Source of the DNA: Intestinimonas butyriciproducens
GTDB lineage: Bacteria > Bacillota > Clostridia > Oscillospirales > Oscillospiraceae
Reading direction: 5' to 3'
Length of the DNA: 64,000 nt
Assembly (NCBI RefSeq): GCF_004154955.1
Contig: NZ_CP011524.1
Span: forward strand, 2,232,001 to 2,296,000
The notes under the pieces: model-generated
Told to the model about the DNA's origin: nothing
What the model saw: the letters and a program-made list of their open reading frames with translations, nothing else
Databases searched by the model: none
Program-made: the position numbers and the translations under genes
Part shown: positions 1 to 64,000 of the stretch, one piece after another
Numbering within the stretch: position 1 is the first letter of the stretch
Layout of the letters: the number at the start of each line of letters is the position of its first letter

Positions 1-451
1 GGAGCCCCACCGGCTGGCGCATCCGGTCCTCCAGCCCCATCCCCAGCAGGGAGAGCTGCTCCCGGAAAAAGGCCTTATCCTCCTTGTTCACCCGGCTGAA
101 AAAGGCCCGCTGGTGCTTGGCGGCGCGGAGATAGGCCAGGGCAAGGTTCTCCTCAATGGTCATATGGGGGGCGGTCCCCTTCATGGGGTCCTGGAAGAGC
201 CGTCCGATCTCCCGGCTGCGGCGGTATTCCGGCTGGAAAGTGATGTCCTCCCCATCCAGAACAATAGAGCCCGCATCGGCAAAGAAAACGCCGGAAATGG
301 CGTTGAAGAGGGTGGATTTCCCCGCGCCGTTGGACCCCACGATGGTGATGAAATCTCCCCGTTCCAGGCGCAGATCCACATCGGTGAGGGCCTTTTTCTC
401 ATTGACGGTGCCGGGGTTGAAGGTCTTGGAGACCCCGCTCAGCTTCAGCAT
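1..451 (-). CDS. ABC transporter ATP-binding protein, tryptophan-type uptake system (3' end outside window)
   Basis: This is the cytoplasmic ATPase of an uptake transporter; only the first 150 codons lie in the window. The Walker A motif GSNGAGKST is at residues 39-47, and the Q-loop context (GRLFQDPMKG) follows near residue 90. The ATG at 451 overlaps the last codons of the permease gene, so the two are translationally coupled. It is the last visible gene of the unit substrate-binding protein, permease, ATPase behind a Trp T-box, which matches the trpXYZ layout (this would be TrpZ). The family is COG1101-like from memory; tryptophan specificity rests on the T-box, not on this protein. Confidence 0.9.
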   Translation of the reverse strand, partial: MLKLSGVSKTFNPGTVNEKKALTDVDLRLERGDFITIVGSNGAGKSTLFNAISGVFFADAGSIVLDGEDITFQPEYRRSREIGRLFQDPMKGTAPHMTIEENLALAYLRAAKHQRAFFSRVNKEDKAFFREQLSLLGMGLEDRMRQPVGL

Positions 452-1359
452 GCGCCCCGCCTCCTCTCCGACAGCGCCGCCCGCTTGCGGCGCTGGAGCA
501 GGAAATAGTCCTTCAGAGCCGGGGCGGCGATGGCCAGGGCCACAATGACAGCGGTGATGAGTTTGAGATAGGTGGTGACATTAAACTTCAGCGCCACGGC
601 ATAAATGGCCCGGTAGATGAGGCTGCCCACCACCACGGCGACGACGCCCCGCAAGATCCCGCTCTTGCCCCGGGAGATCACGGACTGTCCGATGATGAGG
701 CTTGCAAGCCCCAGCACCACCATGCCGGTGCCCAGGTTCATATCCGCACTCTTCTGATACTGGGCGATAAGAGCGCCGGAGAGGGCGGTCATGGCGTTGG
801 CGAGGCACAGGCCCACCGTGATGGTAAAGACCGGGTTGATGGAGGAAGCGCGCACCATATCGGTGTTGTCCCCCGTAGCCCGGATGGACAGCCCCAGCCG
901 GGTGCCCAGAAACAGCACCAGCAGCACGCAGACAGCCAGCACCACCACGGAGGCCACCAGCAGCTTGTGCCAGCTCCCCGCAAAGCCGGTCTCCTTGACC
1001 AGAGAAAAGATGGTGTCGCTTTTGTAGAGGTTCACATTGGCCGACCCCATGACCGTGAGATTCACGGAATAGAGCCCGAAGTTTGTGATGATGCCCGCCA
1101 GGATAGAGGGTACCCCCAGCTTGGTCTGGAGGAAGGCGGTGACAAAACCGGCGGCGGCCCCGGCCAGCATGGCCATGGGCAGAGCCAGAACAGGGTGGCC
1201 CATCAGGCAGACCGTGGCGGACACGGCGCAGCCCAGCGTAAAGGCGCCGTCGGTGGTGAGATCGGCGATATCCAGGATGGTGTAGCTCAAAAAGAGCGCC
1301 AGCGCCACCAGGGCGTAGATCACCCCGGCCTCCAGGGCCGTCTGTACAATGGTGAGCAT
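445..1359 (-). CDS. ABC transporter permease, tryptophan-type uptake system
   Basis: A 304-residue integral membrane permease with about eight to nine hydrophobic segments, beginning MLTIVQTALEAGVIYALVAL. It belongs to the branched-chain-amino-acid-like/COG4120 permease group that pairs with COG2984 substrate-binding proteins. The ATG at 1359 follows a GAAAGGAG ribosome binding site at a normal distance. Its stop overlaps the start of the ATPase gene by 7 bases. It lies 76 bases after the substrate-binding protein gene, and the gap is largely filled by a perfect inverted repeat. Role: forms the membrane channel for the ligand delivered by the lipoprotein. Equivalent to TrpY in the trpXYZ scheme. 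Confidence 0.88.
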   Translation of the reverse strand: MLTIVQTALEAGVIYALVALALFLSYTILDIADLTTDGAFTLGCAVSATVCLMGHPVLALPMAMLAGAAAGFVTAFLQTKLGVPSILAGIITNFGLYSVNLTVMGSANVNLYKSDTIFSLVKETGFAGSWHKLLVASVVVLAVCVLLVLFLGTRLGLSIRATGDNTDMVRASSINPVFTITVGLCLANAMTALSGALIAQYQKSADMNLGTGMVVLGLASLIIGQSVISRGKSGILRGVVAVVVGSLIYRAIYAVALKFNVTTYLKLITAVIVALAIAAPALKDYFLLQRRKRAALSERRRGAC

Positions 1360-1380
1360 GAGGGTCTTTCTCCTTTCACG

Positions 1381-1418
1381 CGGTCATACCCCTGCCGGGT
1401 CCGGCAGGGGTATGACCG
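1381..1418 (-). other. Perfect 18-bp inverted repeat between binding-protein and permease genes
   Basis: Two 18-base arms that are exact reverse complements, separated only by GT, fill half of the gap between the lipoprotein and permease genes. There is no T-run on the minus-strand exit side, so it does not look like a full intrinsic terminator. Such intercistronic hairpins often protect the 3' end of the binding-protein message and so raise its level over the membrane components; that role is inferred. Confidence 0.7.
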
Positions 1419-1435
1419 TCAGACATTCTCCCGTT

Positions 1436-2470
1436 TCAGTCCTCGGTGGTCTCCACCTCGCTGACGGTGGAGGCCATATCGCTGAACACGGCGTAATCGG
1501 CGCCCAGCGCGGCGGCGGTCTCGGTATTGACCGTGATGATGCCGCCGTCCATCACGTGGTACTCAGGCACCACGCCGGTCTGGAGTACCTCCAGCGCCAT
1601 ATCGGCGGTATAGGCTCCGAGCTCGGTGTAGTTGACGCCGCAGGTGGCAAATGCGCCGTTGCGGACGAAGGAATCGGCCCCGGTATAGTGGGGCACGTCC
1701 GCCTCAATGAAGGTCTCGGCAATGGTCAGCTCCACGGCCATCACGCTGTTGTCGGTGGGGGTAAAGACGGCGTCCGCCTCGCCTGCCAGGCTGGCCGCGG
1801 CGGCAATGATCTCATCCGGGTTGACACCGGTGCGCTCCACATAGGCGATTCCCTTGGCATCCAGGTATTCCTTGGCCTCGGCAATGGGCGTCTCGGAATT
1901 CGGCTCCGAGGGGGAGTACAGCAGGCCCACGGTCTGAATATCCGGGTCCTGGGCAAACATCATGTCCAGAATAAAGGCGGTGTTCAGAGCGTCGCTGGTG
2001 CCGGTGACCCGGTCGATGCCGGTGAGTCCCGCGGTGGCGGGGTCGCTGATGGCGGCGTAGATGATGGGGGTGCCCAGGTCCTCGGTGGCATTGACCATGC
2101 ATTGCGCCGCCAGGGTGGCGATGGGGATCACGGCGTCATAGCCCTCGCCGGCCACCTGGGCGCCGATCTGGTTGAGCAGGCTCTGGTCATTCTGGCCGTT
2201 GAACTCCGTATAGTCGATGGCGATGCCCAGCTCCGCCGCCTTGGCGTCCAGCTCGGCTTCCACCGCCTGGCGGATCTCGTCCAGGGAGGCGTGGTCCAGT
2301 TGCTGAACGATGGCGATCTTATACCCGGACACCCCCTGCCCGGTGGGCTCGGCGGTGTCGGCGGGCGCGTGAGTGGAGGAACCGGAGCCGGAGCCGCAGG
2401 CGGCGAGGGACAGGGTCAGCGCGGCGGCGGCGGTCAGAGACATGGTGTTCTTCAGATTCAGCTTTTTCAT
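1436..2470 (-). CDS. trpX: ABC transporter substrate-binding lipoprotein, tryptophan-type (TrpX-like)
   Basis: A 344-residue extracytoplasmic binding protein anchored as a lipoprotein: the signal peptide begins MKKLNLKNTM and ends at the lipobox LAAC near residue 25, followed by a Gly/Ser linker. The rest is a two-lobed periplasmic-binding fold of the COG2984 (ABC_sub_bind) family, with segments such as YKIAIVQQLDHASLDEIRQ and TNIP-like hinge regions. I chose ATG 2470 because it follows an AAAGGAG site; an upstream in-frame codon at 2545 lies inside the leader terminator. First gene of the operon, controlled by the T-box leader upstream. The leader has a UGG specifier, so the likely ligand is tryptophan or a precursor. 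Confidence 0.88.
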   Translation of the reverse strand: MKKLNLKNTMSLTAAAALTLSLAACGSGSGSSTHAPADTAEPTGQGVSGYKIAIVQQLDHASLDEIRQAVEAELDAKAAELGIAIDYTEFNGQNDQSLLNQIGAQVAGEGYDAVIPIATLAAQCMVNATEDLGTPIIYAAISDPATAGLTGIDRVTGTSDALNTAFILDMMFAQDPDIQTVGLLYSPSEPNSETPIAEAKEYLDAKGIAYVERTGVNPDEIIAAAASLAGEADAVFTPTDNSVMAVELTIAETFIEADVPHYTGADSFVRNGAFATCGVNYTELGAYTADMALEVLQTGVVPEYHVMDGGIITVNTETAAALGADYAVFSDMASTVSEVETTED

Positions 2471-2523
2471 TGTAGTTTTCTCCTTTTTTGAGTTTTGGGC
2501 GGCAGATGGAGCCAGCAGCATGT

Positions 2524-2811
2524 AAAAAAAACGCTTTTGTCCCATTTCTGGGACAAAAGCGTTTCAAAACACTTCTGCGATACCACCCAAATTGACGCTT
2601 GCGCGTCCACTCGCTTCACGCACCATCATGCGTGCCCGATGGATAACGGGTGGGGCCCCGTCGGCATCTACTGAGCGAAACCGCCTTTCAAGCCGCCCTC
2701 CGGAGTCCATTCGCCGGTTTCCGCACATCCCGATTCCACCATCCGGGACTCTCTAAAGATTGGAATGCACCGGGTACTTCTCTCCGTCACAGGTTTGATC
2801 GCTATTGCTTG
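2524..2811 (-). promoter_or_regulatory. T-box riboswitch leader with UGG (Trp) specifier
   Basis: On the minus strand the leader contains a Stem I whose 3' side reads GAATGGACTCCG. The codon TGG (2709-2707) sits where the specifier is expected, followed by A, and the flanks CGGAG and CTCCG pair. Downstream is the T-box sequence GGGTGGTATCGCAGAAG (from 2588). It ends in a 14-bp hairpin (2531-2562) with eight T. Uncharged tRNA-Trp would stabilise the antiterminator and switch on the transporter. The T-box reads TGGTATCGCA rather than the common TGGTACCGCG, a tolerated variant. Confidence 0.92.
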
Positions 2812-2817
2812 TAGGTT

Positions 2818-2846
2818 ATTATACGCAGAGCCGAGGCCATTGTCAA
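2818..2846 (-). promoter_or_regulatory. Sigma-A promoter of the T-box/trp transporter operon
   Basis: On the minus strand TTGACA (2846-2841), a 17-base spacer and TATAAT (2823-2818) form a consensus promoter. Its -35 box overlaps the stop codon of the neighbouring DMT transporter gene. Transcription should begin near 2811, at the 5' side of Stem I. Confidence 0.85.
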
Positions 2847-3757
2847 CCCTTTTTTTCCGTTTCAGCGGGCGTCTTTTTCCTCAGGAACTCAAACTTGGTC
2901 TCCGAGCACAGGACGGCCACAAAGATGAGCACAAAACCCAGCACCATCACGGCGTTGAGGTCCTCCTCCCCCACGACAATGGAGGCCAGCACGCCGAAGG
3001 GCGCCTCCAGGGACAGGAGGACCGCTGCGGTGGAGGGCGCGGTGTACTTCTGCCCGATGTTCTGGAACAGCAGCGCCCCGCAGGAAGAGAAGATCACCAG
3101 ATAGACCATGGCGAAGACGGCGCTCCCCGAAAGGTCCGTGGGGAAGGGTTCCCGGAAGAGGAGGGCCCCCACCCAGCTCCAGGCCCCGAAAAAGGCGAAC
3201 TGGAGGGTGGTGATGAGGAAGATGTCCCGCCCCTCGGCGTATTTGTTCACCGCCACGATATGGGCAGCAAAGAAGAACCCGCCCACCAGCGTGAGGGCGT
3301 CGCCGGAGTTGATGCTCAGCGCCCCGCCCTCGTTGGACAGGGAGACCATGCCGATGCCCACCACGCAGATAACGGCGGCCAGAATATTCCACTTGTCCGG
3401 ACGCTTGCGGGCGATGACCCAGTATAAAAAGGGGACGATGACACAATATACTGCCGTGAGGAAGGCATTCTTGCCCGAGGTGGTGCGGTCCAGGCCGAAG
3501 GTCTGGAAGGCATAGGCCAGGAAGAGCATGGTGCCGATAAGAAAGCCCGCCTTGAGGTAGCCGCGGTCCATCACCTTCCAGGACTTCCAAAACACCAGGC
3601 CCAGTACGACGGCGGCGGCGGTAAAGCGGAAGGCCAGCAGATAAAAAGGGGTAAAGCTGTCCAGCGAGTGCTTCATGACCACGAAGGAGGTGCCCCAGAT
3701 GATAGGGGCCAGGATCAGCATGGGCTTTGCCAACTTTTTCAGTACGGATTCGTTCAT
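2843..3757 (-). CDS. EamA/DMT-family transporter
   Basis: A 304-residue, ten-segment membrane protein of the drug/metabolite transporter superfamily with two EamA repeats. Typical landmarks are IIWGTSFVVMKHSLDSFTP in TM1 and YTAPSTAAVLLSLEAPFG near the start of the last repeat. The start at ATG 3757 (MNESVLKKLAK) follows a GGAGA-type site and gives the usual family length; longer in-frame extensions lack transporter features. It exports or imports an unknown small metabolite. Divergent from the 3-methyladenine glycosylase gene. Substrate cannot be assigned from sequence. Confidence 0.88.
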   Translation of the reverse strand: MNESVLKKLAKPMLILAPIIWGTSFVVMKHSLDSFTPFYLLAFRFTAAAVVLGLVFWKSWKVMDRGYLKAGFLIGTMLFLAYAFQTFGLDRTTSGKNAFLTAVYCVIVPFLYWVIARKRPDKWNILAAVICVVGIGMVSLSNEGGALSINSGDALTLVGGFFFAAHIVAVNKYAEGRDIFLITTLQFAFFGAWSWVGALLFREPFPTDLSGSAVFAMVYLVIFSSCGALLFQNIGQKYTAPSTAAVLLSLEAPFGVLASIVVGEEDLNAVMVLGFVLIFVAVLCSETKFEFLRKKTPAETEKKG

Positions 3758-3820
3758 GGGTTGTCTCCTCTCCCTTGCTATGGTAAGATGGTACATACTA
3801 CGCGGAGGAAGGTGGTCGCT

Positions 3821-4405
3821 GTGCCGAAATTGACGCGGGACTTTTATGAAAGGGACACCCTTCTGGTGGCCCGGGACCTGCTGGGCAAATATCTGGTGCA
3901 CCGGGTGGACGGTGTGCCGCTCTGCGGCCGCATCACCGAGACCGAGGCCTACATCGGCCGGATGGACAAGGCCTGCCATGCCTACGGCTACAAGCGGACC
4001 CCGCGGACGCAGACCCTGTTTTCTCCTCCCGGCACGGCCTACCTCTACCTCATCTATGGCATGTACCACTGCCTCAACTTTGTCACGGAGCCGGAGGGAG
4101 AGCCCTGTGCGGTGCTGCTGCGGGCGGTGGAGGCGGCGGAGGGCGCGGAGTTCATGGCGCAAAACCGGTTCGGCTGCGGTCTCTCGGCACTGACACCCTA
4201 TCAGAGGAAAAACTTTTTGAACGGCCCCGGCAAGGTGTGCCGGGCCTTTTCCCTGACCAGGGCGCAGAACGGCCTGGATCTCACGGGAGATACCCTCTTC
4301 CTCTGGGACGCAGGCGAGACTCCGGAACAAATCCATGTGGGAAAGCGGATCGGCATCGATTACGCCGAAGAGGCCGCCGATTTTCCTTGGAGGTTTTATC
4401 TATGA
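3821..4405 (+). CDS. 3-methyladenine DNA glycosylase (MPG/AAG family)
   Basis: A 194-residue base-excision-repair glycosylase that removes alkylated purines. The family pattern is clear: VARDLLGKYLVHRVDG at the N terminus, ETEAYIGRMDKACHAYG with the catalytic Glu, and LIYGMYHCLNFVTEPEG in the substrate pocket. The start is GTG 3821, preceded by GGAGGAAGG at eight bases; another GTG at 3812 is too close to that site. The stop overlaps the next start as ATGA, coupling it to the HAD phosphatase. Length is normal for bacterial members. Confidence 0.93.
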   Translation: MPKLTRDFYERDTLLVARDLLGKYLVHRVDGVPLCGRITETEAYIGRMDKACHAYGYKRTPRTQTLFSPPGTAYLYLIYGMYHCLNFVTEPEGEPCAVLLRAVEAAEGAEFMAQNRFGCGLSALTPYQRKNFLNGPGKVCRAFSLTRAQNGLDLTGDTLFLWDAGETPEQIHVGKRIGIDYAEEAADFPWRFYL

Positions 4406-5025
4406 AATTGTTTGACTTGGACGGCACCCTCATCGACTCCAATGGGATCTGGGTGGACGTGGACCTCCGTTTTCTCGGGCGCCACGGCCTTACCCCCACC
4501 GAGGAGTACACCTACGCCGTGGGCCACTCCATCTTTCCCGTAGCGGCGGAATTCACCAGGGACTACTACGGTCTGGACCTCACCCCGGAGGAGATCATGG
4601 AAGAGTGGCTCTCCATGGCCGGGAATGCCTACGCCCATGTCCCCATGAAGGAGGGTGCCCGGGACTATCTCTCCCGTTGCGCCCGCGGCGGGGAGCGCAT
4701 GGCCGTCGTCACCGCCTGCGTGCCGGCGCTGTGCCGAACCGCCCTGGAGCGCCACGGGCTCACAGACTGTTTTGAGGAGATCGTATTCGCCCAGGAGCTG
4801 GGGCTGGAAAAACGGGACCCGCAGGTCTACCGCATCGCCGCAGAGCGTTTCCGGGTCTCTCCCGAAGACTGCACGCTCTACGAGGACGCGCCTTCCAACT
4901 GTGCCGCCGCCCGGCTGGCCGGTATGACTGTGGTGGGGGTATACGACGCCTTTTACGATTCCTACCAGGAGGAGATGCAAAAAAACAGCGACCGCTATAT
5001 CCGCAGCTTCACCGAGCTGCTCTGA
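4402..5025 (+). CDS. HAD-superfamily phosphatase, beta-phosphoglucomutase-like
   Basis: A 207-residue HAD hydrolase. Motif I is FDLDGTLIDS at residues 4-13 with the nucleophile Asp. Motif II is the Thr in VVTAC, and motif III/IV ends with LYEDAPSNCAAARLAGM. The cap domain between motifs I and II is helical, as in PGMB/phosphoglycolate-type members. The ATG overlaps the glycosylase stop (ATGA). The substrate is probably a small phosphorylated sugar or nucleotide but cannot be read from the sequence. Confidence 0.88.
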   Translation: MKLFDLDGTLIDSNGIWVDVDLRFLGRHGLTPTEEYTYAVGHSIFPVAAEFTRDYYGLDLTPEEIMEEWLSMAGNAYAHVPMKEGARDYLSRCARGGERMAVVTACVPALCRTALERHGLTDCFEEIVFAQELGLEKRDPQVYRIAAERFRVSPEDCTLYEDAPSNCAAARLAGMTVVGVYDAFYDSYQEEMQKNSDRYIRSFTELL

Positions 5026-5040
5026 TGGGGCCGTTTTTGT

Positions 5041-5072
5041 ACCGGCGGACCGCCCGCAGGCGGTCCGCCGGT
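5041..5072. terminator. Hairpin between convergent genes
   Basis: A perfect 14-bp stem with a CGCA loop separates the HAD gene from the convergent pcrA gene. A short T-rich stretch lies only on the upstream (plus-strand) side, so termination is probably weak or factor-assisted. Confidence 0.6.
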
Positions 5073-5076
5073 CTGC

Positions 5077-7575
5077 TTACGCCTTGGACATATGCTGCCG
5101 GGCCGACTTGAGCATAAGCCGTTTGGTGCCCACGGAGTCGAACGCGATCTCGATGAGGGCATCGCCCCCCATAGGCTGCACGCTGGTGACCAGCCCCTTG
5201 CCGAAGGCCTTGTGGATCACGGTGTCCCCCTTCTGGAAGGCGGGCAGCGCGCCGGCGTCCGGCCTGGGACGGGCCGCCGGCGTTCCGGGGCGGGGCGCCG
5301 GGGCGGAGCGGACGCCGCCATAGGCAGGGCGCGCGCCCTGTGCGGGTCTCTGGTAGCCGCCGGCCCCATGGCCACCATACACGCCCGGCCGGTCTGCGGA
5401 CATGCCGCCCGGCCTTGGAGACTGCCAGCGTCCGGCGGCGTCGTCCGGCTCCGAGAGAAAGTTCCGTCCGCTCTGTTCCACGTACTCGCCGGGGATCTCC
5501 CCCACGAAGCGGGAGGGACGGTTGGCGGAGGTGCGTCCAAAGAGCATCCGCTGTCCGGCGCAGGTGAGACAGAGCCGCTCCTTGGCGCGGGTCATGGCCA
5601 CATAGCACAGCCGCCGCTCCTCCTCCATCTCCTCGTCGTCGCCGATGGCGCGGCTTCCCGGGAAGATCCCCTCCTCCACGCCCACCACGAATACCACGGG
5701 AAACTCCAGGCCCTTGGCCGAGTGCATGGTCATCATGACCACGCAGTCCTCGCTGGGGTCGTGACTGTCCAGATCGGTATACAGTGCGATCTCGTCCAGG
5801 AATCCGGAGAGCGAGGGCCCGCCCTCCGCGTTCTCTATGTAGCTGTTGATGGAGGTCAAAAGCTCCCGCACGTTTTCCAGCCGGGTGCGGTCCTCCACGG
5901 TGTTCTTGGCCTCCAGGGCCACGGCATAACCCGTCCGGGCCAGGACCTCCTCGTAGAAGTTGGGGAGGTCGAGTTCCCCGGCAAGAGCGCGCAGCTCCTC
6001 CATCATATCGGTGAACTGGGCCAGCTTGGCCGCAGCTTTCTGGAGATCGGGGTAGGCCCGGGCGTTTTTGATGATCTCCCAGAGGCTCTTCCCCTCCTGT
6101 ACGGCCAAGGTCTGGGCGGTATCCACCGTTTTCTGCCCGATGCCCCGGGCGGGCACGTTGATGATCCGGGTGAGACGCAGATCGTCGGCGGGGTTGTTGA
6201 GGGCGCAGAGGTAGGCCAGCATATCCTTGACCTCCGCCCGGTCGAAGAAGCGGATGCCGCCGATGATACGGTAGGGGACGCCGTTGCGCTTGAATGCCTG
6301 CTCGATCTGGTTGGACTGGGCGTTCATCCGGTAGAGGACGGCGTGGTCGCGCCACTTCCTGCCCTGACTGAAGCCGGTCAGGATCTGGGAGGCCACGTAT
6401 TGGGCCTCGTCGTTCTCGTTCATGGCGGTGTAGACCTGGACCTTGTCCCCGGCGTCATGGCTGGTCCACAGCTCCTTGCCCTTGCGCCCCAGATTGTGCT
6501 TGATGACGGCGTTGGACGCCTCCAGAATATTCTTGGTGGAGCGGTAGTTCTGTTCCAGACGGATGACCCTGGCGCCCCTGTACTGCTTTTCAAAAGAGAG
6601 GATGTTTTCGATGGTCGCCCCCCGGAAGCGGTAGATGGATTGGTCGTCGTCGCCCACCACACAGATATTTTCCCACTTGCCCGCCAGGGCGGCGGCCAGC
6701 CGGTACTGGAGGTTGTTGGTGTCCTGGTATTCGTCGATAAGGACATACCGGAACTTGTTCTGGTAGTAGCTCCGCACATCCTCGTGCTCTTCGAGCAGGC
6801 GCACCGTGTCCAGGATGAGGTCGTCAAAATCCAGCGCATTGGCCTCCCGCAGGCGGCGCTCGTACTCCACATAGAGCTTGGCGATCCGGGTCAGCCGGAA
6901 ATCTCCCATCTTTTCGCACTCCTGGAGATAGGCGGGCCCGGACTTCATGGCGTCCTTGGCGCGGGAGATGGCTGCGAGGACCGACCGGGGAGGGAACGCC
7001 TTGTCGTCCATGTTGAAGTCCTTGAGGATATCCTTTACCACCCGCTCGGAGTCGGCGGAGTCGTAAATGGTAAAAGACTGCTGGAAGCCCAGCTTTTCGA
7101 TGTCCCGGCGCAGGATGCGCACACAGGCCGAGTGGAACGTGGAGGCCCAGATGTCGTTGGCCGCGGGCCCCAGCATCCGCTCCAGCCGCTCCTTGAGCTC
7201 TCCGGCGGCCTTGTTGGTGAAGGTGATGGCAATGATGGACCAGGGGGAGGCAGGGTCCAACCTGCACAGCCGCTCCGCCTCCTCGCGTCCCTCCGGAATG
7301 GGATGGGCGGCATAGGCCTCCAGAAAGACAAGGTCGTCCTCGGTGACCCAGCCGGGCGCGTCGTCGGAGTCGGAGCCCCTGCCGTATTTCATCAGATTGG
7401 CGATACGGTGGATCAGCACGGTGGTCTTGCCGCTGCCCGCCCCCGCCAGCAGGAGGAGAGGTCCCTCGGTGGCCATGGCCGCCCGGCGCTGTTCCGGATT
7501 CAGGTTCTGGAACTCCCCTTCGATGACGGCCCGCCTGGCCTTACAAAATCTCAATTCTTGGTCTTGATCCAGCAT
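5077..7575 (-). CDS. pcrA: ATP-dependent 3'-5' DNA helicase PcrA/UvrD
   Basis: An 832-residue superfamily 1 helicase used in repair, replication restart and rolling-circle processing. Visible motifs: Walker A GAGSGKTT near residue 48, TFTNKAAGELKERL (motif Ia), LIDEYQDTNNLQYRL (Walker B), VGDDDQSIYRFRGA (motif III), LEQNYRST (motif IV) and VMMTMHSAKGLEFPVVF (motif V). The C terminus ends in the PcrA-type Tudor-like module (KGDTVIHKAFGKGLVTSV). An unusually long Gly/Arg/Pro-rich linker precedes it. I prefer ATG 7575 behind AGGTGA over the GTG at 7602, which lacks a site. Confidence 0.95.
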   Translation of the reverse strand: MLDQDQELRFCKARRAVIEGEFQNLNPEQRRAAMATEGPLLLLAGAGSGKTTVLIHRIANLMKYGRGSDSDDAPGWVTEDDLVFLEAYAAHPIPEGREEAERLCRLDPASPWSIIAITFTNKAAGELKERLERMLGPAANDIWASTFHSACVRILRRDIEKLGFQQSFTIYDSADSERVVKDILKDFNMDDKAFPPRSVLAAISRAKDAMKSGPAYLQECEKMGDFRLTRIAKLYVEYERRLREANALDFDDLILDTVRLLEEHEDVRSYYQNKFRYVLIDEYQDTNNLQYRLAAALAGKWENICVVGDDDQSIYRFRGATIENILSFEKQYRGARVIRLEQNYRSTKNILEASNAVIKHNLGRKGKELWTSHDAGDKVQVYTAMNENDEAQYVASQILTGFSQGRKWRDHAVLYRMNAQSNQIEQAFKRNGVPYRIIGGIRFFDRAEVKDMLAYLCALNNPADDLRLTRIINVPARGIGQKTVDTAQTLAVQEGKSLWEIIKNARAYPDLQKAAAKLAQFTDMMEELRALAGELDLPNFYEEVLARTGYAVALEAKNTVEDRTRLENVRELLTSINSYIENAEGGPSLSGFLDEIALYTDLDSHDPSEDCVVMMTMHSAKGLEFPVVFVVGVEEGIFPGSRAIGDDEEMEEERRLCYVAMTRAKERLCLTCAGQRMLFGRTSANRPSRFVGEIPGEYVEQSGRNFLSEPDDAAGRWQSPRPGGMSADRPGVYGGHGAGGYQRPAQGARPAYGGVRSAPAPRPGTPAARPRPDAGALPAFQKGDTVIHKAFGKGLVTSVQPMGGDALIEIAFDSVGTKRLMLKSARQHMSKA

Positions 7576-7682
7576 GTGTTCACCTATTCTCTCTTTCTGC
7601 ACTTTTATTTTATCTTACTCCGGGGCCCAGGTCACGCACGGATCTGGCATGGCCTCCATTCCGTTTTGGAATGTCCCGGACA

Positions 7683-7710
7683 TAAAATGCGCCGCGGCGG
7701 CCCGCGGCGC
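7683..7710 (-). terminator. Terminator of the ispE operon
   Basis: On the minus strand a 9-bp GC stem (GCGCCGCGG and its complement, 7689-7710) is followed by ATTTTATG. It closes the operon thrH-like, DUF1015, ispE. Confidence 0.65.
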
Positions 7711-7723
7711 TTCCGATCGCTCT

Positions 7724-8584
7724 TCAGAGGGTCTCGGTGAGGAAGGTGTCCCGGTATGTGCCGCGCAGCTCTTCCCAAGCCTGTGCGGCATCCTCGGCGC
7801 GTTCAAAAAGTCCAAAGACGGTGGGCCCGGTGCCGCTCATGTTGGCCCCCAGAGCCCCGTGCTGTACCAGCACATTTTTGATGCCGGAGATCTCTTCCGC
7901 CTGCCGGGGGGGCAGCACATCCTCAAAGATGTTGTACATCCGCCGGGCCGCGCCTCCCAGGTCTCCTCCCTCCAAGGCCACCACCATCCCCTCGGTATCC
8001 GGGCGGTGGCGGAGCTTGACCCCGTCGACCCGTGCAAAGAGCTCGGGCGTGGAGATGGAAAAAGCCGGCTTACAGAGGACGGCGTGGCACCGCGGCAGCG
8101 CCGGGAGTGGGGTGAGAACCTCACCTCTCCCCTCCGCCAAAGCCGTGCCGCCCAGCACGCAGTAGGGCACGTCGGAGCCCACCCGCTCTCCCAGCCGGGC
8201 CAGCGCCTCGCCGGAGTATCCGGCACCGAGGAGGCGGTTGAGGCCACGCAGAACGGCGGCGGCGTCCGAGCTGCCGCCGCCGGTCCCCGCGCAGACGGGA
8301 ATATGCTTCTCCACCGAGATGGAGAGTCCGCCGCAGTCGAGGCCGCAGTCCTCCAAAAACTGCAGAGCGGCGGCGGCGGCCAGATTTTTCTCGTTGGTAG
8401 GGAGAAAGCTCAGATTGGTGCGCACCCGCACGCCTCCGCCCGTACCGGTCTCCAGAGTGATCCGATCCGCCAGGGCCACCGACTGCATCACCATTCTGAG
8501 CTCGTGATAGCCGTCGCTCCTTCTGCCCAGCACATCCAGGGTCAGATTCAGCTTGGCCGGCGCTTCCACCGTAAGCCTGGGCAT
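7724..8584 (-). CDS. ispE: 4-diphosphocytidyl-2-C-methyl-D-erythritol kinase
   Basis: A 286-residue GHMP kinase of the MEP isoprenoid pathway; it phosphorylates the 2-OH of CDP-methylerythritol. The N terminus APAKLNLTLDVLGRRSDGYH carries the substrate-binding Lys/Asn and YHEL segment. The ATP-binding loop is PVCAGTGGGSSDAAAVL. The second GHMP region GANMSGTGPTVFGLF is near the C terminus. ATG 8584 is nine bases after AAAGGAG. It is the last gene of a three-gene minus-strand run after thrH-like and DUF1015 genes, with a 28-base gap to the latter. Confidence 0.95.
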   Translation of the reverse strand: MPRLTVEAPAKLNLTLDVLGRRSDGYHELRMVMQSVALADRITLETGTGGGVRVRTNLSFLPTNEKNLAAAAALQFLEDCGLDCGGLSISVEKHIPVCAGTGGGSSDAAAVLRGLNRLLGAGYSGEALARLGERVGSDVPYCVLGGTALAEGRGEVLTPLPALPRCHAVLCKPAFSISTPELFARVDGVKLRHRPDTEGMVVALEGGDLGGAARRMYNIFEDVLPPRQAEEISGIKNVLVQHGALGANMSGTGPTVFGLFERAEDAAQAWEELRGTYRDTFLTETL

Positions 8585-8612
8585 GACCATACGCTCCTTT
8601 CCAAAGCGCTGT

Positions 8613-9893
8613 TTATCGAATCCTGCGGGCCTCCAGATAGAACCGCTTGTCCTGGGCCTCTCCCATGGAGAAGGTCTTTCGGGGCAGGACTCCGTCGTGG
8701 ATGACGGTGGGGAAGAGCGCCTCCTTGCCCATGGGCGGGAGGAGGAAGCCCAGATTCCCCGGCTGAGAGGCCAGGGAGCGGACCACATCCGCGCCGTGTA
8801 TGTAGTCGATGCGCCCGGCGTGCGCTCCCAGCCAGCGGTCCAGGAAGGTCTGGAGCGTGGCCACCGGCAGTTGGGCAGAGGGATGGGGCACCGTGACGGC
8901 TCCCGTGCCGTCGGCATGAACATACCGGAGTACGTGGCCCTCACCCATTCCCTCGCGGGCGCCGGGATAGGCGGCCACGAGATCGGCGAGCAGCGCCTTG
9001 GGCTCCACGCCAAAGAGCACCCGATGGATGGGTTCGAACTCCAGCGAGCCGTCGTGGAGGTTCACCAGCTCCACCAGAGCGTACCGGGCGGGCAGCGCGG
9101 CCCACTGCTCCGGCGGCGTCAGGGTCTTCTGCCGTTCATAGCAGGCCTTGGCCGTGGCCAGGGAGTGGTTGCCGTCCCCCATGGCGAAGAGCATCACAGG
9201 GAGGCCCTCCGTGCCGTACCGGGCATTGAAGGCCGCAGGGTCCGCCAGGGCGCGGAGGGCCTCCGCCACACGGCCCTGCCGCTCCCGGTCCAGGAGCCAG
9301 CCCCGGAGGTGTCCGGAGTGCTCCATCAGGTCAAAGTCATAGAGCGTCTCCAGGGAGGCCTTGTCCTCCGACAGCGGCTCGATGACCGTCCCTGCCGGAT
9401 CGTCGGCGAGGACCATCACATGGGGCAGTTCCACACTGGCGTTCTTCCGCACCGCCACCCGGGGCGGGATGCGGCTGAGCACGGTCCCCTCCGTGGCGCG
9501 GATGAGGGAGGTGGACCCCGGCTCATAGTCGTACTCCTCCAGATCCACCATGCCCACCAGCCCCCGGCGCACCTTGCCGGACGCCAGTGTGCGCTCCACA
9601 TAGACGAGGGCGGAGGGGCAGGTCCGGAAGATCCCGTCCCGCAGATAGCGGCTCATGGTATTGGTCACATCCATGATATCCGTCTCCACGTTGGGTCCGT
9701 CCAGGGAGCTCTCCGGCAGGATGAGGTGGAGGGCGGAGGGCGCGGTCCCTACGCACCGCTCCACCCTCTGCCAGTATTCCGGCTGGGAGGTGTACTGATC
9801 ACAGGCCACCACCGCCCATTTTTTCAGGTCGCAGCCCTGCGGGAGCAGGATATCGGCCGGGTAAAAGCCCAAGCCCCGAAAACGCTCGTCCAT
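8613..9893 (-). CDS. DUF1015 family protein
   Basis: A 426-residue cytoplasmic protein of the DUF1015 (HTH-adjacent, kinase-associated) family. Recognisable segments are VVACDQYTSQPEYW near residue 30, LVYVERTLASGKVRRGLVGM, and FAMGDGNHSLATAKACYE, the family signature with the conserved DGNHS. Function is unproven; the family often sits beside serine and phosphoserine metabolism genes. Here it lies 25 bases after a ThrH/SerB-like phosphatase, which fits that association. ATG 9893 follows a GAGGGGGA site. Confidence 0.88.
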   Translation of the reverse strand: MDERFRGLGFYPADILLPQGCDLKKWAVVACDQYTSQPEYWQRVERCVGTAPSALHLILPESSLDGPNVETDIMDVTNTMSRYLRDGIFRTCPSALVYVERTLASGKVRRGLVGMVDLEEYDYEPGSTSLIRATEGTVLSRIPPRVAVRKNASVELPHVMVLADDPAGTVIEPLSEDKASLETLYDFDLMEHSGHLRGWLLDRERQGRVAEALRALADPAAFNARYGTEGLPVMLFAMGDGNHSLATAKACYERQKTLTPPEQWAALPARYALVELVNLHDGSLEFEPIHRVLFGVEPKALLADLVAAYPGAREGMGEGHVLRYVHADGTGAVTVPHPSAQLPVATLQTFLDRWLGAHAGRIDYIHGADVVRSLASQPGNLGFLLPPMGKEALFPTVIHDGVLPRKTFSMGEAQDKRFYLEARRIR

Positions 9894-9918
9894 CGTGGAT
9901 GATCCCCCTCGTCTATCT

Positions 9919-10521
9919 TCAGTCCATGGCCCGCCGAATGGCCGCCAAAAGCTCGTCAAAGGTCTCATAGGCGGGAAGCTCCGGGTGATCCGCCCTGATC
10001 TGGTCCGTGCTCTTGAAGAGGAAGCCCGCCTTGCTGGCCTGGATCATGCCCAGATCGTTGTAGCTGTCCCCGCTGGCGATAGTCTGATAACCGATGGACT
10101 GCAGGGCCTTCACTGTGGTCAGCTTGGACTGGGGACAGCGCATTTGGAACCCGGTGATCTCCCCGTCGGGGGCCACCTCCAGCGTGTTGCAGAAAAGCGT
10201 GGGCCAGCCCAGCTTTTTCATCAGGGGCTTGGCGAACTGCTCAAAGGTGTCGCTGAGAATGATCACCTGGGTGAGGGAGCGCAGCTCATCCAAAAACGCT
10301 TTGGCTCCGGGAAGGGGATCGATAGTGGCGATGGTCTCCTGAATCTCCTTCAGGCCCAGGTGGTGCTCTTTCAGAATGGAGAGGCGATAGCGCATCAGCT
10401 TATCATAGTCGGGCTCGTCCCGGGTGGTCCGCTTCAGCTCCGGGATCCCGCTGGCCTCGGCAAAGGCGATCCAGATCTCCGGTACCAGCACACCCTCCAT
10501 ATCCAGGCATGTCAGATACAT
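9919..10521 (-). CDS. thrH: Phosphoserine phosphatase/homoserine phosphotransferase, ThrH-like
   Basis: A 200-residue HAD protein closely matching ThrH. The nucleophile motif is DMEGVLVPEIWIAFAE (residues 7 onward), where the second acidic residue of the usual DxD is Glu, as in ThrH. Motif II is IILSDTFEQF, and motif III/IV is IASGDSYNDLGMI. Known ThrH moves phosphate from phosphoserine to homoserine or water, linking serine and threonine synthesis. Its neighbour DUF1015 supports a serine-related role. ATG 10521 starts the operon; no strong promoter was found in the short gap to the aminotransferase upstream. Confidence 0.85.
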   Translation of the reverse strand: MYLTCLDMEGVLVPEIWIAFAEASGIPELKRTTRDEPDYDKLMRYRLSILKEHHLGLKEIQETIATIDPLPGAKAFLDELRSLTQVIILSDTFEQFAKPLMKKLGWPTLFCNTLEVAPDGEITGFQMRCPQSKLTTVKALQSIGYQTIASGDSYNDLGMIQASKAGFLFKSTDQIRADHPELPAYETFDELLAAIRRAMD

Positions 10522-10559
10522 CCTGCTTGTCCTCCTCTCAAAATCACGCCGGCGGGCGC

Positions 10560-11753
10560 CTATTCTTCCCGCTCACGGGCCTGCTTCTTCTTCAGGTTGG
10601 TGAGGAAATTATCCATGCGGGTCAGCGCCTCGGCGATATCCTTCATGCTGGTGGCATAGCAACAGCGGACAAAGCCCTCCCCGCCCGCGCCGAAGGCGTT
10701 GCCCGCGATCACGGCCACCTTCTCCTCCATGAGGAACCGCTCGCAGAAGTCCTCCGAGGACAGTCCGGTGCCCCGGATGTCCGGGAACACATAGAAAGCG
10801 CCCTTGGGCTCGAAGCAGGGCAGCCCGATCCGCCGGAGGCCCTCCACCAGATAGCGGCGGCGTCCGTCGTACTCGTCCCGCATCTTCTCGATATCCCTGT
10901 CCCCGTTTCGCATGGCCTCGATGGCGGCGTACTGGCTTGTGGTGGGGGCGGACATGATCCCGAACTGATGGAGCTTGAGCATCTGCTTGATGAGGGGTGC
11001 AGGTCCACAGAGATACCCCATGCGCCATCCGGTCATGGCGTGGCTCTTGGAGAACCCGTTCACCACAATGGTGCGCTCATACATATCCGGAATATTGGCG
11101 ATGGAGACGTGGTGCTGGCCATAGGTGAGCTCTGCGTAGATCTCGTCGGAGATCACCATGATGTCCGTGCCCCGCAGCACTTGGGCGATGGCCTCCAGGT
11201 CCTCCCTGCTCATAATGCCGCCGGTGGGGTTGTTGGGGAAGGGCAGCACCAGGACCTTGGTCCTGGGGGTGATGGCGGAGCGCAACTCCTCGGGCGTAAG
11301 GCGGAATTCGTTTTCCGCCTTGGTCTCCACATAGACCGGAGTGCCCCCCGCCATGCTGGCCAGCGGACCGTAGCACACAAAGGAGGGCACCGGCACGATG
11401 ACCTCGTCCCCGGGGTCCACCATACACCGCAGCGCCAGGTCGATGCCCTCGCTTCCGCCCACGGTGACGATGATCTGGCTGGCAAAGTCATACCTGAGTT
11501 GGAAGCGCCGCTCCAGGTAGGAGGCGATCTCCCGCCGCAGCTCGGCCATGCCGGCGTTGGAGGTATATTTGGTAAAGCCCTTCTCCAGCGAGTAGATGCC
11601 CGCGTCCCGGATGTGCCAGGGGGTGACGAAATCCGGCTCGCCGATCCCCAGGGAGACGGCGTCCTTCATCTCCTCCAGGATGTCGAAGAACTTTCTGATA
11701 CCGGAGGGCTTCACCTCCTGGATGCGGCTGGAGAGAATGGAATCGTAATTCAT
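10560..11753 (-). CDS. PLP-dependent aminotransferase class I/II
   Basis: A 397-residue fold-type I aminotransferase. The PLP lysine lies in NGFSKSHAMTGWRMGYL near residue 238. Other markers are VTVGGSEGIDLALR, FPNNPTGGIMSREDLE (the NPTG substrate-loop motif) and ISDEIYAELTYG. The subgroup resembles MalY/PatA-like or aromatic aminotransferases; the exact amino donor is not readable. The ATG at 11753 overlaps the Lrp stop (ATGA), so regulator and enzyme are made together. This suggests the Lrp protein senses a substrate or product of this enzyme. Confidence 0.92.
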   Translation of the reverse strand: MNYDSILSSRIQEVKPSGIRKFFDILEEMKDAVSLGIGEPDFVTPWHIRDAGIYSLEKGFTKYTSNAGMAELRREIASYLERRFQLRYDFASQIIVTVGGSEGIDLALRCMVDPGDEVIVPVPSFVCYGPLASMAGGTPVYVETKAENEFRLTPEELRSAITPRTKVLVLPFPNNPTGGIMSREDLEAIAQVLRGTDIMVISDEIYAELTYGQHHVSIANIPDMYERTIVVNGFSKSHAMTGWRMGYLCGPAPLIKQMLKLHQFGIMSAPTTSQYAAIEAMRNGDRDIEKMRDEYDGRRRYLVEGLRRIGLPCFEPKGAFYVFPDIRGTGLSSEDFCERFLMEEKVAVIAGNAFGAGGEGFVRCCYATSMKDIAEALTRMDNFLTNLKKKQAREREE

Positions 11754-12232
11754 GTGAAAATCAGCTCCCTCTCCTGCTGCTCCTGCTTCTCAAAGATCAG
11801 GTGCTTCTCTTTATATTTTTTTAGAATAAAGTGGGTGGCCGTACCCGTCACGTCCTCGATGGTGGCCAGCCGCTGACCCACAAACTCGGCCACCTCCCGC
11901 AGGGTACGCCCGGAGATGATGACGGTGAGATCGAAAGCGCCGGACATCAGATAGACCGACTCCACCTCATCATACTGGTAGATCCGCTCGGCCACCCGGT
12001 CAAAGCCCGCGCCCCGCTGGGGCGTCACCTTGACCTCGATGAGGGCGGTGACGCTCTCCCGCTCAGTGCGGTCCCAGTCCACAATGGCCTGATAGCCCAG
12101 CACGATCTTCTCTTCCTCGTATCGCTTGATCTCGGCTTTGACTTCCTCGACGGTCATATCGGCCATGGAAGCCAACTGCTCCGGAGTGTGGGTGCAGTCC
12201 TCCTCCAGAAGACGTAACAGCTTCGTCTGCAT
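11750..12232 (-). CDS. Lrp/AsnC family transcriptional regulator
   Basis: A 160-residue regulator with an N-terminal winged HTH (TPEQLASMADMTVEEVKAEI) and a C-terminal RAM/AsnC ligand domain (VTALIEVKVTPQRGAGFDRV, YDEVESVYLMSGAFDLTVII). Such proteins bind amino acids and form octamers. Translationally coupled to the aminotransferase downstream. The first helix-turn-helix is slightly divergent from textbook AsnC, which is common in the Clostridia. Confidence 0.92.
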   Translation of the reverse strand: MQTKLLRLLEEDCTHTPEQLASMADMTVEEVKAEIKRYEEEKIVLGYQAIVDWDRTERESVTALIEVKVTPQRGAGFDRVAERIYQYDEVESVYLMSGAFDLTVIISGRTLREVAEFVGQRLATIEDVTGTATHFILKKYKEKHLIFEKQEQQERELIFT

Positions 12233-12324
12233 GCGTCGTTCCTCCTATCTGCCTTTTCATCTGGGTATTGCCTGTAATTATACACGCATCGAAACCAATC
12301 GGCAAGTATGATTTGTTTTGGCCC

Positions 12325-12353
12325 TTGACTTTAATAAAATTAAAGTTTATAAT
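12325..12353 (+). promoter_or_regulatory. Sigma-A promoter with embedded operator, DUF2089 operon
   Basis: TTGACT (12325-12330), 17 bases, TATAAT (12348-12353). A perfect 7-bp inverted repeat CTTTAAT-AAA-ATTAAAG (12329-12345) fills the spacer, a position where a bound dimer would block RNA polymerase. The downstream HTH protein is the obvious candidate for autoregulation. Confidence 0.78.
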
Positions 12354-12392
12354 AAATATTATGAAAATCAAAATTAAATCAGGAGGTGCGAA

Positions 12393-12698
12393 ATGTCAAT
12401 TTTCGTTGTACCGGAATGGATGGCGGAGCTGGATGAGGAGGATGTGGCATTCATCCGCCGCTTTCTTCTGGCCTCCGGTTCCCTCAAGGAGGTGGCGGGA
12501 GAGTACGGGGTGAGTTACCCCACGGTCCGTCTGCGGCTGGACCGCCTCATCCAGAAAATCAGGCTGGGAGAGGACCGGGCCGCCGATCCCTATGTGGCGC
12601 TCATCAAGCGTCTGGCCGTCAGCGACAAGGTGGATTTCGACGCCGCCAAGATCCTCATCAGCGAATATAAAAAGCAAAAGGAGACGAATCAAACATGA
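12393..12698 (+). CDS. DUF2089 family HTH protein
   Basis: A 101-residue protein of the DUF2089/COG3877 type. The segment LDEEDVAFIRRFLLASGSLKEVAGEYGVSYPTVRLRLDRL contains a helix-turn-helix (SLKEVAGEYGVSYPTVRLRL in the middle). It starts at ATG 12393 behind AGGAGGTG. The C-terminal half (SDKVDFDAAKILISEYKKQ) probably forms a dimerisation helix. Its stop overlaps the ATG of a small membrane protein, the usual pairing of this family. The two may sense membrane or envelope state together; that is inference. Confidence 0.85.
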   Translation: MSIFVVPEWMAELDEEDVAFIRRFLLASGSLKEVAGEYGVSYPTVRLRLDRLIQKIRLGEDRAADPYVALIKRLAVSDKVDFDAAKILISEYKKQKETNQT

Positions 12699-13033
12699 AC
12701 ATCGCTGCCGCTCTGCTGCCCCTGGCTCTGTTTATCTATCTGCTGATCCCCACCGCCGTGCTGGGTGTAGCGGAATATTTCCTCTCCAAAACAGCCAGCC
12801 CCTGGCCGGGCCGGGTCCTGCCCATACTCTCCGCTTTCTTCTCCGTGTGTATCGCCGCGCTGCTGCTCTTCCAACTGGCGGCGGACAGCCCCTTTCCCGC
12901 GGTCCTGCTCCCGCTCGCCGCACTGGTGATCCTGAATCTCCCCACTGCGGTGTTCCTCATCATCCACCGCTGCACCCGCAGGGCCGTTCTGGAGAAAAAG
13001 GGCATCGAAAAAATGAACATCCAGGATCTGTGA
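12695..13033 (+). CDS. Small membrane protein, partner of DUF2089 regulator
   Basis: A 112-residue protein with three hydrophobic segments (about residues 5-28, 42-63 and 70-92) and a short basic, cytosolic tail ending MNIQDL. No conserved catalytic residues are seen. Its ATG overlaps the DUF2089 stop (ATGA), so they are co-translated. I do not recognise a named family. Candidate role: membrane sensor or sequestration partner of the HTH protein. Confidence 0.75.
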   Translation: MNIAAALLPLALFIYLLIPTAVLGVAEYFLSKTASPWPGRVLPILSAFFSVCIAALLLFQLAADSPFPAVLLPLAALVILNLPTAVFLIIHRCTRRAVLEKKGIEKMNIQDL

Positions 13034-13048
13034 AGCCCCCCTTTCACC

Positions 13049-13077
13049 TTGCTTTTCCTCCCGGCCCATACTATAAT
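13049..13077 (+). promoter_or_regulatory. Sigma-A promoter of asnA
   Basis: TTGCTT (13049-13054), 17 bases, TATAAT (13072-13077), giving a leader of roughly 95 bases. No T-box is visible in that leader, unlike many asnA genes. Confidence 0.75.
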
Positions 13078-13178
13078 ATTTTTTATCTGCCTGGACGGCG
13101 CCCGGAGGGACGGCCACGCCGGTTCCCACCGGGCACCGTCGGGGCAAATCGCAATCAGAATAAAAGGAGTCCGAGCCT

Positions 13179-14192
13179 ATGGACCAGTCCTACATCCCCC
13201 AGGGGTACGCTCCCCGTCTCAACCTCTACGACACCCAGAAGGCCATCGGCCTGCTCAAGCGTCTTTTTGAGGACACGCTGGGCGGCGCGCTGAACCTGCG
13301 CCGGGTATCCGCCCCCCTGTTTGTGGAGGCATCCACCGGCCTCAACGACGACCTCAACGGTGTGGAGCGGCCTGTCACTTTTGATATTCCCGCCGCCGGG
13401 CGGGACGCCCAAGTGGTCCACTCCCTGGCCAAGTGGAAGCGCATGGCGCTCCACCGCTACCAGTTCTCCGTGGGGGAGGGGCTCTACACCGATATGAACG
13501 CCATCCGGCGGGATGAGCAGCCCGACAATCTCCATTCCGTCTATGTGGACCAGTGGGACTGGGAAAAGGTGCTCGCCCCCAGGGACCGGAACCTGGAATA
13601 TCTCCAGCGGACCGTATCCACCATCGTGGACGCCATCTGCCAGACCCAGACCACGATCCGGGCCATGTTTCCCCAGCTCTCCCCCCTGCCCGGCATCAGC
13701 CGCGAGATCTCCTTTGTCACCACACAGGAGCTGGAGGACCGCTTCCCGGTGCTCACTCCAAAGGAGCGGGAGGACGCCTGGGTGAAGGACCATCCCACCA
13801 CCTTTCTCATGCAGATCGGCGGGGCCCTCAAGTCCGGCAGCCCCCACGACGGCCGGGCCCCCGACTACGATGACTGGACCCTCAACGGCGACATTCTGGT
13901 GTGGAACACGGTGCTTGGCCGGGCCTTTGAGCTCTCCTCCATGGGCATCCGGGTGGACCCCGCCGCCCTGGACCGCCAGCTTTCCCTGGCCGGCTGCGAC
14001 GACCGCAGAACCCTGCCTTTCCATAAATCCCTGCTGGCCGGCGAGCTCCCCCTCACTGTGGGCGGCGGCATCGGCCAGTCCCGGCTCTGCATGCAGCTTC
14101 TGGGGAAGGCCCACATCGGCGAGGTTCAGGCCAGCGTGTGGGACGAGGAGACCATCCGGGTCTGCCAGGAGGCCGGGGTGATCCTCCTCTGA
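13179..14192 (+). CDS. asnA: Aspartate--ammonia ligase
   Basis: A 337-residue AsnA. It makes asparagine from aspartate, ammonia and ATP, with a class II aminoacyl-tRNA-synthetase-like fold. Visible segments: PLFVEASTGLNDDLNGVERPV, WKRMALHRYQFSVGEGLYTDMNAIRRDE, VYVDQWDWEK, and the C-terminal ATP motif LPLTVGGGIGQSRLCMQLL. ATG 13179 follows AAAAGGAG. Length is normal. The phospholipase D-like gene begins three bases after its stop, so the two are co-transcribed. Confidence 0.95.
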   Translation: MDQSYIPQGYAPRLNLYDTQKAIGLLKRLFEDTLGGALNLRRVSAPLFVEASTGLNDDLNGVERPVTFDIPAAGRDAQVVHSLAKWKRMALHRYQFSVGEGLYTDMNAIRRDEQPDNLHSVYVDQWDWEKVLAPRDRNLEYLQRTVSTIVDAICQTQTTIRAMFPQLSPLPGISREISFVTTQELEDRFPVLTPKEREDAWVKDHPTTFLMQIGGALKSGSPHDGRAPDYDDWTLNGDILVWNTVLGRAFELSSMGIRVDPAALDRQLSLAGCDDRRTLPFHKSLLAGELPLTVGGGIGQSRLCMQLLGKAHIGEVQASVWDEETIRVCQEAGVILL

Positions 14193-14195
14193 GCC

Positions 14196-15647
14196 ATGGC
14201 GAAAAATCTTTATGAGACCCTCACCGGAGCGCCCAAGCCCCGGAAACGCTGGACCCCTCTGCGGATCGTCCGCTGCTTCCTGCTCGTCTACCTGCTCTAT
14301 TTCGCCGTGGGCGCCCTGCTTCCCTTCACCCTCCACCCGGGGGTGAGCGCCGCCGTGCAGGGACGCTTCGACCCCGCCGCTTTTCGGGGTTCGGACTCCA
14401 CGGACCGGGCGGCTCTGGTCCTGGACAATCAGGATGCCCTGGGCCTGCGCCTTCAAATGATCGCCGGTGCGGAGGAGTCCATCATCCTCACCTCCTTCGA
14501 TATCCGGGACTGCGAGAGCGCCCGTGACATCTTCGCCGCCCTACTGGCCGCCTCCGAGAGGGGCGTGGCGGTCCGAATCCTGTGGGACGGCATGAGCGGC
14601 ATGCTTCATGGCCGCGCCCCCGTGTTCCGCGCGCTTGGGGAGCGGGACAATGTGGAAATCCGCTTCTATAACGAGCCCAACTTTCTCCTGCCCTGGACCT
14701 TCAACGGGCGGATGCACGACAAATACCTCATCGTGGACGGCTCCCTCATGGTGCTGGGCGGGCGGAACACCTTCGATCTCTTTCTTGGGGATTATGTTCC
14801 CGACAGCCAGAAGAGCCACGACAACGATGTTCTGGTCTGCAACACCGCCCCCACGTTGGAGCACAGCGTCATCGGCCAGGTGGAGGGCTATTTTGAAAAG
14901 GTGTGGGATCAGCCCGATACCCGCCCCGCCCTGGAGCGCACCCCCGCGCTGCGCGCCGCCGCTGTGGCGGCCGCCGCCGGGGAGCTGCGGGCGCGGCCCG
15001 CCTACGCCCTCACTCCGGCGGGACTGGACTACGAGGCCATGACCGTCCCTGTGGAAAAGGCCACGCTCCTCACCAATCCCACCGGCATCTTCGCCAAAGA
15101 ACCCACTCTCTGGTGGCAGCTCCAGCAGTTGATGGAGGGGGCCCGGGACCGGGTCTACCTCCAGACGCCCTATGCCGTTCCCAGCGCCGCCATGTACGAC
15201 GGTCTCGCCCGGGTGGCGGAGAAGGGCATCCCCTTTGAGATGCAGCTCAACTCAGTGGCCGTGGGGGACAATCTTGTGGCCTCTTCCGACTACCTCACCA
15301 ACCGCTCCCGCCTGCTGGATACCGGGGTGACGGTGTGGGAGTGGTTCGGCGATTACTCCTCCCACGGCAAGGCCGCCCTCATTGACGATCTGGCGGTGGT
15401 GGGCTCCTATAACTTCGATATGCGCAGCACCTATCTGGACACTGAAATGATGCTGGTTTTTTATGGGGACGCCTTTTACGACCTGCTGGAGGCCAACCTG
15501 ATGGAAATGGAGGCACAGTGCCTGCAAGTCTCGGAGGAGGGGTACCTTCCCCGGGCCGGCGTGGAACCTAAGACCTATGGCCCCCCAAAATCGATCCTCT
15601 ACCCCGTTACGCAGTGGCTGAGCCAGCCCTTCCGCTTCCTGATCTGA
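14196..15647 (+). CDS. Phospholipase D-like / cardiolipin synthase-like protein
   Basis: A 483-residue membrane-anchored PLD-superfamily enzyme. One N-terminal TM (about residues 28-48) is followed by two HKD motifs: HDKYLIVDGSLMVLGGRN (about 173-190) and HGKAALIDDLAVVGSYNFD (about 389-407). Bacterial relatives include cardiolipin synthases and phospholipid-remodelling or toxin PLDs. Unlike typical ClsA it has a single TM, so a cardiolipin synthase call is not certain. Located three bases after asnA; a functional link to asparagine synthesis is not obvious. Confidence 0.85.
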   Translation: MAKNLYETLTGAPKPRKRWTPLRIVRCFLLVYLLYFAVGALLPFTLHPGVSAAVQGRFDPAAFRGSDSTDRAALVLDNQDALGLRLQMIAGAEESIILTSFDIRDCESARDIFAALLAASERGVAVRILWDGMSGMLHGRAPVFRALGERDNVEIRFYNEPNFLLPWTFNGRMHDKYLIVDGSLMVLGGRNTFDLFLGDYVPDSQKSHDNDVLVCNTAPTLEHSVIGQVEGYFEKVWDQPDTRPALERTPALRAAAVAAAAGELRARPAYALTPAGLDYEAMTVPVEKATLLTNPTGIFAKEPTLWWQLQQLMEGARDRVYLQTPYAVPSAAMYDGLARVAEKGIPFEMQLNSVAVGDNLVASSDYLTNRSRLLDTGVTVWEWFGDYSSHGKAALIDDLAVVGSYNFDMRSTYLDTEMMLVFYGDAFYDLLEANLMEMEAQCLQVSEEGYLPRAGVEPKTYGPPKSILYPVTQWLSQPFRFLI

Positions 15648-15678
15648 GGGTCTTGCGGGGAGGTTTCCCGAAAACGGA

Positions 15679-15717
15679 GGGCCGGAGGGCGTCCCGCGGG
15701 ACGCCCTCCGGCCCTTT
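15679..15717. terminator. Bidirectional terminator, asnA-PLD versus ybjQ-like
   Basis: A GC-rich fully self-complementary stem (15679-15713) centred on CCCGCGGG, followed on the plus strand by TTTTCC. It lies between convergent genes. Confidence 0.8.
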
Positions 15718-15729
15718 TCCTATTACCTA

Positions 15730-16041
15730 TTATTTGAACTTTACCGCCGTGCCGTAAGCGATGACCTCGGCCGCCCCCTGCATGACGGCGGCGGATGCGT
15801 AGCGCATACACACCACCGCGTCGGCTCCCAACTGCTCCGCGTCCTCCACCATCCGCTTGGTGGCCAGGGCCCGGGCCTCATTCATCATTTCGGTGTACGC
15901 CTTGAGCTCGCCGCCCACCAGCGTTTTGAATCCCTGTGTGATGTCCTTGCCGATATTTTTGGACTGGATGGTGCTTCCCCGGACCAGCCCCAGGGTCTCC
16001 AGCTCCCTGCCGGAAATCGTCTCAGTAGTTGTCAAGATCAT
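15730..16041 (-). CDS. YbjQ/UPF0145 family protein
   Basis: A 103-residue protein of the YbjQ (heavy-metal-binding domain, DUF74) family, which forms a small pentameric alpha/beta fold. Landmarks: ETLGLVRGSTIQSKNIGKD, the conserved YTEMMNEARALATKRM and ADAVVCMRYASAAVMQG. I chose ATG 16041; GTG codons at 16050 and 16053 closer to the AAGGAG site remain possible. It overlaps the 3' end of the small membrane protein gene. Physiological role unknown. Confidence 0.88.
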   Translation of the reverse strand: MILTTTETISGRELETLGLVRGSTIQSKNIGKDITQGFKTLVGGELKAYTEMMNEARALATKRMVEDAEQLGADAVVCMRYASAAVMQGAAEVIAYGTAVKFK

Positions 16042-16249
16042 CCTCTTCACCACTCCTTATCTCTTTGATCCGTTCCACCAGCACGTAAACAGACACGCCG
16101 ACCAGCGCCAAAGGGATCAGGGCCCCGATCAGCTTTACCGGGAGGGGCAGGCCGGGAAGCAGACGGAAAACTGTGATCCCCCAGCCCCCAAACCAAATAC
16201 ACAGCAGCGCCGTGACCGCGATCGGGGCCGCCAGTTTTCCCTTTTTCAT
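16022..16249 (-). CDS. Small two-TM membrane protein
   Basis: A 75-residue protein starting MKKGKLAAPIAVTALLCIW behind a strong AAGGAGG site. Two hydrophobic helices (about residues 8-26 and 34-56) are followed by an acidic tail GEEDDLDNY. It overlaps the YbjQ-like gene by about 20 bases, so they are one unit. No family recognised. Confidence 0.75.
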   Translation of the reverse strand: MKKGKLAAPIAVTALLCIWFGGWGITVFRLLPGLPLPVKLIGALIPLALVGVSVYVLVERIKEIRSGEEDDLDNY

Positions 16250-16334
16250 GCCACCGCCTCCTTTCAACATGGATAAGGACAGTATACTCCGCCGTGCAGA
16301 GGAGGTCAATGGCAGGAAAAGTCTGTTTTCGGCC

Positions 16335-16363
16335 TTGACAAGCGGGGGGGATGCTGGTATACT
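16335..16363 (+). promoter_or_regulatory. Sigma-A promoter of infC-rpmI-rplT
   Basis: TTGACA (16335-16340), 17 bases, TATACT (16358-16363). Predicted start near 16370, leaving a leader of about 165 bases before infC. Confidence 0.85.
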
Positions 16364-16369
16364 GTCATA

Positions 16370-16534
16370 GCATAACAAAGTAGGAACGGTACCCCCGTCC
16401 TCACCTCCAGCCAGGCGGCGAAGAGGTCAACATGGAAAACTTTACGCCGGTCTGCCGGCGTGGTTTTGATGTGTCGATTGCGGGTACCCTTCCGGGTGTC
16501 CGCATTTTTATTGCGATTTAGGAGGTGCTTTCGT
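16370..16534 (+). ncRNA. Attenuator-type leader of infC operon (L20-leader-like)
   Basis: The leader holds two hairpins with T-rich tails: ACGCCGG/CCGGCGT followed by GGTTTTG (about 16443-16466), and GCGGGTACCC/GGGTGTCCGC followed by ATTTTTATT (16486-16518 region). The second ends just before the Shine-Dalgarno sequence, so it can act as an attenuator. In Firmicutes this operon is repressed by ribosomal protein L20 through such a leader. Assignment to the L20 leader is by position and architecture, not by covariance search. Confidence 0.6.
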
Positions 16535-17065
16535 ATCAGTAACATGAGTCATCAGATCAACGACGAGATCCGGGACCGCGAGGTCCGCTTGGTTTCCGAG
16601 TCGGGGGAGCAGCTGGGTATTATGTCCGCCCACGACGCTTTGGCAAAGGCCGAAGAGGCGGGATTGGACTTGGTGAAGATCTCTCCCAAGGCCACCCCTC
16701 CCGTATGCAAGCTGATGGATTACGGAAAGTTCAAATTCGAGCAGTCCAAGCGGGAGAAAGAGGCCAGGAAGAACCAGCATGTCGTGGAGATCAAAGAGGT
16801 GCGCATGTCTCCCGGTATTGACGTGAACGATTTTAACGTCAAGCTCCGCAACGCCCAGAAGTTTTTGGCCGAAGGGAACCGGGTCAAGGCTACCGTCCGC
16901 TTCCGCGGGCGCGAGATGGCCCACACCGACATCGGCAGAAAGCTCCTCATGAAATTTGCGGAGGATTGCGCCGAGGTCGCCGTAATGGACAAAGAGCCCA
17001 AACTGGACGGCCGCCATATGAACATGTTCCTGTCTCCGAAGGTCTCCAAGGATGCCACAAAGTAA
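16535..17065 (+). CDS. infC: Translation initiation factor IF-3, AUC start codon
   Basis: A 176-residue IF-3. The N-domain begins HQINDEIRDREVRLVSESGEQLG; the C-domain shows VRFRGREMAHTDIGRKLL and ends SPKVSKDATK. AGGAGGT (16520-16526) is eight bases before ATC 16535 but seventeen before the first ATG (16544), so initiation at AUC is strongly indicated. infC is known for rare start codons (AUU in E. coli), which let IF-3 repress its own translation. First gene of the infC-rpmI-rplT operon. Confidence 0.9.
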   Translation: MSNMSHQINDEIRDREVRLVSESGEQLGIMSAHDALAKAEEAGLDLVKISPKATPPVCKLMDYGKFKFEQSKREKEARKNQHVVEIKEVRMSPGIDVNDFNVKLRNAQKFLAEGNRVKATVRFRGREMAHTDIGRKLLMKFAEDCAEVAVMDKEPKLDGRHMNMFLSPKVSKDATK

Positions 17066-17085
17066 GAAAAAAGGAGTCAATTGAT

Positions 17086-17295
17086 ATGCCTAAGATCAAG
17101 CTGAAGACCCACAGCGGCGCGAAGAAGAGATTCAATCTCACCAAGAGCGGCAAGGTCAAGCGCGCTCACGCCTTTAAGTCCCACCTCCTCAACGGCCACG
17201 GCAAGGATACCAAGCGCAAGAGAGGCCTCCGGGCTGGCGCTTATGCGGACAAGACCAACGAGTCCGCGATCAAGCGTATGATCCCCTATAAATAA
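17086..17295 (+). CDS. rpmI: 50S ribosomal protein L35
   Basis: A 69-residue basic ribosomal protein: MPKIKLKTHSGAKKRFNLT at the N terminus and RKRGLRAGAYADKTNESAIKRM at the C terminus. ATG 17086 follows AAAGGAG. It lies 20 bases after infC and 35 before rplT. Slightly longer than the common 64-66 residues. Confidence 0.97.
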   Translation: MPKIKLKTHSGAKKRFNLTKSGKVKRAHAFKSHLLNGHGKDTKRKRGLRAGAYADKTNESAIKRMIPYK

Positions 17296-17330
17296 GAACT
17301 TTTTACCACAACATAGGAGGCTAATCGACA

Positions 17331-17687
17331 ATGGCTAGAGTGAAAGGCGCGATGATGACGCGCAAGAGAAGAAATAAGGTCCTGAAGCTGGCGAAGGGGT
17401 ACTGGGGTGCCAAGAGCAAGCACTTCAAGATGGCCAACGAGCAGGTCATGAAGTCCCTCAAGTACGCTTACACCGGCCGCCGCTTGAAGAAGCGTGATTT
17501 CCGTTCCCTGTGGATCACCCGCATCTCCGCGGCCTGCAAGATGAACGGCATGAACTATTCCACCTTTATGAACGGCCTGAAGAAGGCCGGCGTGGAGATC
17601 AACCGCAAGATGCTCTCCGAGCTGGCCGTCAACGACAAGGCCGCCTTCACCCAGCTCACTGAACTGGCCAAGTCCAAGCTGGCCTGA
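17331..17687 (+). CDS. rplT: 50S ribosomal protein L20
   Basis: A 118-residue L20: [20 protein letters not shown], then [20 protein letters not shown] and [19 protein letters not shown], all diagnostic. Needed for early 50S assembly and, in Firmicutes, the likely repressor acting on the leader upstream of infC. AGGAGG site at a normal distance. Followed by a strong terminator. Confidence 0.98.
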
Positions 17688-17709
17688 TTTTCTTTCGTCA
17701 ATTGACACA

Positions 17710-17757
17710 AACCCCCGGCGTCTGTGTGGGAAACCCATCGAGACGCCGGGGGTTTTT
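17710..17757. terminator. Terminator of the infC operon
   Basis: A 14-bp stem AACCCCCGGCGTCT and its complement, followed by TTTTTG on the plus strand. It also faces the convergent rubredoxin gene. Confidence 0.88.
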
Positions 17758-17760
17758 GTA

Positions 17761-17919
17761 TTACATTTTGGAAAACTGTTCCTTCCCCAGTCCGCACAGC
17801 GGGCATACCCAGTCCTCCGGCAGCGCACTGAATGGCGTTCCAGCGGGTACACCGCCCTCAGAATCGCCCACTTCCGGGTCATAAATATAACCGCAGGCGT
17901 CACAGATGTATCTCTCCAC
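17761..17919 (-). CDS. Rubredoxin (52 residues, GTG start)
   Basis: A small iron-sulfur electron carrier. Translation of the minus strand from GTG 17919 gives [19 protein letters not shown] at the N terminus and [17 protein letters not shown] at the C terminus, with two CxxC iron-binding pairs (C-D-A-C and C-P-L-C). The GTG is eight bases after AAGGAGG; the nearby ATG is in another frame. Full length for a rubredoxin. It transfers electrons in oxygen or peroxide detoxification in anaerobes; no partner oxidoreductase lies next to it. Confidence 0.93.
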
Positions 17920-18088
17920 AGTCCATTCCTCCTTGTTCAAATTGACGATTGCTATTTTGCCCCAGCGGGACTAAGATATACCGGTGCTTCAGAGAAGCAG
18001 TGCCTCATGCTTCTTTCCGCCCCTGGCTGTTCCCCTTCCCCGGCGGCGGTCCCGCCGCTCCATTTTTAGAATCGAGGTGTTCCTCCGC

Positions 18089-19390
18089 ATGGAATCCTAT
18101 CATTTTCTTCTGGATCTGGCGCTCATTCTCGTCAGCACCAAGCTCCTCGGCATCGTCACCAAGCGCTTCGCCATGCCCCAGGTGGTGGGCGCGCTGGTGG
18201 CCGGACTGATATTCGGCCCCGCATTTCTGGGTCTTCTCCAAGAGACCGCCTTCATCGACCAGGTGGCGGAGCTGGGTGTGATCATCCTTATGTTCACCGC
18301 CGGCCTGGAGACGGATATTCACGAGCTCAAAAAGTCCGGCGGTCCAGCCTTTGTGATCGCTTTGTGCGGCGTCCTGCTCCCTCTGGCAGGCGGCTTTCTT
18401 CTGTCCGCCGCTTTCAACCGCGGCGCAGAGCACCTCCTGGAAAACGTCTTTATCGGCATCATCCTCACCGCCACCTCGGTGAGCATCACGGTGGAGACCC
18501 TCCGGGAGATGGGCAAACTCTCCACCCGCTCGGGCAACGCCATTTTGGGCGCCGCCCTTATCGACGACATCCTGGGTATCGTGGCCCTCACCCTCATCAC
18601 CAGCCTGGCGGATGAGAGCGTGAACATTGTCACCGTCCTGCTGAAAATCGTGGCATTCTTCGTTGTGGCCCTGGTCCTGGGCGTATTCCTGCACAAGCTC
18701 ATTGAAAAGGTTACCGGCGGAGCGGGCAGGGACCGGAAGCGCTACGCCATCCTCGCCTTTGCCATGTGCCTCTTCTTCTCCTACGGGGCGGAGCAGTTTT
18801 TTGGCGTGGCCGATATTACGGGAGCCTATATTGCCGGCCTGATCATCTCCAACACCTCACGGGCCACCTATGTCGCGGCAAAGTGCGAGACCATCTCGTA
18901 TATGTTCTTCTCTCCCGTTTTCTTTGCCAGTATCGGGGCGAAAGTGGTCCTGCCGGAAATGAGCGCCTCCATCGTGCTTTTCTCCCTGCTTCTCATCGCA
19001 GTGGCCGTGATTACCAAGGTGATCGGCTGTGGACTGGGCGCCAAGCTGTGCCGTTACTCCGGCAAAGAGTGCGTCCAGATCGGCGTGGGCATGATCTGCC
19101 GCGGTGAGGTGGCCCTCATCGTCACCACAAAGGGGATCTCCCTGGGGATGCTCCAGCCGGAATATGTGGCCCCCGTCATCCTCATGGTGGTGGCCAGCAC
19201 CATCTGCACACCCATCCTTCTCAAACTGGTGTACCGTGGCCGTAAGGAATACGGCGATCTGGTCCAGAGCGATCTGGTGGACCAGTATGAGGCGGTGCAG
19301 GACCTGGATCTTGCCGCGCAGTCCGTCTTGGAGGACCATGAGCAGCTTGTCAAGCAGGGCAAGGCGCTCCAGGAAAAGCATACGAACTAG
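18089..19390 (+). CDS. CPA2-type cation:proton antiporter
   Basis: A 433-residue, about 12-segment antiporter. The monovalent cation:proton antiporter-2 features are [35 protein letters not shown] and [11 protein letters not shown], where the DD pair sits at the ion-binding position. The C-terminal tail of about 50 residues is soluble and lacks a TrkA-N domain, so it is KefB-like only in the membrane part. ATG 18089 follows GAGGTG. Probably Na+ or K+ exchange for pH or salt control. Confidence 0.88.
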
Positions 19391-19414
19391 GCCGCCACAT
19401 TTTCGGTACAAGCC

Positions 19415-19462
19415 AAACGGCGCGGACCGTTTTCCTGAGAGGGAAACGGTCCGCGCCGTTTT
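19415..19462. terminator. Bidirectional terminator after antiporter
   Basis: An 18-bp perfect stem AAACGGCGCGGACCGTTT and its complement, followed by TTGTGTTTT on the plus strand. The remaining sequence up to 19612 holds nothing I can assign. Confidence 0.85.
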
Positions 19463-19612
19463 GTGTTTTCCGAAAATCAGGCCGGTTGGATACATGGAAA
19501 CAGGCCCAGCGGCAGGGGCTTCGCCCGTCCGGCAAACCATTCTTTGCGGAAGTGCTGTCCGGATGAAAGAACACCCGCCGACAGGGCGTTTTCACAATGT
19601 CCACACAAGATC

Positions 19613-19798
19613 TCAGCGGCAGTGCTCACAGCCGCCGAGCTGAAAGGACGCGCATTCGGTGGCGGTGCAATCGGTGACCTTGGGGTCACAGCAGCCCACC
19701 TTGATCTCATTGAGAGAACAATGGTTCTGGTCCTTGCAGTGATAGGCGCAGCTTGTCACCGTACAAGCGATGCTGGGATTGGCATTTCTGTGTTCCAT
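19613..19798 (-). CDS. DUF1540 domain protein
   Basis: A 61-residue cysteine-rich protein, MEHRNANPSIACTVTSCAYH..., with nine Cys and a His in a spaced pattern (CTVTSCAYHC, CSLN, CC, CTATECASF, CEHC). The pattern suggests a metal-binding fold. DUF1540 proteins are common in spore-formers and of unknown function. ATG 19798 follows AAAGGAGG. A single domain copy is present. Confidence 0.88.
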   Translation of the reverse strand: MEHRNANPSIACTVTSCAYHCKDQNHCSLNEIKVGCCDPKVTDCTATECASFQLGGCEHCR

Positions 19799-19853
19799 CG
19801 TACATAGACCTCCTTTGTTTGGTACGCCGTTAGTATGTACGCCGGAGCGCAAA

Positions 19854-20705
19854 TTATTCGACGGACTTAACTTCTTTCTGCTCCTCCTCCGCAGGCAGCA
19901 CCTGAGGGATGAACCGGCGGGCAAACTGTCCTTTGCCCCGGGATTTCACATAAAAATAGCCAATGACGGAAAAAACGACTGCTCCGATAAAGTTCACGAA
20001 CAGATCCTTCATCGTGTCCAAAATCCCGATATCCAGGTAACCGCCCAGTCCCAGCGCATGCTGTACGCCGTCGGCGGTGACCACGATCACGTCGGTGATA
20101 TCCCGGATGGCGGTGGGGTGGTTGCCGCCCAGCGGGTCCAGCATGACCGAAGAGATGGAGTGGACCACCGTGTCCTTCTGCATATCCAGCAGAAAGAAGT
20201 GGTCCATGGTGCATTCAAAGAATTCCCACAACACGCCGATGGTCATGGAGAAGCAGAACGCCACCAGGGCCAGGAACAGCGGGGACAGCGAGATGGAGAA
20301 TCGTTCGCTTCGGTTGAGGATATCCACCAGGGCGAAGCCGATGGCGGCGCAGAGGAACCCGTTGAGGGTGTGGAGCATGGTGTCCCAGTAGGGGAACGTA
20401 ATGTAGTACGCTTGGATCTCCCCCAGAATTTCTGCGGCGAAGATAAAGAGGAGGATGATGACCTCCAGCGTGTCCGGCAGGTCGATGTGGATCTTTCGTT
20501 CAATAAAGGTAGGGACCAGAAACAGGATCAGCGTGAGGATACAGAGAAACACATTTTCAAAGTTACCATTGAGAAATTGGGCCACCATCACAAGAATGAC
20601 CAGGATGCGCAGGACCACGTAGAGCGTGGCCACGCCCTTTTTCTGCTTGATCTCCTCTCGCAGGGTCATACCGCCTCTGGAAAGATTCTTTCTTTGTCTC
20701 ATCAT
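19854..20705 (-). CDS. DUF2238/YjdF-like membrane protein
   Basis: A 283-residue polytopic membrane protein with about seven TMs. The signature regions are YWDTMLHTLNGFLCAAIGFALVDILNR and GVLWEFFECTMDHFFLLDMQKDTVVHSI, with conserved charged residues inside helices. The second half holds DPLGGNH...RDITDVIVVTADGV. The family is uncharacterised. ATG 20705 has AAGGAGG upstream; a second ATG follows directly. Ends in a Glu-rich tail. Confidence 0.82.
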   Translation of the reverse strand: MMRQRKNLSRGGMTLREEIKQKKGVATLYVVLRILVILVMVAQFLNGNFENVFLCILTLILFLVPTFIERKIHIDLPDTLEVIILLFIFAAEILGEIQAYYITFPYWDTMLHTLNGFLCAAIGFALVDILNRSERFSISLSPLFLALVAFCFSMTIGVLWEFFECTMDHFFLLDMQKDTVVHSISSVMLDPLGGNHPTAIRDITDVIVVTADGVQHALGLGGYLDIGILDTMKDLFVNFIGAVVFSVIGYFYVKSRGKGQFARRFIPQVLPAEEEQKEVKSVE

Positions 20706-20821
20706 CGGCCTCCTTCCGGCGCAGGGCGCCGGCGCTCGAAATCCCGTTTATTCTATCACAGCCCGAATGACGACGCAAGGGATAAGCCCCATTGGCATAG
20801 AATGGAGCGAGGTGATTATCT

Positions 20822-21034
20822 TTGGATCTACGCAACAATCAGATCCTGGTGGGGGAACTTCTGGATAATCCCGCCTCCAGGGCCGTCTTTCAAAAGCGGT
20901 TCGGGAAATATCTCAGCCACCCTATGGTGGCCACCGCCCGCACCCTGACACTCCAACAGCTCATCGGGTTCGCCCAAGTGTACTTACCCAAGCCGATCAT
21001 CCACGAAACATTGAAAGACCTCCGAAACCTGTGA
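20822..21034 (+). CDS. Hypothetical 70-residue protein (TTG start)
   Basis: Begins MDLRNNQILVGELLDNPASR at TTG 20822, seven bases after AGGTGA. The sequence is amphipathic with PMVATARTLTLQQLIGFAQVYLPKPII and no TM or Cys cluster. Coding is supported by the ribosome binding site and codon use like its neighbours. The segment resembles the C-terminal helical module that occurs at the ends of some Clostridial glycosidases, but that is a weak recollection. Confidence 0.6.
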   Translation: MDLRNNQILVGELLDNPASRAVFQKRFGKYLSHPMVATARTLTLQQLIGFAQVYLPKPIIHETLKDLRNL

Positions 21035-21130
21035 TCGAAAAAATGCCCGACCGAACGGGAAAGCGGGGGTTCGCCGCCCCCTTTTCCCCCGTGGCTGGTC
21101 CCGCGCGGCCCCTCTCCTTGGAAAGGCTGA

Positions 21131-21165
21131 GGCGGCGCTCTCCCGGTGAGAGCGCCGCCTTTCAG
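21131..21165 (+). terminator. Terminator after the 70-residue gene
   Basis: A 12-bp stem GGCGGCGCTCTC and its complement (loop CCGGT), followed by TTTC. The XRE regulator lies convergent just beyond. Confidence 0.7.
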
Positions 21166-21218
21166 CATGTGGTCTCAAAAACCGTTGGTTTCCTAAGGGG
21201 CCGTCCTTTTCGGATACG

Positions 21219-21464
21219 CTACCCCTCTGTATCCACAAGCTTCTGCATGGAGACTCCCAGAACACGCGAAAACGTAGTCAGCTCATAGTCCGCCACCACC
21301 CGCCCACCTGTTTCGATCCGGCTGATCGCCTTTTGATTGAGCTGAATGCCCTCCACTTGCATCCGCGCCGCCAGTTGTTCCTGTGAGAGCCGCTGGCGTT
21401 CCCGTTCCCTCCGAATCGCGCTGCCCGAAATGTTACATTTTCCCTTGAATTGATAGATTTTCAT
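21219..21464 (-). CDS. XRE-family HTH regulator
   Basis: An 81-residue single-domain regulator. The HTH_3 core reads GSAIRRERERQRLSQEQLAARMQ and then LNQKAISRIETGGRVVADYEL, with the recognition helix in the second part. ATG 21464 gives the shortest product consistent with the fold; the ribosome binding site is weak, and a TTG at 21491 is an alternative. Targets unknown. Confidence 0.85.
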   Translation of the reverse strand: MKIYQFKGKCNISGSAIRRERERQRLSQEQLAARMQVEGIQLNQKAISRIETGGRVVADYELTTFSRVLGVSMQKLVDTEG

Positions 21465-21643
21465 TTCGATTCCACGCCCTCTGTATTCCAAAGATGGATA
21501 ATTCGTATTGACGGTAGCATAGTTTTGGCGCTATACTATTCCAAAGATGACTAAACTGCGATTTTTATCCACCCGTGTGAACTCCAGGGCCCGCTTACAG
21601 AGACAGGGAGGTAATTATGACCGAACCACGCGCTTCCACCGCC

Positions 21644-21672
21644 TTGCATTTCCCTCCATATTCCGCTATAAT
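21644..21672 (+). promoter_or_regulatory. Sigma-A-like promoter of the ECF sigma gene
   Basis: TTGCAT (21644-21649), 17 bases, TATAAT (21667-21672), about 38 bases before the sigma gene start. An ECF-type GAAC motif is not obvious, so autoregulation is not shown. Confidence 0.7.
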
Positions 21673-21709
21673 AAACAGACATTCATCACAAAGGAGGTGT
21701 TCGCCCGAC

Positions 21710-22225
21710 ATGCAGGATACGGAACAGTGGTTCACGGCACTCTACGAGCAGAACGCCTCCAAAATGCTGCGCTATGCCTCCTATCAGCTTCGAAACGCCT
21801 CGATTGCGGAGGAACTGGTGGAAGAGGCCTTTGTTCGGCTCCTACAGCGTCGTGAGGAGCTTTGGGAGCACCCCAATCCGGCGGGGTGGCTCTGGAAAAC
21901 GCTTCAGCATCTGATCCTCACTGAGGTAAAGCTGGCGCGCTATCACCGGGAGGTCCCGCTGGAGCCCGCCCTCAATGCGGCCGTGCCGGAGATGGAGGTA
22001 TCCTCCCTGGCCGACTCGCTGCCCGAAGGGCTCAGCGACTCAGAGCGGGAGATTCTGATTCTCTTTTATGAGGAGGAGCTCACCCATCAGGAGATGTCCC
22101 GCCGTCTCGGCATCTCGGAGATGAACTCCAGGACACGGCTCTTCCGGGCCAAGAACCACTGCAAAAAACTTTTTGAGAGAAAAAATTGTGTCTGTGTCAC
22201 GAATGGCGGAGACAAATCGATATAA
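21710..22225 (+). CDS. RNA polymerase ECF-type sigma factor
   Basis: A 171-residue ECF sigma factor. Region 2 spans YEQNASKMLRYASYQLRNASIAEELVEEAFVRLL, and region 4 is LSDSEREILILFYEEELTHQEMSRRLG with its HTH. ATG 21710 follows AAAGGAGGT. Transcribed with the DUF4367 anti-sigma-like gene starting 28 bases downstream, the standard sigma/anti-sigma layout. It likely drives an envelope-stress regulon. Confidence 0.92.
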   Translation: MQDTEQWFTALYEQNASKMLRYASYQLRNASIAEELVEEAFVRLLQRREELWEHPNPAGWLWKTLQHLILTEVKLARYHREVPLEPALNAAVPEMEVSSLADSLPEGLSDSEREILILFYEEELTHQEMSRRLGISEMNSRTRLFRAKNHCKKLFERKNCVCVTNGGDKSI

Positions 22226-22253
22226 GAGTGAGACCGAAAGGAGGTGACGGGGC

Positions 22254-23558
22254 ATGGACAAGGAGCGGCTGGAGGCCATGGGCGCAGAAGCACTTGTAGA
22301 GGAGCTGTCGGACCGGCTGGACCAGATGGGCGAGGAGGGTTTCGATCCCGATGTGGTGGACGCTTACCTGGAGGTTCTGGGCCGCGAAGCCCCCGTGGCC
22401 TCCGGCTTTGATGTGCACGCCGCTGAAGAGGATTTTCGTGCCAGACATGCCGACCTCTTCGCGGCCCCAGCCCTCCAGGTGATGGAGGGGCGGCGGGCGG
22501 GCCGCCGGGTGCGCCGTGTGGCGGGGCGGGTCGCCGCGGTCGCCGCGGTGGTCGCCGTCAGTTCTGCGCTGGCAGCTCAGGGCATGGGGATTGATCTCTT
22601 CGGCGCCATCGCCCGCTGGAGCAAAGGTCAGTTTCGCTTTGATACTACCGGCACCCAGGAGGAGGGATATGCCCCCACCATCTGGGAAGACGACACCTTC
22701 TACTCCGACGGCCAGGCCGCGCTGGACGCTTACGGGGTGGAGGAGAAAATGATGCCCACCTGGAACCCGGTCCTTCCGGGGAGCGAGGTCCCGGGGCTGG
22801 AGGTGTCCGTCACGGAGGAGGACGGTGTCGTCCTCTTTGTGGAGGACCACCGCCTGACCGACGGGCGGGGCTATACCTACGAGGTGCGACAGCACCAGAG
22901 CGCCGAGGCCACCCAGGCCGATCTGGTGGGCGTGGACGCCTCCGACACCGAGGTGTACGAGTTCGACGGGCGCACCTACTATATTGCCCCCGCTGACACG
23001 GGGGAATACACCATCACATGGACGGTCGGCAAGTACTCCGGCAAGGTCTATGGAACGATGGACCTGGAGATGGCAAAACACTTTGCCCGCTCCGTCACCC
23101 AGTGGGATGATATCCCTTACGAACCCCCTGATATGAGTGTTCCCCCGGAGTTCGACACCATCCAAAAGGCAATGGCCGCTGTAGGGATCGATGCGCAGTA
23201 TGCCCCCGCCTGGCTTCCCGAGGGCTACGTTCCGGTCCAGTCCTCCACCTATGAGAGCGACTACGGCGGCTGGACCAGCGCCTCTCTGTACTATACCGAT
23301 ATTCAGGGAAAGCGCGACCTGGTCCTGGGCCTGGACTGGTATGAGGACCCCTCCGCCGCAGGCGGCAGGGTCTACGAAAAGGACGATACCCCTGTCGTGG
23401 AGTATGAGCGGGGCGGCATCACGTTCTACATCATGAACAACCTCACCCGTAAGACCGTCGCCTGGTTGGACGGGAACATCAGCGGCAGCTTCAGCGGCGA
23501 GCTGACGGTGGAAGAATGCCAGGATATCATCGATTCCATCCCCGCCTACGCGGAATAA
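22254..23558 (+). CDS. DUF4367-containing membrane protein, putative anti-sigma factor
   Basis: A 434-residue protein. The cytoplasmic N terminus (1-80) is acidic and helical (ELSDRLDQMGEEGFDPDVVD). A TM spans about residues 87-106 (VRRVAGRVAAVAAVVAVSS) and the rest is extracellular. The C-terminal region APAWLPEGYVPVQ...YSD and GGITFYIMNNLTRKTVAWLDGN matches DUF4367, a domain often fused to anti-sigma factors. No zinc-binding ZAS His-Cys motif is seen. It follows the sigma gene by 28 bases. Confidence 0.8.
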   Translation: MDKERLEAMGAEALVEELSDRLDQMGEEGFDPDVVDAYLEVLGREAPVASGFDVHAAEEDFRARHADLFAAPALQVMEGRRAGRRVRRVAGRVAAVAAVVAVSSALAAQGMGIDLFGAIARWSKGQFRFDTTGTQEEGYAPTIWEDDTFYSDGQAALDAYGVEEKMMPTWNPVLPGSEVPGLEVSVTEEDGVVLFVEDHRLTDGRGYTYEVRQHQSAEATQADLVGVDASDTEVYEFDGRTYYIAPADTGEYTITWTVGKYSGKVYGTMDLEMAKHFARSVTQWDDIPYEPPDMSVPPEFDTIQKAMAAVGIDAQYAPAWLPEGYVPVQSSTYESDYGGWTSASLYYTDIQGKRDLVLGLDWYEDPSAAGGRVYEKDDTPVVEYERGGITFYIMNNLTRKTVAWLDGNISGSFSGELTVEECQDIIDSIPAYAE

Positions 23559-23571
23559 ACTCCTAATAGTC

Positions 23572-23610
23572 AAAAAGAGGGCGCGCCCCACAGGGGCGCG
23601 CCCTCTTTTT
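23572..23610. terminator. Bidirectional terminator
   Basis: An 18-bp perfect stem AAAAAGAGGGCGCGCCCC and its complement with loop ACA, giving T-runs for both strands. It separates the sigma/anti-sigma unit from the convergent pseudouridine synthase gene. Confidence 0.9.
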
Positions 23611-23616
23611 GACCTT

Positions 23617-24525
23617 CTATTCCATCAGCGTCCGCATATCCGCCGGAAGCGGCGCCTTGAAAGACAGGCGCTCTCCCGTAATGGGTTGGAGCAGCTCCAG
23701 TTCCGAAGAGTGGAGCGCCGGCCGGCCGATCAACGCCCGGTCCTCCGTTCCATACAGGAAATCGCCCGCCAGCGGACAGCCCAGATGGGCCATGTGCACT
23801 CGGATCTGGTGGGTGCGCCCGGTCTCCAGCTCCAGGCGGACCAGCACCCGCTCCCCTTTCCGCCGCAGGACCCGATATCGGGTCCGAGCGGGCAGGCCGT
23901 CCGGACGGACCACCCTCGCCACAATAGAACCCTCCGCCATGCCGATGGGCGCATCCACCACCCCCTCCTCCGCCTGCGGCCCCCCCAGGCACACCGCCAG
24001 ATAGACCCGCCGGAACGCCGCCGTGTGGAGCTGTCTTTTCAGTCTCTCCTGGGCATGGGGATGCTTGGCCACCACCATCAGCCCGGAAGTCCCCTTGTCC
24101 AGGCGGTGGACCGGGTGAAAGTCGGCCTGGATACCCTGATCCCGGTAATACGCCATCAGAAAATTCCCAATGGTATCTGAAAGGTGTCCCGCCCCGGGGT
24201 GGACCAGAACGCCGGGCGCCTTATGGAGCACCAGCATATCTCCATCCTCGTATACGATGTCCAATGGGCCCGGAACAGGCGTCACGCCGCTGCGGAGCTC
24301 CGGGTCGGCCACCAGCACGGAGAGCACCTGTCCGGCCTCCGCCCGCCGGCTGGTGAACACCCGCTCGCCATCCAGGAGGATGCCCTCCGGAAGCCATTTG
24401 ATGCGCCGGATCACCGTCCCGGAGAGGCCCAATTCCTTTCGCAGGAGCGTGTCCACTTTCTGCCCCGCCCGGTCCTCCTCCACCCGCAGCGTGAGCCTGC
24501 GGACACCTTTCCCGTCATTTCCCAT
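23617..24525 (-). CDS. RluA-family pseudouridine synthase
   Basis: A 302-residue RNA-modifying enzyme. An S4 RNA-binding domain covers about residues 12-75. The catalytic core holds HRLDKGTSGLMVVAKH, with the active Asp in RLD, and RTHQIRVHMAHLGCPLAGD in motif III. It converts uridine to pseudouridine in rRNA or tRNA; which site is not readable. Divergent from hemW. Confidence 0.93.
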   Translation of the reverse strand: MGNDGKGVRRLTLRVEEDRAGQKVDTLLRKELGLSGTVIRRIKWLPEGILLDGERVFTSRRAEAGQVLSVLVADPELRSGVTPVPGPLDIVYEDGDMLVLHKAPGVLVHPGAGHLSDTIGNFLMAYYRDQGIQADFHPVHRLDKGTSGLMVVAKHPHAQERLKRQLHTAAFRRVYLAVCLGGPQAEEGVVDAPIGMAEGSIVARVVRPDGLPARTRYRVLRRKGERVLVRLELETGRTHQIRVHMAHLGCPLAGDFLYGTEDRALIGRPALHSSELELLQPITGERLSFKAPLPADMRTLME

Positions 24526-24545
24526 ACTGCGGGCCCTCCTCCTTC

Positions 24546-24574
24546 TTGCACAATGCTGAAAAAACCTTTATAAT
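24546..24574 (+). promoter_or_regulatory. Sigma-A promoter of hemW
   Basis: TTGCAC (24546-24551), 17 bases, TATAAT (24569-24574). It gives a leader of about 90 bases and lies in the AT-rich gap between rluA-type and hemW genes. Confidence 0.8.
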
Positions 24575-24673
24575 TATTATATATCATCCACGGACAAGGG
24601 GCAACACGCCCGGCGCCCGGTCCAAATGACCGGCCGCTCTCCGCGCGAAACGCCAGGACAAGGTGGGACCACC

Positions 24674-25888
24674 ATGAGCAAACAACTGGGCCTCTACATT
24701 CATATCCCCTTCTGCAAGAGCAAGTGCGATTACTGCGACTTCTATTCCCTGCCGGACCGGGAGGAGCGCATGGACGCCTACCAGAAGGCCCTGCTCACCC
24801 ACATTAAAGAGACTGCCCCTCAGGCCAGGGGCTATCTGGTGGACACCATCTATTTTGGGGGCGGCACTCCCAGCCTGTATGGAGAACGGCGCATCCGTGA
24901 ACTTCTGGCCGTGATCCGCCGCCGGTTCGAGGTCGCGGGCAATGCTGAGATCACACTGGAGGCCAATCCCGACAGCGCCGACAGACGCACGATGCTCCAC
25001 CTACGCCGCGCGGGCATCAACCGGATCTCCCTGGGGATGCAGTCCGCCCACGACGACGAGCTCTCCGCCCTCCACCGCCCCCACACGTTCCAGCAGGTGC
25101 AGGACGCGGTGGCGGCCATCCGGGCGGCCAAGATCAGAAATCTGAGCCTGGACCTCATGTACGGCCTGCCCGGCCAGGACATGGCCCGCTGGCAGGACTC
25201 GGTGGAGAAAGCCATCTCCCTCAAGCCGGAACATCTCTCCTGTTATGGTCTTAAAGTGGAGGAGGGCACCCCCCTCTGCGGACGGGTACGGCGGGGCGAG
25301 GTTCTTCCAAGCGACGACCAGCAGGCCGACATGTATCTGTGGATGGTGGCCCGGCTGGAGTCTGCGGGCTACCATCAGTACGAGATCTCCAACTTCGCCC
25401 AGTCCGGCTTTCAATCCCGCCACAACCTCAAATATTGGCTGACCCGCCCCTACCTGGGCTTTGGTCCGGGCGCTCATTCCGACTTCGGCGGACGCCGCTT
25501 CTCCTTCATGCGGGACCTGGACGGCTATATCGACGGCGTTCTGGGCGGCAAGCCCATTATCGACTCCGACGATCTTATCCCCAAGCGGGAGCGCTCAGGC
25601 GAATACCTGATGCTGCGCCTGCGGACGGTCCGCGGCATTGAGGAATGGGAATACCGCCGGGAATACTTTATGAATTTCGATCCCGTGGAGCAAAAGCTCT
25701 TTGCATATGAGCACAACGGCTGGGCCGCCCGGGACGGCCACCGCTGGCGGCTCACCCCCATTGGTTTCCTGCTCTCCAACCAGTTGATCGGGGAGCTCCT
25801 GGAGCTCCAGGAGAGCGCCACATTAGAGACGACCCTGCCCAAGGTGCGGGACACGCCCCCGCCGCAGCCGGACGGGGACACGCTGTGA
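24674..25888 (+). CDS. hemW: Radical SAM protein HemW (coproporphyrinogen III oxidase-like)
   Basis: A 404-residue radical SAM enzyme. YIHIPFCKSKCDYCDFYSLP carries the CxxxCxxC iron-sulfur motif. YFGGGTPSLYG is the SAM-binding GGE-like element. HemW is a heme chaperone in many bacteria, rather than the oxidase HemN, and lacks the additional N-terminal region of HemN, as here. ATG 24674 has AGGTGGGA upstream. Length is normal. Confidence 0.92.
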   Translation: MSKQLGLYIHIPFCKSKCDYCDFYSLPDREERMDAYQKALLTHIKETAPQARGYLVDTIYFGGGTPSLYGERRIRELLAVIRRRFEVAGNAEITLEANPDSADRRTMLHLRRAGINRISLGMQSAHDDELSALHRPHTFQQVQDAVAAIRAAKIRNLSLDLMYGLPGQDMARWQDSVEKAISLKPEHLSCYGLKVEEGTPLCGRVRRGEVLPSDDQQADMYLWMVARLESAGYHQYEISNFAQSGFQSRHNLKYWLTRPYLGFGPGAHSDFGGRRFSFMRDLDGYIDGVLGGKPIIDSDDLIPKRERSGEYLMLRLRTVRGIEEWEYRREYFMNFDPVEQKLFAYEHNGWAARDGHRWRLTPIGFLLSNQLIGELLELQESATLETTLPKVRDTPPPQPDGDTL

Positions 25889-25920
25889 ACAAGGACGGGC
25901 CTTGCCGGGCCCGTCCTTGT
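25889..25920 (+). terminator. Terminator after hemW
   Basis: An ACAAGGACGGGCC stem with its complement, directly after the stop. The tail is CTATCC, so T-poor. Confidence 0.6.
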
Positions 25921-26033
25921 CTATCCCAAGACTTGCCTCCGGGCCGGGGCGGAGAGCCCGCCCGACTTTTCTAACTTCTTTCTAACATCGTGTCCGCATA
26001 CCCTGAAACGACAGGTTTTGGCAGGGCCTGCCG

Positions 26034-26062
26034 TTTACAAGGCGGCGCGTTTGTGGTAGGAT
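26034..26062 (+). promoter_or_regulatory. Probable promoter of the SLH glycosidase gene
   Basis: TTTACA (26034-26039), 17 bases, TAGGAT (26057-26062), 48 bases before the start codon. Two mismatches to consensus, so moderate support. Confidence 0.5.
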
Positions 26063-26109
26063 GGACGATGACATTCCTTCCACCCTGCGACTATTTTTGG
26101 AGGCACATT

Positions 26110-29100
26110 ATGAAGCGATTCGGCATCCGCGCCACCGCCCTGACCCTGGCCGCCTTGGTGGGGCTCTCCCCCATGGCATCGGCCTCTGTGGCCCTGGGCG
26201 ACGAACTACATAGCGGGACCGTGGAGCTGGCTCCCGGTTCCGAGCTCATCCGCCAGGTCTTTTGGAGCAATTCCAAATCCGATCTGCGCACAGAGCGCTA
26301 TATCACCTATACGCCCGGCCAGGGCGTCTACCCCGTGGTGGTTTATGGGGACAAGCTTCTGAGCAAGCAGACCCTTTCCACCATGGCCCAGACGCTGGAG
26401 GCCCAGGGCCACCGCGTGGTGGGCGGCGTAAACGGCGACTTTTTCGACATGTCCACCGGCAACGCCCTGGGCGTGCTCATCAGCGACGGTACGCTGCGCA
26501 CCACCGACGGCGCTCACTACGCCGTGGGCTTCCGGGAGGATGGGACCGCCTTCATCGGCTGGCCCAGCCTCTCCGTCACCGCCACCTTCTCCGGCTCCAC
26601 CATGCGGGTCACCGACGTGAACAAGACCCGTACCGCAGACGACGGCAAACATGAGGGCGGGCTCTATCTCTACACGGAAGACTACAGCACGACCACCCAG
26701 CACACCAGCGCGGGCTATGACATCATCCTCACCCCCATCACCGGGCAGGAGGGGGACACGGTGGACGTGGATCTGGAGGTCACCGACCCCGATGGCTACG
26801 AGGCCGACGGCACCGACGGCAGTCCGGATGAATCCGCCGCTGCGGACGGCGAGTCCGCCGCTGACTCCCAAAGTCTGAATGAAGAGGAGGCCCTCGCCGA
26901 GGGCACCCGCGAGGTGAGCCAGGTCACCGGTTCTCTGGTCCTCTCAGACACGCTGAAAGTGGGCGGCCGGGTATCCTGCACCGTGGACCAGGTGCTGGAA
27001 TCCTCCGCTTCCATCGATATCCCCGCCGGGAAGATGGTCCTCACCGTCAACAAGCAGAACAACGAGTGGCTGCTGGGCATGGTGAAGGGCCTCCAGCCCG
27101 GCGACCAGGTGGACATCGACGTGACCAGCACGGATACCCGCTGGAACGACGCAGTCACCGCCATCGGCGGCTATTACCGCATCGTCACCAATGGAGCGGT
27201 GGGTCCCCAGACCGACAACACCGCCAACCCCCGCACCGCCATCGGCATCAAAGCAGACGGAAGCGTGATCTTTTACGCCATCGACGGCCACCAGAGCGGC
27301 TACAGCGTCGGCGCCACGCTCACCCAGGTGGCCCAGAGGCTCATCGAGTTGGGCTGTGTGGACGCAGTAGGGTTGGACGGAGGCGGTTCTACCACCATCG
27401 GCGCCACCATGCCGGGCAATTCCAGCATGGAGATCCTGAATGTGCCCTCCGGCGGCTCCCAGCGAGCCGTCACCAACGGCATTTTCCTGGTCTCCGACCT
27501 GAAGCCGACTGGCACACTGGACCACTTCTACGTCACCCCCTATGACTCTATCGTCCTCTCCGGCGCGCAGGTGTCCCTGCGAGCCACCGCCATGGATCAA
27601 AACGGCTTCACGCTCTCCGACAGCGGCTCCGTCGCCTGGTCCATCCGCAACGGAGACGGACTGGTGGATGTAAGCGGCATCTTTACCGCGGGCAGCGAGA
27701 GCAGCACCACCCTGGTCACCGCCTCTTCCGGCAACGCGGAGGGGTCGGCCTCCGTCACCGTGGTCAAAACACCGGATTCCATCTCTCTCTCCAACGAGTC
27801 CACCGGCGCCCCCATCACCTCCCTGGCCCTCTCCCCGCTCCAGAGCGTGGACCTGAAGGCCAGCGCCGTCTATAAAAAAATCGCCCTCACCTCCCAGGAC
27901 ACCTGCTATGTCTGGACTGCCGATCCCTCCGCCGGCACGGTGGATGAAAACGGCGTTTTCACCGCCGCGGCCCAGAGCGGCTCCGGCAATCTGACCGTCA
28001 GCGCCGGCGGCCGCTCGGTTACCATTCCCGTCACGGTGTCCGGCCACATCCAGGAGCTGGACTCCTTTGAGACCGACGCGGGCCTCTCCGCCCTCGCCAG
28101 TACCGCCACCGCTGCCGTCAACGTCGAGACCTCTTCCGATCTGGTGCGGTACGGCCAGCGCAGCGTCCGGGTGGACTACAACGCCTCCGAGGGCGGCACT
28201 GCCACGGTAGAGTCTAACCTGGTCATCCCCTCCGGCGAGCGGTATCTGGGCCTTTGGGTCTACGGCGACGGCTCCGTCAACGCCCTTACCGCTACTGTGA
28301 CGGATACCAGCGGCGCCGCCAGCGACATTGTGCTCACCGGCCTGGACTTCACCGGCTGGAAGCAGGTCACCGCCGCCCTGCCTGAAAATGCGGCCTCCAT
28401 CCGCTCCCTGAACATCATCTACAGCGGCGGCGAGAAGTCCATCGGTACCCTCTACCTGGATCAGTTTACCACCGCCAATGAGGACCTGACCGATACCACG
28501 CCTCCCGCCGTGACAGTGCAGGTGGACGGCACCAAGCTCACCGCCTATGTCTCCGACAACGTGGATAAGAGCTTTGCCGCCGCCGCCATCTCCCTCACCC
28601 GGGACGGCGAGCCCGTGTCCTTCAACTGGAAGGCGGAAAGCGGTACGCTCACCGCCACACTGCCCGCGGACGACGGGCGGCTCCATCGGGTCACCGTCAC
28701 CGCAGTGGACCAGAGCGGCAACATCGGCCGAGGCTCCGCCGACATTCTGCCCGATGCTCTGACCGGCGATCCCGACGACGCGGCCATCCCCGCCGACCAG
28801 GGCCCCTTCGTGGATATGATCTCTCACTGGGCCGGCCTCTACACCACGTACCTCTATAACATGGGCGTGGTGCAGGGCCTGGAGTCGGTGGCGGGCACCG
28901 TGTTCCAGCCCGACAAGAACATCACCCGGGGCGAATTCGCCCTGATGGTGGCCCGCTGGATGGGCCTGGACCTCACCTCCTACTCCAACGTGGAGCTCCC
29001 CTTCGCCGACGCCTCTTCCATCGCCTCCTGGGCCCTGGATGGTATGAAGGCCATGTATGCCGAAGGGATCATCAAGGGCAGTCTGGATTCGGGTACCCTG

Positions 29101-29346
29101 GTGGTCCGGGCCAACGACTCCATCAGCCGCGCAGAGGCCATGACCATCCTGGGCCGTATCCAGAATAAGGGGTACGTCCGGTCCGAGCTCACCTTCTCCG
29201 ATGCCGGCGATGTGGCCTCCTGGGCGCTCCCCTATGTTCAGTCCCTGGTGGGGCAGGGGATCATCTCCGGCTACGACAACCAGCTCCGCCCCAACGATCC
29301 CGTCAAGCGGGGCGAAGTGGCAAAGATGCTCTACTGCATGCTCTGA
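26110..29346 (+). CDS. SLH-anchored phosphodiester glycosidase with Ig-like domains
   Basis: A 1078-residue secreted wall protein. A signal peptide (1-25, cleavage near ASA) leads to a phosphodiester glycosidase (NAGPA/DUF2233) domain, with VVGGVNGDFFDMSTGNALG near 110 and VGLDGGGSTTIG near 420. An acidic insert of about 40 residues, rich in Asp, Glu, Ser and Ala, interrupts it around 235-280. Two bacterial Ig-like regions and a beta-sandwich segment follow. Three S-layer homology repeats close the protein (about residues 895-1078, each with TRGEFALMVARWMG or similar). It likely trims phosphodiester-linked sugars at the cell surface. Confidence 0.88.
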   Translation: MKRFGIRATALTLAALVGLSPMASASVALGDELHSGTVELAPGSELIRQVFWSNSKSDLRTERYITYTPGQGVYPVVVYGDKLLSKQTLSTMAQTLEAQGHRVVGGVNGDFFDMSTGNALGVLISDGTLRTTDGAHYAVGFREDGTAFIGWPSLSVTATFSGSTMRVTDVNKTRTADDGKHEGGLYLYTEDYSTTTQHTSAGYDIILTPITGQEGDTVDVDLEVTDPDGYEADGTDGSPDESAAADGESAADSQSLNEEEALAEGTREVSQVTGSLVLSDTLKVGGRVSCTVDQVLESSASIDIPAGKMVLTVNKQNNEWLLGMVKGLQPGDQVDIDVTSTDTRWNDAVTAIGGYYRIVTNGAVGPQTDNTANPRTAIGIKADGSVIFYAIDGHQSGYSVGATLTQVAQRLIELGCVDAVGLDGGGSTTIGATMPGNSSMEILNVPSGGSQRAVTNGIFLVSDLKPTGTLDHFYVTPYDSIVLSGAQVSLRATAMDQNGFTLSDSGSVAWSIRNGDGLVDVSGIFTAGSESSTTLVTASSGNAEGSASVTVVKTPDSISLSNESTGAPITSLALSPLQSVDLKASAVYKKIALTSQDTCYVWTADPSAGTVDENGVFTAAAQSGSGNLTVSAGGRSVTIPVTVSGHIQELDSFETDAGLSALASTATAAVNVETSSDLVRYGQRSVRVDYNASEGGTATVESNLVIPSGERYLGLWVYGDGSVNALTATVTDTSGAASDIVLTGLDFTGWKQVTAALPENAASIRSLNIIYSGGEKSIGTLYLDQFTTANEDLTDTTPPAVTVQVDGTKLTAYVSDNVDKSFAAAAISLTRDGEPVSFNWKAESGTLTATLPADDGRLHRVTVTAVDQSGNIGRGSADILPDALTGDPDDAAIPADQGPFVDMISHWAGLYTTYLYNMGVVQGLESVAGTVFQPDKNITRGEFALMVARWMGLDLTSYSNVELPFADASSIASWALDGMKAMYAEGIIKGSLDSGTLVVRANDSISRAEAMTILGRIQNKGYVRSELTFSDAGDVASWALPYVQSLVGQGIISGYDNQLRPNDPVKRGEVAKMLYCML

Positions 29347-29408
29347 TCTCCACCCCGGTTCCACCCACCAGCAGAGCTGGTTCTGTTCGCTTAAGCTATC
29401 CAATATCC

Positions 29409-29463
29409 AAACGAAGTATCAGCCCGGCTGAGGCAGTGCTCCAGCCGGGCTGATACTTCGTTT
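29409..29463. terminator. Bidirectional terminator
   Basis: A 22-bp stem AAACGAAGTATCAGCCCGGCTG and its complement with an 11-base loop. It ends both the SLH gene and the convergent GntP operon. Confidence 0.88.
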
Positions 29464-29467
29464 ATAC

Positions 29468-30784
29468 TCAGGGCAGATTGGGGAAAAGTGTAAACAAAAC
29501 AATGGTGACCACCGTTGCAATGATCGGGGTTACAACCGTAAGTGCGAAGATGGGCATATAGCCGTCCTTGTGTGTCTCATGCGACACGCCGTTGAGTACA
29601 GTGACTACAAAACCATTGTGGGGCAGCGTGTCCAGTCCGGACGAGGCCACCAGCATCGTCCGGTGAAGGGCCGGCAGGGGAACCACTCCGCCATAGAGCT
29701 CCAGCAGGATGGGGGCCGCGATGCCCAAGCCGCCGGAACCGGAACCGCACACCCCGGCCAGTACTGTGGTAGCGATGGCGACCGCCAGCAGGGGCGGCCC
29801 GGGTATATTGGTCATGGCGGAAATGATCGCGTCAAAGCCTATGGCGGCTTTTACAACAGAGCCGAAAGCGACTACGCTGGAGGTATTGCACACCGAGGTG
29901 ATGGCGTTCTTTACTGCGTCACCTGCATACTGCATGATCGGGCGATGCTCGGTCCTGTACTTGCGCATCAGCAGATAGGCCAGAACCGCTCCCAGGAATA
30001 CGCCGTACTCCACCTCGATCAGGCTGCCGTCTCCCACAGGGATATTAATGGCAATCAGCGTCAAGACAAGGGGCAGCAATGCCCTCCACGCCTCGGGCAC
30101 CTCCACATTGTCCTCAAATTTGTCGATATCCTTGGCCACAAAGTGCTCGCCGTTCTTTTGGGCCGAACCGATCATGGAATTGAGCCATACCGTTCCGATG
30201 ACCAGCACCAGGCCGGTGGCAATAAAGCCAATTACCGCGCCGTCCATCAGTGTGGTGCCCAGGGCCTTCATCAATACCACTTGGCCAACCTGCGGATTGC
30301 CTGGGCCGATACTGGAGAAGGTGCAGCAGCCAAAGATGATGGTGCCCGGAATAAAGCGGCGGGGAATGTCGGCGGCGCGGTAGACTTCCAGCGCTATGGG
30401 GAACACCGCGAAGCAGACCACAAAGCCCGCAATACCGCCATAGGTCAGGATTCCCACAGACAGGATAACCGCCAGGGTCGCCTGCTTTTTACCCAGCGTG
30501 CGGATGATCAGCCGGGCGATGGACTTTGCCCCCTGGGTTATCTCGTATACGGTCCCCATCAGCGCGCCCGCCAGGAAAATCAAGAAGTTGTTTTGGACAA
30601 ACGAGGCGAACCCGGACATGTAGTTTATTGCCAGCGCGTCATATAAGTCGATGTGGCCGGTAATGGCGACGAGCAAAGAGCAGGCAACTGCCACAACCAG
30701 CAAGTTGACTCCGCGCATAACCAGATAGGAGAGAAGCACAAGCGCGGCTATAATGCCAATAATGCTGACAGCTTGCCATAACAT
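29468..30784 (-). CDS. GntP-family permease (second of two)
   Basis: A 438-residue, about 12-TM carboxylate transporter. Family features are FLAGALMGTVYEITQGAKSIAR, YGGIAGFVVCFAVFPIALEV and the C-terminal ASSGLDTLPHNGFVVTVL. ATG 30784 (MLWQAVSIIG) follows AAAGGAG. It is last in the minus-strand arm driven by a sigma-54 promoter. GntP proteins carry gluconate, 3-hydroxybutyrate or D-serine; here the likely ligand is a short hydroxy acid that is later activated to a CoA ester. About 31 percent or so identity to the partner is my impression only, not computed; the two are clearly paralogous. Confidence 0.88.
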   Translation of the reverse strand: MLWQAVSIIGIIAALVLLSYLVMRGVNLLVVAVACSLLVAITGHIDLYDALAINYMSGFASFVQNNFLIFLAGALMGTVYEITQGAKSIARLIIRTLGKKQATLAVILSVGILTYGGIAGFVVCFAVFPIALEVYRAADIPRRFIPGTIIFGCCTFSSIGPGNPQVGQVVLMKALGTTLMDGAVIGFIATGLVLVIGTVWLNSMIGSAQKNGEHFVAKDIDKFEDNVEVPEAWRALLPLVLTLIAINIPVGDGSLIEVEYGVFLGAVLAYLLMRKYRTEHRPIMQYAGDAVKNAITSVCNTSSVVAFGSVVKAAIGFDAIISAMTNIPGPPLLAVAIATTVLAGVCGSGSGGLGIAAPILLELYGGVVPLPALHRTMLVASSGLDTLPHNGFVVTVLNGVSHETHKDGYMPIFALTVVTPIIATVVTIVLFTLFPNLP

Positions 30785-30880
30785 AAGCGTTCTCCTTTCC
30801 AACTCCCAGCCGGCCCTGTCCGCAAAAGTCGGCTCAGGGGCCGGCCGGGATTTCTCTGCTTTTCCGTTATGGCGGCGCGA

Positions 30881-32095
30881 TTACCGGACGATGGTCGTCT
30901 GTGCGTCGTTCAGCGCCTTGATCTGGTCCTCGCTATAACCCAATGCTTTCAGGATCTCGGCAGAATGCTCTCCGAGCAGAGGGGCGTTCAGGTGGGGCGC
31001 GGGGACGCAGTCGCCGAATTTGACCGGGGTCCCAACCACCAGATCCTCCTTGCCCTCGCGGGTAATATACTTGTAGATAAACCCGTTTTCCCAGGCCTGG
31101 GGATCATCAATGGTGTCCTTAATGTGGTTTACTCTGTCATAGGCAATATCGTTTTCGGTCAGCAGCTTCGCCCACTCGTCGTAGTCCTTTGTGGCAAAGA
31201 CCTCATCCAGGATATCCACAAAGGCCCTGGAGTTGATCTTGGCGGCGGCCTCAGTGTTGAACCGCTCGTCGGAGATCAGATCCTCCCGCCCGATCATTTT
31301 GCATACCACCGGGAAATAGCGGTCATAAATGACCGTGCCCATCATGACCCAGGTGCCGTCCTTGCAGCGGTAGGTATTGCGCAGCGGGCTGTCGGGGAGT
31401 TTGCGGGACTTGGGCCAGGGATTGCCGTGATTCACAGCCTGGAACACAGCGGAATTCGCCCACAGTCCCTGTCCATACAGGGAGGTCACTACTCGCTCGC
31501 CCTGACCGGTCTTGGCCTGCTGGTAGCAGGCCGCCGCGATGCCAGCCGCCAGAGAGCAGGCCGTCGTAAAGTCTCCGAGGGCGAACGGGGGCGTGAGCGG
31601 CAGTTCTCCGTTCTCCGAGAAATCAATCATAGCGCCAGAGCGAGCCCAGAAGGCCACCGTGTCAAACCCGGCGTTGTTGGCGGCGGGCCCATACAGGCCG
31701 AAGCCGGTCAGCACGGCCCAGATGATGTGGGGGTGCTTGGCGTGCATCTCCTCCCAGCCGATCCCCAGCTTATCCAGCGCACGGATACGATAGTTGGAGA
31801 CAAAGACGTTTGCGCTGGCCAGCAGTTTGTCCATGACCGCCTTGCCCTCCGGGTGCTTCAGGTTCAAGGGCAGAGACTTTTTGTTGGCGTTGATGAGTTC
31901 GGCGTGAGGGTTATCCAGCTCATCTGCCCGCATGCCCAGCACTTTGCTGGTATAGCGCCCTGCCTCGCCCTCCAGGGGTTCGACCTTGATTACCTCGGCG
32001 CCCCAGTCTGCAAGCATCTTACAGGCAGCCGGTCCGGCGCCATGGGTGCAGAAATCGATCACGCGGATACCCTTCAGCGGTTGATGGAAACTCAT
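30881..32095 (-). CDS. Family III CoA-transferase (CaiB/BaiF type)
   Basis: A 404-residue CoA-transferase. It moves CoA from one acyl group to another through an aspartyl anhydride. The N terminus LKGIRVIDFCTHGAGPAACKMLADWGAEVIKVE is typical. The catalytic Asp is D145 in GFDTVAFWARSG. ALGDFTTACSLAAGIAAA follows, as in CaiB. ATG 32095 follows AGGAG. It sits between the two GntP permease genes. It would load the imported acid with CoA taken from a product CoA ester, so no ATP is spent in steady state; the ligase of the other arm could prime the cycle. Confidence 0.92.
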   Translation of the reverse strand: MSFHQPLKGIRVIDFCTHGAGPAACKMLADWGAEVIKVEPLEGEAGRYTSKVLGMRADELDNPHAELINANKKSLPLNLKHPEGKAVMDKLLASANVFVSNYRIRALDKLGIGWEEMHAKHPHIIWAVLTGFGLYGPAANNAGFDTVAFWARSGAMIDFSENGELPLTPPFALGDFTTACSLAAGIAAACYQQAKTGQGERVVTSLYGQGLWANSAVFQAVNHGNPWPKSRKLPDSPLRNTYRCKDGTWVMMGTVIYDRYFPVVCKMIGREDLISDERFNTEAAAKINSRAFVDILDEVFATKDYDEWAKLLTENDIAYDRVNHIKDTIDDPQAWENGFIYKYITREGKEDLVVGTPVKFGDCVPAPHLNAPLLGEHSAEILKALGYSEDQIKALNDAQTTIVR

Positions 32096-32172
32096 GATTC
32101 AACAACTCCTTTTCTATAAATGATAAGTAGATGAGCGGCAACGGAACCCTTTGGGACGTGGAACATGCCTGC

Positions 32173-33486
32173 TTAGATGTAGAAGCCCATGATTGACATT
32201 ACAATGATGCCGACGATGACCGCGCACAGGTTTGCCAGCGTACAGAAGGCAAAGGAATACTTGTAGCAGGCACTGTATGTGTCGTGGGCGATGCCGGTGA
32301 TGGTGGTATTGATGAAGCCGCAGTTGGGCAGTGTCCCGGTGACATGGCCGGTCGCGTTGACAATGCGGCCCACCATCGACAGATTCAGCCCCATATCCCC
32401 GTAAATTCCGGCCAGCGTGGGCCCGATCAGGCTCGTTCCGCCGGTGGCGCCGCCGGTCACGCCACAAATCAGCCCGGCACACACGGCCGCAGAGATCAAC
32501 GGGTTGCCGCCCATGCCCACCAGTGCGTTCAGCAGGAAACTGAAGCCCACGACCGACTGGGCCACGGTGCCCACGGCGGCCATTGCCGCCGTATTGCCGA
32601 TGGAGGTTAGGGCATTCTGAAAGGCATCGCCGATATGGGCGACGAGCGCTTTGTCGTCGCTTTTATGCCGGAACATCAGCAGGATGGCCACCACAGCGCC
32701 TACGAAAATACCAAATGCGGTGGGCAGGATCGCCTTGCCGTTAACCTTCACATTGATGGTGACCAGAGCCACGACCAGCGGGATAAGCGCTAGGATGCCG
32801 TTAGGGAGGGCCGCATCGGATTCGGGCACATCCCATTTGGTGGCCACAAAGCCCTTCCCCCTGGCGCGGGCCCGTCCAATAAAGACCGCCAGAAGCAGGC
32901 ACGTGACGAGCAGGCTGGCCACTGCCATGATGATGCTTGGAACCGGAGCGCCCATCAGGGAGGTCTGGAAGTTGGTCGCATAGATGTTGTTCACGGGCTG
33001 GGCGCTTCCCGGACCCCAACTGGAGATCGTGCAGCACCCGGCGATTACGATGCCGGGGATCATGCTGCGGGGCAGGTCCGCCTCCCGGAATATCTCAACC
33101 GCGATAGGGAATACGGAGAATGCCAGCACAAAGCCCGCAATTCCCCCCCAAGTCATCACCACAATGGCCAGAAAAATTGCATATGGGGCAAATCTCACCG
33201 TGAACAGCTTGATGAACAGCCGGGCCACCGCCTTGGCCCCGCCGGTGATCTCATATGCCTTGCCCATCAGGGCGCCGGCGGCAAAGACCATAAAGTTACC
33301 CGTGATAAAGTTGACAAACCCGGTCATGAAGTCCGTCAGGAGCGCCGACTCCAGAGAGATCCCGCCGGTCAGGGCGATGACTACGGAGGCGAGCAGGGCG
33401 GAAATGAATACGGAAAGTCCTTTCATGGAGCAGAAAATCAGTACGGCCAGCCCAAGAAAGATACCAATAATGCTGACAGCAGTCAT
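32173..33486 (-). CDS. GntP-family permease (first of two)
   Basis: A 437-residue paralogue of the permease at 29468-30784. Features: FAAGALMGKAYEITGGAKAVARLF, WGGIAGFVLAFSVFPIAVEI, GGATGGTSLIGPTLAGI and TLPNCGFINTTITGI. The motif TLPNCGF replaces TLPHNGF of the other copy, so the binding sites differ. ATG 33486. Two different permeases in one operon suggest import of substrate and export of product, or two related acids. Confidence 0.88.
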   Translation of the reverse strand: MTAVSIIGIFLGLAVLIFCSMKGLSVFISALLASVVIALTGGISLESALLTDFMTGFVNFITGNFMVFAAGALMGKAYEITGGAKAVARLFIKLFTVRFAPYAIFLAIVVMTWGGIAGFVLAFSVFPIAVEIFREADLPRSMIPGIVIAGCCTISSWGPGSAQPVNNIYATNFQTSLMGAPVPSIIMAVASLLVTCLLLAVFIGRARARGKGFVATKWDVPESDAALPNGILALIPLVVALVTINVKVNGKAILPTAFGIFVGAVVAILLMFRHKSDDKALVAHIGDAFQNALTSIGNTAAMAAVGTVAQSVVGFSFLLNALVGMGGNPLISAAVCAGLICGVTGGATGGTSLIGPTLAGIYGDMGLNLSMVGRIVNATGHVTGTLPNCGFINTTITGIAHDTYSACYKYSFAFCTLANLCAVIVGIIVMSIMGFYI

Positions 33487-33553
33487 AAGGCCATCATTCT
33501 CCTCTTCTGATTGAAGTATTAAAGGTGCTGCGCTTCGGTCAGAGCCGCTTCGT

Positions 33554-34336
33554 TTACCGGTTCCGGAATACCGGTGCCCGCTTTTCGAAGAACGCCTTTA
33601 CGCCTTCCTTCGCGTCCTGTGTCTCCGCCAGCATCCCGTTGAGCTCAGCCTCCAGCTTCAAGCCGTCGGCCAGAGCCATGGCCTGCCCCTGCGTGACCAG
33701 GCGCTTACAAGTGCGCACGGCGATGGGCGCGTTTTTCAGGATGTCCCGCATCATGGCATCGGCCTGCTGTGCCAGCTCCTCCCCAGGCACCACCTTGTTT
33801 ACCAGGCCGATGGAGAGCGCCTCCACCGCCTTCACCTTGCGCCCGGTGAACAGCATTTCCTTGGCTATCCCGCTGCCCACCAGCCGGGGCAGGCGCTGAG
33901 TGCCGCCGTAACAGGGTGCGACGCCCAGTGTCACCTCCGGAAGGCCAAAGACCGCCTTGTCGCTTGCGATCCGAATGTCACAGGCCAGGGCCAGCTCTGT
34001 CCCGCCGCCCAGGGCATAACCGTTTACAGCGGCGATGATGGGCTTATCCATGGCCTCGAACTTGTCGAACAGGCGGTGAGCCTGCGTGGACATGGCGATC
34101 GTCTCTTCTCCCTTGGCGTCAATGCGTATTTCAGAGATGTCGTTCCCCGCGATAAAGGCACGGCCTACGCCGGTGATGATGACACCCAGGACGCTGTCAT
34201 CGGCGGCAATCCTGTCGATGGCAGCCTCTAGCTCCTCCTTTGTCTGCATCCGAAGCGCATTCAACACTTCGGGCCGGTTGATTGTCAGGTATGCCACACC
34301 GTCTCGCACTTCACAAATGATATCTTGGTAATCCAT
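33554..34336 (-). CDS. Enoyl-CoA hydratase/isomerase (crotonase family, CaiD-like)
   Basis: A 260-residue crotonase. The oxyanion-hole segments AFIAGNDISEI and ALGGGTELALACDIRIA are present; the catalytic Glu pair is seen as GGGTEL and LPEVTLG. Hydratases of this kind act on trans-2-enoyl-CoA, usually giving the (S)-3-hydroxy isomer, or dehydrate carnitinyl-CoA in CaiD. ATG 34336 follows GAGGGGGA. First gene of the minus-strand arm and nearest its sigma-54 promoter. Confidence 0.92.
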   Translation of the reverse strand: MDYQDIICEVRDGVAYLTINRPEVLNALRMQTKEELEAAIDRIAADDSVLGVIITGVGRAFIAGNDISEIRIDAKGEETIAMSTQAHRLFDKFEAMDKPIIAAVNGYALGGGTELALACDIRIASDKAVFGLPEVTLGVAPCYGGTQRLPRLVGSGIAKEMLFTGRKVKAVEALSIGLVNKVVPGEELAQQADAMMRDILKNAPIAVRTCKRLVTQGQAMALADGLKLEAELNGMLAETQDAKEGVKAFFEKRAPVFRNR

Positions 34337-34407
34337 ACTCAATCCCCCTCTGCTTTCTTTTTTGTCGTTCTGCTTGCGGATGTACTCCAGATTCTGCAAA
34401 GAATATA

Positions 34408-34423
34408 TGCAAGCGCCATGCCA
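34408..34423 (-). promoter_or_regulatory. Sigma-54 promoter of the crotonase/GntP/CoA-transferase arm
   Basis: On the minus strand TGGCATGGCGCTTGCA matches the -24/-12 consensus TGGCACR-N4-TTGCW with one mismatch in the first block. GG and GC are exactly 12 bases apart. It lies 72 bases before the crotonase start. The AcoR-like regulator beside it carries the sigma-54 contact motif. Confidence 0.82.
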
Positions 34424-34556
34424 AGTCTGGGGCATCTGCCGGAGTCCTTCCGGTTTCATTGGAAGTCCAGGCCCCTTGACTCGCCCAACCCCCCAAGGCT
34501 CTACGCAGTACATAAATCGCATCTGCCGGCCTCTGTGCCCGAGCTGTGTCACTGAC

Positions 34557-34577
34557 TGTCCCAATTTGCGCGGAACA
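34557..34577. promoter_or_regulatory. Candidate upstream activator site for the sigma-54 regulator
   Basis: TGTCCC-N9-GGAACA (one mismatch from a perfect repeat) lies about 135-150 bases upstream of the minus-strand sigma-54 promoter, a normal distance for enhancer-binding proteins. A second pair, GTGTCAC and GTGACAC (34546-34552 and 34590-34596), flanks it. The site is inferred from symmetry only. Confidence 0.35.
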
Positions 34578-34748
34578 ACGTCCCATTTTGTGACACCCTC
34601 GTGCCCGCTCCCATTCCATTCCGCCCCCTCCCCAGTTAAAATTTTGTTATTTTATTCTCAAATATTGTATGCTATAATTTTACTTCAAGGTGGGATGGAA
34701 CGATTGCATGCGGCCTGCCTCATTCGTATTTTACAGGGAGTGATAGCC

Positions 34749-36740
34749 ATGCTGACACAGGACGACAGGAGGCAGCTTTGGGACCAACTGCACGCCGGAG
34801 GGGCACAGGACCGGCTGTCGCCTTTCCTGGCCGCCGCTTGGGCCCAGTGCGCTTCGATGGGAGTGAAGCCTGATCTGGACGCACTGCCGTGTTTGCCTCC
34901 AGAGCAGTTTGAAGAGGCAAAATGGAATGCCATCAGGGCATATGGCTACGCCAATCGCTTCCTTTTTAAGATGCTTCCGCTTGTCTCCAATCCGAACATG
35001 GGGTTTGCGCTGTTCGACCCGAAAGGTGTCCTCCTCAAGCTGTATGGCGCAGAAAACATCCAGTCCTGGTGCCGCGCCCATGGCATTGCCCGCAATACCG
35101 TCTGGCGAATGGAGACCATCGGCGCCAATGCGGTAGCCCTGGGCCTACAGCAGTACAAAACTATGTCCACGGTTGGAGAGGAGCACTACTGCAAGCCGCT
35201 GCTGGATGTGGCCGTCCATTTTTCTCCCTTTGTCACCGACAACGAGCAGAGACCGGGCGAGTACCTGTGCCACGGCGGCATGGCCCTCCTGCTGCCGGCA
35301 GAGCAGAGTTCTCCGGACTATCTGCTCCTGGCCGCCGCAGCAGCCTATGACGTGTCCCTGCATATGTACATGGGGGATAACTTACATAGTATGTATCTAC
35401 CGGATAACCGCGGCATGTTTTCCGTTAATATTAATGTGACCAATGGGAAGTGTCATATTCTCTACCACAACGCCAATATCTTTGACACGTTTAAGATCCC
35501 TTATGAAAACCTATATTACCAAAAGGTCGAGCAGCTGCTGGATCCCCTGCCCAGCAATCAGGATTTTTGGAGTATTCTCAAAGAGGGGAAAACCGTTTTT
35601 GAAAAGCAGCTCACACTCAGTGTTCATGGGAGGGAGAGCACCTATCTTGTCACAACAGAGCCGTACCATCAGAGCTATTTAGGGTTCAAGGGTATTCGCT
35701 TCTTCATTGCTGCGCCCAGCCAAATTTCTTCCAACGTATCCCGCCGCATCGGCAACAATGCGATGAAAACATTTGACGATATCGTCGGAGACAGTCCTCA
35801 AATAATCTCCGCGCTCCGGCTGGCCCGTGGTATTGCCCGCAGCGACAGCAATACCCTTTTGCTGGGTGAATCCGGTGTGGGCAAGGACATCTTCGCCCAA
35901 GCCATCCATAATGCCAGCGCCCGCCGGGACAAGCCTTTTATCGTTCTCAACTGCGCGGCCTTCCCCCGGGACCTGATCGCCAGCGAGCTCTTTGGCTATG
36001 AGCAGGGGGCGTTTACTGGTGCAAAGCGGAACGGAAATATCGGGAAGTTTGAATTGGCAAACACCGGCACCATCTTTCTGGATGAAATCGGCGAGATGCC
36101 TTTGGACCTCCAGGCCACGCTGCTGCGTGTCATTGAGCAGAAGGCATTCATGCGCTTGGGCGGCAGCACAGTTATCCATGTAGATGTAAAGATCATTGCC
36201 GCCACCAACGCGGATCTGATACATCTGGTGGAGCAGAAAAAATTCCGGGCAGATCTGTACTACCGTCTGAGCACCCTTCGTTTAAACATACCGCCCCTCC
36301 GAGATCGGGGAAATGATGTGATCCTGCTGGCCCGGCACTTCGCCCGCGTAGTCTGCCACAGGATACAGCGGTCGGTTCCCGCGGAGCTTGCGCCCGATGC
36401 CGAACAGCTGCTGCTCCAGCTCCCCCTGAAGGGCAATGTCCGGGAACTTCAGAATCTGATTGAAGGGGTCATCCAGCTCAACTCCGATTTCTACATTGAG
36501 GCCAGGCATTTTCAGGAGTATCTGGGGATGTCCCCCGCCGGAGAAGAAGACTCTGTTCTGCCGCCTCCGCCAGACGCTCCTGCCTCTACCATTGGGACAG
36601 CGCCTCCGCAGCAGTCTCTGACGAGGGAAGCCCTGGAACATGCTCTGTTGATAAACCGGTTCAACAGAACCGATACCGCCCGGTATTTGGGCGTATCCAG
36701 AAGAACCCTGTACAGATGGATGGAGCGATACCATCTCTAA
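34749..36740 (+). CDS. Sigma-54-dependent transcriptional activator (AcoR-like)
   Basis: A 663-residue enhancer-binding protein. Residues 1-300 resemble the AcoR sensor part with a GAF-type region (WRMETIGANAVALGLQQYKTMSTVGEEHYCKPL). The AAA+ core begins about 340: Walker A GESGVGKD, the sigma-54 loop GAFTGA at about 420 and Walker B FLDEIGEMP. The C-terminal Fis-type HTH is NRFNRTDTARYLGVSRRTLYRWMER. I chose ATG 34749 after AGGGAG over an ATG at 34695. It presumably senses the acid or its CoA ester and drives both flanking arms. Confidence 0.93.
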   Translation: MLTQDDRRQLWDQLHAGGAQDRLSPFLAAAWAQCASMGVKPDLDALPCLPPEQFEEAKWNAIRAYGYANRFLFKMLPLVSNPNMGFALFDPKGVLLKLYGAENIQSWCRAHGIARNTVWRMETIGANAVALGLQQYKTMSTVGEEHYCKPLLDVAVHFSPFVTDNEQRPGEYLCHGGMALLLPAEQSSPDYLLLAAAAAYDVSLHMYMGDNLHSMYLPDNRGMFSVNINVTNGKCHILYHNANIFDTFKIPYENLYYQKVEQLLDPLPSNQDFWSILKEGKTVFEKQLTLSVHGRESTYLVTTEPYHQSYLGFKGIRFFIAAPSQISSNVSRRIGNNAMKTFDDIVGDSPQIISALRLARGIARSDSNTLLLGESGVGKDIFAQAIHNASARRDKPFIVLNCAAFPRDLIASELFGYEQGAFTGAKRNGNIGKFELANTGTIFLDEIGEMPLDLQATLLRVIEQKAFMRLGGSTVIHVDVKIIAATNADLIHLVEQKKFRADLYYRLSTLRLNIPPLRDRGNDVILLARHFARVVCHRIQRSVPAELAPDAEQLLLQLPLKGNVRELQNLIEGVIQLNSDFYIEARHFQEYLGMSPAGEEDSVLPPPPDAPASTIGTAPPQQSLTREALEHALLINRFNRTDTARYLGVSRRTLYRWMERYHL

Positions 36741-36758
36741 AAACATATCGTCTGCCGA

Positions 36759-36809
36759 AGTGATGGCCGAGCCGCTTTCCTCTGCGGCTCGGCCATCACT
36801 TTTTCTTTT
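36759..36809 (+). terminator. Terminator of the regulator gene
   Basis: A 17-bp stem AGTGATGGCCGAGCCGC and its complement with an 8-base loop, then TTTTCTTTT. The sigma-54 promoter of the plus-strand arm starts 15 bases beyond. Confidence 0.9.
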
Positions 36810-36824
36810 CACCTCCCGCCAACT

Positions 36825-36840
36825 TGGCATCCGGATTGCA
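36825..36840 (+). promoter_or_regulatory. Sigma-54 promoter of the acyl-CoA dehydrogenase arm
   Basis: TGGCATCCGGATTGCA has the -24 GG and -12 GC spaced by 12 bases. It shares TGGCAT-N5-TTGCA with the minus-strand promoter of the other arm. It lies 58 bases before the dehydrogenase start. Confidence 0.82.
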
Positions 36841-36898
36841 AGTAGTCTTTATGTACTCCAGTCAGATTACTACAGATTTTAAATGATGAGGTGAAAAC

Positions 36899-38038
36899 AT
36901 GATTTTTGATTACATCCAGACGACAGCGGAGCAAAAGGACATTCTGGATATTGCGCGTCAAATCTGTGAGAAGGAGTTGCTTCCGCAGGTACCGGAGCTG
37001 GACCGCACCGGCACCTACCCCAGAGATGTGGCAAAGAAGCTCTTTGATGCCGGCCTGTACGCCCTTGAGGTTCCGGAGCAATACGGCGGCATGGGCGTCA
37101 GCCATGAGACCAATTTCCTTCTGGCGGAGACCCTGGGTTATTATGATGCCGGGTTCGGCTTCACTTTCCATGCCGGCAGTATGGGCGCCGAATGTATTTT
37201 CATGGGCGGAACAGAGGCACAAAAGCAATTCGCGGCCAACGAGCTGCTCAATGGCAAGACGTTTGCCTTCTGTCTGACCGAGCCGGCCTGCGGCTCTGAC
37301 GCCGCCTCCATCGCCACCACCGCCACCCGCGAGGGGGATGCGTACGTTATCAAGGGCAACAAATGCTTCATCAGCGGCGCCGAGCTCGCAGACTACTTCG
37401 TTGTTGCGACCACGATTGATCGCAGCCTGAAGTACAAGGGGATCACGCTGTTTCTGGTAGAGAAGGAGCGCGGCGTACAGATTGCCAAGCATGAGGAGAA
37501 AATGGGGATCCGGCTTTCCCCCACCAACGAGGTGGTCTTTGACGACATCCGTGTACCTGCCGACCACATGATCGGCGCGGAGGGCAGGGGCTGGGGCATC
37601 GTGATGCGCAATATGGAGGTCGTCCGCCCCACGTCCATGAACTTTGCTACCGGGATCGCCATGCGCGCTGTAGATGAGGCTGTCAATTACGCCAAGGTGC
37701 GCACCCAGTTCGGCCAGCCCATCATCCGCCTGCAGGGGCTGAACTTCCTGCTGGCTGAGATGCTGGAGCGGACAATGGTGTCCCACGGCGCACTGATGAA
37801 TATCGCCCATCTCCTGGATCACGGCATGCCTCTCAACGGCATGGGCTCTGCGACAAAGATCTATGCCTCCCAGACCGCCTCCTGGGTCGCTTCCAAAGCG
37901 GTGGAGGTTCTGGGCGGATACGGTTATATGCGGGAGTATCCTGTGGAAAAGCTGATGCGCGACGCGAAAATTTTTGAGATCTTCGAGGGCACCAACCAGA
38001 TCCAGCAGGTCGTCCTCGGGGCGATGCTCAGCAAGTAA
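36899..38038 (+). CDS. Acyl-CoA dehydrogenase (CaiA-like)
   Basis: A 379-residue FAD enzyme. Family landmarks: AFCLTEPACGSDAASIATTAT in the FAD site, KGNKCFISGAELADYFVVA, and the catalytic Glu in EIFEGTNQIQQVVLG. It can oxidise an acyl-CoA or, run the other way like CaiA, reduce an enoyl-CoA with electrons from ETF. No etfAB is adjacent, so the electron partner must lie elsewhere. ATG 36899 follows GAGGTGA. First gene of the plus-strand arm. Confidence 0.93.
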   Translation: MIFDYIQTTAEQKDILDIARQICEKELLPQVPELDRTGTYPRDVAKKLFDAGLYALEVPEQYGGMGVSHETNFLLAETLGYYDAGFGFTFHAGSMGAECIFMGGTEAQKQFAANELLNGKTFAFCLTEPACGSDAASIATTATREGDAYVIKGNKCFISGAELADYFVVATTIDRSLKYKGITLFLVEKERGVQIAKHEEKMGIRLSPTNEVVFDDIRVPADHMIGAEGRGWGIVMRNMEVVRPTSMNFATGIAMRAVDEAVNYAKVRTQFGQPIIRLQGLNFLLAEMLERTMVSHGALMNIAHLLDHGMPLNGMGSATKIYASQTASWVASKAVEVLGGYGYMREYPVEKLMRDAKIFEIFEGTNQIQQVVLGAMLSK

Positions 38039-38121
38039 GCCCGCTCCATACCCCCCGGCCCCAGGCGGCGCACGGGTCGCCGCCTGGGGCGCTTCGGATT
38101 TGCATGATCAGGAGGCAATGT

Positions 38122-39765
38122 ATGTTAGTCACGGATCTGCTGCGCAGAAATGCACACCTGTGGGCACGGGAGACCGCCCTGGTAGCCGTGGAGGCCGCCA
38201 ACTTGACCGATCCGGGTCCTGAGTCGTATTTGCTGCGCCGGGAGTCGCTGACTTGGGAAGAAATGAACCGACAGGCCAATCAGATCGCACACTTCTATCT
38301 CTCCATCGGCATCCACCGGGGCAGCCATGTGGGCCTTATGATGAAAAACAGCATCGAATGGCTGCCCATATACTTCGGCATACTAAAATCCGGCGCAGTC
38401 GTCGTGCCCCTTAATTTTCGCTATGATGCGGATTCCGCAGTATACAGCATCCGATTTGCCGACCTGGATGCGCTGATTTTTGATGCGGACGCCTCTTCTG
38501 TGATCCAGCAGATTTTAACGCGGACTTTGGGTCTGCGCTCTTTTCTGTATATGGGGAGTCGGGAGGACTGTCCTGCCTTTGCCTTTCCGATCCAGGACAT
38601 ATGGGAGACCCAGCCTGAAAACGAGCCGGACCTCCCGCCCCTGGAGCCGATGGAAGACGCCGCCATCTACTTTTCTTCGGGTACTACCGGCGTTCCCAAG
38701 GCGGTGGTCTACAGTCACGCCACCCTCGCTTCCGCCTGTGAACGGGAGCGGTACCACCATGGGCAGATGCACGGCGACTGCTTTCTGTGTATCCCCCCGC
38801 TGTACCATGTGGGCGCCAAGCTTCATTGGATGGCCAACCTGCTGGTAGGAGCCAGGGCAGTGCTGCTCAAGGGCTTTACTGTTCCCGCCTTTTTCCGCGT
38901 CGTCCATCAGGAGCGCGTTACCATCGCTTTCCTGCTGCTCCCATGGCTTCAGGATATCCTGGTTGCGCTGGATGCGGGCCGCATCAGCGATGTTGCCGAT
39001 GCGCTGTGCTCCCTCCGCCTGATCCACACGGGGGCCCAGCCCATCCCTCCCAGCGTGGTGGAGCAGCTCCGGCAGCACTTCCCACAGATTGCGCTGGGCA
39101 TCAGCTATGGCCTGACGGAGGCGGGCGGCCCAGGCGTGCTGAATCTGCGTATGGAGGACATCGAACGAAGCGGCTCTGTAGGGCTGCCGCCCCCCGGTTG
39201 GCAGGCCCAGGTTGTGGATGACGCAGGTAATGAGACGCCCCCGCAGGCGCCGGGCGAACTGCTTCTTAAGGGACCTCACATGATGAGCCGCTACTATAAG
39301 AGCGAAGCGGCAACGGAGGAAGTTCTGGCCGGAGGCTGGCTCCACACCGGCGACATCGCGTGCCGGGACATAGACGGGTACTACTACATCATAGGCCGCA
39401 GGAAGGAGATCATCATAAGCGGCGGGGAAAATATTTACCCGCAGAGGATTGAAAATTTCCTGCGTCGGCTTCCAGGCGTAAAGGACACGGGGGTTTTCGG
39501 TCTGCGGCACTGCCGCCTGGGCGAGGCCGTGGCGGCACAGATCGCGCTGGCCCCCGGCGCCTCCTACACAGAGGAGGAAGTATTGGACTACTGCCAGGGT
39601 CTGCCCCGCTTTGAGCGGCCCCTGCGCGTCTTTTTCGGACCGGTCCCCCGAAACCCCACCGGAAAAATTGAGAAGCAGCTTCTGCAAGCTCTATATCAGA
39701 ATGAGCCGCTCCCCATCCGCCGAGGCGGCCCCATTCCCGGCTCCAGCCAAGAGTCCTCGCCATGA
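38122..39765 (+). CDS. Acyl-CoA synthetase (AMP-forming, CaiC-like)
   Basis: A 547-residue ANL-family ligase that activates a carboxylic acid with ATP and CoA. The P-loop is YFSSGTTGVPKAVVYSH (near 195), then ISYGLTEAGGPG, LHTGDIACRDIDGYYYIIGRRKE and the C-terminal lysine motif NPTGKIEK. ATG 38122 is six bases after AGGAGG; an out-of-frame ATG lies just before. It lies about 80 bases after the dehydrogenase. CaiC uses the same role to prime the CoA-transferase cycle. Confidence 0.92.
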   Translation: MLVTDLLRRNAHLWARETALVAVEAANLTDPGPESYLLRRESLTWEEMNRQANQIAHFYLSIGIHRGSHVGLMMKNSIEWLPIYFGILKSGAVVVPLNFRYDADSAVYSIRFADLDALIFDADASSVIQQILTRTLGLRSFLYMGSREDCPAFAFPIQDIWETQPENEPDLPPLEPMEDAAIYFSSGTTGVPKAVVYSHATLASACERERYHHGQMHGDCFLCIPPLYHVGAKLHWMANLLVGARAVLLKGFTVPAFFRVVHQERVTIAFLLLPWLQDILVALDAGRISDVADALCSLRLIHTGAQPIPPSVVEQLRQHFPQIALGISYGLTEAGGPGVLNLRMEDIERSGSVGLPPPGWQAQVVDDAGNETPPQAPGELLLKGPHMMSRYYKSEAATEEVLAGGWLHTGDIACRDIDGYYYIIGRRKEIIISGGENIYPQRIENFLRRLPGVKDTGVFGLRHCRLGEAVAAQIALAPGASYTEEEVLDYCQGLPRFERPLRVFFGPVPRNPTGKIEKQLLQALYQNEPLPIRRGGPIPGSSQESSP

Positions 39766-40239
39766 TCCATTTCCACTTTCCGGCCAGGCTCCCCCAGCGC
39801 ATCGTTATCTACACACTTGCTCTGTCCTTTTGCTCATTTGGTCACCTGAAAGGGGCCCGGGAGGGGACGCTCCTTTCCGCTGCGCTGGTGGCCCTCTGAT
39901 TCCCGTTATACGCCGCAGTGTCAGGCCCCTCATCGATCCTCCCTGTTTCCCGGAACGTGAAGCCGGCGCCCCCGGATGATCCAATTTATATCACGCCGCT
40001 TGGTGTGGGGCGCCCTTGACGGAGCTGTGCTGTTTTAAAAGACGACGGCAATAAGGTGTGCAGTTCCGGCGCGGCACACTTTGGCGGGTTGTCCGGCCCC
40101 ATGGCGCACAGGGCTGGCTCCGCCTGACACAACACCATACCGACGCATCGCTATACTCCCACACGACACCCAGATGATAGATCCACCCATTCCGGCAGGC
40201 GCGCATAGCCGCCCTGCCGCTGTATGCAAGGAGGCTTGT
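39766..40239. other. 474-bp gap before the MaoC gene, no gene seen
   Basis: No credible coding region, sigma-54 promoter or consensus sigma-A promoter was found. GC-rich inverted segments occur (near 40056-40100), and a TATACT at 40152-40157 lacks a -35 box at the right distance. The MaoC gene may be read from here by an unrecognised promoter or through from the ligase. Confidence 0.5.
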
Positions 40240-41109
40240 ATGAAGGAACTCAACCGCAGCGTAATTGGAACCACTACCGGCCCGCAGACCTTTGAATATA
40301 CATGGCGCGACTGCGCCATCTATGCCCTTGGGGTCGGAGCCGGCCCGGATGAGATGGAATATCTCGACGAGGACGGCCTCAAGGTCATCCCGTCATTTGG
40401 CGTAGTTCCCTATTGGGGAACCTTTGGCATCAACCCGCCGCGGGCGATCCCGACGCCAATTAACTGCACTATGGGGCTGGACCGTCAGGGCAGCCTTCAC
40501 ATGGCCCACAAGCTCGTTCTCCATAAACCCATCGATCCGATGGGCGGCAAGCTCACCTTTGAAGATTCCGTGGTGGAGCTTTACGACCGCGGCCCCGGGA
40601 AGGGCTGCGTCATGCGCACAGATTTATCCGCTTATGATGAGAAGGGCGAGAAGGTATTCAGCAATATCGGAGATACCCTGTTTGCCGTCTATCAGGCCCC
40701 CGACTCCCCTCCCTTCCCCAAGAGCAGTACCGTGATTCCTGAGCGTACCCCTGATTATGTGTGTCCCGATTATATCGCCCCCAACCAGAATCTGCTCTAC
40801 CGGATGTCCGGCGACACGAATCGGCTCCATGTCGATCAGAAGGAGGCCCATAAGCAGGGCTTTGACAGGCCTATCATGCAGGGTCTGTGCTCATTTGGCT
40901 ACGCATGCAGACTGGCGGTGAGGGAATTGATTCCCCATGCGCCAGAGCGCATGACCTCCATGGAGGCGCAGTTCCGCAGCCCGCTGTTCCCGGACACCAA
41001 AGTTGAGCTACACATCTGGAAGGTGCAGGACGGTCTGGCATATTTCCGTATGCTCGCACCCGAAAAAAAGCAGATCGTGCTGGAAAAGGGCTGTTTTATG
41101 TGGAAATAG
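40240..41109 (+). CDS. MaoC-type dehydratase, (R)-specific enoyl-CoA hydratase-like
   Basis: A 289-residue double hot-dog protein. The second half carries the hydratase 2 motif: YRMSGDTNRLHVDQKEAH with the catalytic Asp and His, then GFDRPIMQGLCSFGYACR. The first half is a degenerate MaoC-like fold, as in eukaryotic MFE-2 hydratase 2. Such enzymes make or use (R)-3-hydroxyacyl-CoA. ATG 40240 follows AAGGAGG. It lies after the ligase on the same strand and is probably part of the same catabolic cluster. Confidence 0.9.
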   Translation: MKELNRSVIGTTTGPQTFEYTWRDCAIYALGVGAGPDEMEYLDEDGLKVIPSFGVVPYWGTFGINPPRAIPTPINCTMGLDRQGSLHMAHKLVLHKPIDPMGGKLTFEDSVVELYDRGPGKGCVMRTDLSAYDEKGEKVFSNIGDTLFAVYQAPDSPPFPKSSTVIPERTPDYVCPDYIAPNQNLLYRMSGDTNRLHVDQKEAHKQGFDRPIMQGLCSFGYACRLAVRELIPHAPERMTSMEAQFRSPLFPDTKVELHIWKVQDGLAYFRMLAPEKKQIVLEKGCFMWK

Positions 41110-41161
41110 TCTCCATAAACAAAGACGCAGGCTAACCTTGCACAGCGTTCAAAAGGGACGC

Positions 41162-41345
41162 TCAACGCACCTTTGTCTTGGACTTCTGCCGCTGGACCTG
41201 TCGGAAGGCATAGCTGAGATGCATCATAGCCCTCACTCGCCGGCGCACAGCATAGTCAGCACCTATACAGGACTTATCTATGTGTTTAGTGGCAGCAAAG
41301 TCCGTTCCGACATAGCCGGCGGTCCTCTTTGTCAGTGGAAAATCA
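41162..41345 (-). pseudogene. Possible remnant of a protein gene (about 60 codons, no start)
   Basis: On the minus strand a frame stays open to a TGA at 41164-41162 and reads TAGYVGTDFAATKHIDKSC, then GADYAVRRRVRAMMHL and SYAFRQVQRQKSKTKVR. Neither a plausible start codon with a ribosome binding site nor an upstream part is present. The terminator hairpin cuts its 5' side. It could be the C-terminal relic of a lost gene; no family is recognised. The 286-base gap holds no other gene. Confidence 0.25.
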
Positions 41346-41389
41346 AGGAGCGGCGCGGACCCAAAAGGCCGCGCCGCTCCTTGATTTTC
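41338..41389. terminator. Bidirectional terminator
   Basis: A 21-bp stem from GAAAATCAAGGAGCGGCGCG and its complement, giving T-runs on both exits. It ends the MaoC unit and the DUF815 gene. Confidence 0.88.
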
Positions 41390-41395
41390 CGCCGC

Positions 41396-42604
41396 CTATT
41401 TCGCGCTCAGGCTGGCTAGGAACTGCCGCGCCCCCCGAGGGGTGCGACCCGGGAATTTCATATCCCATTTGACCGCCTCCCGGCGCAGGTCCGCCGCATC
41501 CACATCCATTCCCTTTCGGCGGGCCAGCTTTTCCACCAAGTCCAAAAACTCCCCCTTGGAAAGGCCCAGATAGGGAATCCTCAGTCCGAAGCGGTCCGAA
41601 AGAGCAGTCTTTTCCTGAATGGTCTCCTGAGCGTCCACCTCATCCCCGGCCCGGTCGCTGAAGGTCTGCCGCACCAGCAGGCGGCGATTGGAGGTAGCAT
41701 AAATGGCCACATTGTCCGGCCGCTTTTCCAGCCCGCCCTCCAAAATGGTTTTTACCACAGAATAGGTGCGGTCATCCTGGTCGAAGGCCAGGTCGTCGAT
41801 GAAGAGAATAAACCGCTGCTGCCGTCCCGCCAGACTGCGGATCAGCCCCGCCATATCCCGCAGTCCATCCTTCTGGACCTCAATGAGCCGTAGGCGGTCA
41901 AATCCCGGTACGGACAGCAGCGCTTTTACCGTGGCAGACTTTCCGGTGCCGCTGTCGCCGTAGAGGAGCACGTCATTGACTCTTCGCCCTTCCAGAAAGG
42001 CCCTGGTGTTGGCGATCACCTGCTCCCGCTGAAGGGTATAGCCCAGCATCTCCTCCTCGGCGGGACAGTCCGGGTCGGCCACCGGAATCAGTGCCCCGTC
42101 CGACCAGAGGAAGGCCCGGTAACGGGCGAAGCGTCCCGCCCCATGCACCCGGTAAAACTCGGTGAGGGATTGGAAGGTGAAGGGCGCTCCCGCCCTCCAC
42201 CGGGGCAATCCCGCCAGCACAGGGGCAAACTCCTCCGCCAGCCGCTTAGCCATGGAGGAGATCAGCCGGTCGCAGTCCAGACCGGCCAGCAGAGCAAGCG
42301 TCTCGATATCCCGGCGGGCGGCGGACTCCAGCGCAGGATCGCACACACCCGTGCCCAGCGCCGTGGGATAAGGGGACTCCAGATACCGCAGTTTGTCCCA
42401 AATCCACTCCCCGAGTCCCATATTTCCCTCCCGGCGCAGTCGGTAGAACACATCTGTGTATGCCTCCAGTGCCTCCTCACCCCGGTTTTTTACCAGCGCA
42501 TCCAGCAATCTCCGCACTGAGCCCATCAGGGGTTCCTCCATCAGGGCCCGATAGCTAGAAATGCCCAGCAGGGCCGCGCGCAGCTCATGAATCATTGTTC
42601 TCAT
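41396..42604 (-). CDS. DUF815 family ATPase
   Basis: A 402-residue AAA-type ATPase of the DUF815 family. The Walker A motif is LLYGDSGTGKSATVKAL at about 207-223 and the Walker B region is RFILFIDDLAFDQDD. A helical N-terminal part of about 190 residues precedes the ATPase domain. The function of the family is unknown. ATG 42604 follows a GGAGAGG site; a second ATG three codons on is also possible. Divergent from spoVT. Confidence 0.9.
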   Translation of the reverse strand: MRTMIHELRAALLGISSYRALMEEPLMGSVRRLLDALVKNRGEEALEAYTDVFYRLRREGNMGLGEWIWDKLRYLESPYPTALGTGVCDPALESAARRDIETLALLAGLDCDRLISSMAKRLAEEFAPVLAGLPRWRAGAPFTFQSLTEFYRVHGAGRFARYRAFLWSDGALIPVADPDCPAEEEMLGYTLQREQVIANTRAFLEGRRVNDVLLYGDSGTGKSATVKALLSVPGFDRLRLIEVQKDGLRDMAGLIRSLAGRQQRFILFIDDLAFDQDDRTYSVVKTILEGGLEKRPDNVAIYATSNRRLLVRQTFSDRAGDEVDAQETIQEKTALSDRFGLRIPYLGLSKGEFLDLVEKLARRKGMDVDAADLRREAVKWDMKFPGRTPRGARQFLASLSAK

Positions 42605-42729
42605 GCCTCTCCGTCTTTTCTTTGAGCTACAGGATAGCACAAACAGGCCCCCTCGGCAAGTCCTCCGTCAGAGCTTTCCCTTTCGCATTTTAAATATTTT
42701 ACTTCCAAATGAAACCATCCCTTCCTGCC

Positions 42730-42758
42730 GCATAGGGAAAAGAATCCTGTGGATACTA
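42730..42758 (+). promoter_or_regulatory. Probable sigma-G/sigma-F type promoter of spoVT
   Basis: GCATA (42730-42734), 17 bases, GATACTA (42752-42758), close to the forespore sigma-G pattern GNATA...CATACTA. In Bacillus spoVT is forespore-expressed from sigma-G. No consensus sigma-A promoter is evident in the same gap. Confidence 0.55.
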
Positions 42759-42797
42759 AGGACTGTTAGAAAAAGAAGTGCAGGAGGAATTTTATAT

Positions 42798-43340
42798 ATG
42801 AAAGCCACAGGCATTGTCAGGCGCATCGACGACCTAGGCCGTGTCGTGATCCCCAAGGAGATCCGCCGCACGATGAGAATCCGCGAGGGCGACCCCCTGG
42901 AGATCTATACCGACAAAGACGGCGGCGTCATTTTTAAAAAATATTCCCTGATGGGTGGACTGAGCGACTTCGCCGGCCAGATGTGCGAGACTCTGAACAA
43001 GACCACCGGACGGATTGCCGTAATTACAGATCGGGACACCTGCATCTCCGTAGCCGGAACGGCCCGCCGGGAACTGGCCGATAAGCGGATATCCGCGGAA
43101 CTGGAAAACATCATGGAGGGCCGCCAGATCTATCAGCGCAAGGAGGCGGACAGTCCGCTCCCCATCTGCGAGGACACGGACAAATACCTTCTGGACGTGG
43201 CCGCTCCCATTCTCTCCGAGGGTGATGTTCTGGGCTGCGTCCTCTTCGTCGCCGCCCCCGGGGACGCCCCCACCGGCGAGACCGAATACAAACTGGCCCA
43301 AACCATTGCGGGCTTTTTAGGCCGCCATATGGAGACCTGA
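42798..43340 (+). CDS. spoVT: Stage V sporulation protein T, AbrB-type regulator
   Basis: A 180-residue regulator. The AbrB/SpoVT DNA-binding swapped hairpin is MKATGIVRRIDDLGRVVIPK, and RRTMRIREGDPLEIYTDKDG follows. The C-terminal GAF-like part (KTTGRIAVITDRDTCISVAG) is diagnostic for SpoVT over AbrB. ATG 42798 follows AGGAGG. Controls forespore gene expression. Its presence is direct evidence that this lineage makes endospores or descends from ones that did. Confidence 0.95.
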   Translation: MKATGIVRRIDDLGRVVIPKEIRRTMRIREGDPLEIYTDKDGGVIFKKYSLMGGLSDFAGQMCETLNKTTGRIAVITDRDTCISVAGTARRELADKRISAELENIMEGRQIYQRKEADSPLPICEDTDKYLLDVAAPILSEGDVLGCVLFVAAPGDAPTGETEYKLAQTIAGFLGRHMET

Positions 43341-43349
43341 GCCCCTCCA

Positions 43350-43403
43350 GAGCTCCCCCCTTGTCCGCCTGAGGTCAGGTCCGGCATCGGGGGAGCTTGT
43401 TTT
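43350..43403 (+). terminator. Terminator of spoVT
   Basis: AGCTCCCCC (43351-43359) pairs with GGGGGAGCT (43389-43397) around an inner loop, then TGTTTT. Confidence 0.7.
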
Positions 43404-43444
43404 ATGCAAAGGGAGGCTCGTGCCGCCTATCAAACTCCTCTTAA

Positions 43445-43821
43445 TACAGCACAACCCCCCGGTCATCCGAATGTGACCGGGGGGCTACACGTGATTCTGG
43501 ATTTCGATCAAATTGGTTACCTCTGACTTTCTGCGGATTTTTAACGCGCCAAACATCCGGTGCCTTGGGGAAACGACCTTTGCTTGCAGTTACCACTCGT
43601 ACAACCAGTCGCACATTCGGTTCCGTCGTCTGCGATACTTCGCTGGAGGTTTGCCGTGTGCCTTCTCACGATCAGTGAGCCTTGTCAGGGAACTTGCGCT
43701 GCGGGGGTGGTTTTCCTTTGCCTCTGGACCTTCAACGCGGTGGACGCCGCCTAGGTTCGACGCCCGGTAAAGGGATTCGTGAGCTTTGCCTTAGTACATC
43801 GGACTCACCTCATCCTTTCTG
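43445..43821 (-). ncRNA. Candidate structured non-coding RNA, about 375 nt, unidentified
   Basis: A strong minus-strand promoter is followed by about 375 bases without a long reading frame or ribosome binding site, ending in a hairpin at 43484-43455 (CCCCCCGGTCA and its complement, then TTGTGCTGT). The interior contains pairings such as GTGAG/CTCAC, CTCAC/GTGAG and GCGGC-type stems near the 5' half. I checked it for the tell-tale motifs of RNase P RNA (GAGGAAAGTCC), tmRNA (tag and TTCGA arm), SRP RNA and T-box; none fits. Length is in the range of known housekeeping RNAs, so a divergent known family is possible. Confidence 0.55.
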
Positions 43822-43826
43822 GTTAT

Positions 43827-43855
43827 ATAATACAACATAATTGCAGTTTTGTCAA
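43827..43855 (-). promoter_or_regulatory. Sigma-A promoter of the candidate ncRNA
   Basis: On the minus strand TTGACA (43855-43850), 17 bases, TATTAT (43832-43827). The -35 is perfect. It lies 56 bases after the spoVAC stop on the same strand, with no terminator between. Confidence 0.82.
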
Positions 43856-43910
43856 GCTCTATTTGTAAGAAATTCTAAAAACTTATGTAGAGAGGGGACT
43901 TCCCCTCCCT

Positions 43911-44354
43911 TCAGCCTCTGAAAAAGAGGACCAGAAGAATCCCATAGAGAATCGACGCGCTGATCCCAAACACCAGGACCGGCCCCGCCACGGTGAACAG
44001 CTTGGCCCCGGTGCCGGTGATGAACCCCTCGCTTTTGAACTCCAGCGCCGGAGAGACCATGGCGTTGGCGAAGCCGGTGATGGGCACCAGCGTGCCCGCT
44101 CCCGCCCGCTTGGCCAGCTTGTCGAAGAGCCCCAGTCCCGTAAGCAGAGCGGCTGCGAAAATGAGGGTCATCGATACGGCGCTCCCTGCGTCCTCCGCCG
44201 TGAGTCCCGCCTTTTTGTACAGGTTCAGCAGCCCTTGTCCCACCGTGCAGATCAGTCCGCCGATCACAAACGCCCATATCAAATTTTTTAGGATGGGCGA
44301 GGGTTTGGACTTGCCGTTGACATACTCCCCATATTCCTTATTGGTCATATCCAT
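43911..44354 (-). CDS. spoVAC: Stage V sporulation protein AC
   Basis: A 147-residue membrane protein with about four TMs. SpoVAC is part of the forespore channel for dipicolinic acid. Diagnostic regions: WAFVIGGLICTVGQGLLNLY, TGLGLFDKLAKRAGAGTLVPITGFANAM and EGFITGTGAKLFTVAGPV. ATG 44354 follows AGGAGG. In most spore formers it lies in spoVAC-D-E; here no spoVAD or spoVAE is beside it within the window. Confidence 0.95.
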   Translation of the reverse strand: MDMTNKEYGEYVNGKSKPSPILKNLIWAFVIGGLICTVGQGLLNLYKKAGLTAEDAGSAVSMTLIFAAALLTGLGLFDKLAKRAGAGTLVPITGFANAMVSPALEFKSEGFITGTGAKLFTVAGPVLVFGISASILYGILLVLFFRG

Positions 44355-44390
44355 AAAACGCTTCCTCCTTTGGCTCGCATAGTTTTCCCC

Positions 44391-44419
44391 TTGACAGTAA
44401 AAAACATGCGTGTTATACT
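44391..44419 (+). promoter_or_regulatory. Sigma-A promoter upstream of the DUF6530-like gene
   Basis: TTGACA (44391-44396), 17 bases, TATACT (44414-44419). Transcription should start at about 44426, inside an octamer array. Confidence 0.88.
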
Positions 44420-44423
44420 CACA

Positions 44424-44455
44424 TTACTAAATTACTTATTTACTAATTTACTAAA
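44424..44455 (+). repeat. Four tandem octamers TTACTNAW at the transcription start
   Basis: TTACTAAA, TTACTTAT, TTACTAAT and TTACTAAA follow one another with an exact period of 8, starting at 44424, 44432, 44440 and 44448. They begin four bases after the -10 box and end just before the GGAG site. The complement (TTAGTAA units) resembles GntR/YtrA-type operators. Such an array could bind a repressor oligomer or act in the leader RNA. Confidence 0.85.
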
Positions 44456-44468
44456 TGGAGGCATTGCC

Positions 44469-44951
44469 ATGAAGATCCCCACCGCACTCAGGCACAAACC
44501 GGTCATCGTAGCTGAGGACTATGAGCACGTTGACGGTCGGAACGCCTATCAAACCGACACTAAGGGCCTCTCTCTGGGCCTTGCACAATGGAACGACCGG
44601 GGCAAAGTGGACATTTCCGCCAAAGTCTGGCGCTATACCGGCGAAAAGTGGTCCCGGCAGTCGGAGGAGCTCCCTCTCCACCGGGTCCTGGACCTGGCCA
44701 TCCTCACCTGTCGCTCCCTGCTCTATTTCCGGGAGGAGGCCTACCGCTACCCAAAGGGCTACGACGAGGCCCACCCGGTCATCGACCGGGTGGGCCTCCA
44801 GGGGGATGCCATGACGGTGGCGGTCTGCACGGAAAACGACCATATCAGTGAGGATGTCCGCCTCTTTCGGGAGGCTCTGAGCCGGGACGGAGAGCTTCTG
44901 GGGGAGCGGATGCGGCTCCTTGCCGGTCTTTTGAAGGAGATGGGCTACTGA
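44469..44951 (+). CDS. Hypothetical protein, DUF6530-like
   Basis: A 160-residue soluble protein: MKIPTALRHKPVIVAEDYEH, then AQWNDRGKVDISAKVWRYTG and WSRQSEELPLHRVLDLAIL. DUF6530 is my best match from memory. Start ATG 44469 behind GGAG. It is the first gene downstream of the octamer array; the GIY-YIG-like gene overlaps it by one base. Confidence 0.7.
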   Translation: MKIPTALRHKPVIVAEDYEHVDGRNAYQTDTKGLSLGLAQWNDRGKVDISAKVWRYTGEKWSRQSEELPLHRVLDLAILTCRSLLYFREEAYRYPKGYDEAHPVIDRVGLQGDAMTVAVCTENDHISEDVRLFREALSRDGELLGERMRLLAGLLKEMGY

Positions 44952-45316
44952 TGTCCACCAGTGCGGAACGGAAAAAGGAGCTCACCGCCGCCTACAAGTC
45001 TCGTCCCACCGAGGGCGGTATCTGTGCCATTCGGAATACCGTCTCCGGGCGGATCCTGGTGCTCACCGCGATGGATCCCAGAGGTCAGCAGAACCGCTTT
45101 CTCTTTTCCGCGTCCACCGGCTCCTGCACCTTTCTTCCCCTTCAGGAGGATTGGTCCCGCTGCGGCGCCTCCGCTTTCACCTTTGAGATCCTGGAGACCC
45201 TGAAAAAGCGCCCCGAGCAGACCGACCGCGCCTACCGGGAGGACCTGGAGGTGCTGGCCGAGGCGTGGAAAGAGCGGTTGACGGCAGAGGGTGCTCTGCT
45301 GTATAATAAAAAATAA
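44951..45316 (+). CDS. GIY-YIG nuclease family-like small protein
   Basis: A 121-residue protein of the kind annotated as GIY-YIG family in Clostridia: KKELTAAYKSRPTEGGICAIR, SGRILVLTAMD, RFLFSASTGSC and FTFEILETLKKR. The GIY and YIG tripeptides themselves are degenerate (GGIC and LVL), so nuclease activity is doubtful. TGATG overlap with the gene upstream shows translational coupling. Confidence 0.7.
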   Translation: MSTSAERKKELTAAYKSRPTEGGICAIRNTVSGRILVLTAMDPRGQQNRFLFSASTGSCTFLPLQEDWSRCGASAFTFEILETLKKRPEQTDRAYREDLEVLAEAWKERLTAEGALLYNKK

Positions 45317-45361
45317 TCCAATCAATATTTTTTTATAACGCAGAGGGGACGGGGATCCTAC

Positions 45362-46762
45362 GTGGGAGCAACCACACCGGCAAGGCTGACGGGCGGCGGA
45401 GACCGCCTGCGTATTCTGGCCCATCTGGCCTGGCCCGCCATCATCGAGCAGATCTTGGGCACGATGGTGAGCTATGTGGACACCGGCATGGTGGGGGTCC
45501 TGGGCGCCACATCCACAGCGGCGGTGGCCATCAACGCCGCCTCCATCTGGCTGGTCAACGGCACCTTGGCCGGGATCGGCGTTGGCTATTCGGTCCAGGT
45601 GGCCAATGCCATCGGGGCGGGTGACCCGGAGCAGGCCCGCCGTGTCATCCGGCAGGCGGTGCTGGCCACTGCGGCTGCCGGTCTGGCCGTCCTGGCCGTG
45701 TTCCAGCTTTTGGCCTCCTATATCCCTGTCTGGCTGGGTGCCAAGCCGGAGGTGCTCCCTTATGCCGTGGAGTATCTGCGCTTTTACTCCCTGGGCCTTC
45801 CCTTCGCGGCCGCGGTATCTGTCTTCTCCTCCATTTTGAGGTGCATGGGAGACACCAAGCGGCCGCTGCTCTTCAACACAGCGGCCAACCTGCTCAACAT
45901 CGTCTTTAACTTCTTCCTTATTTACGAGACTCGGCCCGTCTCCCTGCTGGGCCGCACTGTCACCATTCCAGGGGCCGGACTGGGCGTGGCCGGCGCCGCT
46001 ATCGCCTCGGCCATGGCCCTTGCAGCCGCCGGTGTCCTCACCTTCCGCGCCGCCTTTGACCGTCGGCGGGAGATCCACATCGAATGGGGAGAGGATTTTC
46101 ATCCGGACAGGGCCATCATCCGGCAGGCGGTCCACTTGGGCGTTCCTTATATCGCGGAGCGCGCCACCATCAACCTGGGCCAGGTCGCCATGACCTTTGT
46201 GGTGGCCAAGCTGGGCACAGTGGCCCTGGCCGCCAACCATATCGCCACCACTGCAGAGGGACTGTGTTATCTCCCGGCCTACGGCATCTCTTTTGCCGCC
46301 ACCGCCCTGGTGGGACAGTCGGTGGGGGCCAAAAATCGGGAGGACGCCAGGGCCTATGGCACCTTGGCGGGCATTGCCGGCTTTCTCCTCTGCTCCGCCA
46401 CAGGGTTGGCCCTCTTCTTCCTGGCCCGCCCTCTGGCCGGGCTCTTCACCACGGATCAGGCGGTCATCGACCAGGCCGCGCTGGTGCTGCGCATCGTGTC
46501 TGTGTCAGAACCCTTCTTTGCCGCCTTCATCGTGCTCTCCGGCGCCCTTCGCGGCGCCCACGATGTGCGCTTTCCCATGTTCCTGGCCCTCTTCTGTATG
46601 TGGGGGGTCCGGGTGGTCTGCGCCCCCATTCTGGTCTTTGTACTGGATGTGGGCCTGGCGGGCGTCTGGACCGCCATGGCGGCCGATCTCATCTTCCGCG
46701 GCGTGCTGTGCGCCTTTCGCTGGAAAAGTGGGCGCTGGGTGGCCAAGGCCGGGCTGGAGTAA
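45362..46762 (+). CDS. MATE family efflux transporter
   Basis: A 466-residue, 12-TM multidrug/toxin extruder. Diagnostic sequences: HLAWPAIIEQILGTMVSYVDTGMVG, SILRCMGDTKRPL and the second-half HIATTAEGLCYLPAYGISFAATALVGQ. GTG 45362 is the start, with a GGGGA site; the next ATG would remove the first TM. Na+ or H+ driven export of cationic drugs or metabolites. Substrate unknown. The second MATE gene at 58135 is of a different subgroup. Confidence 0.9.
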   Translation: MGATTPARLTGGGDRLRILAHLAWPAIIEQILGTMVSYVDTGMVGVLGATSTAAVAINAASIWLVNGTLAGIGVGYSVQVANAIGAGDPEQARRVIRQAVLATAAAGLAVLAVFQLLASYIPVWLGAKPEVLPYAVEYLRFYSLGLPFAAAVSVFSSILRCMGDTKRPLLFNTAANLLNIVFNFFLIYETRPVSLLGRTVTIPGAGLGVAGAAIASAMALAAAGVLTFRAAFDRRREIHIEWGEDFHPDRAIIRQAVHLGVPYIAERATINLGQVAMTFVVAKLGTVALAANHIATTAEGLCYLPAYGISFAATALVGQSVGAKNREDARAYGTLAGIAGFLLCSATGLALFFLARPLAGLFTTDQAVIDQAALVLRIVSVSEPFFAAFIVLSGALRGAHDVRFPMFLALFCMWGVRVVCAPILVFVLDVGLAGVWTAMAADLIFRGVLCAFRWKSGRWVAKAGLE

Positions 46763-46896
46763 ATGTTCTCCGGAATCTGACCCTGCCCGGCCAGCTCTAT
46801 ATCCGCCGCGTCAACAGGTGGACTTTCCGCGTCGCCGTCACGGTCGCCGCAAGTCCGCCGAATCGATGGGTTCTGATACAAAGTCAATACAAAGTG

Positions 46897-46926
46897 GGGG
46901 CCATCGTTTCTGGAAACGATGGCCCC
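46897..46926. terminator. Hairpin between MATE and murC genes
   Basis: A 14-bp stem GGGGCCATCGTTTC and its complement with a 2-base loop. Both exits are T-poor (TAAAAATATG on plus, CACTTTG on minus), so termination efficiency is uncertain. Confidence 0.6.
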
Positions 46927-46955
46927 TAAAAATATGCTGATTCAAGTTGGTACGC

Positions 46956-48326
46956 TCACGCTTCGCCGATCAGGGCCTCCCCGGCGGTGTAGATGTCTCC
47001 CGCCCCCACGGTGAGGATGAGGTCGCCCGGCCGGGCCAGCTCCCGCAGGGCCGCCGTCACCTCCGGCAGGGTGGCGCAGTAGCGGGCCCCCGGGATCCGG
47101 GCCGCCAGATCCTTGGAGGAGATGCCGATGTCATTGGTCTCCCTGGCGGCATAGATCTCTGCCAGCAGGGCCACGTCCGGCTGCTTGAGCACCTCTACAA
47201 AGTCATCGAAGAGCGCCGCCGTGCGGGTGTAGGTGTGGGGCTGGAAGGCGCAGATTACCCTCTGATAGCCCAGAGTGTGCGCGGCATCCAGCAGCGCCTT
47301 CAGCTCGCCTGGGTGATGGGCGTAGTCGTCATAGATCTCCGCGCCGCGAAAGCTCCCCTTATACTCGAAGCGGCGCCCCGCCCCGCCGAACTGCCCCAGT
47401 CCGCGCTCCACCGCCTCTCCGGACACCCCCAGGGCGGCGGCGGCGGCGGCGGCGGCCAGGGCGTTCTTTACATTATGGAGCCCGGGCACCCGCAGGGAGA
47501 CATGGGCAAACCGCTCCCCCCGCAGGATGATGTCAAAGCTGGGCAGCCCCTTTGACCAAGTGAGGCCCGCGGCATGCACGTCGCCCTCCTCCAGGCCGAA
47601 GGTGGTGACGGGTCGGGTCTCGCCCGCCAGGGTGTGCATGGTGTTCTCATCGTCCCGGTTGGCAATGATGCGCCCGCCCTCAGGCACCAGATCGGCAAAG
47701 GCCCGGAAGGAGCTCTCCACATCCTCCAGGTCCTTGAAAAAGTCCAGATGATCGGCCTCAATGTTCAGGATGACGGCAATGGTGGGGAAAAAAGAGAGGA
47801 AGGAGTTGCAATACTCGCAGGATTCCAGGATGATGGTGTCCCCGGCGCCCACCCTGTGGCCCGCCCCCAGCAGGGGCAGGGTGCCGCCGATCATCACGGT
47901 GGGGTCCAGTCCCGCCGCCATGATGATATGGGTGCACATGGAGGTGGTGGTGGTCTTGCCGTGGGTCCCGGAAATACACAGAGCGTTTTGATATCCCTTC
48001 ATAATGGCGCCCCATGCCTGAGCCCGTTCAAAGACGGGTATCCCCCGCGCCCGGGCCGCCGCGATCTCAGGGTTGCTGTCGTGGACGGCGGCGGTACGGA
48101 TGATAAGCTCCGCATCCCCCACATTTTCCTCTCTGTGGCCGATGGCCACGGGAATCCCCAGGTTCCGGAGATGTGCTACGGCGGGGCCCTCCCGCATATC
48201 GGAACCGGTGATGACCATGCCCGCACCGTGGAGGACCTCCGCCAGCGGAGACATGGACACACCGCCGATCCCCACCAGATGGGCCCGGCGACCGGGGGCG
48301 ATATAGGTATGGATGTTGTGATCCAT
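46956..48326 (-). CDS. murC: UDP-N-acetylmuramate--L-alanine ligase
   Basis: A 456-residue Mur ligase that adds L-Ala to UDP-MurNAc. VGIGGVSMSPLAEVLHGAG is the Rossmann N-domain, ISGTHGKTTTTSM the P-loop, ADHLDFFKDLEDVESSF and ILNIE sit in the central domain, and YDDYAHHPGELKALL is in the C domain (the HP motif). ATG 48326 follows AAAGGGTG. Divergent from the CCA-adding enzyme. Essential for peptidoglycan. Confidence 0.96.
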   Translation of the reverse strand: MDHNIHTYIAPGRRAHLVGIGGVSMSPLAEVLHGAGMVITGSDMREGPAVAHLRNLGIPVAIGHREENVGDAELIIRTAAVHDSNPEIAAARARGIPVFERAQAWGAIMKGYQNALCISGTHGKTTTTSMCTHIIMAAGLDPTVMIGGTLPLLGAGHRVGAGDTIILESCEYCNSFLSFFPTIAVILNIEADHLDFFKDLEDVESSFRAFADLVPEGGRIIANRDDENTMHTLAGETRPVTTFGLEEGDVHAAGLTWSKGLPSFDIILRGERFAHVSLRVPGLHNVKNALAAAAAAAALGVSGEAVERGLGQFGGAGRRFEYKGSFRGAEIYDDYAHHPGELKALLDAAHTLGYQRVICAFQPHTYTRTAALFDDFVEVLKQPDVALLAEIYAARETNDIGISSKDLAARIPGARYCATLPEVTAALRELARPGDLILTVGAGDIYTAGEALIGEA

Positions 48327-48436
48327 GGGTTTACACACCCTTTTTCAAAGTTTATAATGGGACTATTCTCAAATATTATATTATACGGCCATTATAGACC
48401 TCAGGCAAGCAAAAGATACCAAAAAGGGGAGAGAAG

Positions 48437-49444
48437 ATGGATTGGAATCAGGTGCCCACCCCGGTACGGGTCTGCTGCGCCGCCCTCTGGGAGGCCGGAT
48501 ACGAGGCCTGCCCCGTGGGCGGCTGTATTCGGGACACCCTGCTGGGGCGGCCGCCCGGGGATTGGGATGTGGCCTCCTCCGCTCTTCCGGAGACGGTAGT
48601 CTCCCTCTTCCCCCGCACCGTACCCACGGGCCTCCGCCACGGCACCGTGACCGTGCTGCTGGGAGACATGTCTTTGGAGGTCACTGCTTTCCGGCGGGAG
48701 GGCGACTATGCCGACGGGCGGCATCCGGACGCCGTGTCTTTCGGCGTGGGGCTCCGGGAGGACCTGGCCCGCCGCGACTTTACCGTGAACGCCATGGCTC
48801 TGCGCCGGGATGGGACCCTGGCAGACCCCTTCGGTGGGCAGGCAGATCTGGACGCGGGACTGATCCGCTGTGTGGGAAACCCGGACCGCCGCTTTCAGGA
48901 GGACGCGTTGCGCCTGCTGCGGGCCGTGCGCTTCGCCGCCCAGTTGGACTTCACCCTGGAGAACGGTACCGCCGCCGCCCTGCACCGAAACGCCGGTCGT
49001 CTGGACCTTGTATCCGGTGAGCGCGTCAAGGCGGAGCTGGAGAAGATCCTGCTCTCCCCCCGCCCCGCCCTGGCCGCTCTCCCCGCTGAACTGGGTATGC
49101 TCACCCGCTTCGGAGTTCCCGCCGCCCCTGTGGACCTGCGCGGCCTGGAGAGCCTTCCCCCCACGCCCGAAGTCCGCTGGCGGCGATTCTGCCGGGTCTC
49201 CGGCCTGGATATCACGCGCCTCCCCGTGGAGAGGCGCATCCGCCGCGCGGTGCTCCGCTCGGAGGGCCCCGAGCCGGTCCTCACCGGGCGTGACCTCTAT
49301 GACCTGGGCCTGCGGGGCGGCGAGATCGGCAGGGTGCGCAAGGCCCTGGAGGCCTTTGTGCTGGCACACCCCGAGGCAAATACCCGGAGGGCCCTGCTGG
49401 ACAGGGCAGATGCACTCAAAGAGGGCCTGAGGCCGCCGGAATGA
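48437..49444 (+). CDS. cca: CCA tRNA nucleotidyltransferase
   Basis: A 335-residue class II nucleotidyltransferase that builds or repairs tRNA CCA ends. The palm holds CPVGGCIRDTLLGRPPGDWD, with the metal pair (DWD), and EDLARRDFTVNAMALR. FQEDALRLLRAVRFAAQLDF is the neck. ATG 48437 after GGGGAGAG. The 3' end overlaps the first arm of the terminator. Confidence 0.93.
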   Translation: MDWNQVPTPVRVCCAALWEAGYEACPVGGCIRDTLLGRPPGDWDVASSALPETVVSLFPRTVPTGLRHGTVTVLLGDMSLEVTAFRREGDYADGRHPDAVSFGVGLREDLARRDFTVNAMALRRDGTLADPFGGQADLDAGLIRCVGNPDRRFQEDALRLLRAVRFAAQLDFTLENGTAAALHRNAGRLDLVSGERVKAELEKILLSPRPALAALPAELGMLTRFGVPAAPVDLRGLESLPPTPEVRWRRFCRVSGLDITRLPVERRIRRAVLRSEGPEPVLTGRDLYDLGLRGGEIGRVRKALEAFVLAHPEANTRRALLDRADALKEGLRPPE

Positions 49445-49470
49445 CCGGCGGCCTCAGGCCCTCTCTTTAT
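49421..49470. terminator. Bidirectional terminator overlapping the end of cca
   Basis: A 19-bp perfect stem (49421-49439 with 49445-49463, loop AATGA, so the cca stop lies in the loop). TCTTTATATTTT follows. The first arm is cca coding sequence. Confidence 0.88.
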
Positions 49471-49498
49471 ATTTTATACTGCTATGCCCTCCGGGGCC

Positions 49499-50086
49499 TC
49501 AGGTGTGGAAGAGAGTGGCGAAGAGCTTATAATCCTCCTGCATCTTGGGCAATAATGGGTAAGAATACTGGTGGAGGGCCCAGTCGATGACCACGCCCCG
49601 GAAATGACGAAAGCAAAAATCCGCCACCCACTCCGGCGGATGTTCCGGCCTCAGGAGGCCCTCCCCCTCCGCCTGACGGAAACAGTCCAGCATGGCCCTG
49701 AGCGTATAGCGGGTGGCGTCCATGCTCCTGGTCCCCGGCTCGGCGATGCGCCGCTGATAATAGCGGCCGATGAGCTCTCCGCTTTGCTCCATGAATTTGG
49801 CATAAGCCGAAAGGATACGCCACAGCCGCAGGTCCGGCGGCTCTCCCTCATGTCCCGCCAGCGCCCCCGCCATATAGTCGTCCAGAGGGGCGAACCCGCT
49901 CTCCAGGAGGGCCTCCTTAGAGGAAAAATGATGGTAGAAGGCGCCTGTAGTGATTCCCGCCTCCTTGCAGATGTCCCGGATGGACACCTTGTCAAAGCCC
50001 CGGTCCCGCATCAGGTCCAGCGCTGCATTCAGGATCCTGCGCTCCGTCTCTTTCCCCTGGAGCTTCCTCCGCTGGGCGTAATCCAT
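49499..50086 (-). CDS. TetR family regulator
   Basis: A 195-residue repressor. The HTH is ILNAALDLMRDRGFDKVSIRDICKEAGITTGAFYHHFSSKEAL, with a C-terminal ligand/dimer domain. ATG 50086 follows GGGGGAAA. Divergent from degV, whose promoter carries a TetR-type palindrome, so it probably represses degV and possibly itself. Confidence 0.93.
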   Translation of the reverse strand: MDYAQRRKLQGKETERRILNAALDLMRDRGFDKVSIRDICKEAGITTGAFYHHFSSKEALLESGFAPLDDYMAGALAGHEGEPPDLRLWRILSAYAKFMEQSGELIGRYYQRRIAEPGTRSMDATRYTLRAMLDCFRQAEGEGLLRPEHPPEWVADFCFRHFRGVVIDWALHQYSYPLLPKMQEDYKLFATLFHT

Positions 50087-50107
50087 CTTGTTTCCCCCTT
50101 CCGGCAG

Positions 50108-50159
50108 TTGACAAGATATCTTTCGTGTCCTATAATAACTATGGCATAACAATGTTATG
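50108..50159 (+). promoter_or_regulatory. degV promoter with TetR-type operator
   Basis: TTGACA (50108-50113), 17 bases, TATAAT (50131-50136), a perfect consensus. Just after the start point is CATAAC-AAT-GTTATG (50145-50159), a perfect 6-bp inverted repeat. The divergent TetR protein is the natural ligand. Confidence 0.8.
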
Positions 50160-50216
50160 TGATCCTATTATAAGCTGGGGCGGGAGCCCTGTCAATAGAT
50201 GGAGATGATCACCCCT

Positions 50217-51080
50217 ATGGCGCCTCGTAAAATTGCCCTGCTCACCGATTCCACCGCCGATCTGACGACTCAGGTCGCGGAGGAGAACCACATCCACGTC
50301 GTTCCCCTGCGGATCCGCTGTGCCGACGGCGAATATTCCGACGGCGTGGATATCCATGCCGCCGATATCTATACCCGGCTCCGGGCGGGCGAGCTGCCCA
50401 AGACCTCCCTTCCCGCGGGGGAGGACATCACGGCGGCCTTTGACCGCATCCGGGACGAGGGCTATGACGGCGTCATCGCCGTCATGCTCTCAGGGGGCCT
50501 CTCCGGCACCTATAATATGACACGCCTGCTGGCGGAGGAGCGCCGGGACCTTGAGATCAAGGTCTACGACTCGGTGAGCGGTTCTCTGGGCATCGGCGTC
50601 ACCATGCTCCAGTTGGCGGAGGATCTCCGTGCGGGCGCCTCCTGGCGGGAGCTCACCCACAAGCGGGTGCCTCAGCTCATCAAGAACACCTTCCCCTTCT
50701 TCTCCGTGGACACGCTGGAATATCTTCAGCGGGGCGGCCGCATCGGCAAAGTGACCGCCATGGCGGGAACCATGCTCCAGATCAAACCCCTCATCACCTT
50801 TGCCGCCGACGGACAGCTTCAGTCCATCGCCAAGGTGCGCGGGCGGAAACAGGTCATGGACAAGCTCATCGATCTGGTGGTGAAGGCCTGCGGGAATCAC
50901 AAAAAGTACAATCTGGCCGTGGCCAACGGGGGAGCCCCGGAGGAGATGGCCGTCCTCAAGGAAAAGCTGAAGGCGGCCCTCCCTTATTACGACCATATCT
51001 GGGACGGTGAACTGGACGGCACCTTGAGCGTCTACATCGGCGACGGGGTCCTCGGCACCTGCGTGCAGGTCCTGGATTAG
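50217..51080 (+). CDS. DegV family protein
   Basis: A 287-residue fatty-acid-binding protein of the DegV family (as in the Fak kinase system). KIALLTDSTADLTTQVAEEN starts the fold; MLSGGLSGTYNMTRLL contains the lipid-head-group serine loop; FFSVDTLEYLQRGGRIGK and KPLITFAADGQLQSIAKVRG are typical. ATG 50217 gives the normal N terminus, although ATGs at 50199 and 50205 are also possible. Its partner kinase is not in the window. Confidence 0.92.
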   Translation: MAPRKIALLTDSTADLTTQVAEENHIHVVPLRIRCADGEYSDGVDIHAADIYTRLRAGELPKTSLPAGEDITAAFDRIRDEGYDGVIAVMLSGGLSGTYNMTRLLAEERRDLEIKVYDSVSGSLGIGVTMLQLAEDLRAGASWRELTHKRVPQLIKNTFPFFSVDTLEYLQRGGRIGKVTAMAGTMLQIKPLITFAADGQLQSIAKVRGRKQVMDKLIDLVVKACGNHKKYNLAVANGGAPEEMAVLKEKLKAALPYYDHIWDGELDGTLSVYIGDGVLGTCVQVLD

Positions 51081-51129
51081 GGCCTGTTGGAATGCGGCTG
51101 CCATGCCCTTTTTTGTCCTCACACAAGGA

Positions 51130-51173
51130 ATGCCCCCGGTCCGAACCGTGCGTTCGGACCGGGGGCATCTTTT
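51130..51173 (+). terminator. Terminator of degV
   Basis: A 17-bp stem ATGCCCCCGGTCCGAAC and its complement, then CTTTTC. Sits between convergent degV and the DUF2000 gene. Confidence 0.85.
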
Positions 51174-51183
51174 CATCCGCCGC

Positions 51184-51606
51184 TCACCGCAGCAGCGGCA
51201 GGTATCCGGTCAGCCTGTTTACCAGCTTCTTCTTCCCACACAGACACAGGCCCAAGTACCGGTGCTCCTCCTCCCGGGTCCGGGCGGCTTTCTCCAGATA
51301 GGCGGGATAGCTCCTGCAGCACTGGGCCACGTCAGAAAAATCGGCGCAGAAAACGCCGGCAAACCGGGGCTCCCGCAGCCGTTTCCGCAGGGCCCGCAGG
51401 CCGTCGGCGTCGATTTTCAGCACCGGGACAGGGCTGGTGCTGATCCCGGGGTGGAGGCCGCCGTCGCCATCCCGGGCATCCGGACCCACCAGCGCGGGAT
51501 GCCGCTCCCCCAGCGTCATGCCCAGAATGACCGCGGCATTGGCCTGAACGCCCGGCGCCTGGTCCCCATCCAGCACCAGGACGCACTTGATCTCACTCTC
51601 TTCCAA
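51184..51606 (-). CDS. DUF2000 family protein
   Basis: A 140-residue protein: KCVLVLDGDQAPGVQANAAV, GMTLGERHPALVGPDARDGDG, then HPGISTSPVPVLKIDADGL, as in DUF2000. Function unknown. TTG 51606 is the only sensible start, eight bases after AGAGGCGG, and overlaps the EamA gene by 14 bases. It follows the transporter in a three-gene unit. Confidence 0.8.
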   Translation of the reverse strand: MEESEIKCVLVLDGDQAPGVQANAAVILGMTLGERHPALVGPDARDGDGGLHPGISTSPVPVLKIDADGLRALRKRLREPRFAGVFCADFSDVAQCCRSYPAYLEKAARTREEEHRYLGLCLCGKKKLVNRLTGYLPLLR

Positions 51607-52345
51607 ATGAGGCCGCCTCTTTTCTCCGCCCGGGGAACTTTCCCTCGGACAGCAGTACTCCCGCCAGCGTGAGGGCCATGCCGCCCGCCATCTTGGGCGT
51701 AAAGGGCTCCTTCAGGATCAGGGCCGAGAAGAGGACCGTAATGAACGGCACCAGATAAATATAGACGCTGGTCCTCATCGCGCCCAGTACACTCACCGCC
51801 CGGTTCCAGGTGACAAAACACAGGGCGGATGCCCCCAGCCCCAGGTACAGCAGATTGGGCAGCACGCCCGGTCCCGCCAGCAATGCCAGCATATCTCCCA
51901 GCGGCTCCAGGCGCAGGTCCGCCCCCTGGAACGTGACCAGGCAGATGCCCCCCATCGCGGCGGCAAAGCCCGCAAAAAAACGGGCCGTGAGCCGTTCTCC
52001 ATCCAGAAAGAGATGGGCCAGCAGGGCGGTAAAGACGGGGGACACCGAGACCACTACCCCTACGTTGGAGGCCAAGGTATAGGTAAGGGCCAGATTCTCC
52101 AGCAAAAAATAAAGGGGAACGCCGCACAGCCCCGCGGCGGCAAACAGCAGCTCTCGTCTCAGGCCCCCGGGCCGCAGCATCCGCGGCCGCACCATCACCA
52201 GGGCCAGGTAGCCCAGGAGAAATCGGCCGAACAGGATCTCCAACGGGGTCAGCGTATCCAGCAATACCCTGGTGGAGATAAAGGTGGTCCCCCAGATGAG
52301 GATGGTCACCAGGGCGCACACGTGGCCGCTCGTCTTCTCACTCAC
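51593..52345 (-). CDS. EamA/DMT-family transporter with internal deletion
   Basis: A 250-residue transporter, about 50 residues short of family length. TM1 (LVTILIWGTTFISTRVLLD) and the central GVVVSVSPVFTALLAH are intact. GDMLALLAGPGVLPNLLYLGLGASALCF then joins the end of TM5 directly to TM8, so TM6-TM7 are missing. The reading frame is kept. GTG 52345 overlaps the AraC stop (GTGAGTGA). It might be a functional eight-TM form or a decaying gene. Confidence 0.8.
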   Translation of the reverse strand: MSEKTSGHVCALVTILIWGTTFISTRVLLDTLTPLEILFGRFLLGYLALVMVRPRMLRPGGLRRELLFAAAGLCGVPLYFLLENLALTYTLASNVGVVVSVSPVFTALLAHLFLDGERLTARFFAGFAAAMGGICLVTFQGADLRLEPLGDMLALLAGPGVLPNLLYLGLGASALCFVTWNRAVSVLGAMRTSVYIYLVPFITVLFSALILKEPFTPKMAGGMALTLAGVLLSEGKFPGRRKEAASFGRE

Positions 52346-53183
52346 GCCCCCCACCCCTCTCCCGGAAGATGGCGGCATACTGTCCCGGCGTCAGGCCAAT
52401 GAGCCGCTTGAACTGATTGGTCAAATGGCTCTGGTCGGAAAATCCCGCCTCCAGGGCGGCTTCCGCCGGCGCGGTCCCCGCCTCCAGCAGCCGCTTGGCC
52501 TCACCCACCCGGGCCGCCATCAGGTAGCTGTAGGGGGTGATGCCCCGCTCCCGGGTGAAGGCCCGGATGAGGCTGTACTTGGATCGCCCCGCCATTCGTG
52601 AGAGCTCCTCCAGAGAGACATGGCCGGTGCAGTGATCATCCAGCCAAGCACATAGGTCCGCCGTCAGCCGGGCTTCCTCCCCCTCCGCCGCTGCGGATCC
52701 TCCCACCGCGCAGCACTCCAGGATCTGGGAGAGCAGGAGAAGAAATGTCTCCTCCTTGCAGAACGCCCCTTTCCCCTCCATCACCATGCGGTGGAGGGAC
52801 CGCAGCGGCGCGGTCAGTTCGCTCCGGCGCATCAGAGGTTCCCGGAACCGGGGTAAGGACGCCTCCCCCGTAATCTCCCGGACATACCCGGCCATTGTCT
52901 CTTCCGGTACATTGAGGCCGCCGTAATCCAGACTGCGCCCGTCTACAGGACGGCAGGAATGGACGTCCCCCGGCGCAAAGAGGAGCAGATCGCCCGCCTC
53001 CGACAGGCAGTCGGTGCCCCGGCAGATCGTGTGCTGGAGCCCCCGCTCGAGAAAGCCCAAGGTATAATACTCGTGAAAATGACCGGGGAAGATCTGGATG
53101 ATCCCGCTGAAGTGATAGGCCTCCAGCCCCAGGTCCGGGTCATACCGCACTGTGCGCACGCCCTGTTCCATGGCTCTGTTCAT
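52338..53183 (-). CDS. AraC family regulator
   Basis: A 281-residue regulator. The N-terminal cupin part (FPGHFHEYYTLGFLERGLQH and DLLLFAPGDVHSCRP) senses a ligand. Two HTHs sit at the C terminus: VSLEELSRMAGRSKYSLIRAFTRERG and PAEAALEAGFSDQSHLTNQFKRL. Start ATG 53183; ATG 53171 is also possible. It overlaps the transporter gene, suggesting local control of the exporter. Confidence 0.92.
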   Translation of the reverse strand: MNRAMEQGVRTVRYDPDLGLEAYHFSGIIQIFPGHFHEYYTLGFLERGLQHTICRGTDCLSEAGDLLLFAPGDVHSCRPVDGRSLDYGGLNVPEETMAGYVREITGEASLPRFREPLMRRSELTAPLRSLHRMVMEGKGAFCKEETFLLLLSQILECCAVGGSAAAEGEEARLTADLCAWLDDHCTGHVSLEELSRMAGRSKYSLIRAFTRERGITPYSYLMAARVGEAKRLLEAGTAPAEAALEAGFSDQSHLTNQFKRLIGLTPGQYAAIFRERGGGRE

Positions 53184-53270
53184 CTCCCTTGCCTTGCAGG
53201 GATATGATACCACGCCCCGCCCCACCGGCTTGCAGGATATTGCAAAAAATTCTCCAGTGTCTGTCTGCAC

Positions 53271-53306
53271 GGAGAGGGCCGGCCCCAAATAGGGCCGGCC
53301 CTCTCC
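53271..53306. terminator. Hairpin between trxB and the AraC gene
   Basis: A 15-bp perfect stem GGAGAGGGCCGGCCC and its complement, loop CAAATA. Tails are only mildly T-rich. On the minus strand it ends the trxB transcript. Confidence 0.7.
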
Positions 53307-53359
53307 GTCTTTCGAATCCATGCGCTCTCCTGCGCAGGCTTTTGCTTTCTGATCCGTTT

Positions 53360-54265
53360 TTACCGGGCTCCGAGATACTGCCCCGCCTTACTGGCGGCCA
53401 TGGCACCGTCGGCCGCAGCGGTGACCAACTGCCGCAACTCCTTGGACCGGCTGTCCCCCGCCACAAAAACGCCGGGCACATTGGTGGCGCAGTCCTCCCC
53501 CGCCTTTACATAACCATACTCGTTGAGCTCCAGAGGGGGAGAAAACATGGCGTTGTCCGGGATGAGTCCGACCGCAGCGAATACCCCAGCCACATGGAGG
53601 ATGCGCTGGTTCTCCGGCCCGCTCAGGCGCAGACTCTCCACCTGCTTGTCGCCCTGAATCTCCAGCACCCGGTGTCCCATGAGGGGCTTGACGTTCGGCT
53701 TGGAGGCCAGATTGTCCAGCAGATACTGCTGGGCGGTGAAGCTGTCCCGGCGGTGGATGAGCCAAACGGTGGGGCAGATGGAGGCGAGATAGATGGCGTC
53801 CTCCACGGCGGTATTGCCCCCGCCGACCACAGCCACGTCTTTCCCCTTGAAAAAGCTGCCGTCACAAGTGGCGCAGTAGCTCACACCCCTGCCGCCCAGG
53901 CGCTCCTCCCCGGGCACCTCCAGTTTCCGCCGGCGGACGCCGTTGGCCAGAATGAAGGTGCGGCCCTCAAAGATCTGCTCTCCCGCCCGGACCGTCTTTC
54001 TGTCCCCCCGGTCCTCAAAGCCGGTGACGGCGGCAAACTGGATCTCCGCCCCCAGCTCGGTGCACTGCTGGTAGAGCCCCATGGCAAAGTCGGGCCCCGA
54101 GATGGACAGGGTGCCGGGCCAGTTTTCCACGTGGGGGGTGGTGACGGCCTGGCCCCCGGGGACCCCGCCCTCCAGTACCAGCACGGAATGGCCCGCCCGC
54201 CGGGCATAGAGCGCGGCGGTCAGTCCGGCCGGACCCGCGCCCGCGATGACGATATCGTACAGCAT
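53360..54265 (-). CDS. trxB: Thioredoxin reductase
   Basis: A 301-residue FAD/NADPH enzyme. IAGAGPAGLTAALYARRAG is the FAD-binding fold, CATC (in VSYCATCDGSFFKG) the redox centre, VGGGNTAVEDAIYL the NADPH fold, and VFVAGDSRSKELRQLVTAA the C-terminal FAD segment. ATG 54265. Reduces thioredoxin; no trxA beside it. A FAD-binding domain of normal length is present. Confidence 0.93.
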   Translation of the reverse strand: MLYDIVIAGAGPAGLTAALYARRAGHSVLVLEGGVPGGQAVTTPHVENWPGTLSISGPDFAMGLYQQCTELGAEIQFAAVTGFEDRGDRKTVRAGEQIFEGRTFILANGVRRRKLEVPGEERLGGRGVSYCATCDGSFFKGKDVAVVGGGNTAVEDAIYLASICPTVWLIHRRDSFTAQQYLLDNLASKPNVKPLMGHRVLEIQGDKQVESLRLSGPENQRILHVAGVFAAVGLIPDNAMFSPPLELNEYGYVKAGEDCATNVPGVFVAGDSRSKELRQLVTAAADGAMAASKAGQYLGAR

Positions 54266-54340
54266 AGTTTCCCCTCCACAGGTTTTCTGGTCGTTGTCAA
54301 ATATAGTATATCCGATCCAGGAGGGAAAAGCAAAGGGATT

Positions 54341-56440
54341 TTAGCGCGTCGGCGTGGCCGTCAGGGCCCTGCACTCCGGGAAGCTCACCACTGCCTTGAA
54401 AAGGTCCCCGTCGATGTCCAGACGGAAGGTCCCTCCCTGGAGCTCGGTGAGGCTGCGGGCGATGGAGAGTCCCAGGCCGGACCCCTCGGTGGTCCGCGAC
54501 TCTTCGCCCCGCACAAACCGCTCCATAAGCCGGTCCGCCGGGATATTCAGCGGCTCCCGGGACACATTTTTGACGGACAGCACCACATTCCCGTCCCATG
54601 CCTTCACATCCAGATAGACGCGGGTGCCCGGCATGGCGTATTTGACGCAGTTGCCCAGCAGATTGTCGATGACCCGCCAGAGGTGGCGCCCGTCGGCCTC
54701 CACATAGAGCTCGTGGTCCGGGGCCGTGCACACGGGGCTGAGGCCGCTTTTTTCAAACTTTTCCTCGTACTCCCCAAGGGCCTGATCCAGAAGCTGGATG
54801 AACCCCAGCCGCTCCTTATTCACGGTAAGGGCGCCGGTGGACGCCTTGGACGCCTCCACCAGGTCCTCCGTGAGCTTCTTGAGCCGCTGGGACTTCCGGT
54901 CCAACACCTCGATATACTCCAGCGCCTTGGGGTCCTCCACCCCGGTCTTTTTCAGGAGGTCCACATAGTTGATGATGGAGGTGAGGGGGGTTTTCAGGTC
55001 GTGGGAGACATTGGTGATGAGCTCGGCCTTGAAGCGCTCGCTCTTGAGGCGCTCGTCCACCGCATTCCCGATGGCGCTGCCCAGATCATTGAGCTGTCCG
55101 GCGTGCTCCCGAAGGTCCCGGTACATTTTTGCCGTGTCAATCTTATCGTCCGGCTCTCCGCCCACGATGCGTGCCGTCCCCTCCCGGACGGCGCGCCACT
55201 GGCGGGCCCACCGGCATAGCAGCCACAGCACCACGCCCTGCCAGACGGGCACCAGCACCACCGTGGGGATGGTGATGACGGTCATGAGCAGATAGAGGAG
55301 GAAGGTGAGCACAGGGCGGCGGATGACGCTCCAGTTGGCGGCCACCTCCCGGAAGAAGCGGCACACCCGGGCGCACAGCTGCCAGAGCACCGTATTCCGA
55401 AAGAGCCCTCCCGCCTTGCACCGCACGGCCAGCGTGTGGAGCAGGGCCAGGCACAGCCCGTCCGTGGCCACGGTGAACACGCCCAAGCCCACATAGGCAG
55501 TGGGACGCTGCCCTCCCTGGTTGATGCTGTATGTGATGGAGTCCCCCGCAGCCAGCAGGAGGGTGATGAGCACGACAAACAGGCAGAGGTACAGGTCCAG
55601 CGGGACCCGGTCCTGCCAATTCAGCACGAGGCCGTCCTGTCCCCGGCGGCGGCCCGCCGACCGGCAGAACGGTATGAGGAGCGCCACGGAGAGTGTCAGC
55701 GTCACGACCGCCGCCGCTGCGACGGCCGGGAGATACTGCTGAAACTCCATGTAGTCCCGGTAGTATTCCATAAAATAATCGTCCGCCGTCAGGGGCCAGC
55801 TCACCCCGCTCTGGGTCGTAAGGGTAGCCGCCTGGATCCGGGTGTCCATGGCAGAATCATAGTCCCACCAGTCCTCACCGTCGGAGCGCCAGCCGTATGC
55901 GTTATACTCTCCGGGCTGCTCGGCAGGCTTACACCGGACGTAGGTTCCGTCCGCCAGGTACACCATCTTGTCATAGCGTTCGCTCGCATCGTCGTAGACG
56001 CTGTAATCGTTCTGCACCAGATCGTCGCCCCGGATAAGGGTGTGCTCACTGAGCTGTACGGCGGCCGCCTGGTCCATGCTCTCCTCCTCGGGGAGATTGG
56101 AGCAGAGGAGCTCTCCCGTCTGGTCGTGTATCTCAAAGCGGTAATTGGTGCGCTCCGGAGAGAGCGCCTTGGCGAGGTTCTCCAGCCGCTGCTGGCTGGT
56201 GTAGGTCAGTTCTCCCTGCCACCGTTGGAGCTGGCAGAGATCCCGGACCTGGTCCACCATGTACTCATACTGTTTCATGGGGGCATAAATGCTGTGGCTG
56301 TGGATATAATCGCCCCCGGACCAGAGATTGTCCCACTGGGACGCCGTAAAGAGCCCCGTCCAGAAAGCCAGTGCGGTGGTCACCAGGCACAGGAGGGTGA
56401 GGGCCGCCCGCCCCTGGGGACTGGTGAAGCGGATTTTCAT
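54341..56440 (-). CDS. Sensor histidine kinase
   Basis: A 699-residue membrane kinase. TM1 is at about 12-31, an extracytoplasmic part at 32-235, and TM2 at about 238-258. Three to four further TMs follow between 280 and 410, an unusual multi-TM arrangement. HisKA carries H480 in TNVSHDLKTPLTSIINYVDLL. The ATP domain has NLLGNCVKYAMPG and RTTEGSGLGLSIARSL. Immediately downstream of its response regulator, so they are one system. The signal is unknown. Confidence 0.93.
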   Translation of the reverse strand: MKIRFTSPQGRAALTLLCLVTTALAFWTGLFTASQWDNLWSGGDYIHSHSIYAPMKQYEYMVDQVRDLCQLQRWQGELTYTSQQRLENLAKALSPERTNYRFEIHDQTGELLCSNLPEEESMDQAAAVQLSEHTLIRGDDLVQNDYSVYDDASERYDKMVYLADGTYVRCKPAEQPGEYNAYGWRSDGEDWWDYDSAMDTRIQAATLTTQSGVSWPLTADDYFMEYYRDYMEFQQYLPAVAAAAVVTLTLSVALLIPFCRSAGRRRGQDGLVLNWQDRVPLDLYLCLFVVLITLLLAAGDSITYSINQGGQRPTAYVGLGVFTVATDGLCLALLHTLAVRCKAGGLFRNTVLWQLCARVCRFFREVAANWSVIRRPVLTFLLYLLMTVITIPTVVLVPVWQGVVLWLLCRWARQWRAVREGTARIVGGEPDDKIDTAKMYRDLREHAGQLNDLGSAIGNAVDERLKSERFKAELITNVSHDLKTPLTSIINYVDLLKKTGVEDPKALEYIEVLDRKSQRLKKLTEDLVEASKASTGALTVNKERLGFIQLLDQALGEYEEKFEKSGLSPVCTAPDHELYVEADGRHLWRVIDNLLGNCVKYAMPGTRVYLDVKAWDGNVVLSVKNVSREPLNIPADRLMERFVRGEESRTTEGSGLGLSIARSLTELQGGTFRLDIDGDLFKAVVSFPECRALTATPTR

Positions 56441-56490
56441 GGAATCACTCCTATTCAGGGTTGGAGCCCGGCGGCTCCCCGCGGTGGGGG

Positions 56491-57189
56491 CTACACCTTC
56501 TCCATCTTATATCCCAGACCCCAGACCACCTTGATGTATCTGGGGTTGGCCGGGTCGATCTCGATCTTCTCCCTTAGATGACGGATGTGCACCGCCACGG
56601 TGTTCTCCGATCCCAGAGAGGGGTCGTTCCACACCAGCTCGTAGATCTGGCCGGTGGAGAAGACCCGGCCCGGATTTTTCATCAGCAGGAGCAGGATGTT
56701 GTACTCGATGGGGGTCAGGGACACGCCCTCCCCATCCACGGTCACGGACTTGGCGGCGTCGTCCAGGGCGATGCCGCCGTTGCGCAGGACCCGGGAGGTC
56801 TCTTCCTTCCGCTGGCCCCCCAGCGTGGTGTAGCGGCGGAGCTGGCTTTTTACCCGGGCCAGGACCTCAATGGGGTTGAAAGGCTTGGTCACATAGTCGT
56901 CCGCCCCGATATTGAGGCCCAGGATCTTGTCCGCGTCCTCGCTCTTGGCTGTGAGGAGGATGATCGGGACATTCTTGCTCTCCCGGAGCTTGGCGGTGGC
57001 GCGGATCCCGTCCATGTGGGGCATCATCACGTCCATGAGGATGAGATGGATCTCCCGCTCCTCCACGATCTTCAGCGCTTCCAGTCCGTCGTAAGCGTGA
57101 TAGGTCTTGTACCCGTCGCTGGTGAGGTAGATGTCCAGGGCGGATACGATATCCCGGTCATCATCACAGATGAGAATGTTGTACAACAA
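56491..57189 (-). CDS. OmpR family response regulator
   Basis: A 232-residue response regulator. The receiver shows ICDDDRDIVSALDIY and the phospho-Asp in LILMDVMMPHMDG; the C-terminal winged helix shows LTPIEYNILLLLMKNPGRVF and VHIRHLREKIEIDPANP. AGGAGG is seven bases before TTG 57189, which I take as the start; GTG 57195 sits too close to that site and TTG 57186 is a further alternative. It pairs with the histidine kinase 50 bases downstream. Confidence 0.92.
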   Translation of the reverse strand: MLYNILICDDDRDIVSALDIYLTSDGYKTYHAYDGLEALKIVEEREIHLILMDVMMPHMDGIRATAKLRESKNVPIILLTAKSEDADKILGLNIGADDYVTKPFNPIEVLARVKSQLRRYTTLGGQRKEETSRVLRNGGIALDDAAKSVTVDGEGVSLTPIEYNILLLLMKNPGRVFSTGQIYELVWNDPSLGSENTVAVHIRHLREKIEIDPANPRYIKVVWGLGYKMEKV

Positions 57190-57418
57190 AATCACTCCTC
57201 CTGTTTGTTATCCTACCAGCCGCTTTTTAAGCCGCAAGGTGGAAAAGGTTTAAGAAGTTCTTAAGAGAGGCGCCGCCGCCCTCTCTGGGTAGTATACCAC
57301 ATTGCCGCGCCGGCACCAAGATGGTCGGCTTTGGTTGGTTCCCCCCGCAGCCTTTGGACGGAGACAACCCACCCGCCGCCGTGTTAAGATCATCCCATCT
57401 TGTAAAAGGAGCGTGCCT

Positions 57419-58045
57419 ATGGAAGCTTATCTACAGGGCCTCACCATGGGGCTAGCCTACGTGGCCCCCATCGGACTGCAAAACCTCTTCGTCATCAACA
57501 CCGCCCTCACCCAAAAGCGCAGCCGGGCCTATCTCACCGCTCTCATCGTCATTTTCTTTGACGTCACGCTTGCCTTTGCCTGCTTTTTCGGGATCGGCGC
57601 CATCATGCAGCGCTTCGAATGGCTGCGCATGGCGGTCCTCTTGGTGGGCAGCGGTATCGTGATCTGGATCGGGATCGGCCTGCTCCGGGACAGGGGGCCC
57701 GAGGACACCGCCGCCGATGTGGATGTCCCCTGGGCCAAGGTGGTCACCACCGCCTGCGTCGTCACCTGGTTCAACCCCCAGGCCATCATCGACGGCACCA
57801 TGATGCTGGGCGCCTTCCACGCCGCCCTTCCCGCCGGAGAAAGCACCCGGTTCATCCTGGGCGTCACTTCTGCCTCCTGCCTGTGGTTCACCGGCGTCAC
57901 CACCGTGCTCCAGTTGGCGGGCCACCGCTTCAGCCGGAACGTGTTACGCATCATCAACCTCGTCTGCGGCAGTGTCGTCATTTTTTACGGCGGAAAACTC
58001 CTCTGGTCCTTTCTTCAGGCGGTCCTTCCTCTCCTCGGCGCATAA
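57419..58045 (+). CDS. LysE/ArgO family amino-acid exporter
   Basis: A 208-residue six-TM exporter. GLAYVAPIGLQNLFVINTAL is typical of LysE/ArgO, and WFNPQAIIDGTMMLGAF holds the conserved Asn-Pro. Probably exports lysine or arginine. ATG 57419 after AAAAGGAG. An AAGAT-CATCCC-ATCTT repeat lies just before the site. Otherwise the 229-base gap shows no gene. Confidence 0.9.
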   Translation: MEAYLQGLTMGLAYVAPIGLQNLFVINTALTQKRSRAYLTALIVIFFDVTLAFACFFGIGAIMQRFEWLRMAVLLVGSGIVIWIGIGLLRDRGPEDTAADVDVPWAKVVTTACVVTWFNPQAIIDGTMMLGAFHAALPAGESTRFILGVTSASCLWFTGVTTVLQLAGHRFSRNVLRIINLVCGSVVIFYGGKLLWSFLQAVLPLLGA

Positions 58046-58068
58046 TTCTCTCTTTTTTGCCCTTATTG

Positions 58069-58120
58069 TTGCATGTTCAACTATTCCTATGGTATACTGT
58101 TGAATAATAAACTGAACATG
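58069..58120 (+). promoter_or_regulatory. MATE promoter with nested inverted repeats
   Basis: TTGCAT (58069-58074), 18 bases, TATACT (58093-58098). Around it, CATGTTCA (58072-58079) pairs with TGAACATG (58113-58120), and TTCAAC (58076-58081) pairs with GTTGAA (58099-58104). Both are centred near the -10, consistent with a MarR-type operator. Confidence 0.65.
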
Positions 58121-58134
58121 GGAAGTGACCATCT

Positions 58135-59520
58135 ATGTCCATTTTCCGGCAGCCGGAAGACAAGTTTGCCCGTATGACCCAGACCCCCATCCCGACTCTG
58201 GTGTCCACGCTGGCGGTACCCACCATCATCAGTATGCTCATCACCTCGCTCTACAACATGGCCGACACCTTCTTCGTAGGCCAGATCGGTACCAGCGCCA
58301 CCGCCGCCGTGGGCGTGGCTCTCCCGCTGATGGCCATCATCCAGGCCATCGGCTTCACCTTCGGCCAAGGCTCCGGGAACCACATCTCCCGGCTTCTGGG
58401 CCAGCAGCAGCGGGAGGAGGCGGAGCACATGGCCTCCGTCGCCTTTTTCTCCGCCTTTGCGCTGGGGGCGGTGCTGGGTGTGCTGGGCACCCTGTGGCTC
58501 GATCCGCTGGTCGATCTGCTGGGCGCCACCGCCACCAGCGCCGGATACACCAAGGACTACGCTCGATACATCCTCATCGGCTGCCCCTTCATGGTCTCCG
58601 CCCTGGTCCTCAACAACCAGTTCCGCTTTCAGGGAAACGCCGTCTTCGGCATGGTGGGCATCTTTTCGGGCGCCGTGGTCAACATCATCCTGGACCCCAT
58701 CTTCATCTTTGTCCTGGATATGGACACCGGCGGCGCCGCCCTGGCCACCATCCTCAGCCAGTTCCTCAGCTTCTGCCTGCTGGTGGGTGGCACGTTCCAC
58801 GGCGACAATCTTCCCCTCTCCCTCCGGGCGTTCCGGCCCACGGTGGAGCGGTACTCCAAGATCATTTCCGGGGGCCTTCCCTCCTTCTGGCGGCAGGCCC
58901 TGGCCAGCGTGGCCACCATTCTCCTCAATGTGGCCGGACGGGAATTCGGCGGCGGCGATGTGGCCGTGGCGGCCATGAGCATCGTCTCCCGCATCACGAT
59001 GTTCGCCGGTTCGGCGCTGGTGGGCTTCGGGCAGGGCTACCAGCCGGTGTGTGGCTTCAATTACGGGGCCAAGCTGTATGGCCGGGTCCGGGAGGCCTTT
59101 TTCTTTTTCTTCAAAGTGGCCGCCGTCGGAGCGCTGATCCTGGCGGCGCTGGGCTTCCTCTTCTCCCCCCAGTTGGTCGCCATCTTCCGCCGGGACGATT
59201 CCGAGGTCATCCGCATCGGCGCCACGGCCCTGCGGATGCAGTGTGTCACCTTTCCCCTGATGGCCTGGTTCTTTCCCACCAGTATGACCTTGCAGACCAC
59301 CGGCCTCTCCTTAAAGGCCTCCGCGCTGGCCATGTGCCGACAGGGGCTTTTCTTCCTCCCCTTTATTCTGACCTTGCCCCGCCTCTGGGGTATCCCCGGC
59401 ATTCAGCTCAGCCAACCGGCGGCGGATCTGTGCTCTTTCCTGGTGGCCCTCCCCATGGGGCTCGGGGTCCTTCGGGACCTGCGTCTGGCCCAGGAGGGAC
59501 TGGAGGCCCAAAAGGAGTGA
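58135..59520 (+). CDS. MATE family efflux transporter (MepA-like)
   Basis: A 461-residue, 12-TM transporter. Features: LAVPTIISMLITSLYNMADTFFVGQIG, FTFGQGSGNHISRLLGQ, FRFQGNAVFGMVGIFSGAVVNIILDPIFIF and GFGQGYQPVCGFNYGAK. It belongs to the MepA subgroup, unlike the gene at 45362. ATG 58135. Fully controlled from its own promoter with operator-like repeats. Confidence 0.93.
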   Translation: MSIFRQPEDKFARMTQTPIPTLVSTLAVPTIISMLITSLYNMADTFFVGQIGTSATAAVGVALPLMAIIQAIGFTFGQGSGNHISRLLGQQQREEAEHMASVAFFSAFALGAVLGVLGTLWLDPLVDLLGATATSAGYTKDYARYILIGCPFMVSALVLNNQFRFQGNAVFGMVGIFSGAVVNIILDPIFIFVLDMDTGGAALATILSQFLSFCLLVGGTFHGDNLPLSLRAFRPTVERYSKIISGGLPSFWRQALASVATILLNVAGREFGGGDVAVAAMSIVSRITMFAGSALVGFGQGYQPVCGFNYGAKLYGRVREAFFFFFKVAAVGALILAALGFLFSPQLVAIFRRDDSEVIRIGATALRMQCVTFPLMAWFFPTSMTLQTTGLSLKASALAMCRQGLFFLPFILTLPRLWGIPGIQLSQPAADLCSFLVALPMGLGVLRDLRLAQEGLEAQKE

Positions 59521-59603
59521 CTTCAGCCCGGATCACCGGCGCTGCTCCGGGAGAGGGTGCCCATCTACTTGAGCCGCCGCCTTCCCGGACCTTATTCCCC
59601 GCA

Positions 59604-59649
59604 CAGAGAGGCCCCTCCCCCCTGTTGAAAAGGGGGAGGGGCCTCTCTG
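59604..59649. terminator. Terminator after the MATE gene
   Basis: An 18-bp stem CAGAGAGGCCCCTCCCCC and its complement, loop CTGTTGAAAA. GTATTCTCTCTG follows. Confidence 0.75.
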
Positions 59650-59700
59650 TATTCTCTCTGTCCGTCCTCGCGCCTCTATGATGCGGCACCGGCGATTTGC

Positions 59701-59955
59701 TTATCTTCCAAAGGAAAAGAGCCCTTTCTTCTGATAGGGCTCGCTCCGGATGGACGATACCCGATAGCCAGTGGCGTCGATCACCTGCCGCAGCGCCTGT
59801 TCATCGATCTCCTGCTCTGTGAGGATGACGGTCTGATTTTTGCTGTGGGATGCGCTCACCTTTTTGACATCAAACGCCTTCCGGACCGCCTCATTGATGT
59901 GCGACTCACACATGGAACAGGCCATACCTTCGATCTCCAGGGTCACTTTCGTCAT
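59701..59955 (-). CDS. Heavy-metal-associated (HMA) domain protein
   Basis: An 84-residue small metal-binding protein: MTKVTLEIEGMACSMCESHI with the MxCxxC motif, then an HMA beta-alpha-beta fold and a basic tail (PYQKKGLFSFGR). CopZ-like chaperones carry Cu(I), but no copper ATPase adjoins. A DtxR-like palindrome overlaps the likely transcription start, so iron or manganese control is equally possible. Confidence 0.88.
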   Translation of the reverse strand: MTKVTLEIEGMACSMCESHINEAVRKAFDVKKVSASHSKNQTVILTEQEIDEQALRQVIDATGYRVSSIRSEPYQKKGLFSFGR

Positions 59956-59995
59956 ATTTTGGATCTTCTCCTGATCTTATCTGTGCTACGGACCG

Positions 59996-60024
59996 TGCAG
60001 TTAGTTTAAACTAACTGCATTATA
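59996..60024 (-). promoter_or_regulatory. Extended -10 promoter with a 24-bp palindrome, HMA gene
   Basis: On the minus strand TGTTATAAT (extended -10, TATAAT at 60024-60019) runs into a perfect 24-bp palindrome, TGCAGTTAGTTT and its complement (59996-60019). A protein bound there would block the start point. The TTAGTTTAAACTAA core resembles sites of DtxR/MntR-type metal regulators. Confidence 0.75.
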
Positions 60025-60258
60025 ACACACTCCACTCCCCCGCCGGAGACAAGCGGTCCGGCTGAATATTTTTCCTCCGGGATCGTCCCATTCCGGCCAA
60101 ATGGTGCAAACAGGGCTGCGCCTGCGATAAAAACGCCTTTTGTCCCGTTATTTTTTTGCAGCGCGGCTCTGCCGACACCGCCTTTCCTTCTCCCGGCAAT
60201 TATGATATGATAAAAGAAAAGGCATCCCATTCCAAATTTTAAAGAGGAGGAGCGGCGC

Positions 60259-60840
60259 GTGTTTCTCGTGATGACCATGGAGTCCCTTGCCCGGCGGGAA
60301 CGGCCCGAGCAGCGGCTGGACGAGGGGCTGCTGGGCCGGGTGGGCCGGGGGGATCTCACCGCCTTGGAATCTCTCTACCTTCAGACAGAAAAGGCCGTCT
60401 ATGCCCTGGCCCTCTCTATCCTCCGGAATCCGGACGACGCCCAGGATGTGACCCAGGAGGTCTACCTGAAGGTCCGGGCGGCGGCTCACCTGTATGTGCC
60501 GCAGGGGAAACCGCTGGCCTGGCTCTTCACCATCACCCGCAATTTGTGCCGGGACCTCCAGCGTGTCCAGGCGCGCACCGGGCAGGCTCCGGACGGCCTG
60601 GAGGATGACGTGCGGTTCTCCTATGTCTCCGATCCCACGGACCGACTGGTGCTGGAGGCCGCCCTCAAGACTCTGGGAGAGGATGAGCGCCAGGTGGTGC
60701 TGCTCCACGCCGTCTCCGGTCTGCGGCACCGGGAGATCGCCCGGGACCTGGGTCTCCCGCTCTCCACAGTGCTCTCCCGGTACAGCCGGGCACTCAAAAA
60801 ACTCAAGCGCTGTCTTTCTGAAGAGGGGGTGCGCCTATGA
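60259..60840 (+). CDS. RNA polymerase ECF-type sigma factor
   Basis: A 193-residue sigma factor. Region 2: YLQTEKAVYALALSILRNPDDAQDVTQEVYLKV. Region 4: LGEDERQVVLLHAVSGLRHREIARDLGLPLSTVLSRYSRALKKLK. The start is GTG 60259 after GAGGAGG. The gene overlaps the anti-sigma gene (ATGA). It is of the ordinary ECF type, not SigI, even though the partner is RsgI-like. The 303 bases upstream hold no gene; a TATGAT near 60206 may be its -10. Confidence 0.92.
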   Translation: MFLVMTMESLARRERPEQRLDEGLLGRVGRGDLTALESLYLQTEKAVYALALSILRNPDDAQDVTQEVYLKVRAAAHLYVPQGKPLAWLFTITRNLCRDLQRVQARTGQAPDGLEDDVRFSYVSDPTDRLVLEAALKTLGEDERQVVLLHAVSGLRHREIARDLGLPLSTVLSRYSRALKKLKRCLSEEGVRL

Positions 60841-61733
60841 AACGGAAGATAGAGACCTCCCTGCGCCGGGCCATGGACCAGCTCCCGCAGCCCGATTACT
60901 GGACTGTGGCGGAGGCCCCGGTCCAAAAGATGGAGGTCCACGACTATGTAACCCGGCAGGATGTCTCCGTCCGCCCCGTTCGCCGCCGCGCGCTCCCCTT
61001 GGCCCTGGCCGCCTGTGCGCTGGCGCTTGCTGTGGGACTTTATTCCTATTTTCGGTTTTTCCAGATCTATTCCGTGGTAGATCTGACGGTAAACCCATCT
61101 TTCGCCCTTGCGCTCAACCGGGGGGACCAGGTGCGGAACGTGACCGCCCTCAACGGGGATGCGGAGGCAATCCTGGAGGGCCGCTCCTACCGGGGCTGGA
61201 CTCTGGAGGCCACTGTGGAAAATCTGTTGGACGGGTTGGCCGCCCAAGGATATCTCACCTCTGCCGACGATGCCGTGGATGTCGCCGTGAACAGCAAAGA
61301 CGCCGACCACGGCCGGGCGCTCCGTGAGACCGTGGAGCGCTGCGTCGCCGAAAAGCTCTCCGGGTTCTCGCAGCCGGATGTTCCCGCCCCCTCTCCTACG
61401 TCCGAAACGGCGGCCACACCCGTGCCGACTCCCATCGCAACCCCCTATTCCACGCCTGTTCCCACACCCGCCGCAACGCCCGTCCCGACGCCTGCTCCCA
61501 CACCTGCACCCACGCCGACTCCTTCCCCGCAGCCCACGGCCCCCCTCTCCGAAGAGGCGGTGGGGGATATCCTCCGTCAGCGCCTGCCGGAGGCCGTACT
61601 CAAAGAGCTGGAGTTGGACGAGGACGACGGCCGGTGGATCTACGAGGCCAAGCTCCGCCACGGCGATCTCAAATATGAAATCGAGCTGGACGCCTTTACC
61701 GGTGAGATTCTCAAGTGGGAAGAGGACGACTGA
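60837..61733 (+). CDS. RsgI-like anti-sigma factor with Thr-Pro repeat linker
   Basis: A 298-residue single-TM protein. The cytoplasmic part is residues 1-51, TM about 53-72. Then SVVDLTVNPSFALALNRGDQ matches the extracytoplasmic RsgI middle domain; the Asn86-Pro87 bond is the position where RsgI proteins cut themselves. A Pro/Thr-rich linker with TPVPTPAATPVPTPAP-like repeats (about 203-235) leads to a PepSY-type C-terminal domain (YEIELDAFTGEILKWEED). It overlaps the sigma gene by four bases. Confidence 0.88.
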   Translation: MKRKIETSLRRAMDQLPQPDYWTVAEAPVQKMEVHDYVTRQDVSVRPVRRRALPLALAACALALAVGLYSYFRFFQIYSVVDLTVNPSFALALNRGDQVRNVTALNGDAEAILEGRSYRGWTLEATVENLLDGLAAQGYLTSADDAVDVAVNSKDADHGRALRETVERCVAEKLSGFSQPDVPAPSPTSETAATPVPTPIATPYSTPVPTPAATPVPTPAPTPAPTPTPSPQPTAPLSEEAVGDILRQRLPEAVLKELELDEDDGRWIYEAKLRHGDLKYEIELDAFTGEILKWEEDD

Positions 61734-61777
61734 ACGCGAGCCGCTTAGGGCGCGCCTCCGGTGGGACCCGCTCCGCA

Positions 61778-61810
61778 AAAAAGAGCTGTGGCTTTGCCAC
61801 AGCTCTTTTT
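61778..61810. terminator. Bidirectional terminator
   Basis: A 15-bp stem AAAAAGAGCTGTGGC and its complement, loop TTT, with T-runs on both sides. Confidence 0.92.
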
Positions 61811-61819
61811 ATCCGGTCT

Positions 61820-62578
61820 TCAGTCCTCCCTCAGGGTCAGGGACACCGGGCAGTGGTCGCTGCCCAGGACATCGGCATGAATCTCCGCCTTTTCAATGCG
61901 GTCCCGGAGCCGGTCCGACACTAGGAAGTAGTCGATGCGCCAGCCCGCGTTCTTCTCCCTGGCGTGGAAGCGGTAGCTCCACCAGGAATAGGCCCCTGCC
62001 AAATCAGGATAGAGGTAGCGGAAGGTGTCGGTAAAGCCGGATGCGAGCAGCCGGGTCATCTTGGCCCGCTCTTCGTCGGAAAAGCCCGCGTTCCCCCGGT
62101 TGGTCTTGGGATTCTTCAGGTCGATCTCCTCATGGGCCACATTCATATCCCCGCAGACCACCACCGGCTTTCTCGCGTCCAGGGAGAGCAGATAGGCCCG
62201 GAAGGCGTCCTCCCACTCCATCCGGTAAGGGAGACGCGCCAGACCGTCCTGAGCATTGGGGGTATAGACGGTGACCAGATAGAGCTTCTCCAGCTCCAGG
62301 GTGATGGCCCGCCCTTCTCCCACATGGGCCGGATCTCCGATGTCGTAGGACACGGAGATCGGCTCCCGCCGGGTGAAGGCGGCGGTGCCGGAATAGCCCT
62401 TCTTTTCAGCGGAGTTCCAGTACTGGAAATAGCCGGGCGTCTCGATCTCGGCCTGATGGGGCTGCATTTTGGTCTCTTGCAGGCAGAACACGTCGGCGTC
62501 GGCCCTCTGAAAATAATCAAAAAAACCCTTTTTCGCGCAGGCCCGCAGGCCGTTCACGTTCCAAGAGACGAGCTTCAT
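61820..62578 (-). CDS. exoA: Exodeoxyribonuclease III
   Basis: A 252-residue AP endonuclease/3'-5' exonuclease of the ExoIII family. MKLVSWNVNGLRACAKKGF starts the protein; LQETKMQPHQAEI carries the metal Glu; CGDMNVAHEEIDLKNPKTN and GWRIDYFLVSD precede LGSDHCPVSLTL with the catalytic His. It acts in base excision repair, complementing the glycosylase at 3821. ATG 62578. Confidence 0.94.
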   Translation of the reverse strand: MKLVSWNVNGLRACAKKGFFDYFQRADADVFCLQETKMQPHQAEIETPGYFQYWNSAEKKGYSGTAAFTRREPISVSYDIGDPAHVGEGRAITLELEKLYLVTVYTPNAQDGLARLPYRMEWEDAFRAYLLSLDARKPVVVCGDMNVAHEEIDLKNPKTNRGNAGFSDEERAKMTRLLASGFTDTFRYLYPDLAGAYSWWSYRFHAREKNAGWRIDYFLVSDRLRDRIEKAEIHADVLGSDHCPVSLTLRED

Positions 62579-62732
62579 GGAAAAGTCCTCCTTCGCATCC
62601 AGTCGTGTGTGCTACTATTTTACACGATGGGGCGCGGAATTACCAGATAGAGACCGTCTTTTTACAGAAATCCGGTGGGGCGTGGATAAGAGGCATGCTA
62701 AAATGGGTATAACGAATGGGAGGTCATATCCT

Positions 62733-63275
62733 GTGACACGTCTTTTTGCCGCACAGGCGGCGGAGGATGGCGCATCCATCTCCGCCGCTCTGCTCGCCGG
62801 GGCCGTGCGGGCGGTCTGGCGCCTGGAAGCTCTCCCGGAGACGGCGCTCGGCCCCCTGGGCAAGCCCTTTTTCCCCAGCCATCCCGCGCTCCACTTCAAT
62901 CTCAGCCACAGCGGTCCCTACGCCTTCTGTGCCCTCTCCGACGTGCCGGTGGGGGTGGATGTGGAACGGCTGCGCCCCCGCCGGGTGGCGCTGGTCAAAC
63001 GCGCCCTGTCGGAGGAGGAATCCGCCTGGTACGTCTCCCGCGGCCGCCGCTGGGAGGACTTCTACACTCTCTGGACCTGCAAGGAAGCACGGGTGAAGTG
63101 CCTGGGCACAGGGCTGATCCAGGCCCCCGCCTCCATCTCCGTTCCCCTTCTGGATTCGGGCGCGGCCGCCACCCTGGACGGTCTGGTTTTCACCACTTAT
63201 GCCGGAGAGGGGTACCGGGCCGCCCTGTGCTCCCCCACCGACACGGCGGCGCTGGAGTGGTTCACTTTTTCTTAA
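62733..63275 (+). CDS. 4'-phosphopantetheinyl transferase (Sfp-like)
   Basis: A 180-residue enzyme that charges carrier proteins from CoA. Motifs: PLGKPFFPSHPALHFNLSHS, GVDVERLRPRR (GVDxE) and WTCKEARVKCLGTGL (WxxKEAxxK). GTG 62733 is nine bases after GGGAGG; a longer reading frame would include non-conserved sequence. At 180 residues it is on the short side for the Sfp type. The window shows no polyketide or NRPS genes near it. Confidence 0.9.
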   Translation: MTRLFAAQAAEDGASISAALLAGAVRAVWRLEALPETALGPLGKPFFPSHPALHFNLSHSGPYAFCALSDVPVGVDVERLRPRRVALVKRALSEEESAWYVSRGRRWEDFYTLWTCKEARVKCLGTGLIQAPASISVPLLDSGAAATLDGLVFTTYAGEGYRAALCSPTDTAALEWFTFS

Positions 63276-63350
63276 TCATAACTTAATAATGGACCCACTG
63301 TTTTCTAAAGAATCCATCGGTATACTGGGGGTGTAAAAGGAGGGACAGAC

Positions 63351-64000
63351 ATGAACATCTTGATTTTGACTGGAAAATTCGGCATGGGACACTGGTCTGC
63401 CTCTCAGTCGCTGCGCTTACAGCTTCTGAACGCCTTTCCCGCCGCCAATGTGACCGTGGAGGACTTTTTTGCCTACGCCCTGCCCGACGCCTCCGAGGCC
63501 ATCTACAAGGGTTTCTCCCTGCTGGTGACCCACGGAAGCGGTCTCTATAACATCTACTACAAAGCCACGGAGAACGCCTCGCTCAAGACTAGGCCCCCGC
63601 TGGAAAGCCTCTTCCAGGACAAGCTTGCCGAGCTGCTGTGGGAGCGGCGGCCTGACGCCGTGATCGCCACCCACCCCTTCTGCGCCCAGTTGGTGTCCGA
63701 CTACAAGGAGGAGCTGTGCTCCACCCTTCCCCTGGTGACCTGCATCACCGATCTCACCTCCCATTCCGAGTGGATCAATGACCACACCGACTGCTATCTG
63801 GTGGGCTCTCCCGAGATCCGGGACCGTCTGGAGGAAAAAGGCGTGGACCACGGGCGCATCCTGGTCACCGGTATTCCCGTAAAGCCTGAGTTCAAGGCCC
63901 CTGCCCGTCGGGGGCAGGATGGCGTGCGCCGCCTGCTCATTATGGGCGGCGGACTGGGCCTGCTCCCCAAGCGGGACAGCTTCTACGAGGCGCTCAACGC
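63351..64000 (+). CDS. 1,2-diacylglycerol glycosyltransferase (MGDG synthase-like), 3' end outside window
   Basis: Opening 216 codons of a GT28-type membrane-lipid glycosyltransferase. GKFGMGHWSASQSLRLQL matches the MGDG synthase GxGH segment. ATHPFCAQLVSDYKEELC, LPLVTCITDLTSHSEWIND and ILVTGIPVKPEF follow as in diacylglycerol beta-glucosyltransferases. ATG 63351 follows AGGAGGG. It would transfer a sugar to diacylglycerol at the cytosolic leaflet. Confidence 0.9.
   Translation, partial: MNILILTGKFGMGHWSASQSLRLQLLNAFPAANVTVEDFFAYALPDASEAIYKGFSLLVTHGSGLYNIYYKATENASLKTRPPLESLFQDKLAELLWERRPDAVIATHPFCAQLVSDYKEELCSTLPLVTCITDLTSHSEWINDHTDCYLVGSPEIRDRLEEKGVDHGRILVTGIPVKPEFKAPARRGQDGVRRLLIMGGGLGLLPKRDSFYEALN

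Follow-up and report, generated by a model that had tools for sequence, protein, structure and literature searches.

A predicted family of structured RNA genes in Clostridia carrying a minigene at each end

A 64,000-nt stretch of the Intestinimonas butyriciproducens genome (the window) contains, on its minus strand, a predicted RNA gene with a very short open reading frame (ORF) near each end. The safest statement is that this locus appears to belong to a real RNA gene family, so far undescribed, that has a minigene at either end. Comparison among relatives establishes the gene, its conservation, both ORFs and the shared use of the same bases as stop codon and terminator stem, and the arrangement suggests an RNA whose making or stability may be controlled by ribosomes. 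The first-pass annotation had interpreted the locus as an independent, perhaps new, non-coding RNA. That interpretation holds in part: the RNA does look independent and perhaps new, but "non-coding" is probably wrong or incomplete because there are conserved mini-ORFs at both ends.

The whole gene spans positions 43445 to 43821 (minus strand), and its predicted transcript of approximately 375 nt would start at about 43820 and end just past a hairpin. The TTGACA-17-TATTAT promoter of the first annotation is of sigma-A type and is located at 43827–43855 (minus strand). It is the sole promoter-like site in the region, compared with 0.2 expected from shuffling, and it is conserved in relatives as TTGACA/TACAAT-like boxes with differing spacer sequences. 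Immediately upstream (43856–43884, minus strand) is an A/T-rich element, ATTTCTTACAAA, which resembles TTTTTCACAAAA within the genus and TTTTGTACAAAA in distant relatives; its position relative to the −35 box is recurrent, although single matches are weak compared with shuffles, and it may be a UP element or an operator. In distant copies (e.g., L162, L173 and L183), a TTTTGTACAAAA-like palindrome recurs approximately 7 nt before the −35 box, with a second A/T element approximately 23 nt further upstream. The palindrome is only suggestive since a score of 8/12 is reached by a third of shuffled sequences. On the opposite (plus) strand, a hairpin with a T-rich tail can be read directly from the sequence at 43351–43397; it lies outside the RNA gene and is probably the terminator of spoVT.

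The RNA gene region was scanned against Rfam 15, as the first-pass annotation had proposed, and gave no match to RNase P, tmRNA, 6S or SRP RNA: nothing reached the gathering threshold, and at E ≤ 10 only a chance match on the other strand was returned. Forty related loci likewise gave no gathering-threshold match for the RNA, and the matches at other positions of those loci were tRNAs, an rRNA fragment, SpF59 and Gut-1. The SpF59 match (a Streptococcus sRNA family) scored above gathering at 2033–2086 of a Flavonifractor-related contig (L012), and the Gut-1 RNA (72.6 bits; L130, 1821–1895) lies approximately 200 nt downstream of a copy. The only gathering-level match in the window was a T-box leader (98.2 bits) at 2546–2799 (minus strand). 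A divergent copy of a known housekeeping RNA was considered because two short stretches, GAGGAAAGUCC and CGGUAAACC, resemble RNase P RNA by eye. This explanation is extremely improbable: no Rfam model matches the window copy at E ≤ 10 or the related loci at gathering, and the canonical RNase P RNA (276 bits), 6S RNA, tmRNA and large SRP RNA are each located elsewhere in the genome. The likeness to RNase P RNA was therefore rejected. With its own promoter, broad conservation and no Rfam family, the RNA fits its first description as independent, of unknown class and perhaps new. Open-access papers were searched for the peptide MLDIKS and for RNA screens in Oscillospiraceae, with no result, and Oscillibacter, Flavonifractor, Faecalibacterium and Ruminococcus-type names are absent from two large screens of GC-rich intergenic regions.

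A DNA search covering 99 related genomes located the element in most of those belonging to the same genus, and parts were present in several further genera of the family. Intestinimonas relatives and many Oscillospiraceae retain the promoter, a structured body and both ends, and the 3′ domain is spread through the class Clostridia. At E ≤ 0.01, R1, a covariance model made from the 3′ domain, matched 148 of 400 family genomes and 36 of 394 from a sample across the order. A second model (R2), built from distant relatives only and with the window excluded, matched 54 of the 295 genomes searched in the order and 27 of the 391 searched in the class. With R2 the window copy is detected at E = 4e-5, which indicates that the window group and the distant group are related, with the E-values of both models to be read as rough. 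Outside Clostridia, R2 found no credible copy in 398 genomes drawn across the phylum; apart from the genome of the window itself, that sample yielded only marginal matches in two non-Clostridia genomes (L206 and L207), which were without the downstream ORF (ORF2, below) and were taken as false. A phage origin was also considered and rejected: a 20-base pattern matched 11 viral contigs, and every match was unrelated coding sequence.

Some genomes hold two to five copies; one of the 99 related genomes has two in tandem, and another genome (G634) has five. In same-genome paralogues, the promoter and the ends are common to all copies but the bodies differ. Five tandem copies with the same layout occur at 1464–4509 of one locus (L076, G239:C56), where bodies range from approximately 18 to approximately 150 nt and one copy consists of no more than ORF1, a short linker, ORF2 and the terminator. 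In L077, a full copy is followed downstream by two extra copies of the 3′ hairpin alone (1386–1440 and 1604–1658) at a spacing of 218 nt.

The first-pass annotation had also described a stem-forming body and proposed a search for covariation in homologues. The window sequence alone folds no better than shuffles (z −0.6), so the single-sequence fold is no evidence of structure, but covariation within the genus bears the description out. The Intestinimonas body is conserved in both sequence and structure, with 96.5% of cells paired, and 12 pairs are changed on both sides within the genus compared with 2.7 in shuffles and one to three when slid. Six of the 12 are in the terminator and the rest are in three body helices, one of them long-range. 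The body contains a covarying helix, GGGCGU/GCGUCC (43742–43765); a conserved hairpin, GCUCACUGA-UCGUGAG (43665–43680); a conserved stem, GCACACGG/CCGAAUGUGC (43611–43661), with an inner hairpin GCGA/UCGC at 43632–43643; and the long-range helix of CCGCGUUGAA with UUUGGCGCG, whose strands lie at the ends of the interval 43545–43740 and which has 87.5% of cells paired and two both-side-changed pairs (all minus strand). The bodies of distant relatives have other recurrent elements, ACACGRCGGUGU..AUAUAGAUU and CCUUUUG..UUCUCCUUAGAGAA..CAAAAGG.

The 5′ end of the predicted transcript is a Shine-Dalgarno sequence, SD1 (AGAAAGGAUGAGGUGAGUCC; 43801–43820, minus strand), which is an extended complement of the 16S rRNA 3′ end (GGAUCACCUCCUUUCU, confirmed in the same genome). 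The calculated duplex with the 16S tail has an energy of −19.1 kcal/mol, better than the best start of each of the 48 long ORFs in the window. In almost every copy, AGAAAG..GGUGAGUCC-N-AUG is found at a fixed distance past the promoter. The start codon opens a minigene, ORF1 (AUG UAC UAA; 43791–43799, minus strand). Among 90 copies, this frame stops within four codons in 79%, compared with 19% in the other two frames, and all three stop codons are used (UAA 38, UAG 19 and UGA 15). The AUG after SD1 is missing in a few copies (L084 and L086), and ORF1 is longer or absent in about a fifth; hence, it is common and not universal. As sequence signals, a Shine-Dalgarno site, a start codon, a stop within a few codons and conservation are all present, as would be expected of a minigene. 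Sequestration of SD1 by a helix (GUGAG/CUCAC) with the stretch after ORF1 was rejected: only 16% of copies beat shuffles at the 5% level.

A second Shine-Dalgarno site, SD2 (AGAAAGUCAGAGGUA; 43518–43532, minus strand; −12.6 kcal/mol against the 16S tail), lies approximately 290 nt from SD1 in the window copy. In the family, this site takes the form AGAAAG..GAGGU and is followed by AUG, UUG or GUG. It precedes ORF2, which in the window reads UUG AUC GAA AUC CAG AAU CAC GUG UAG (MIEIQNHV; 43485–43511, minus strand). The locus was first described as having a promoter, a hairpin end, sporulation gene neighbors, no recognizable RNA family and no reading frame; of these observations only the last fails, at 43791–43799 and 43485–43511, where the two conserved short ORFs each follow a Shine-Dalgarno site. 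ORF2 is 6–11 codons long, and its stop codon touches the terminator stem, either at the base or inside. R1 was built on nucleotides with ORF2 disregarded, so the 69 copies it found were not selected for ORF2, and nearly all contain it; shuffled ORF2 sequences retain such a frame in 2% of cases. The listed R2 copies, some of which enter the counts, were picked with a pattern that demands ORF2 and are therefore not independent evidence for it. In the 15 R2 loci that the pattern missed, ORF2 was present in 12, shortened in one, without its stop in one and unplaceable in one.

The RNA ends in a very strong GC stem, a terminator-like hairpin (43454–43486, minus strand) that starts at the ORF2 stop codon. 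It matches the hairpin end first proposed and covaries, although the U-tract that follows is poor in the window copy. In the distant set, the stem takes in the last ORF2 codon and the stop. The stop codons of 96 distinct ORF2s are UAG (41), UAA (32) and UGA (23), and in 39 copies the opposite strand was found to change along with the stop type (UAA-UUA 18, UGA-UCA 15, UAG-CUA 2, and the other four via G-U), indicating that stop function and stem pairing are preserved jointly. In L170, the ORF2 stop has become UGU and the terminator pairing is retained. In some relatives, a candidate helix that would pair codons of ORF2 with the stretch past the hairpin is visible by eye.

The main rival to a ribosome-loaded RNA is that the locus is a micropeptide gene, with the ORF2 peptide (M[LV][DE]IKSEQK-like, 6–11 amino acids) as its product and the minigene and body as a regulatory leader. 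The peptide reads MIEIQNHV in the window copy; near relatives have MVEIQNQK-like forms, and distant relatives have MLDIKSEQK-like forms. Across Clostridia, ORF2 is the best conserved part, SEQK recurs at the C terminus and synonymous variants exist (e.g., AAG TTA GAT TTG AAA and AAA CTA GAT TTC AAA). Change is greatest at third codon positions, but the pS/pN ratio is only 2.7, a modest value, part of which may reflect constraint on the RNA. Within Oscillospiraceae, the peptides diverge widely (MIEPQVEK, MENSSQK and MTKQEMVV) and yet the RNA ends persist, and the body, too, shows conservation and structure within a genus. We consider a micropeptide gene possible but on balance doubtful. The ORF2 peptides are short and hydrophilic, unlike the hydrophobic toxin of a type I toxin-antitoxin system. 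A promoter and a terminator of its own plus an encoded peptide, judged from sequence signals only, are features of a dual-function small RNA.

The strength of the two ribosome binding sites also raises the possibility of a decoy that stores, tethers or titrates 30S or 70S particles, with ORFs so short that ribosomes leave or idle quickly. The promoters look strong, the SD1 and SD2 sites both resemble AGAAAGnnGAGGU, and SD1 outdoes the long-ORF starts of the window. Such a decoy would, however, leave unexplained why stop codon and terminator covary, as well as the coding signal in ORF2 and the within-genus sequence conservation of the body; we regard it as unlikely.

A short ORF followed by a terminator is, as a layout, that of a translational attenuator, so the RNA could be the leader of a downstream gene. 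In the window, SpoVAC is encoded upstream on the same strand and the next gene is the convergent spoVT. The position beside these two genes, noted at first annotation, is correct for the window but not general, because relatives adjoin many different genes: spoVAC is upstream in 13 loci, all in Oscillospiraceae, and other loci have MetA-like, MreB-like or HemW-like neighbors (named by eye from their sequences). In the R2 set, 18 cases have a downstream gene oriented like the RNA and 19 have one on the opposite strand, with no recurrent family. As neighbors and their strands vary, the RNA is taken to be its own gene and not a leader, and a leader or attenuator function is highly unlikely.

We hypothesize instead a stand-alone, ribosome-loaded structured RNA in which the 5′ minigene protects the transcript and the terminator-embedded ORF2 lets translation control termination, a reading that we hold to be evenly poised between right and wrong. 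Its transcription, translation, protection, translation-gated termination and effector are all inferred from the layout and from the published behavior of such parts. SD1 would catch a ribosome as soon as it leaves the polymerase; that ribosome would read one or a few ORF1 codons and stop, thus shielding the 5′ end from nucleases. A ribosome that reached the ORF2 stop with the polymerase at the terminator would keep the hairpin open, and the RNA would not be released there; were none to arrive in time, the RNA would end at the terminator. Both the abundance of the RNA and its 3′ end would then indicate how easily ribosomes initiate, and the effector would be either the folded RNA or the peptide.

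Parts of this scheme have precedents. A minigene of two codons can increase expression in cis, possibly via RNA stabilization (PMC8708949); in the axe-txe leader, an AUG-codon-stop minigene with a Shine-Dalgarno sequence appears to protect its RNA in cis when translated, but it precedes a toxin gene, whereas the minigene described here opens a stand-alone RNA with no gene downstream. When a stop codon was moved to 5 bases before a terminator, termination fell from approximately 90% to under 10% upon translation (PMC4824070), and these measurements, together with the stop/stem layout, suggest that ORF2 translation should compete with termination of this RNA. Against this, termination repression in E. 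coli involved a long coding region, and an ORF of 9 codons leaves a ribosome little time in which to reach the polymerase. The ribosome-mediated attenuator of bmrCD also has a short ORF that ends at an intrinsic terminator, where translation can oppose termination (PMC4191407), but in our family there is no conserved downstream gene, and it is a family of its own with a structured body and a second minigene. VcdRP is a stand-alone, dual-function small RNA with a small ORF, but it encodes a 29-amino-acid protein and base-pairs with targets (PMC8672173), compared with ORFs of 1–11 codons here. The raiA motif (ModT RNA) is likewise a structured RNA of Clostridia and relatives found by comparison (PMC11706538); the present family differs in having no Rfam match and in being defined by two mini-ORFs. 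The odc1 motif also combines a structured RNA with a conserved very short ORF (an 11-amino-acid uORF), but it is a cis-regulatory leader (PMC8632094).

If the proposal is correct, a major class of gut bacteria contains an RNA gene family that has escaped notice because it fits neither the definition of a non-coding RNA nor that of a gene: the ORFs fall well short of the lengths that are annotated, and the body varies too much to be picked up by standard RNA searches. Such a family would offer a natural system for work on how minigenes are translated, how ribosomes protect RNA ends and how ribosome and terminator compete, with clear mutants available for testing.
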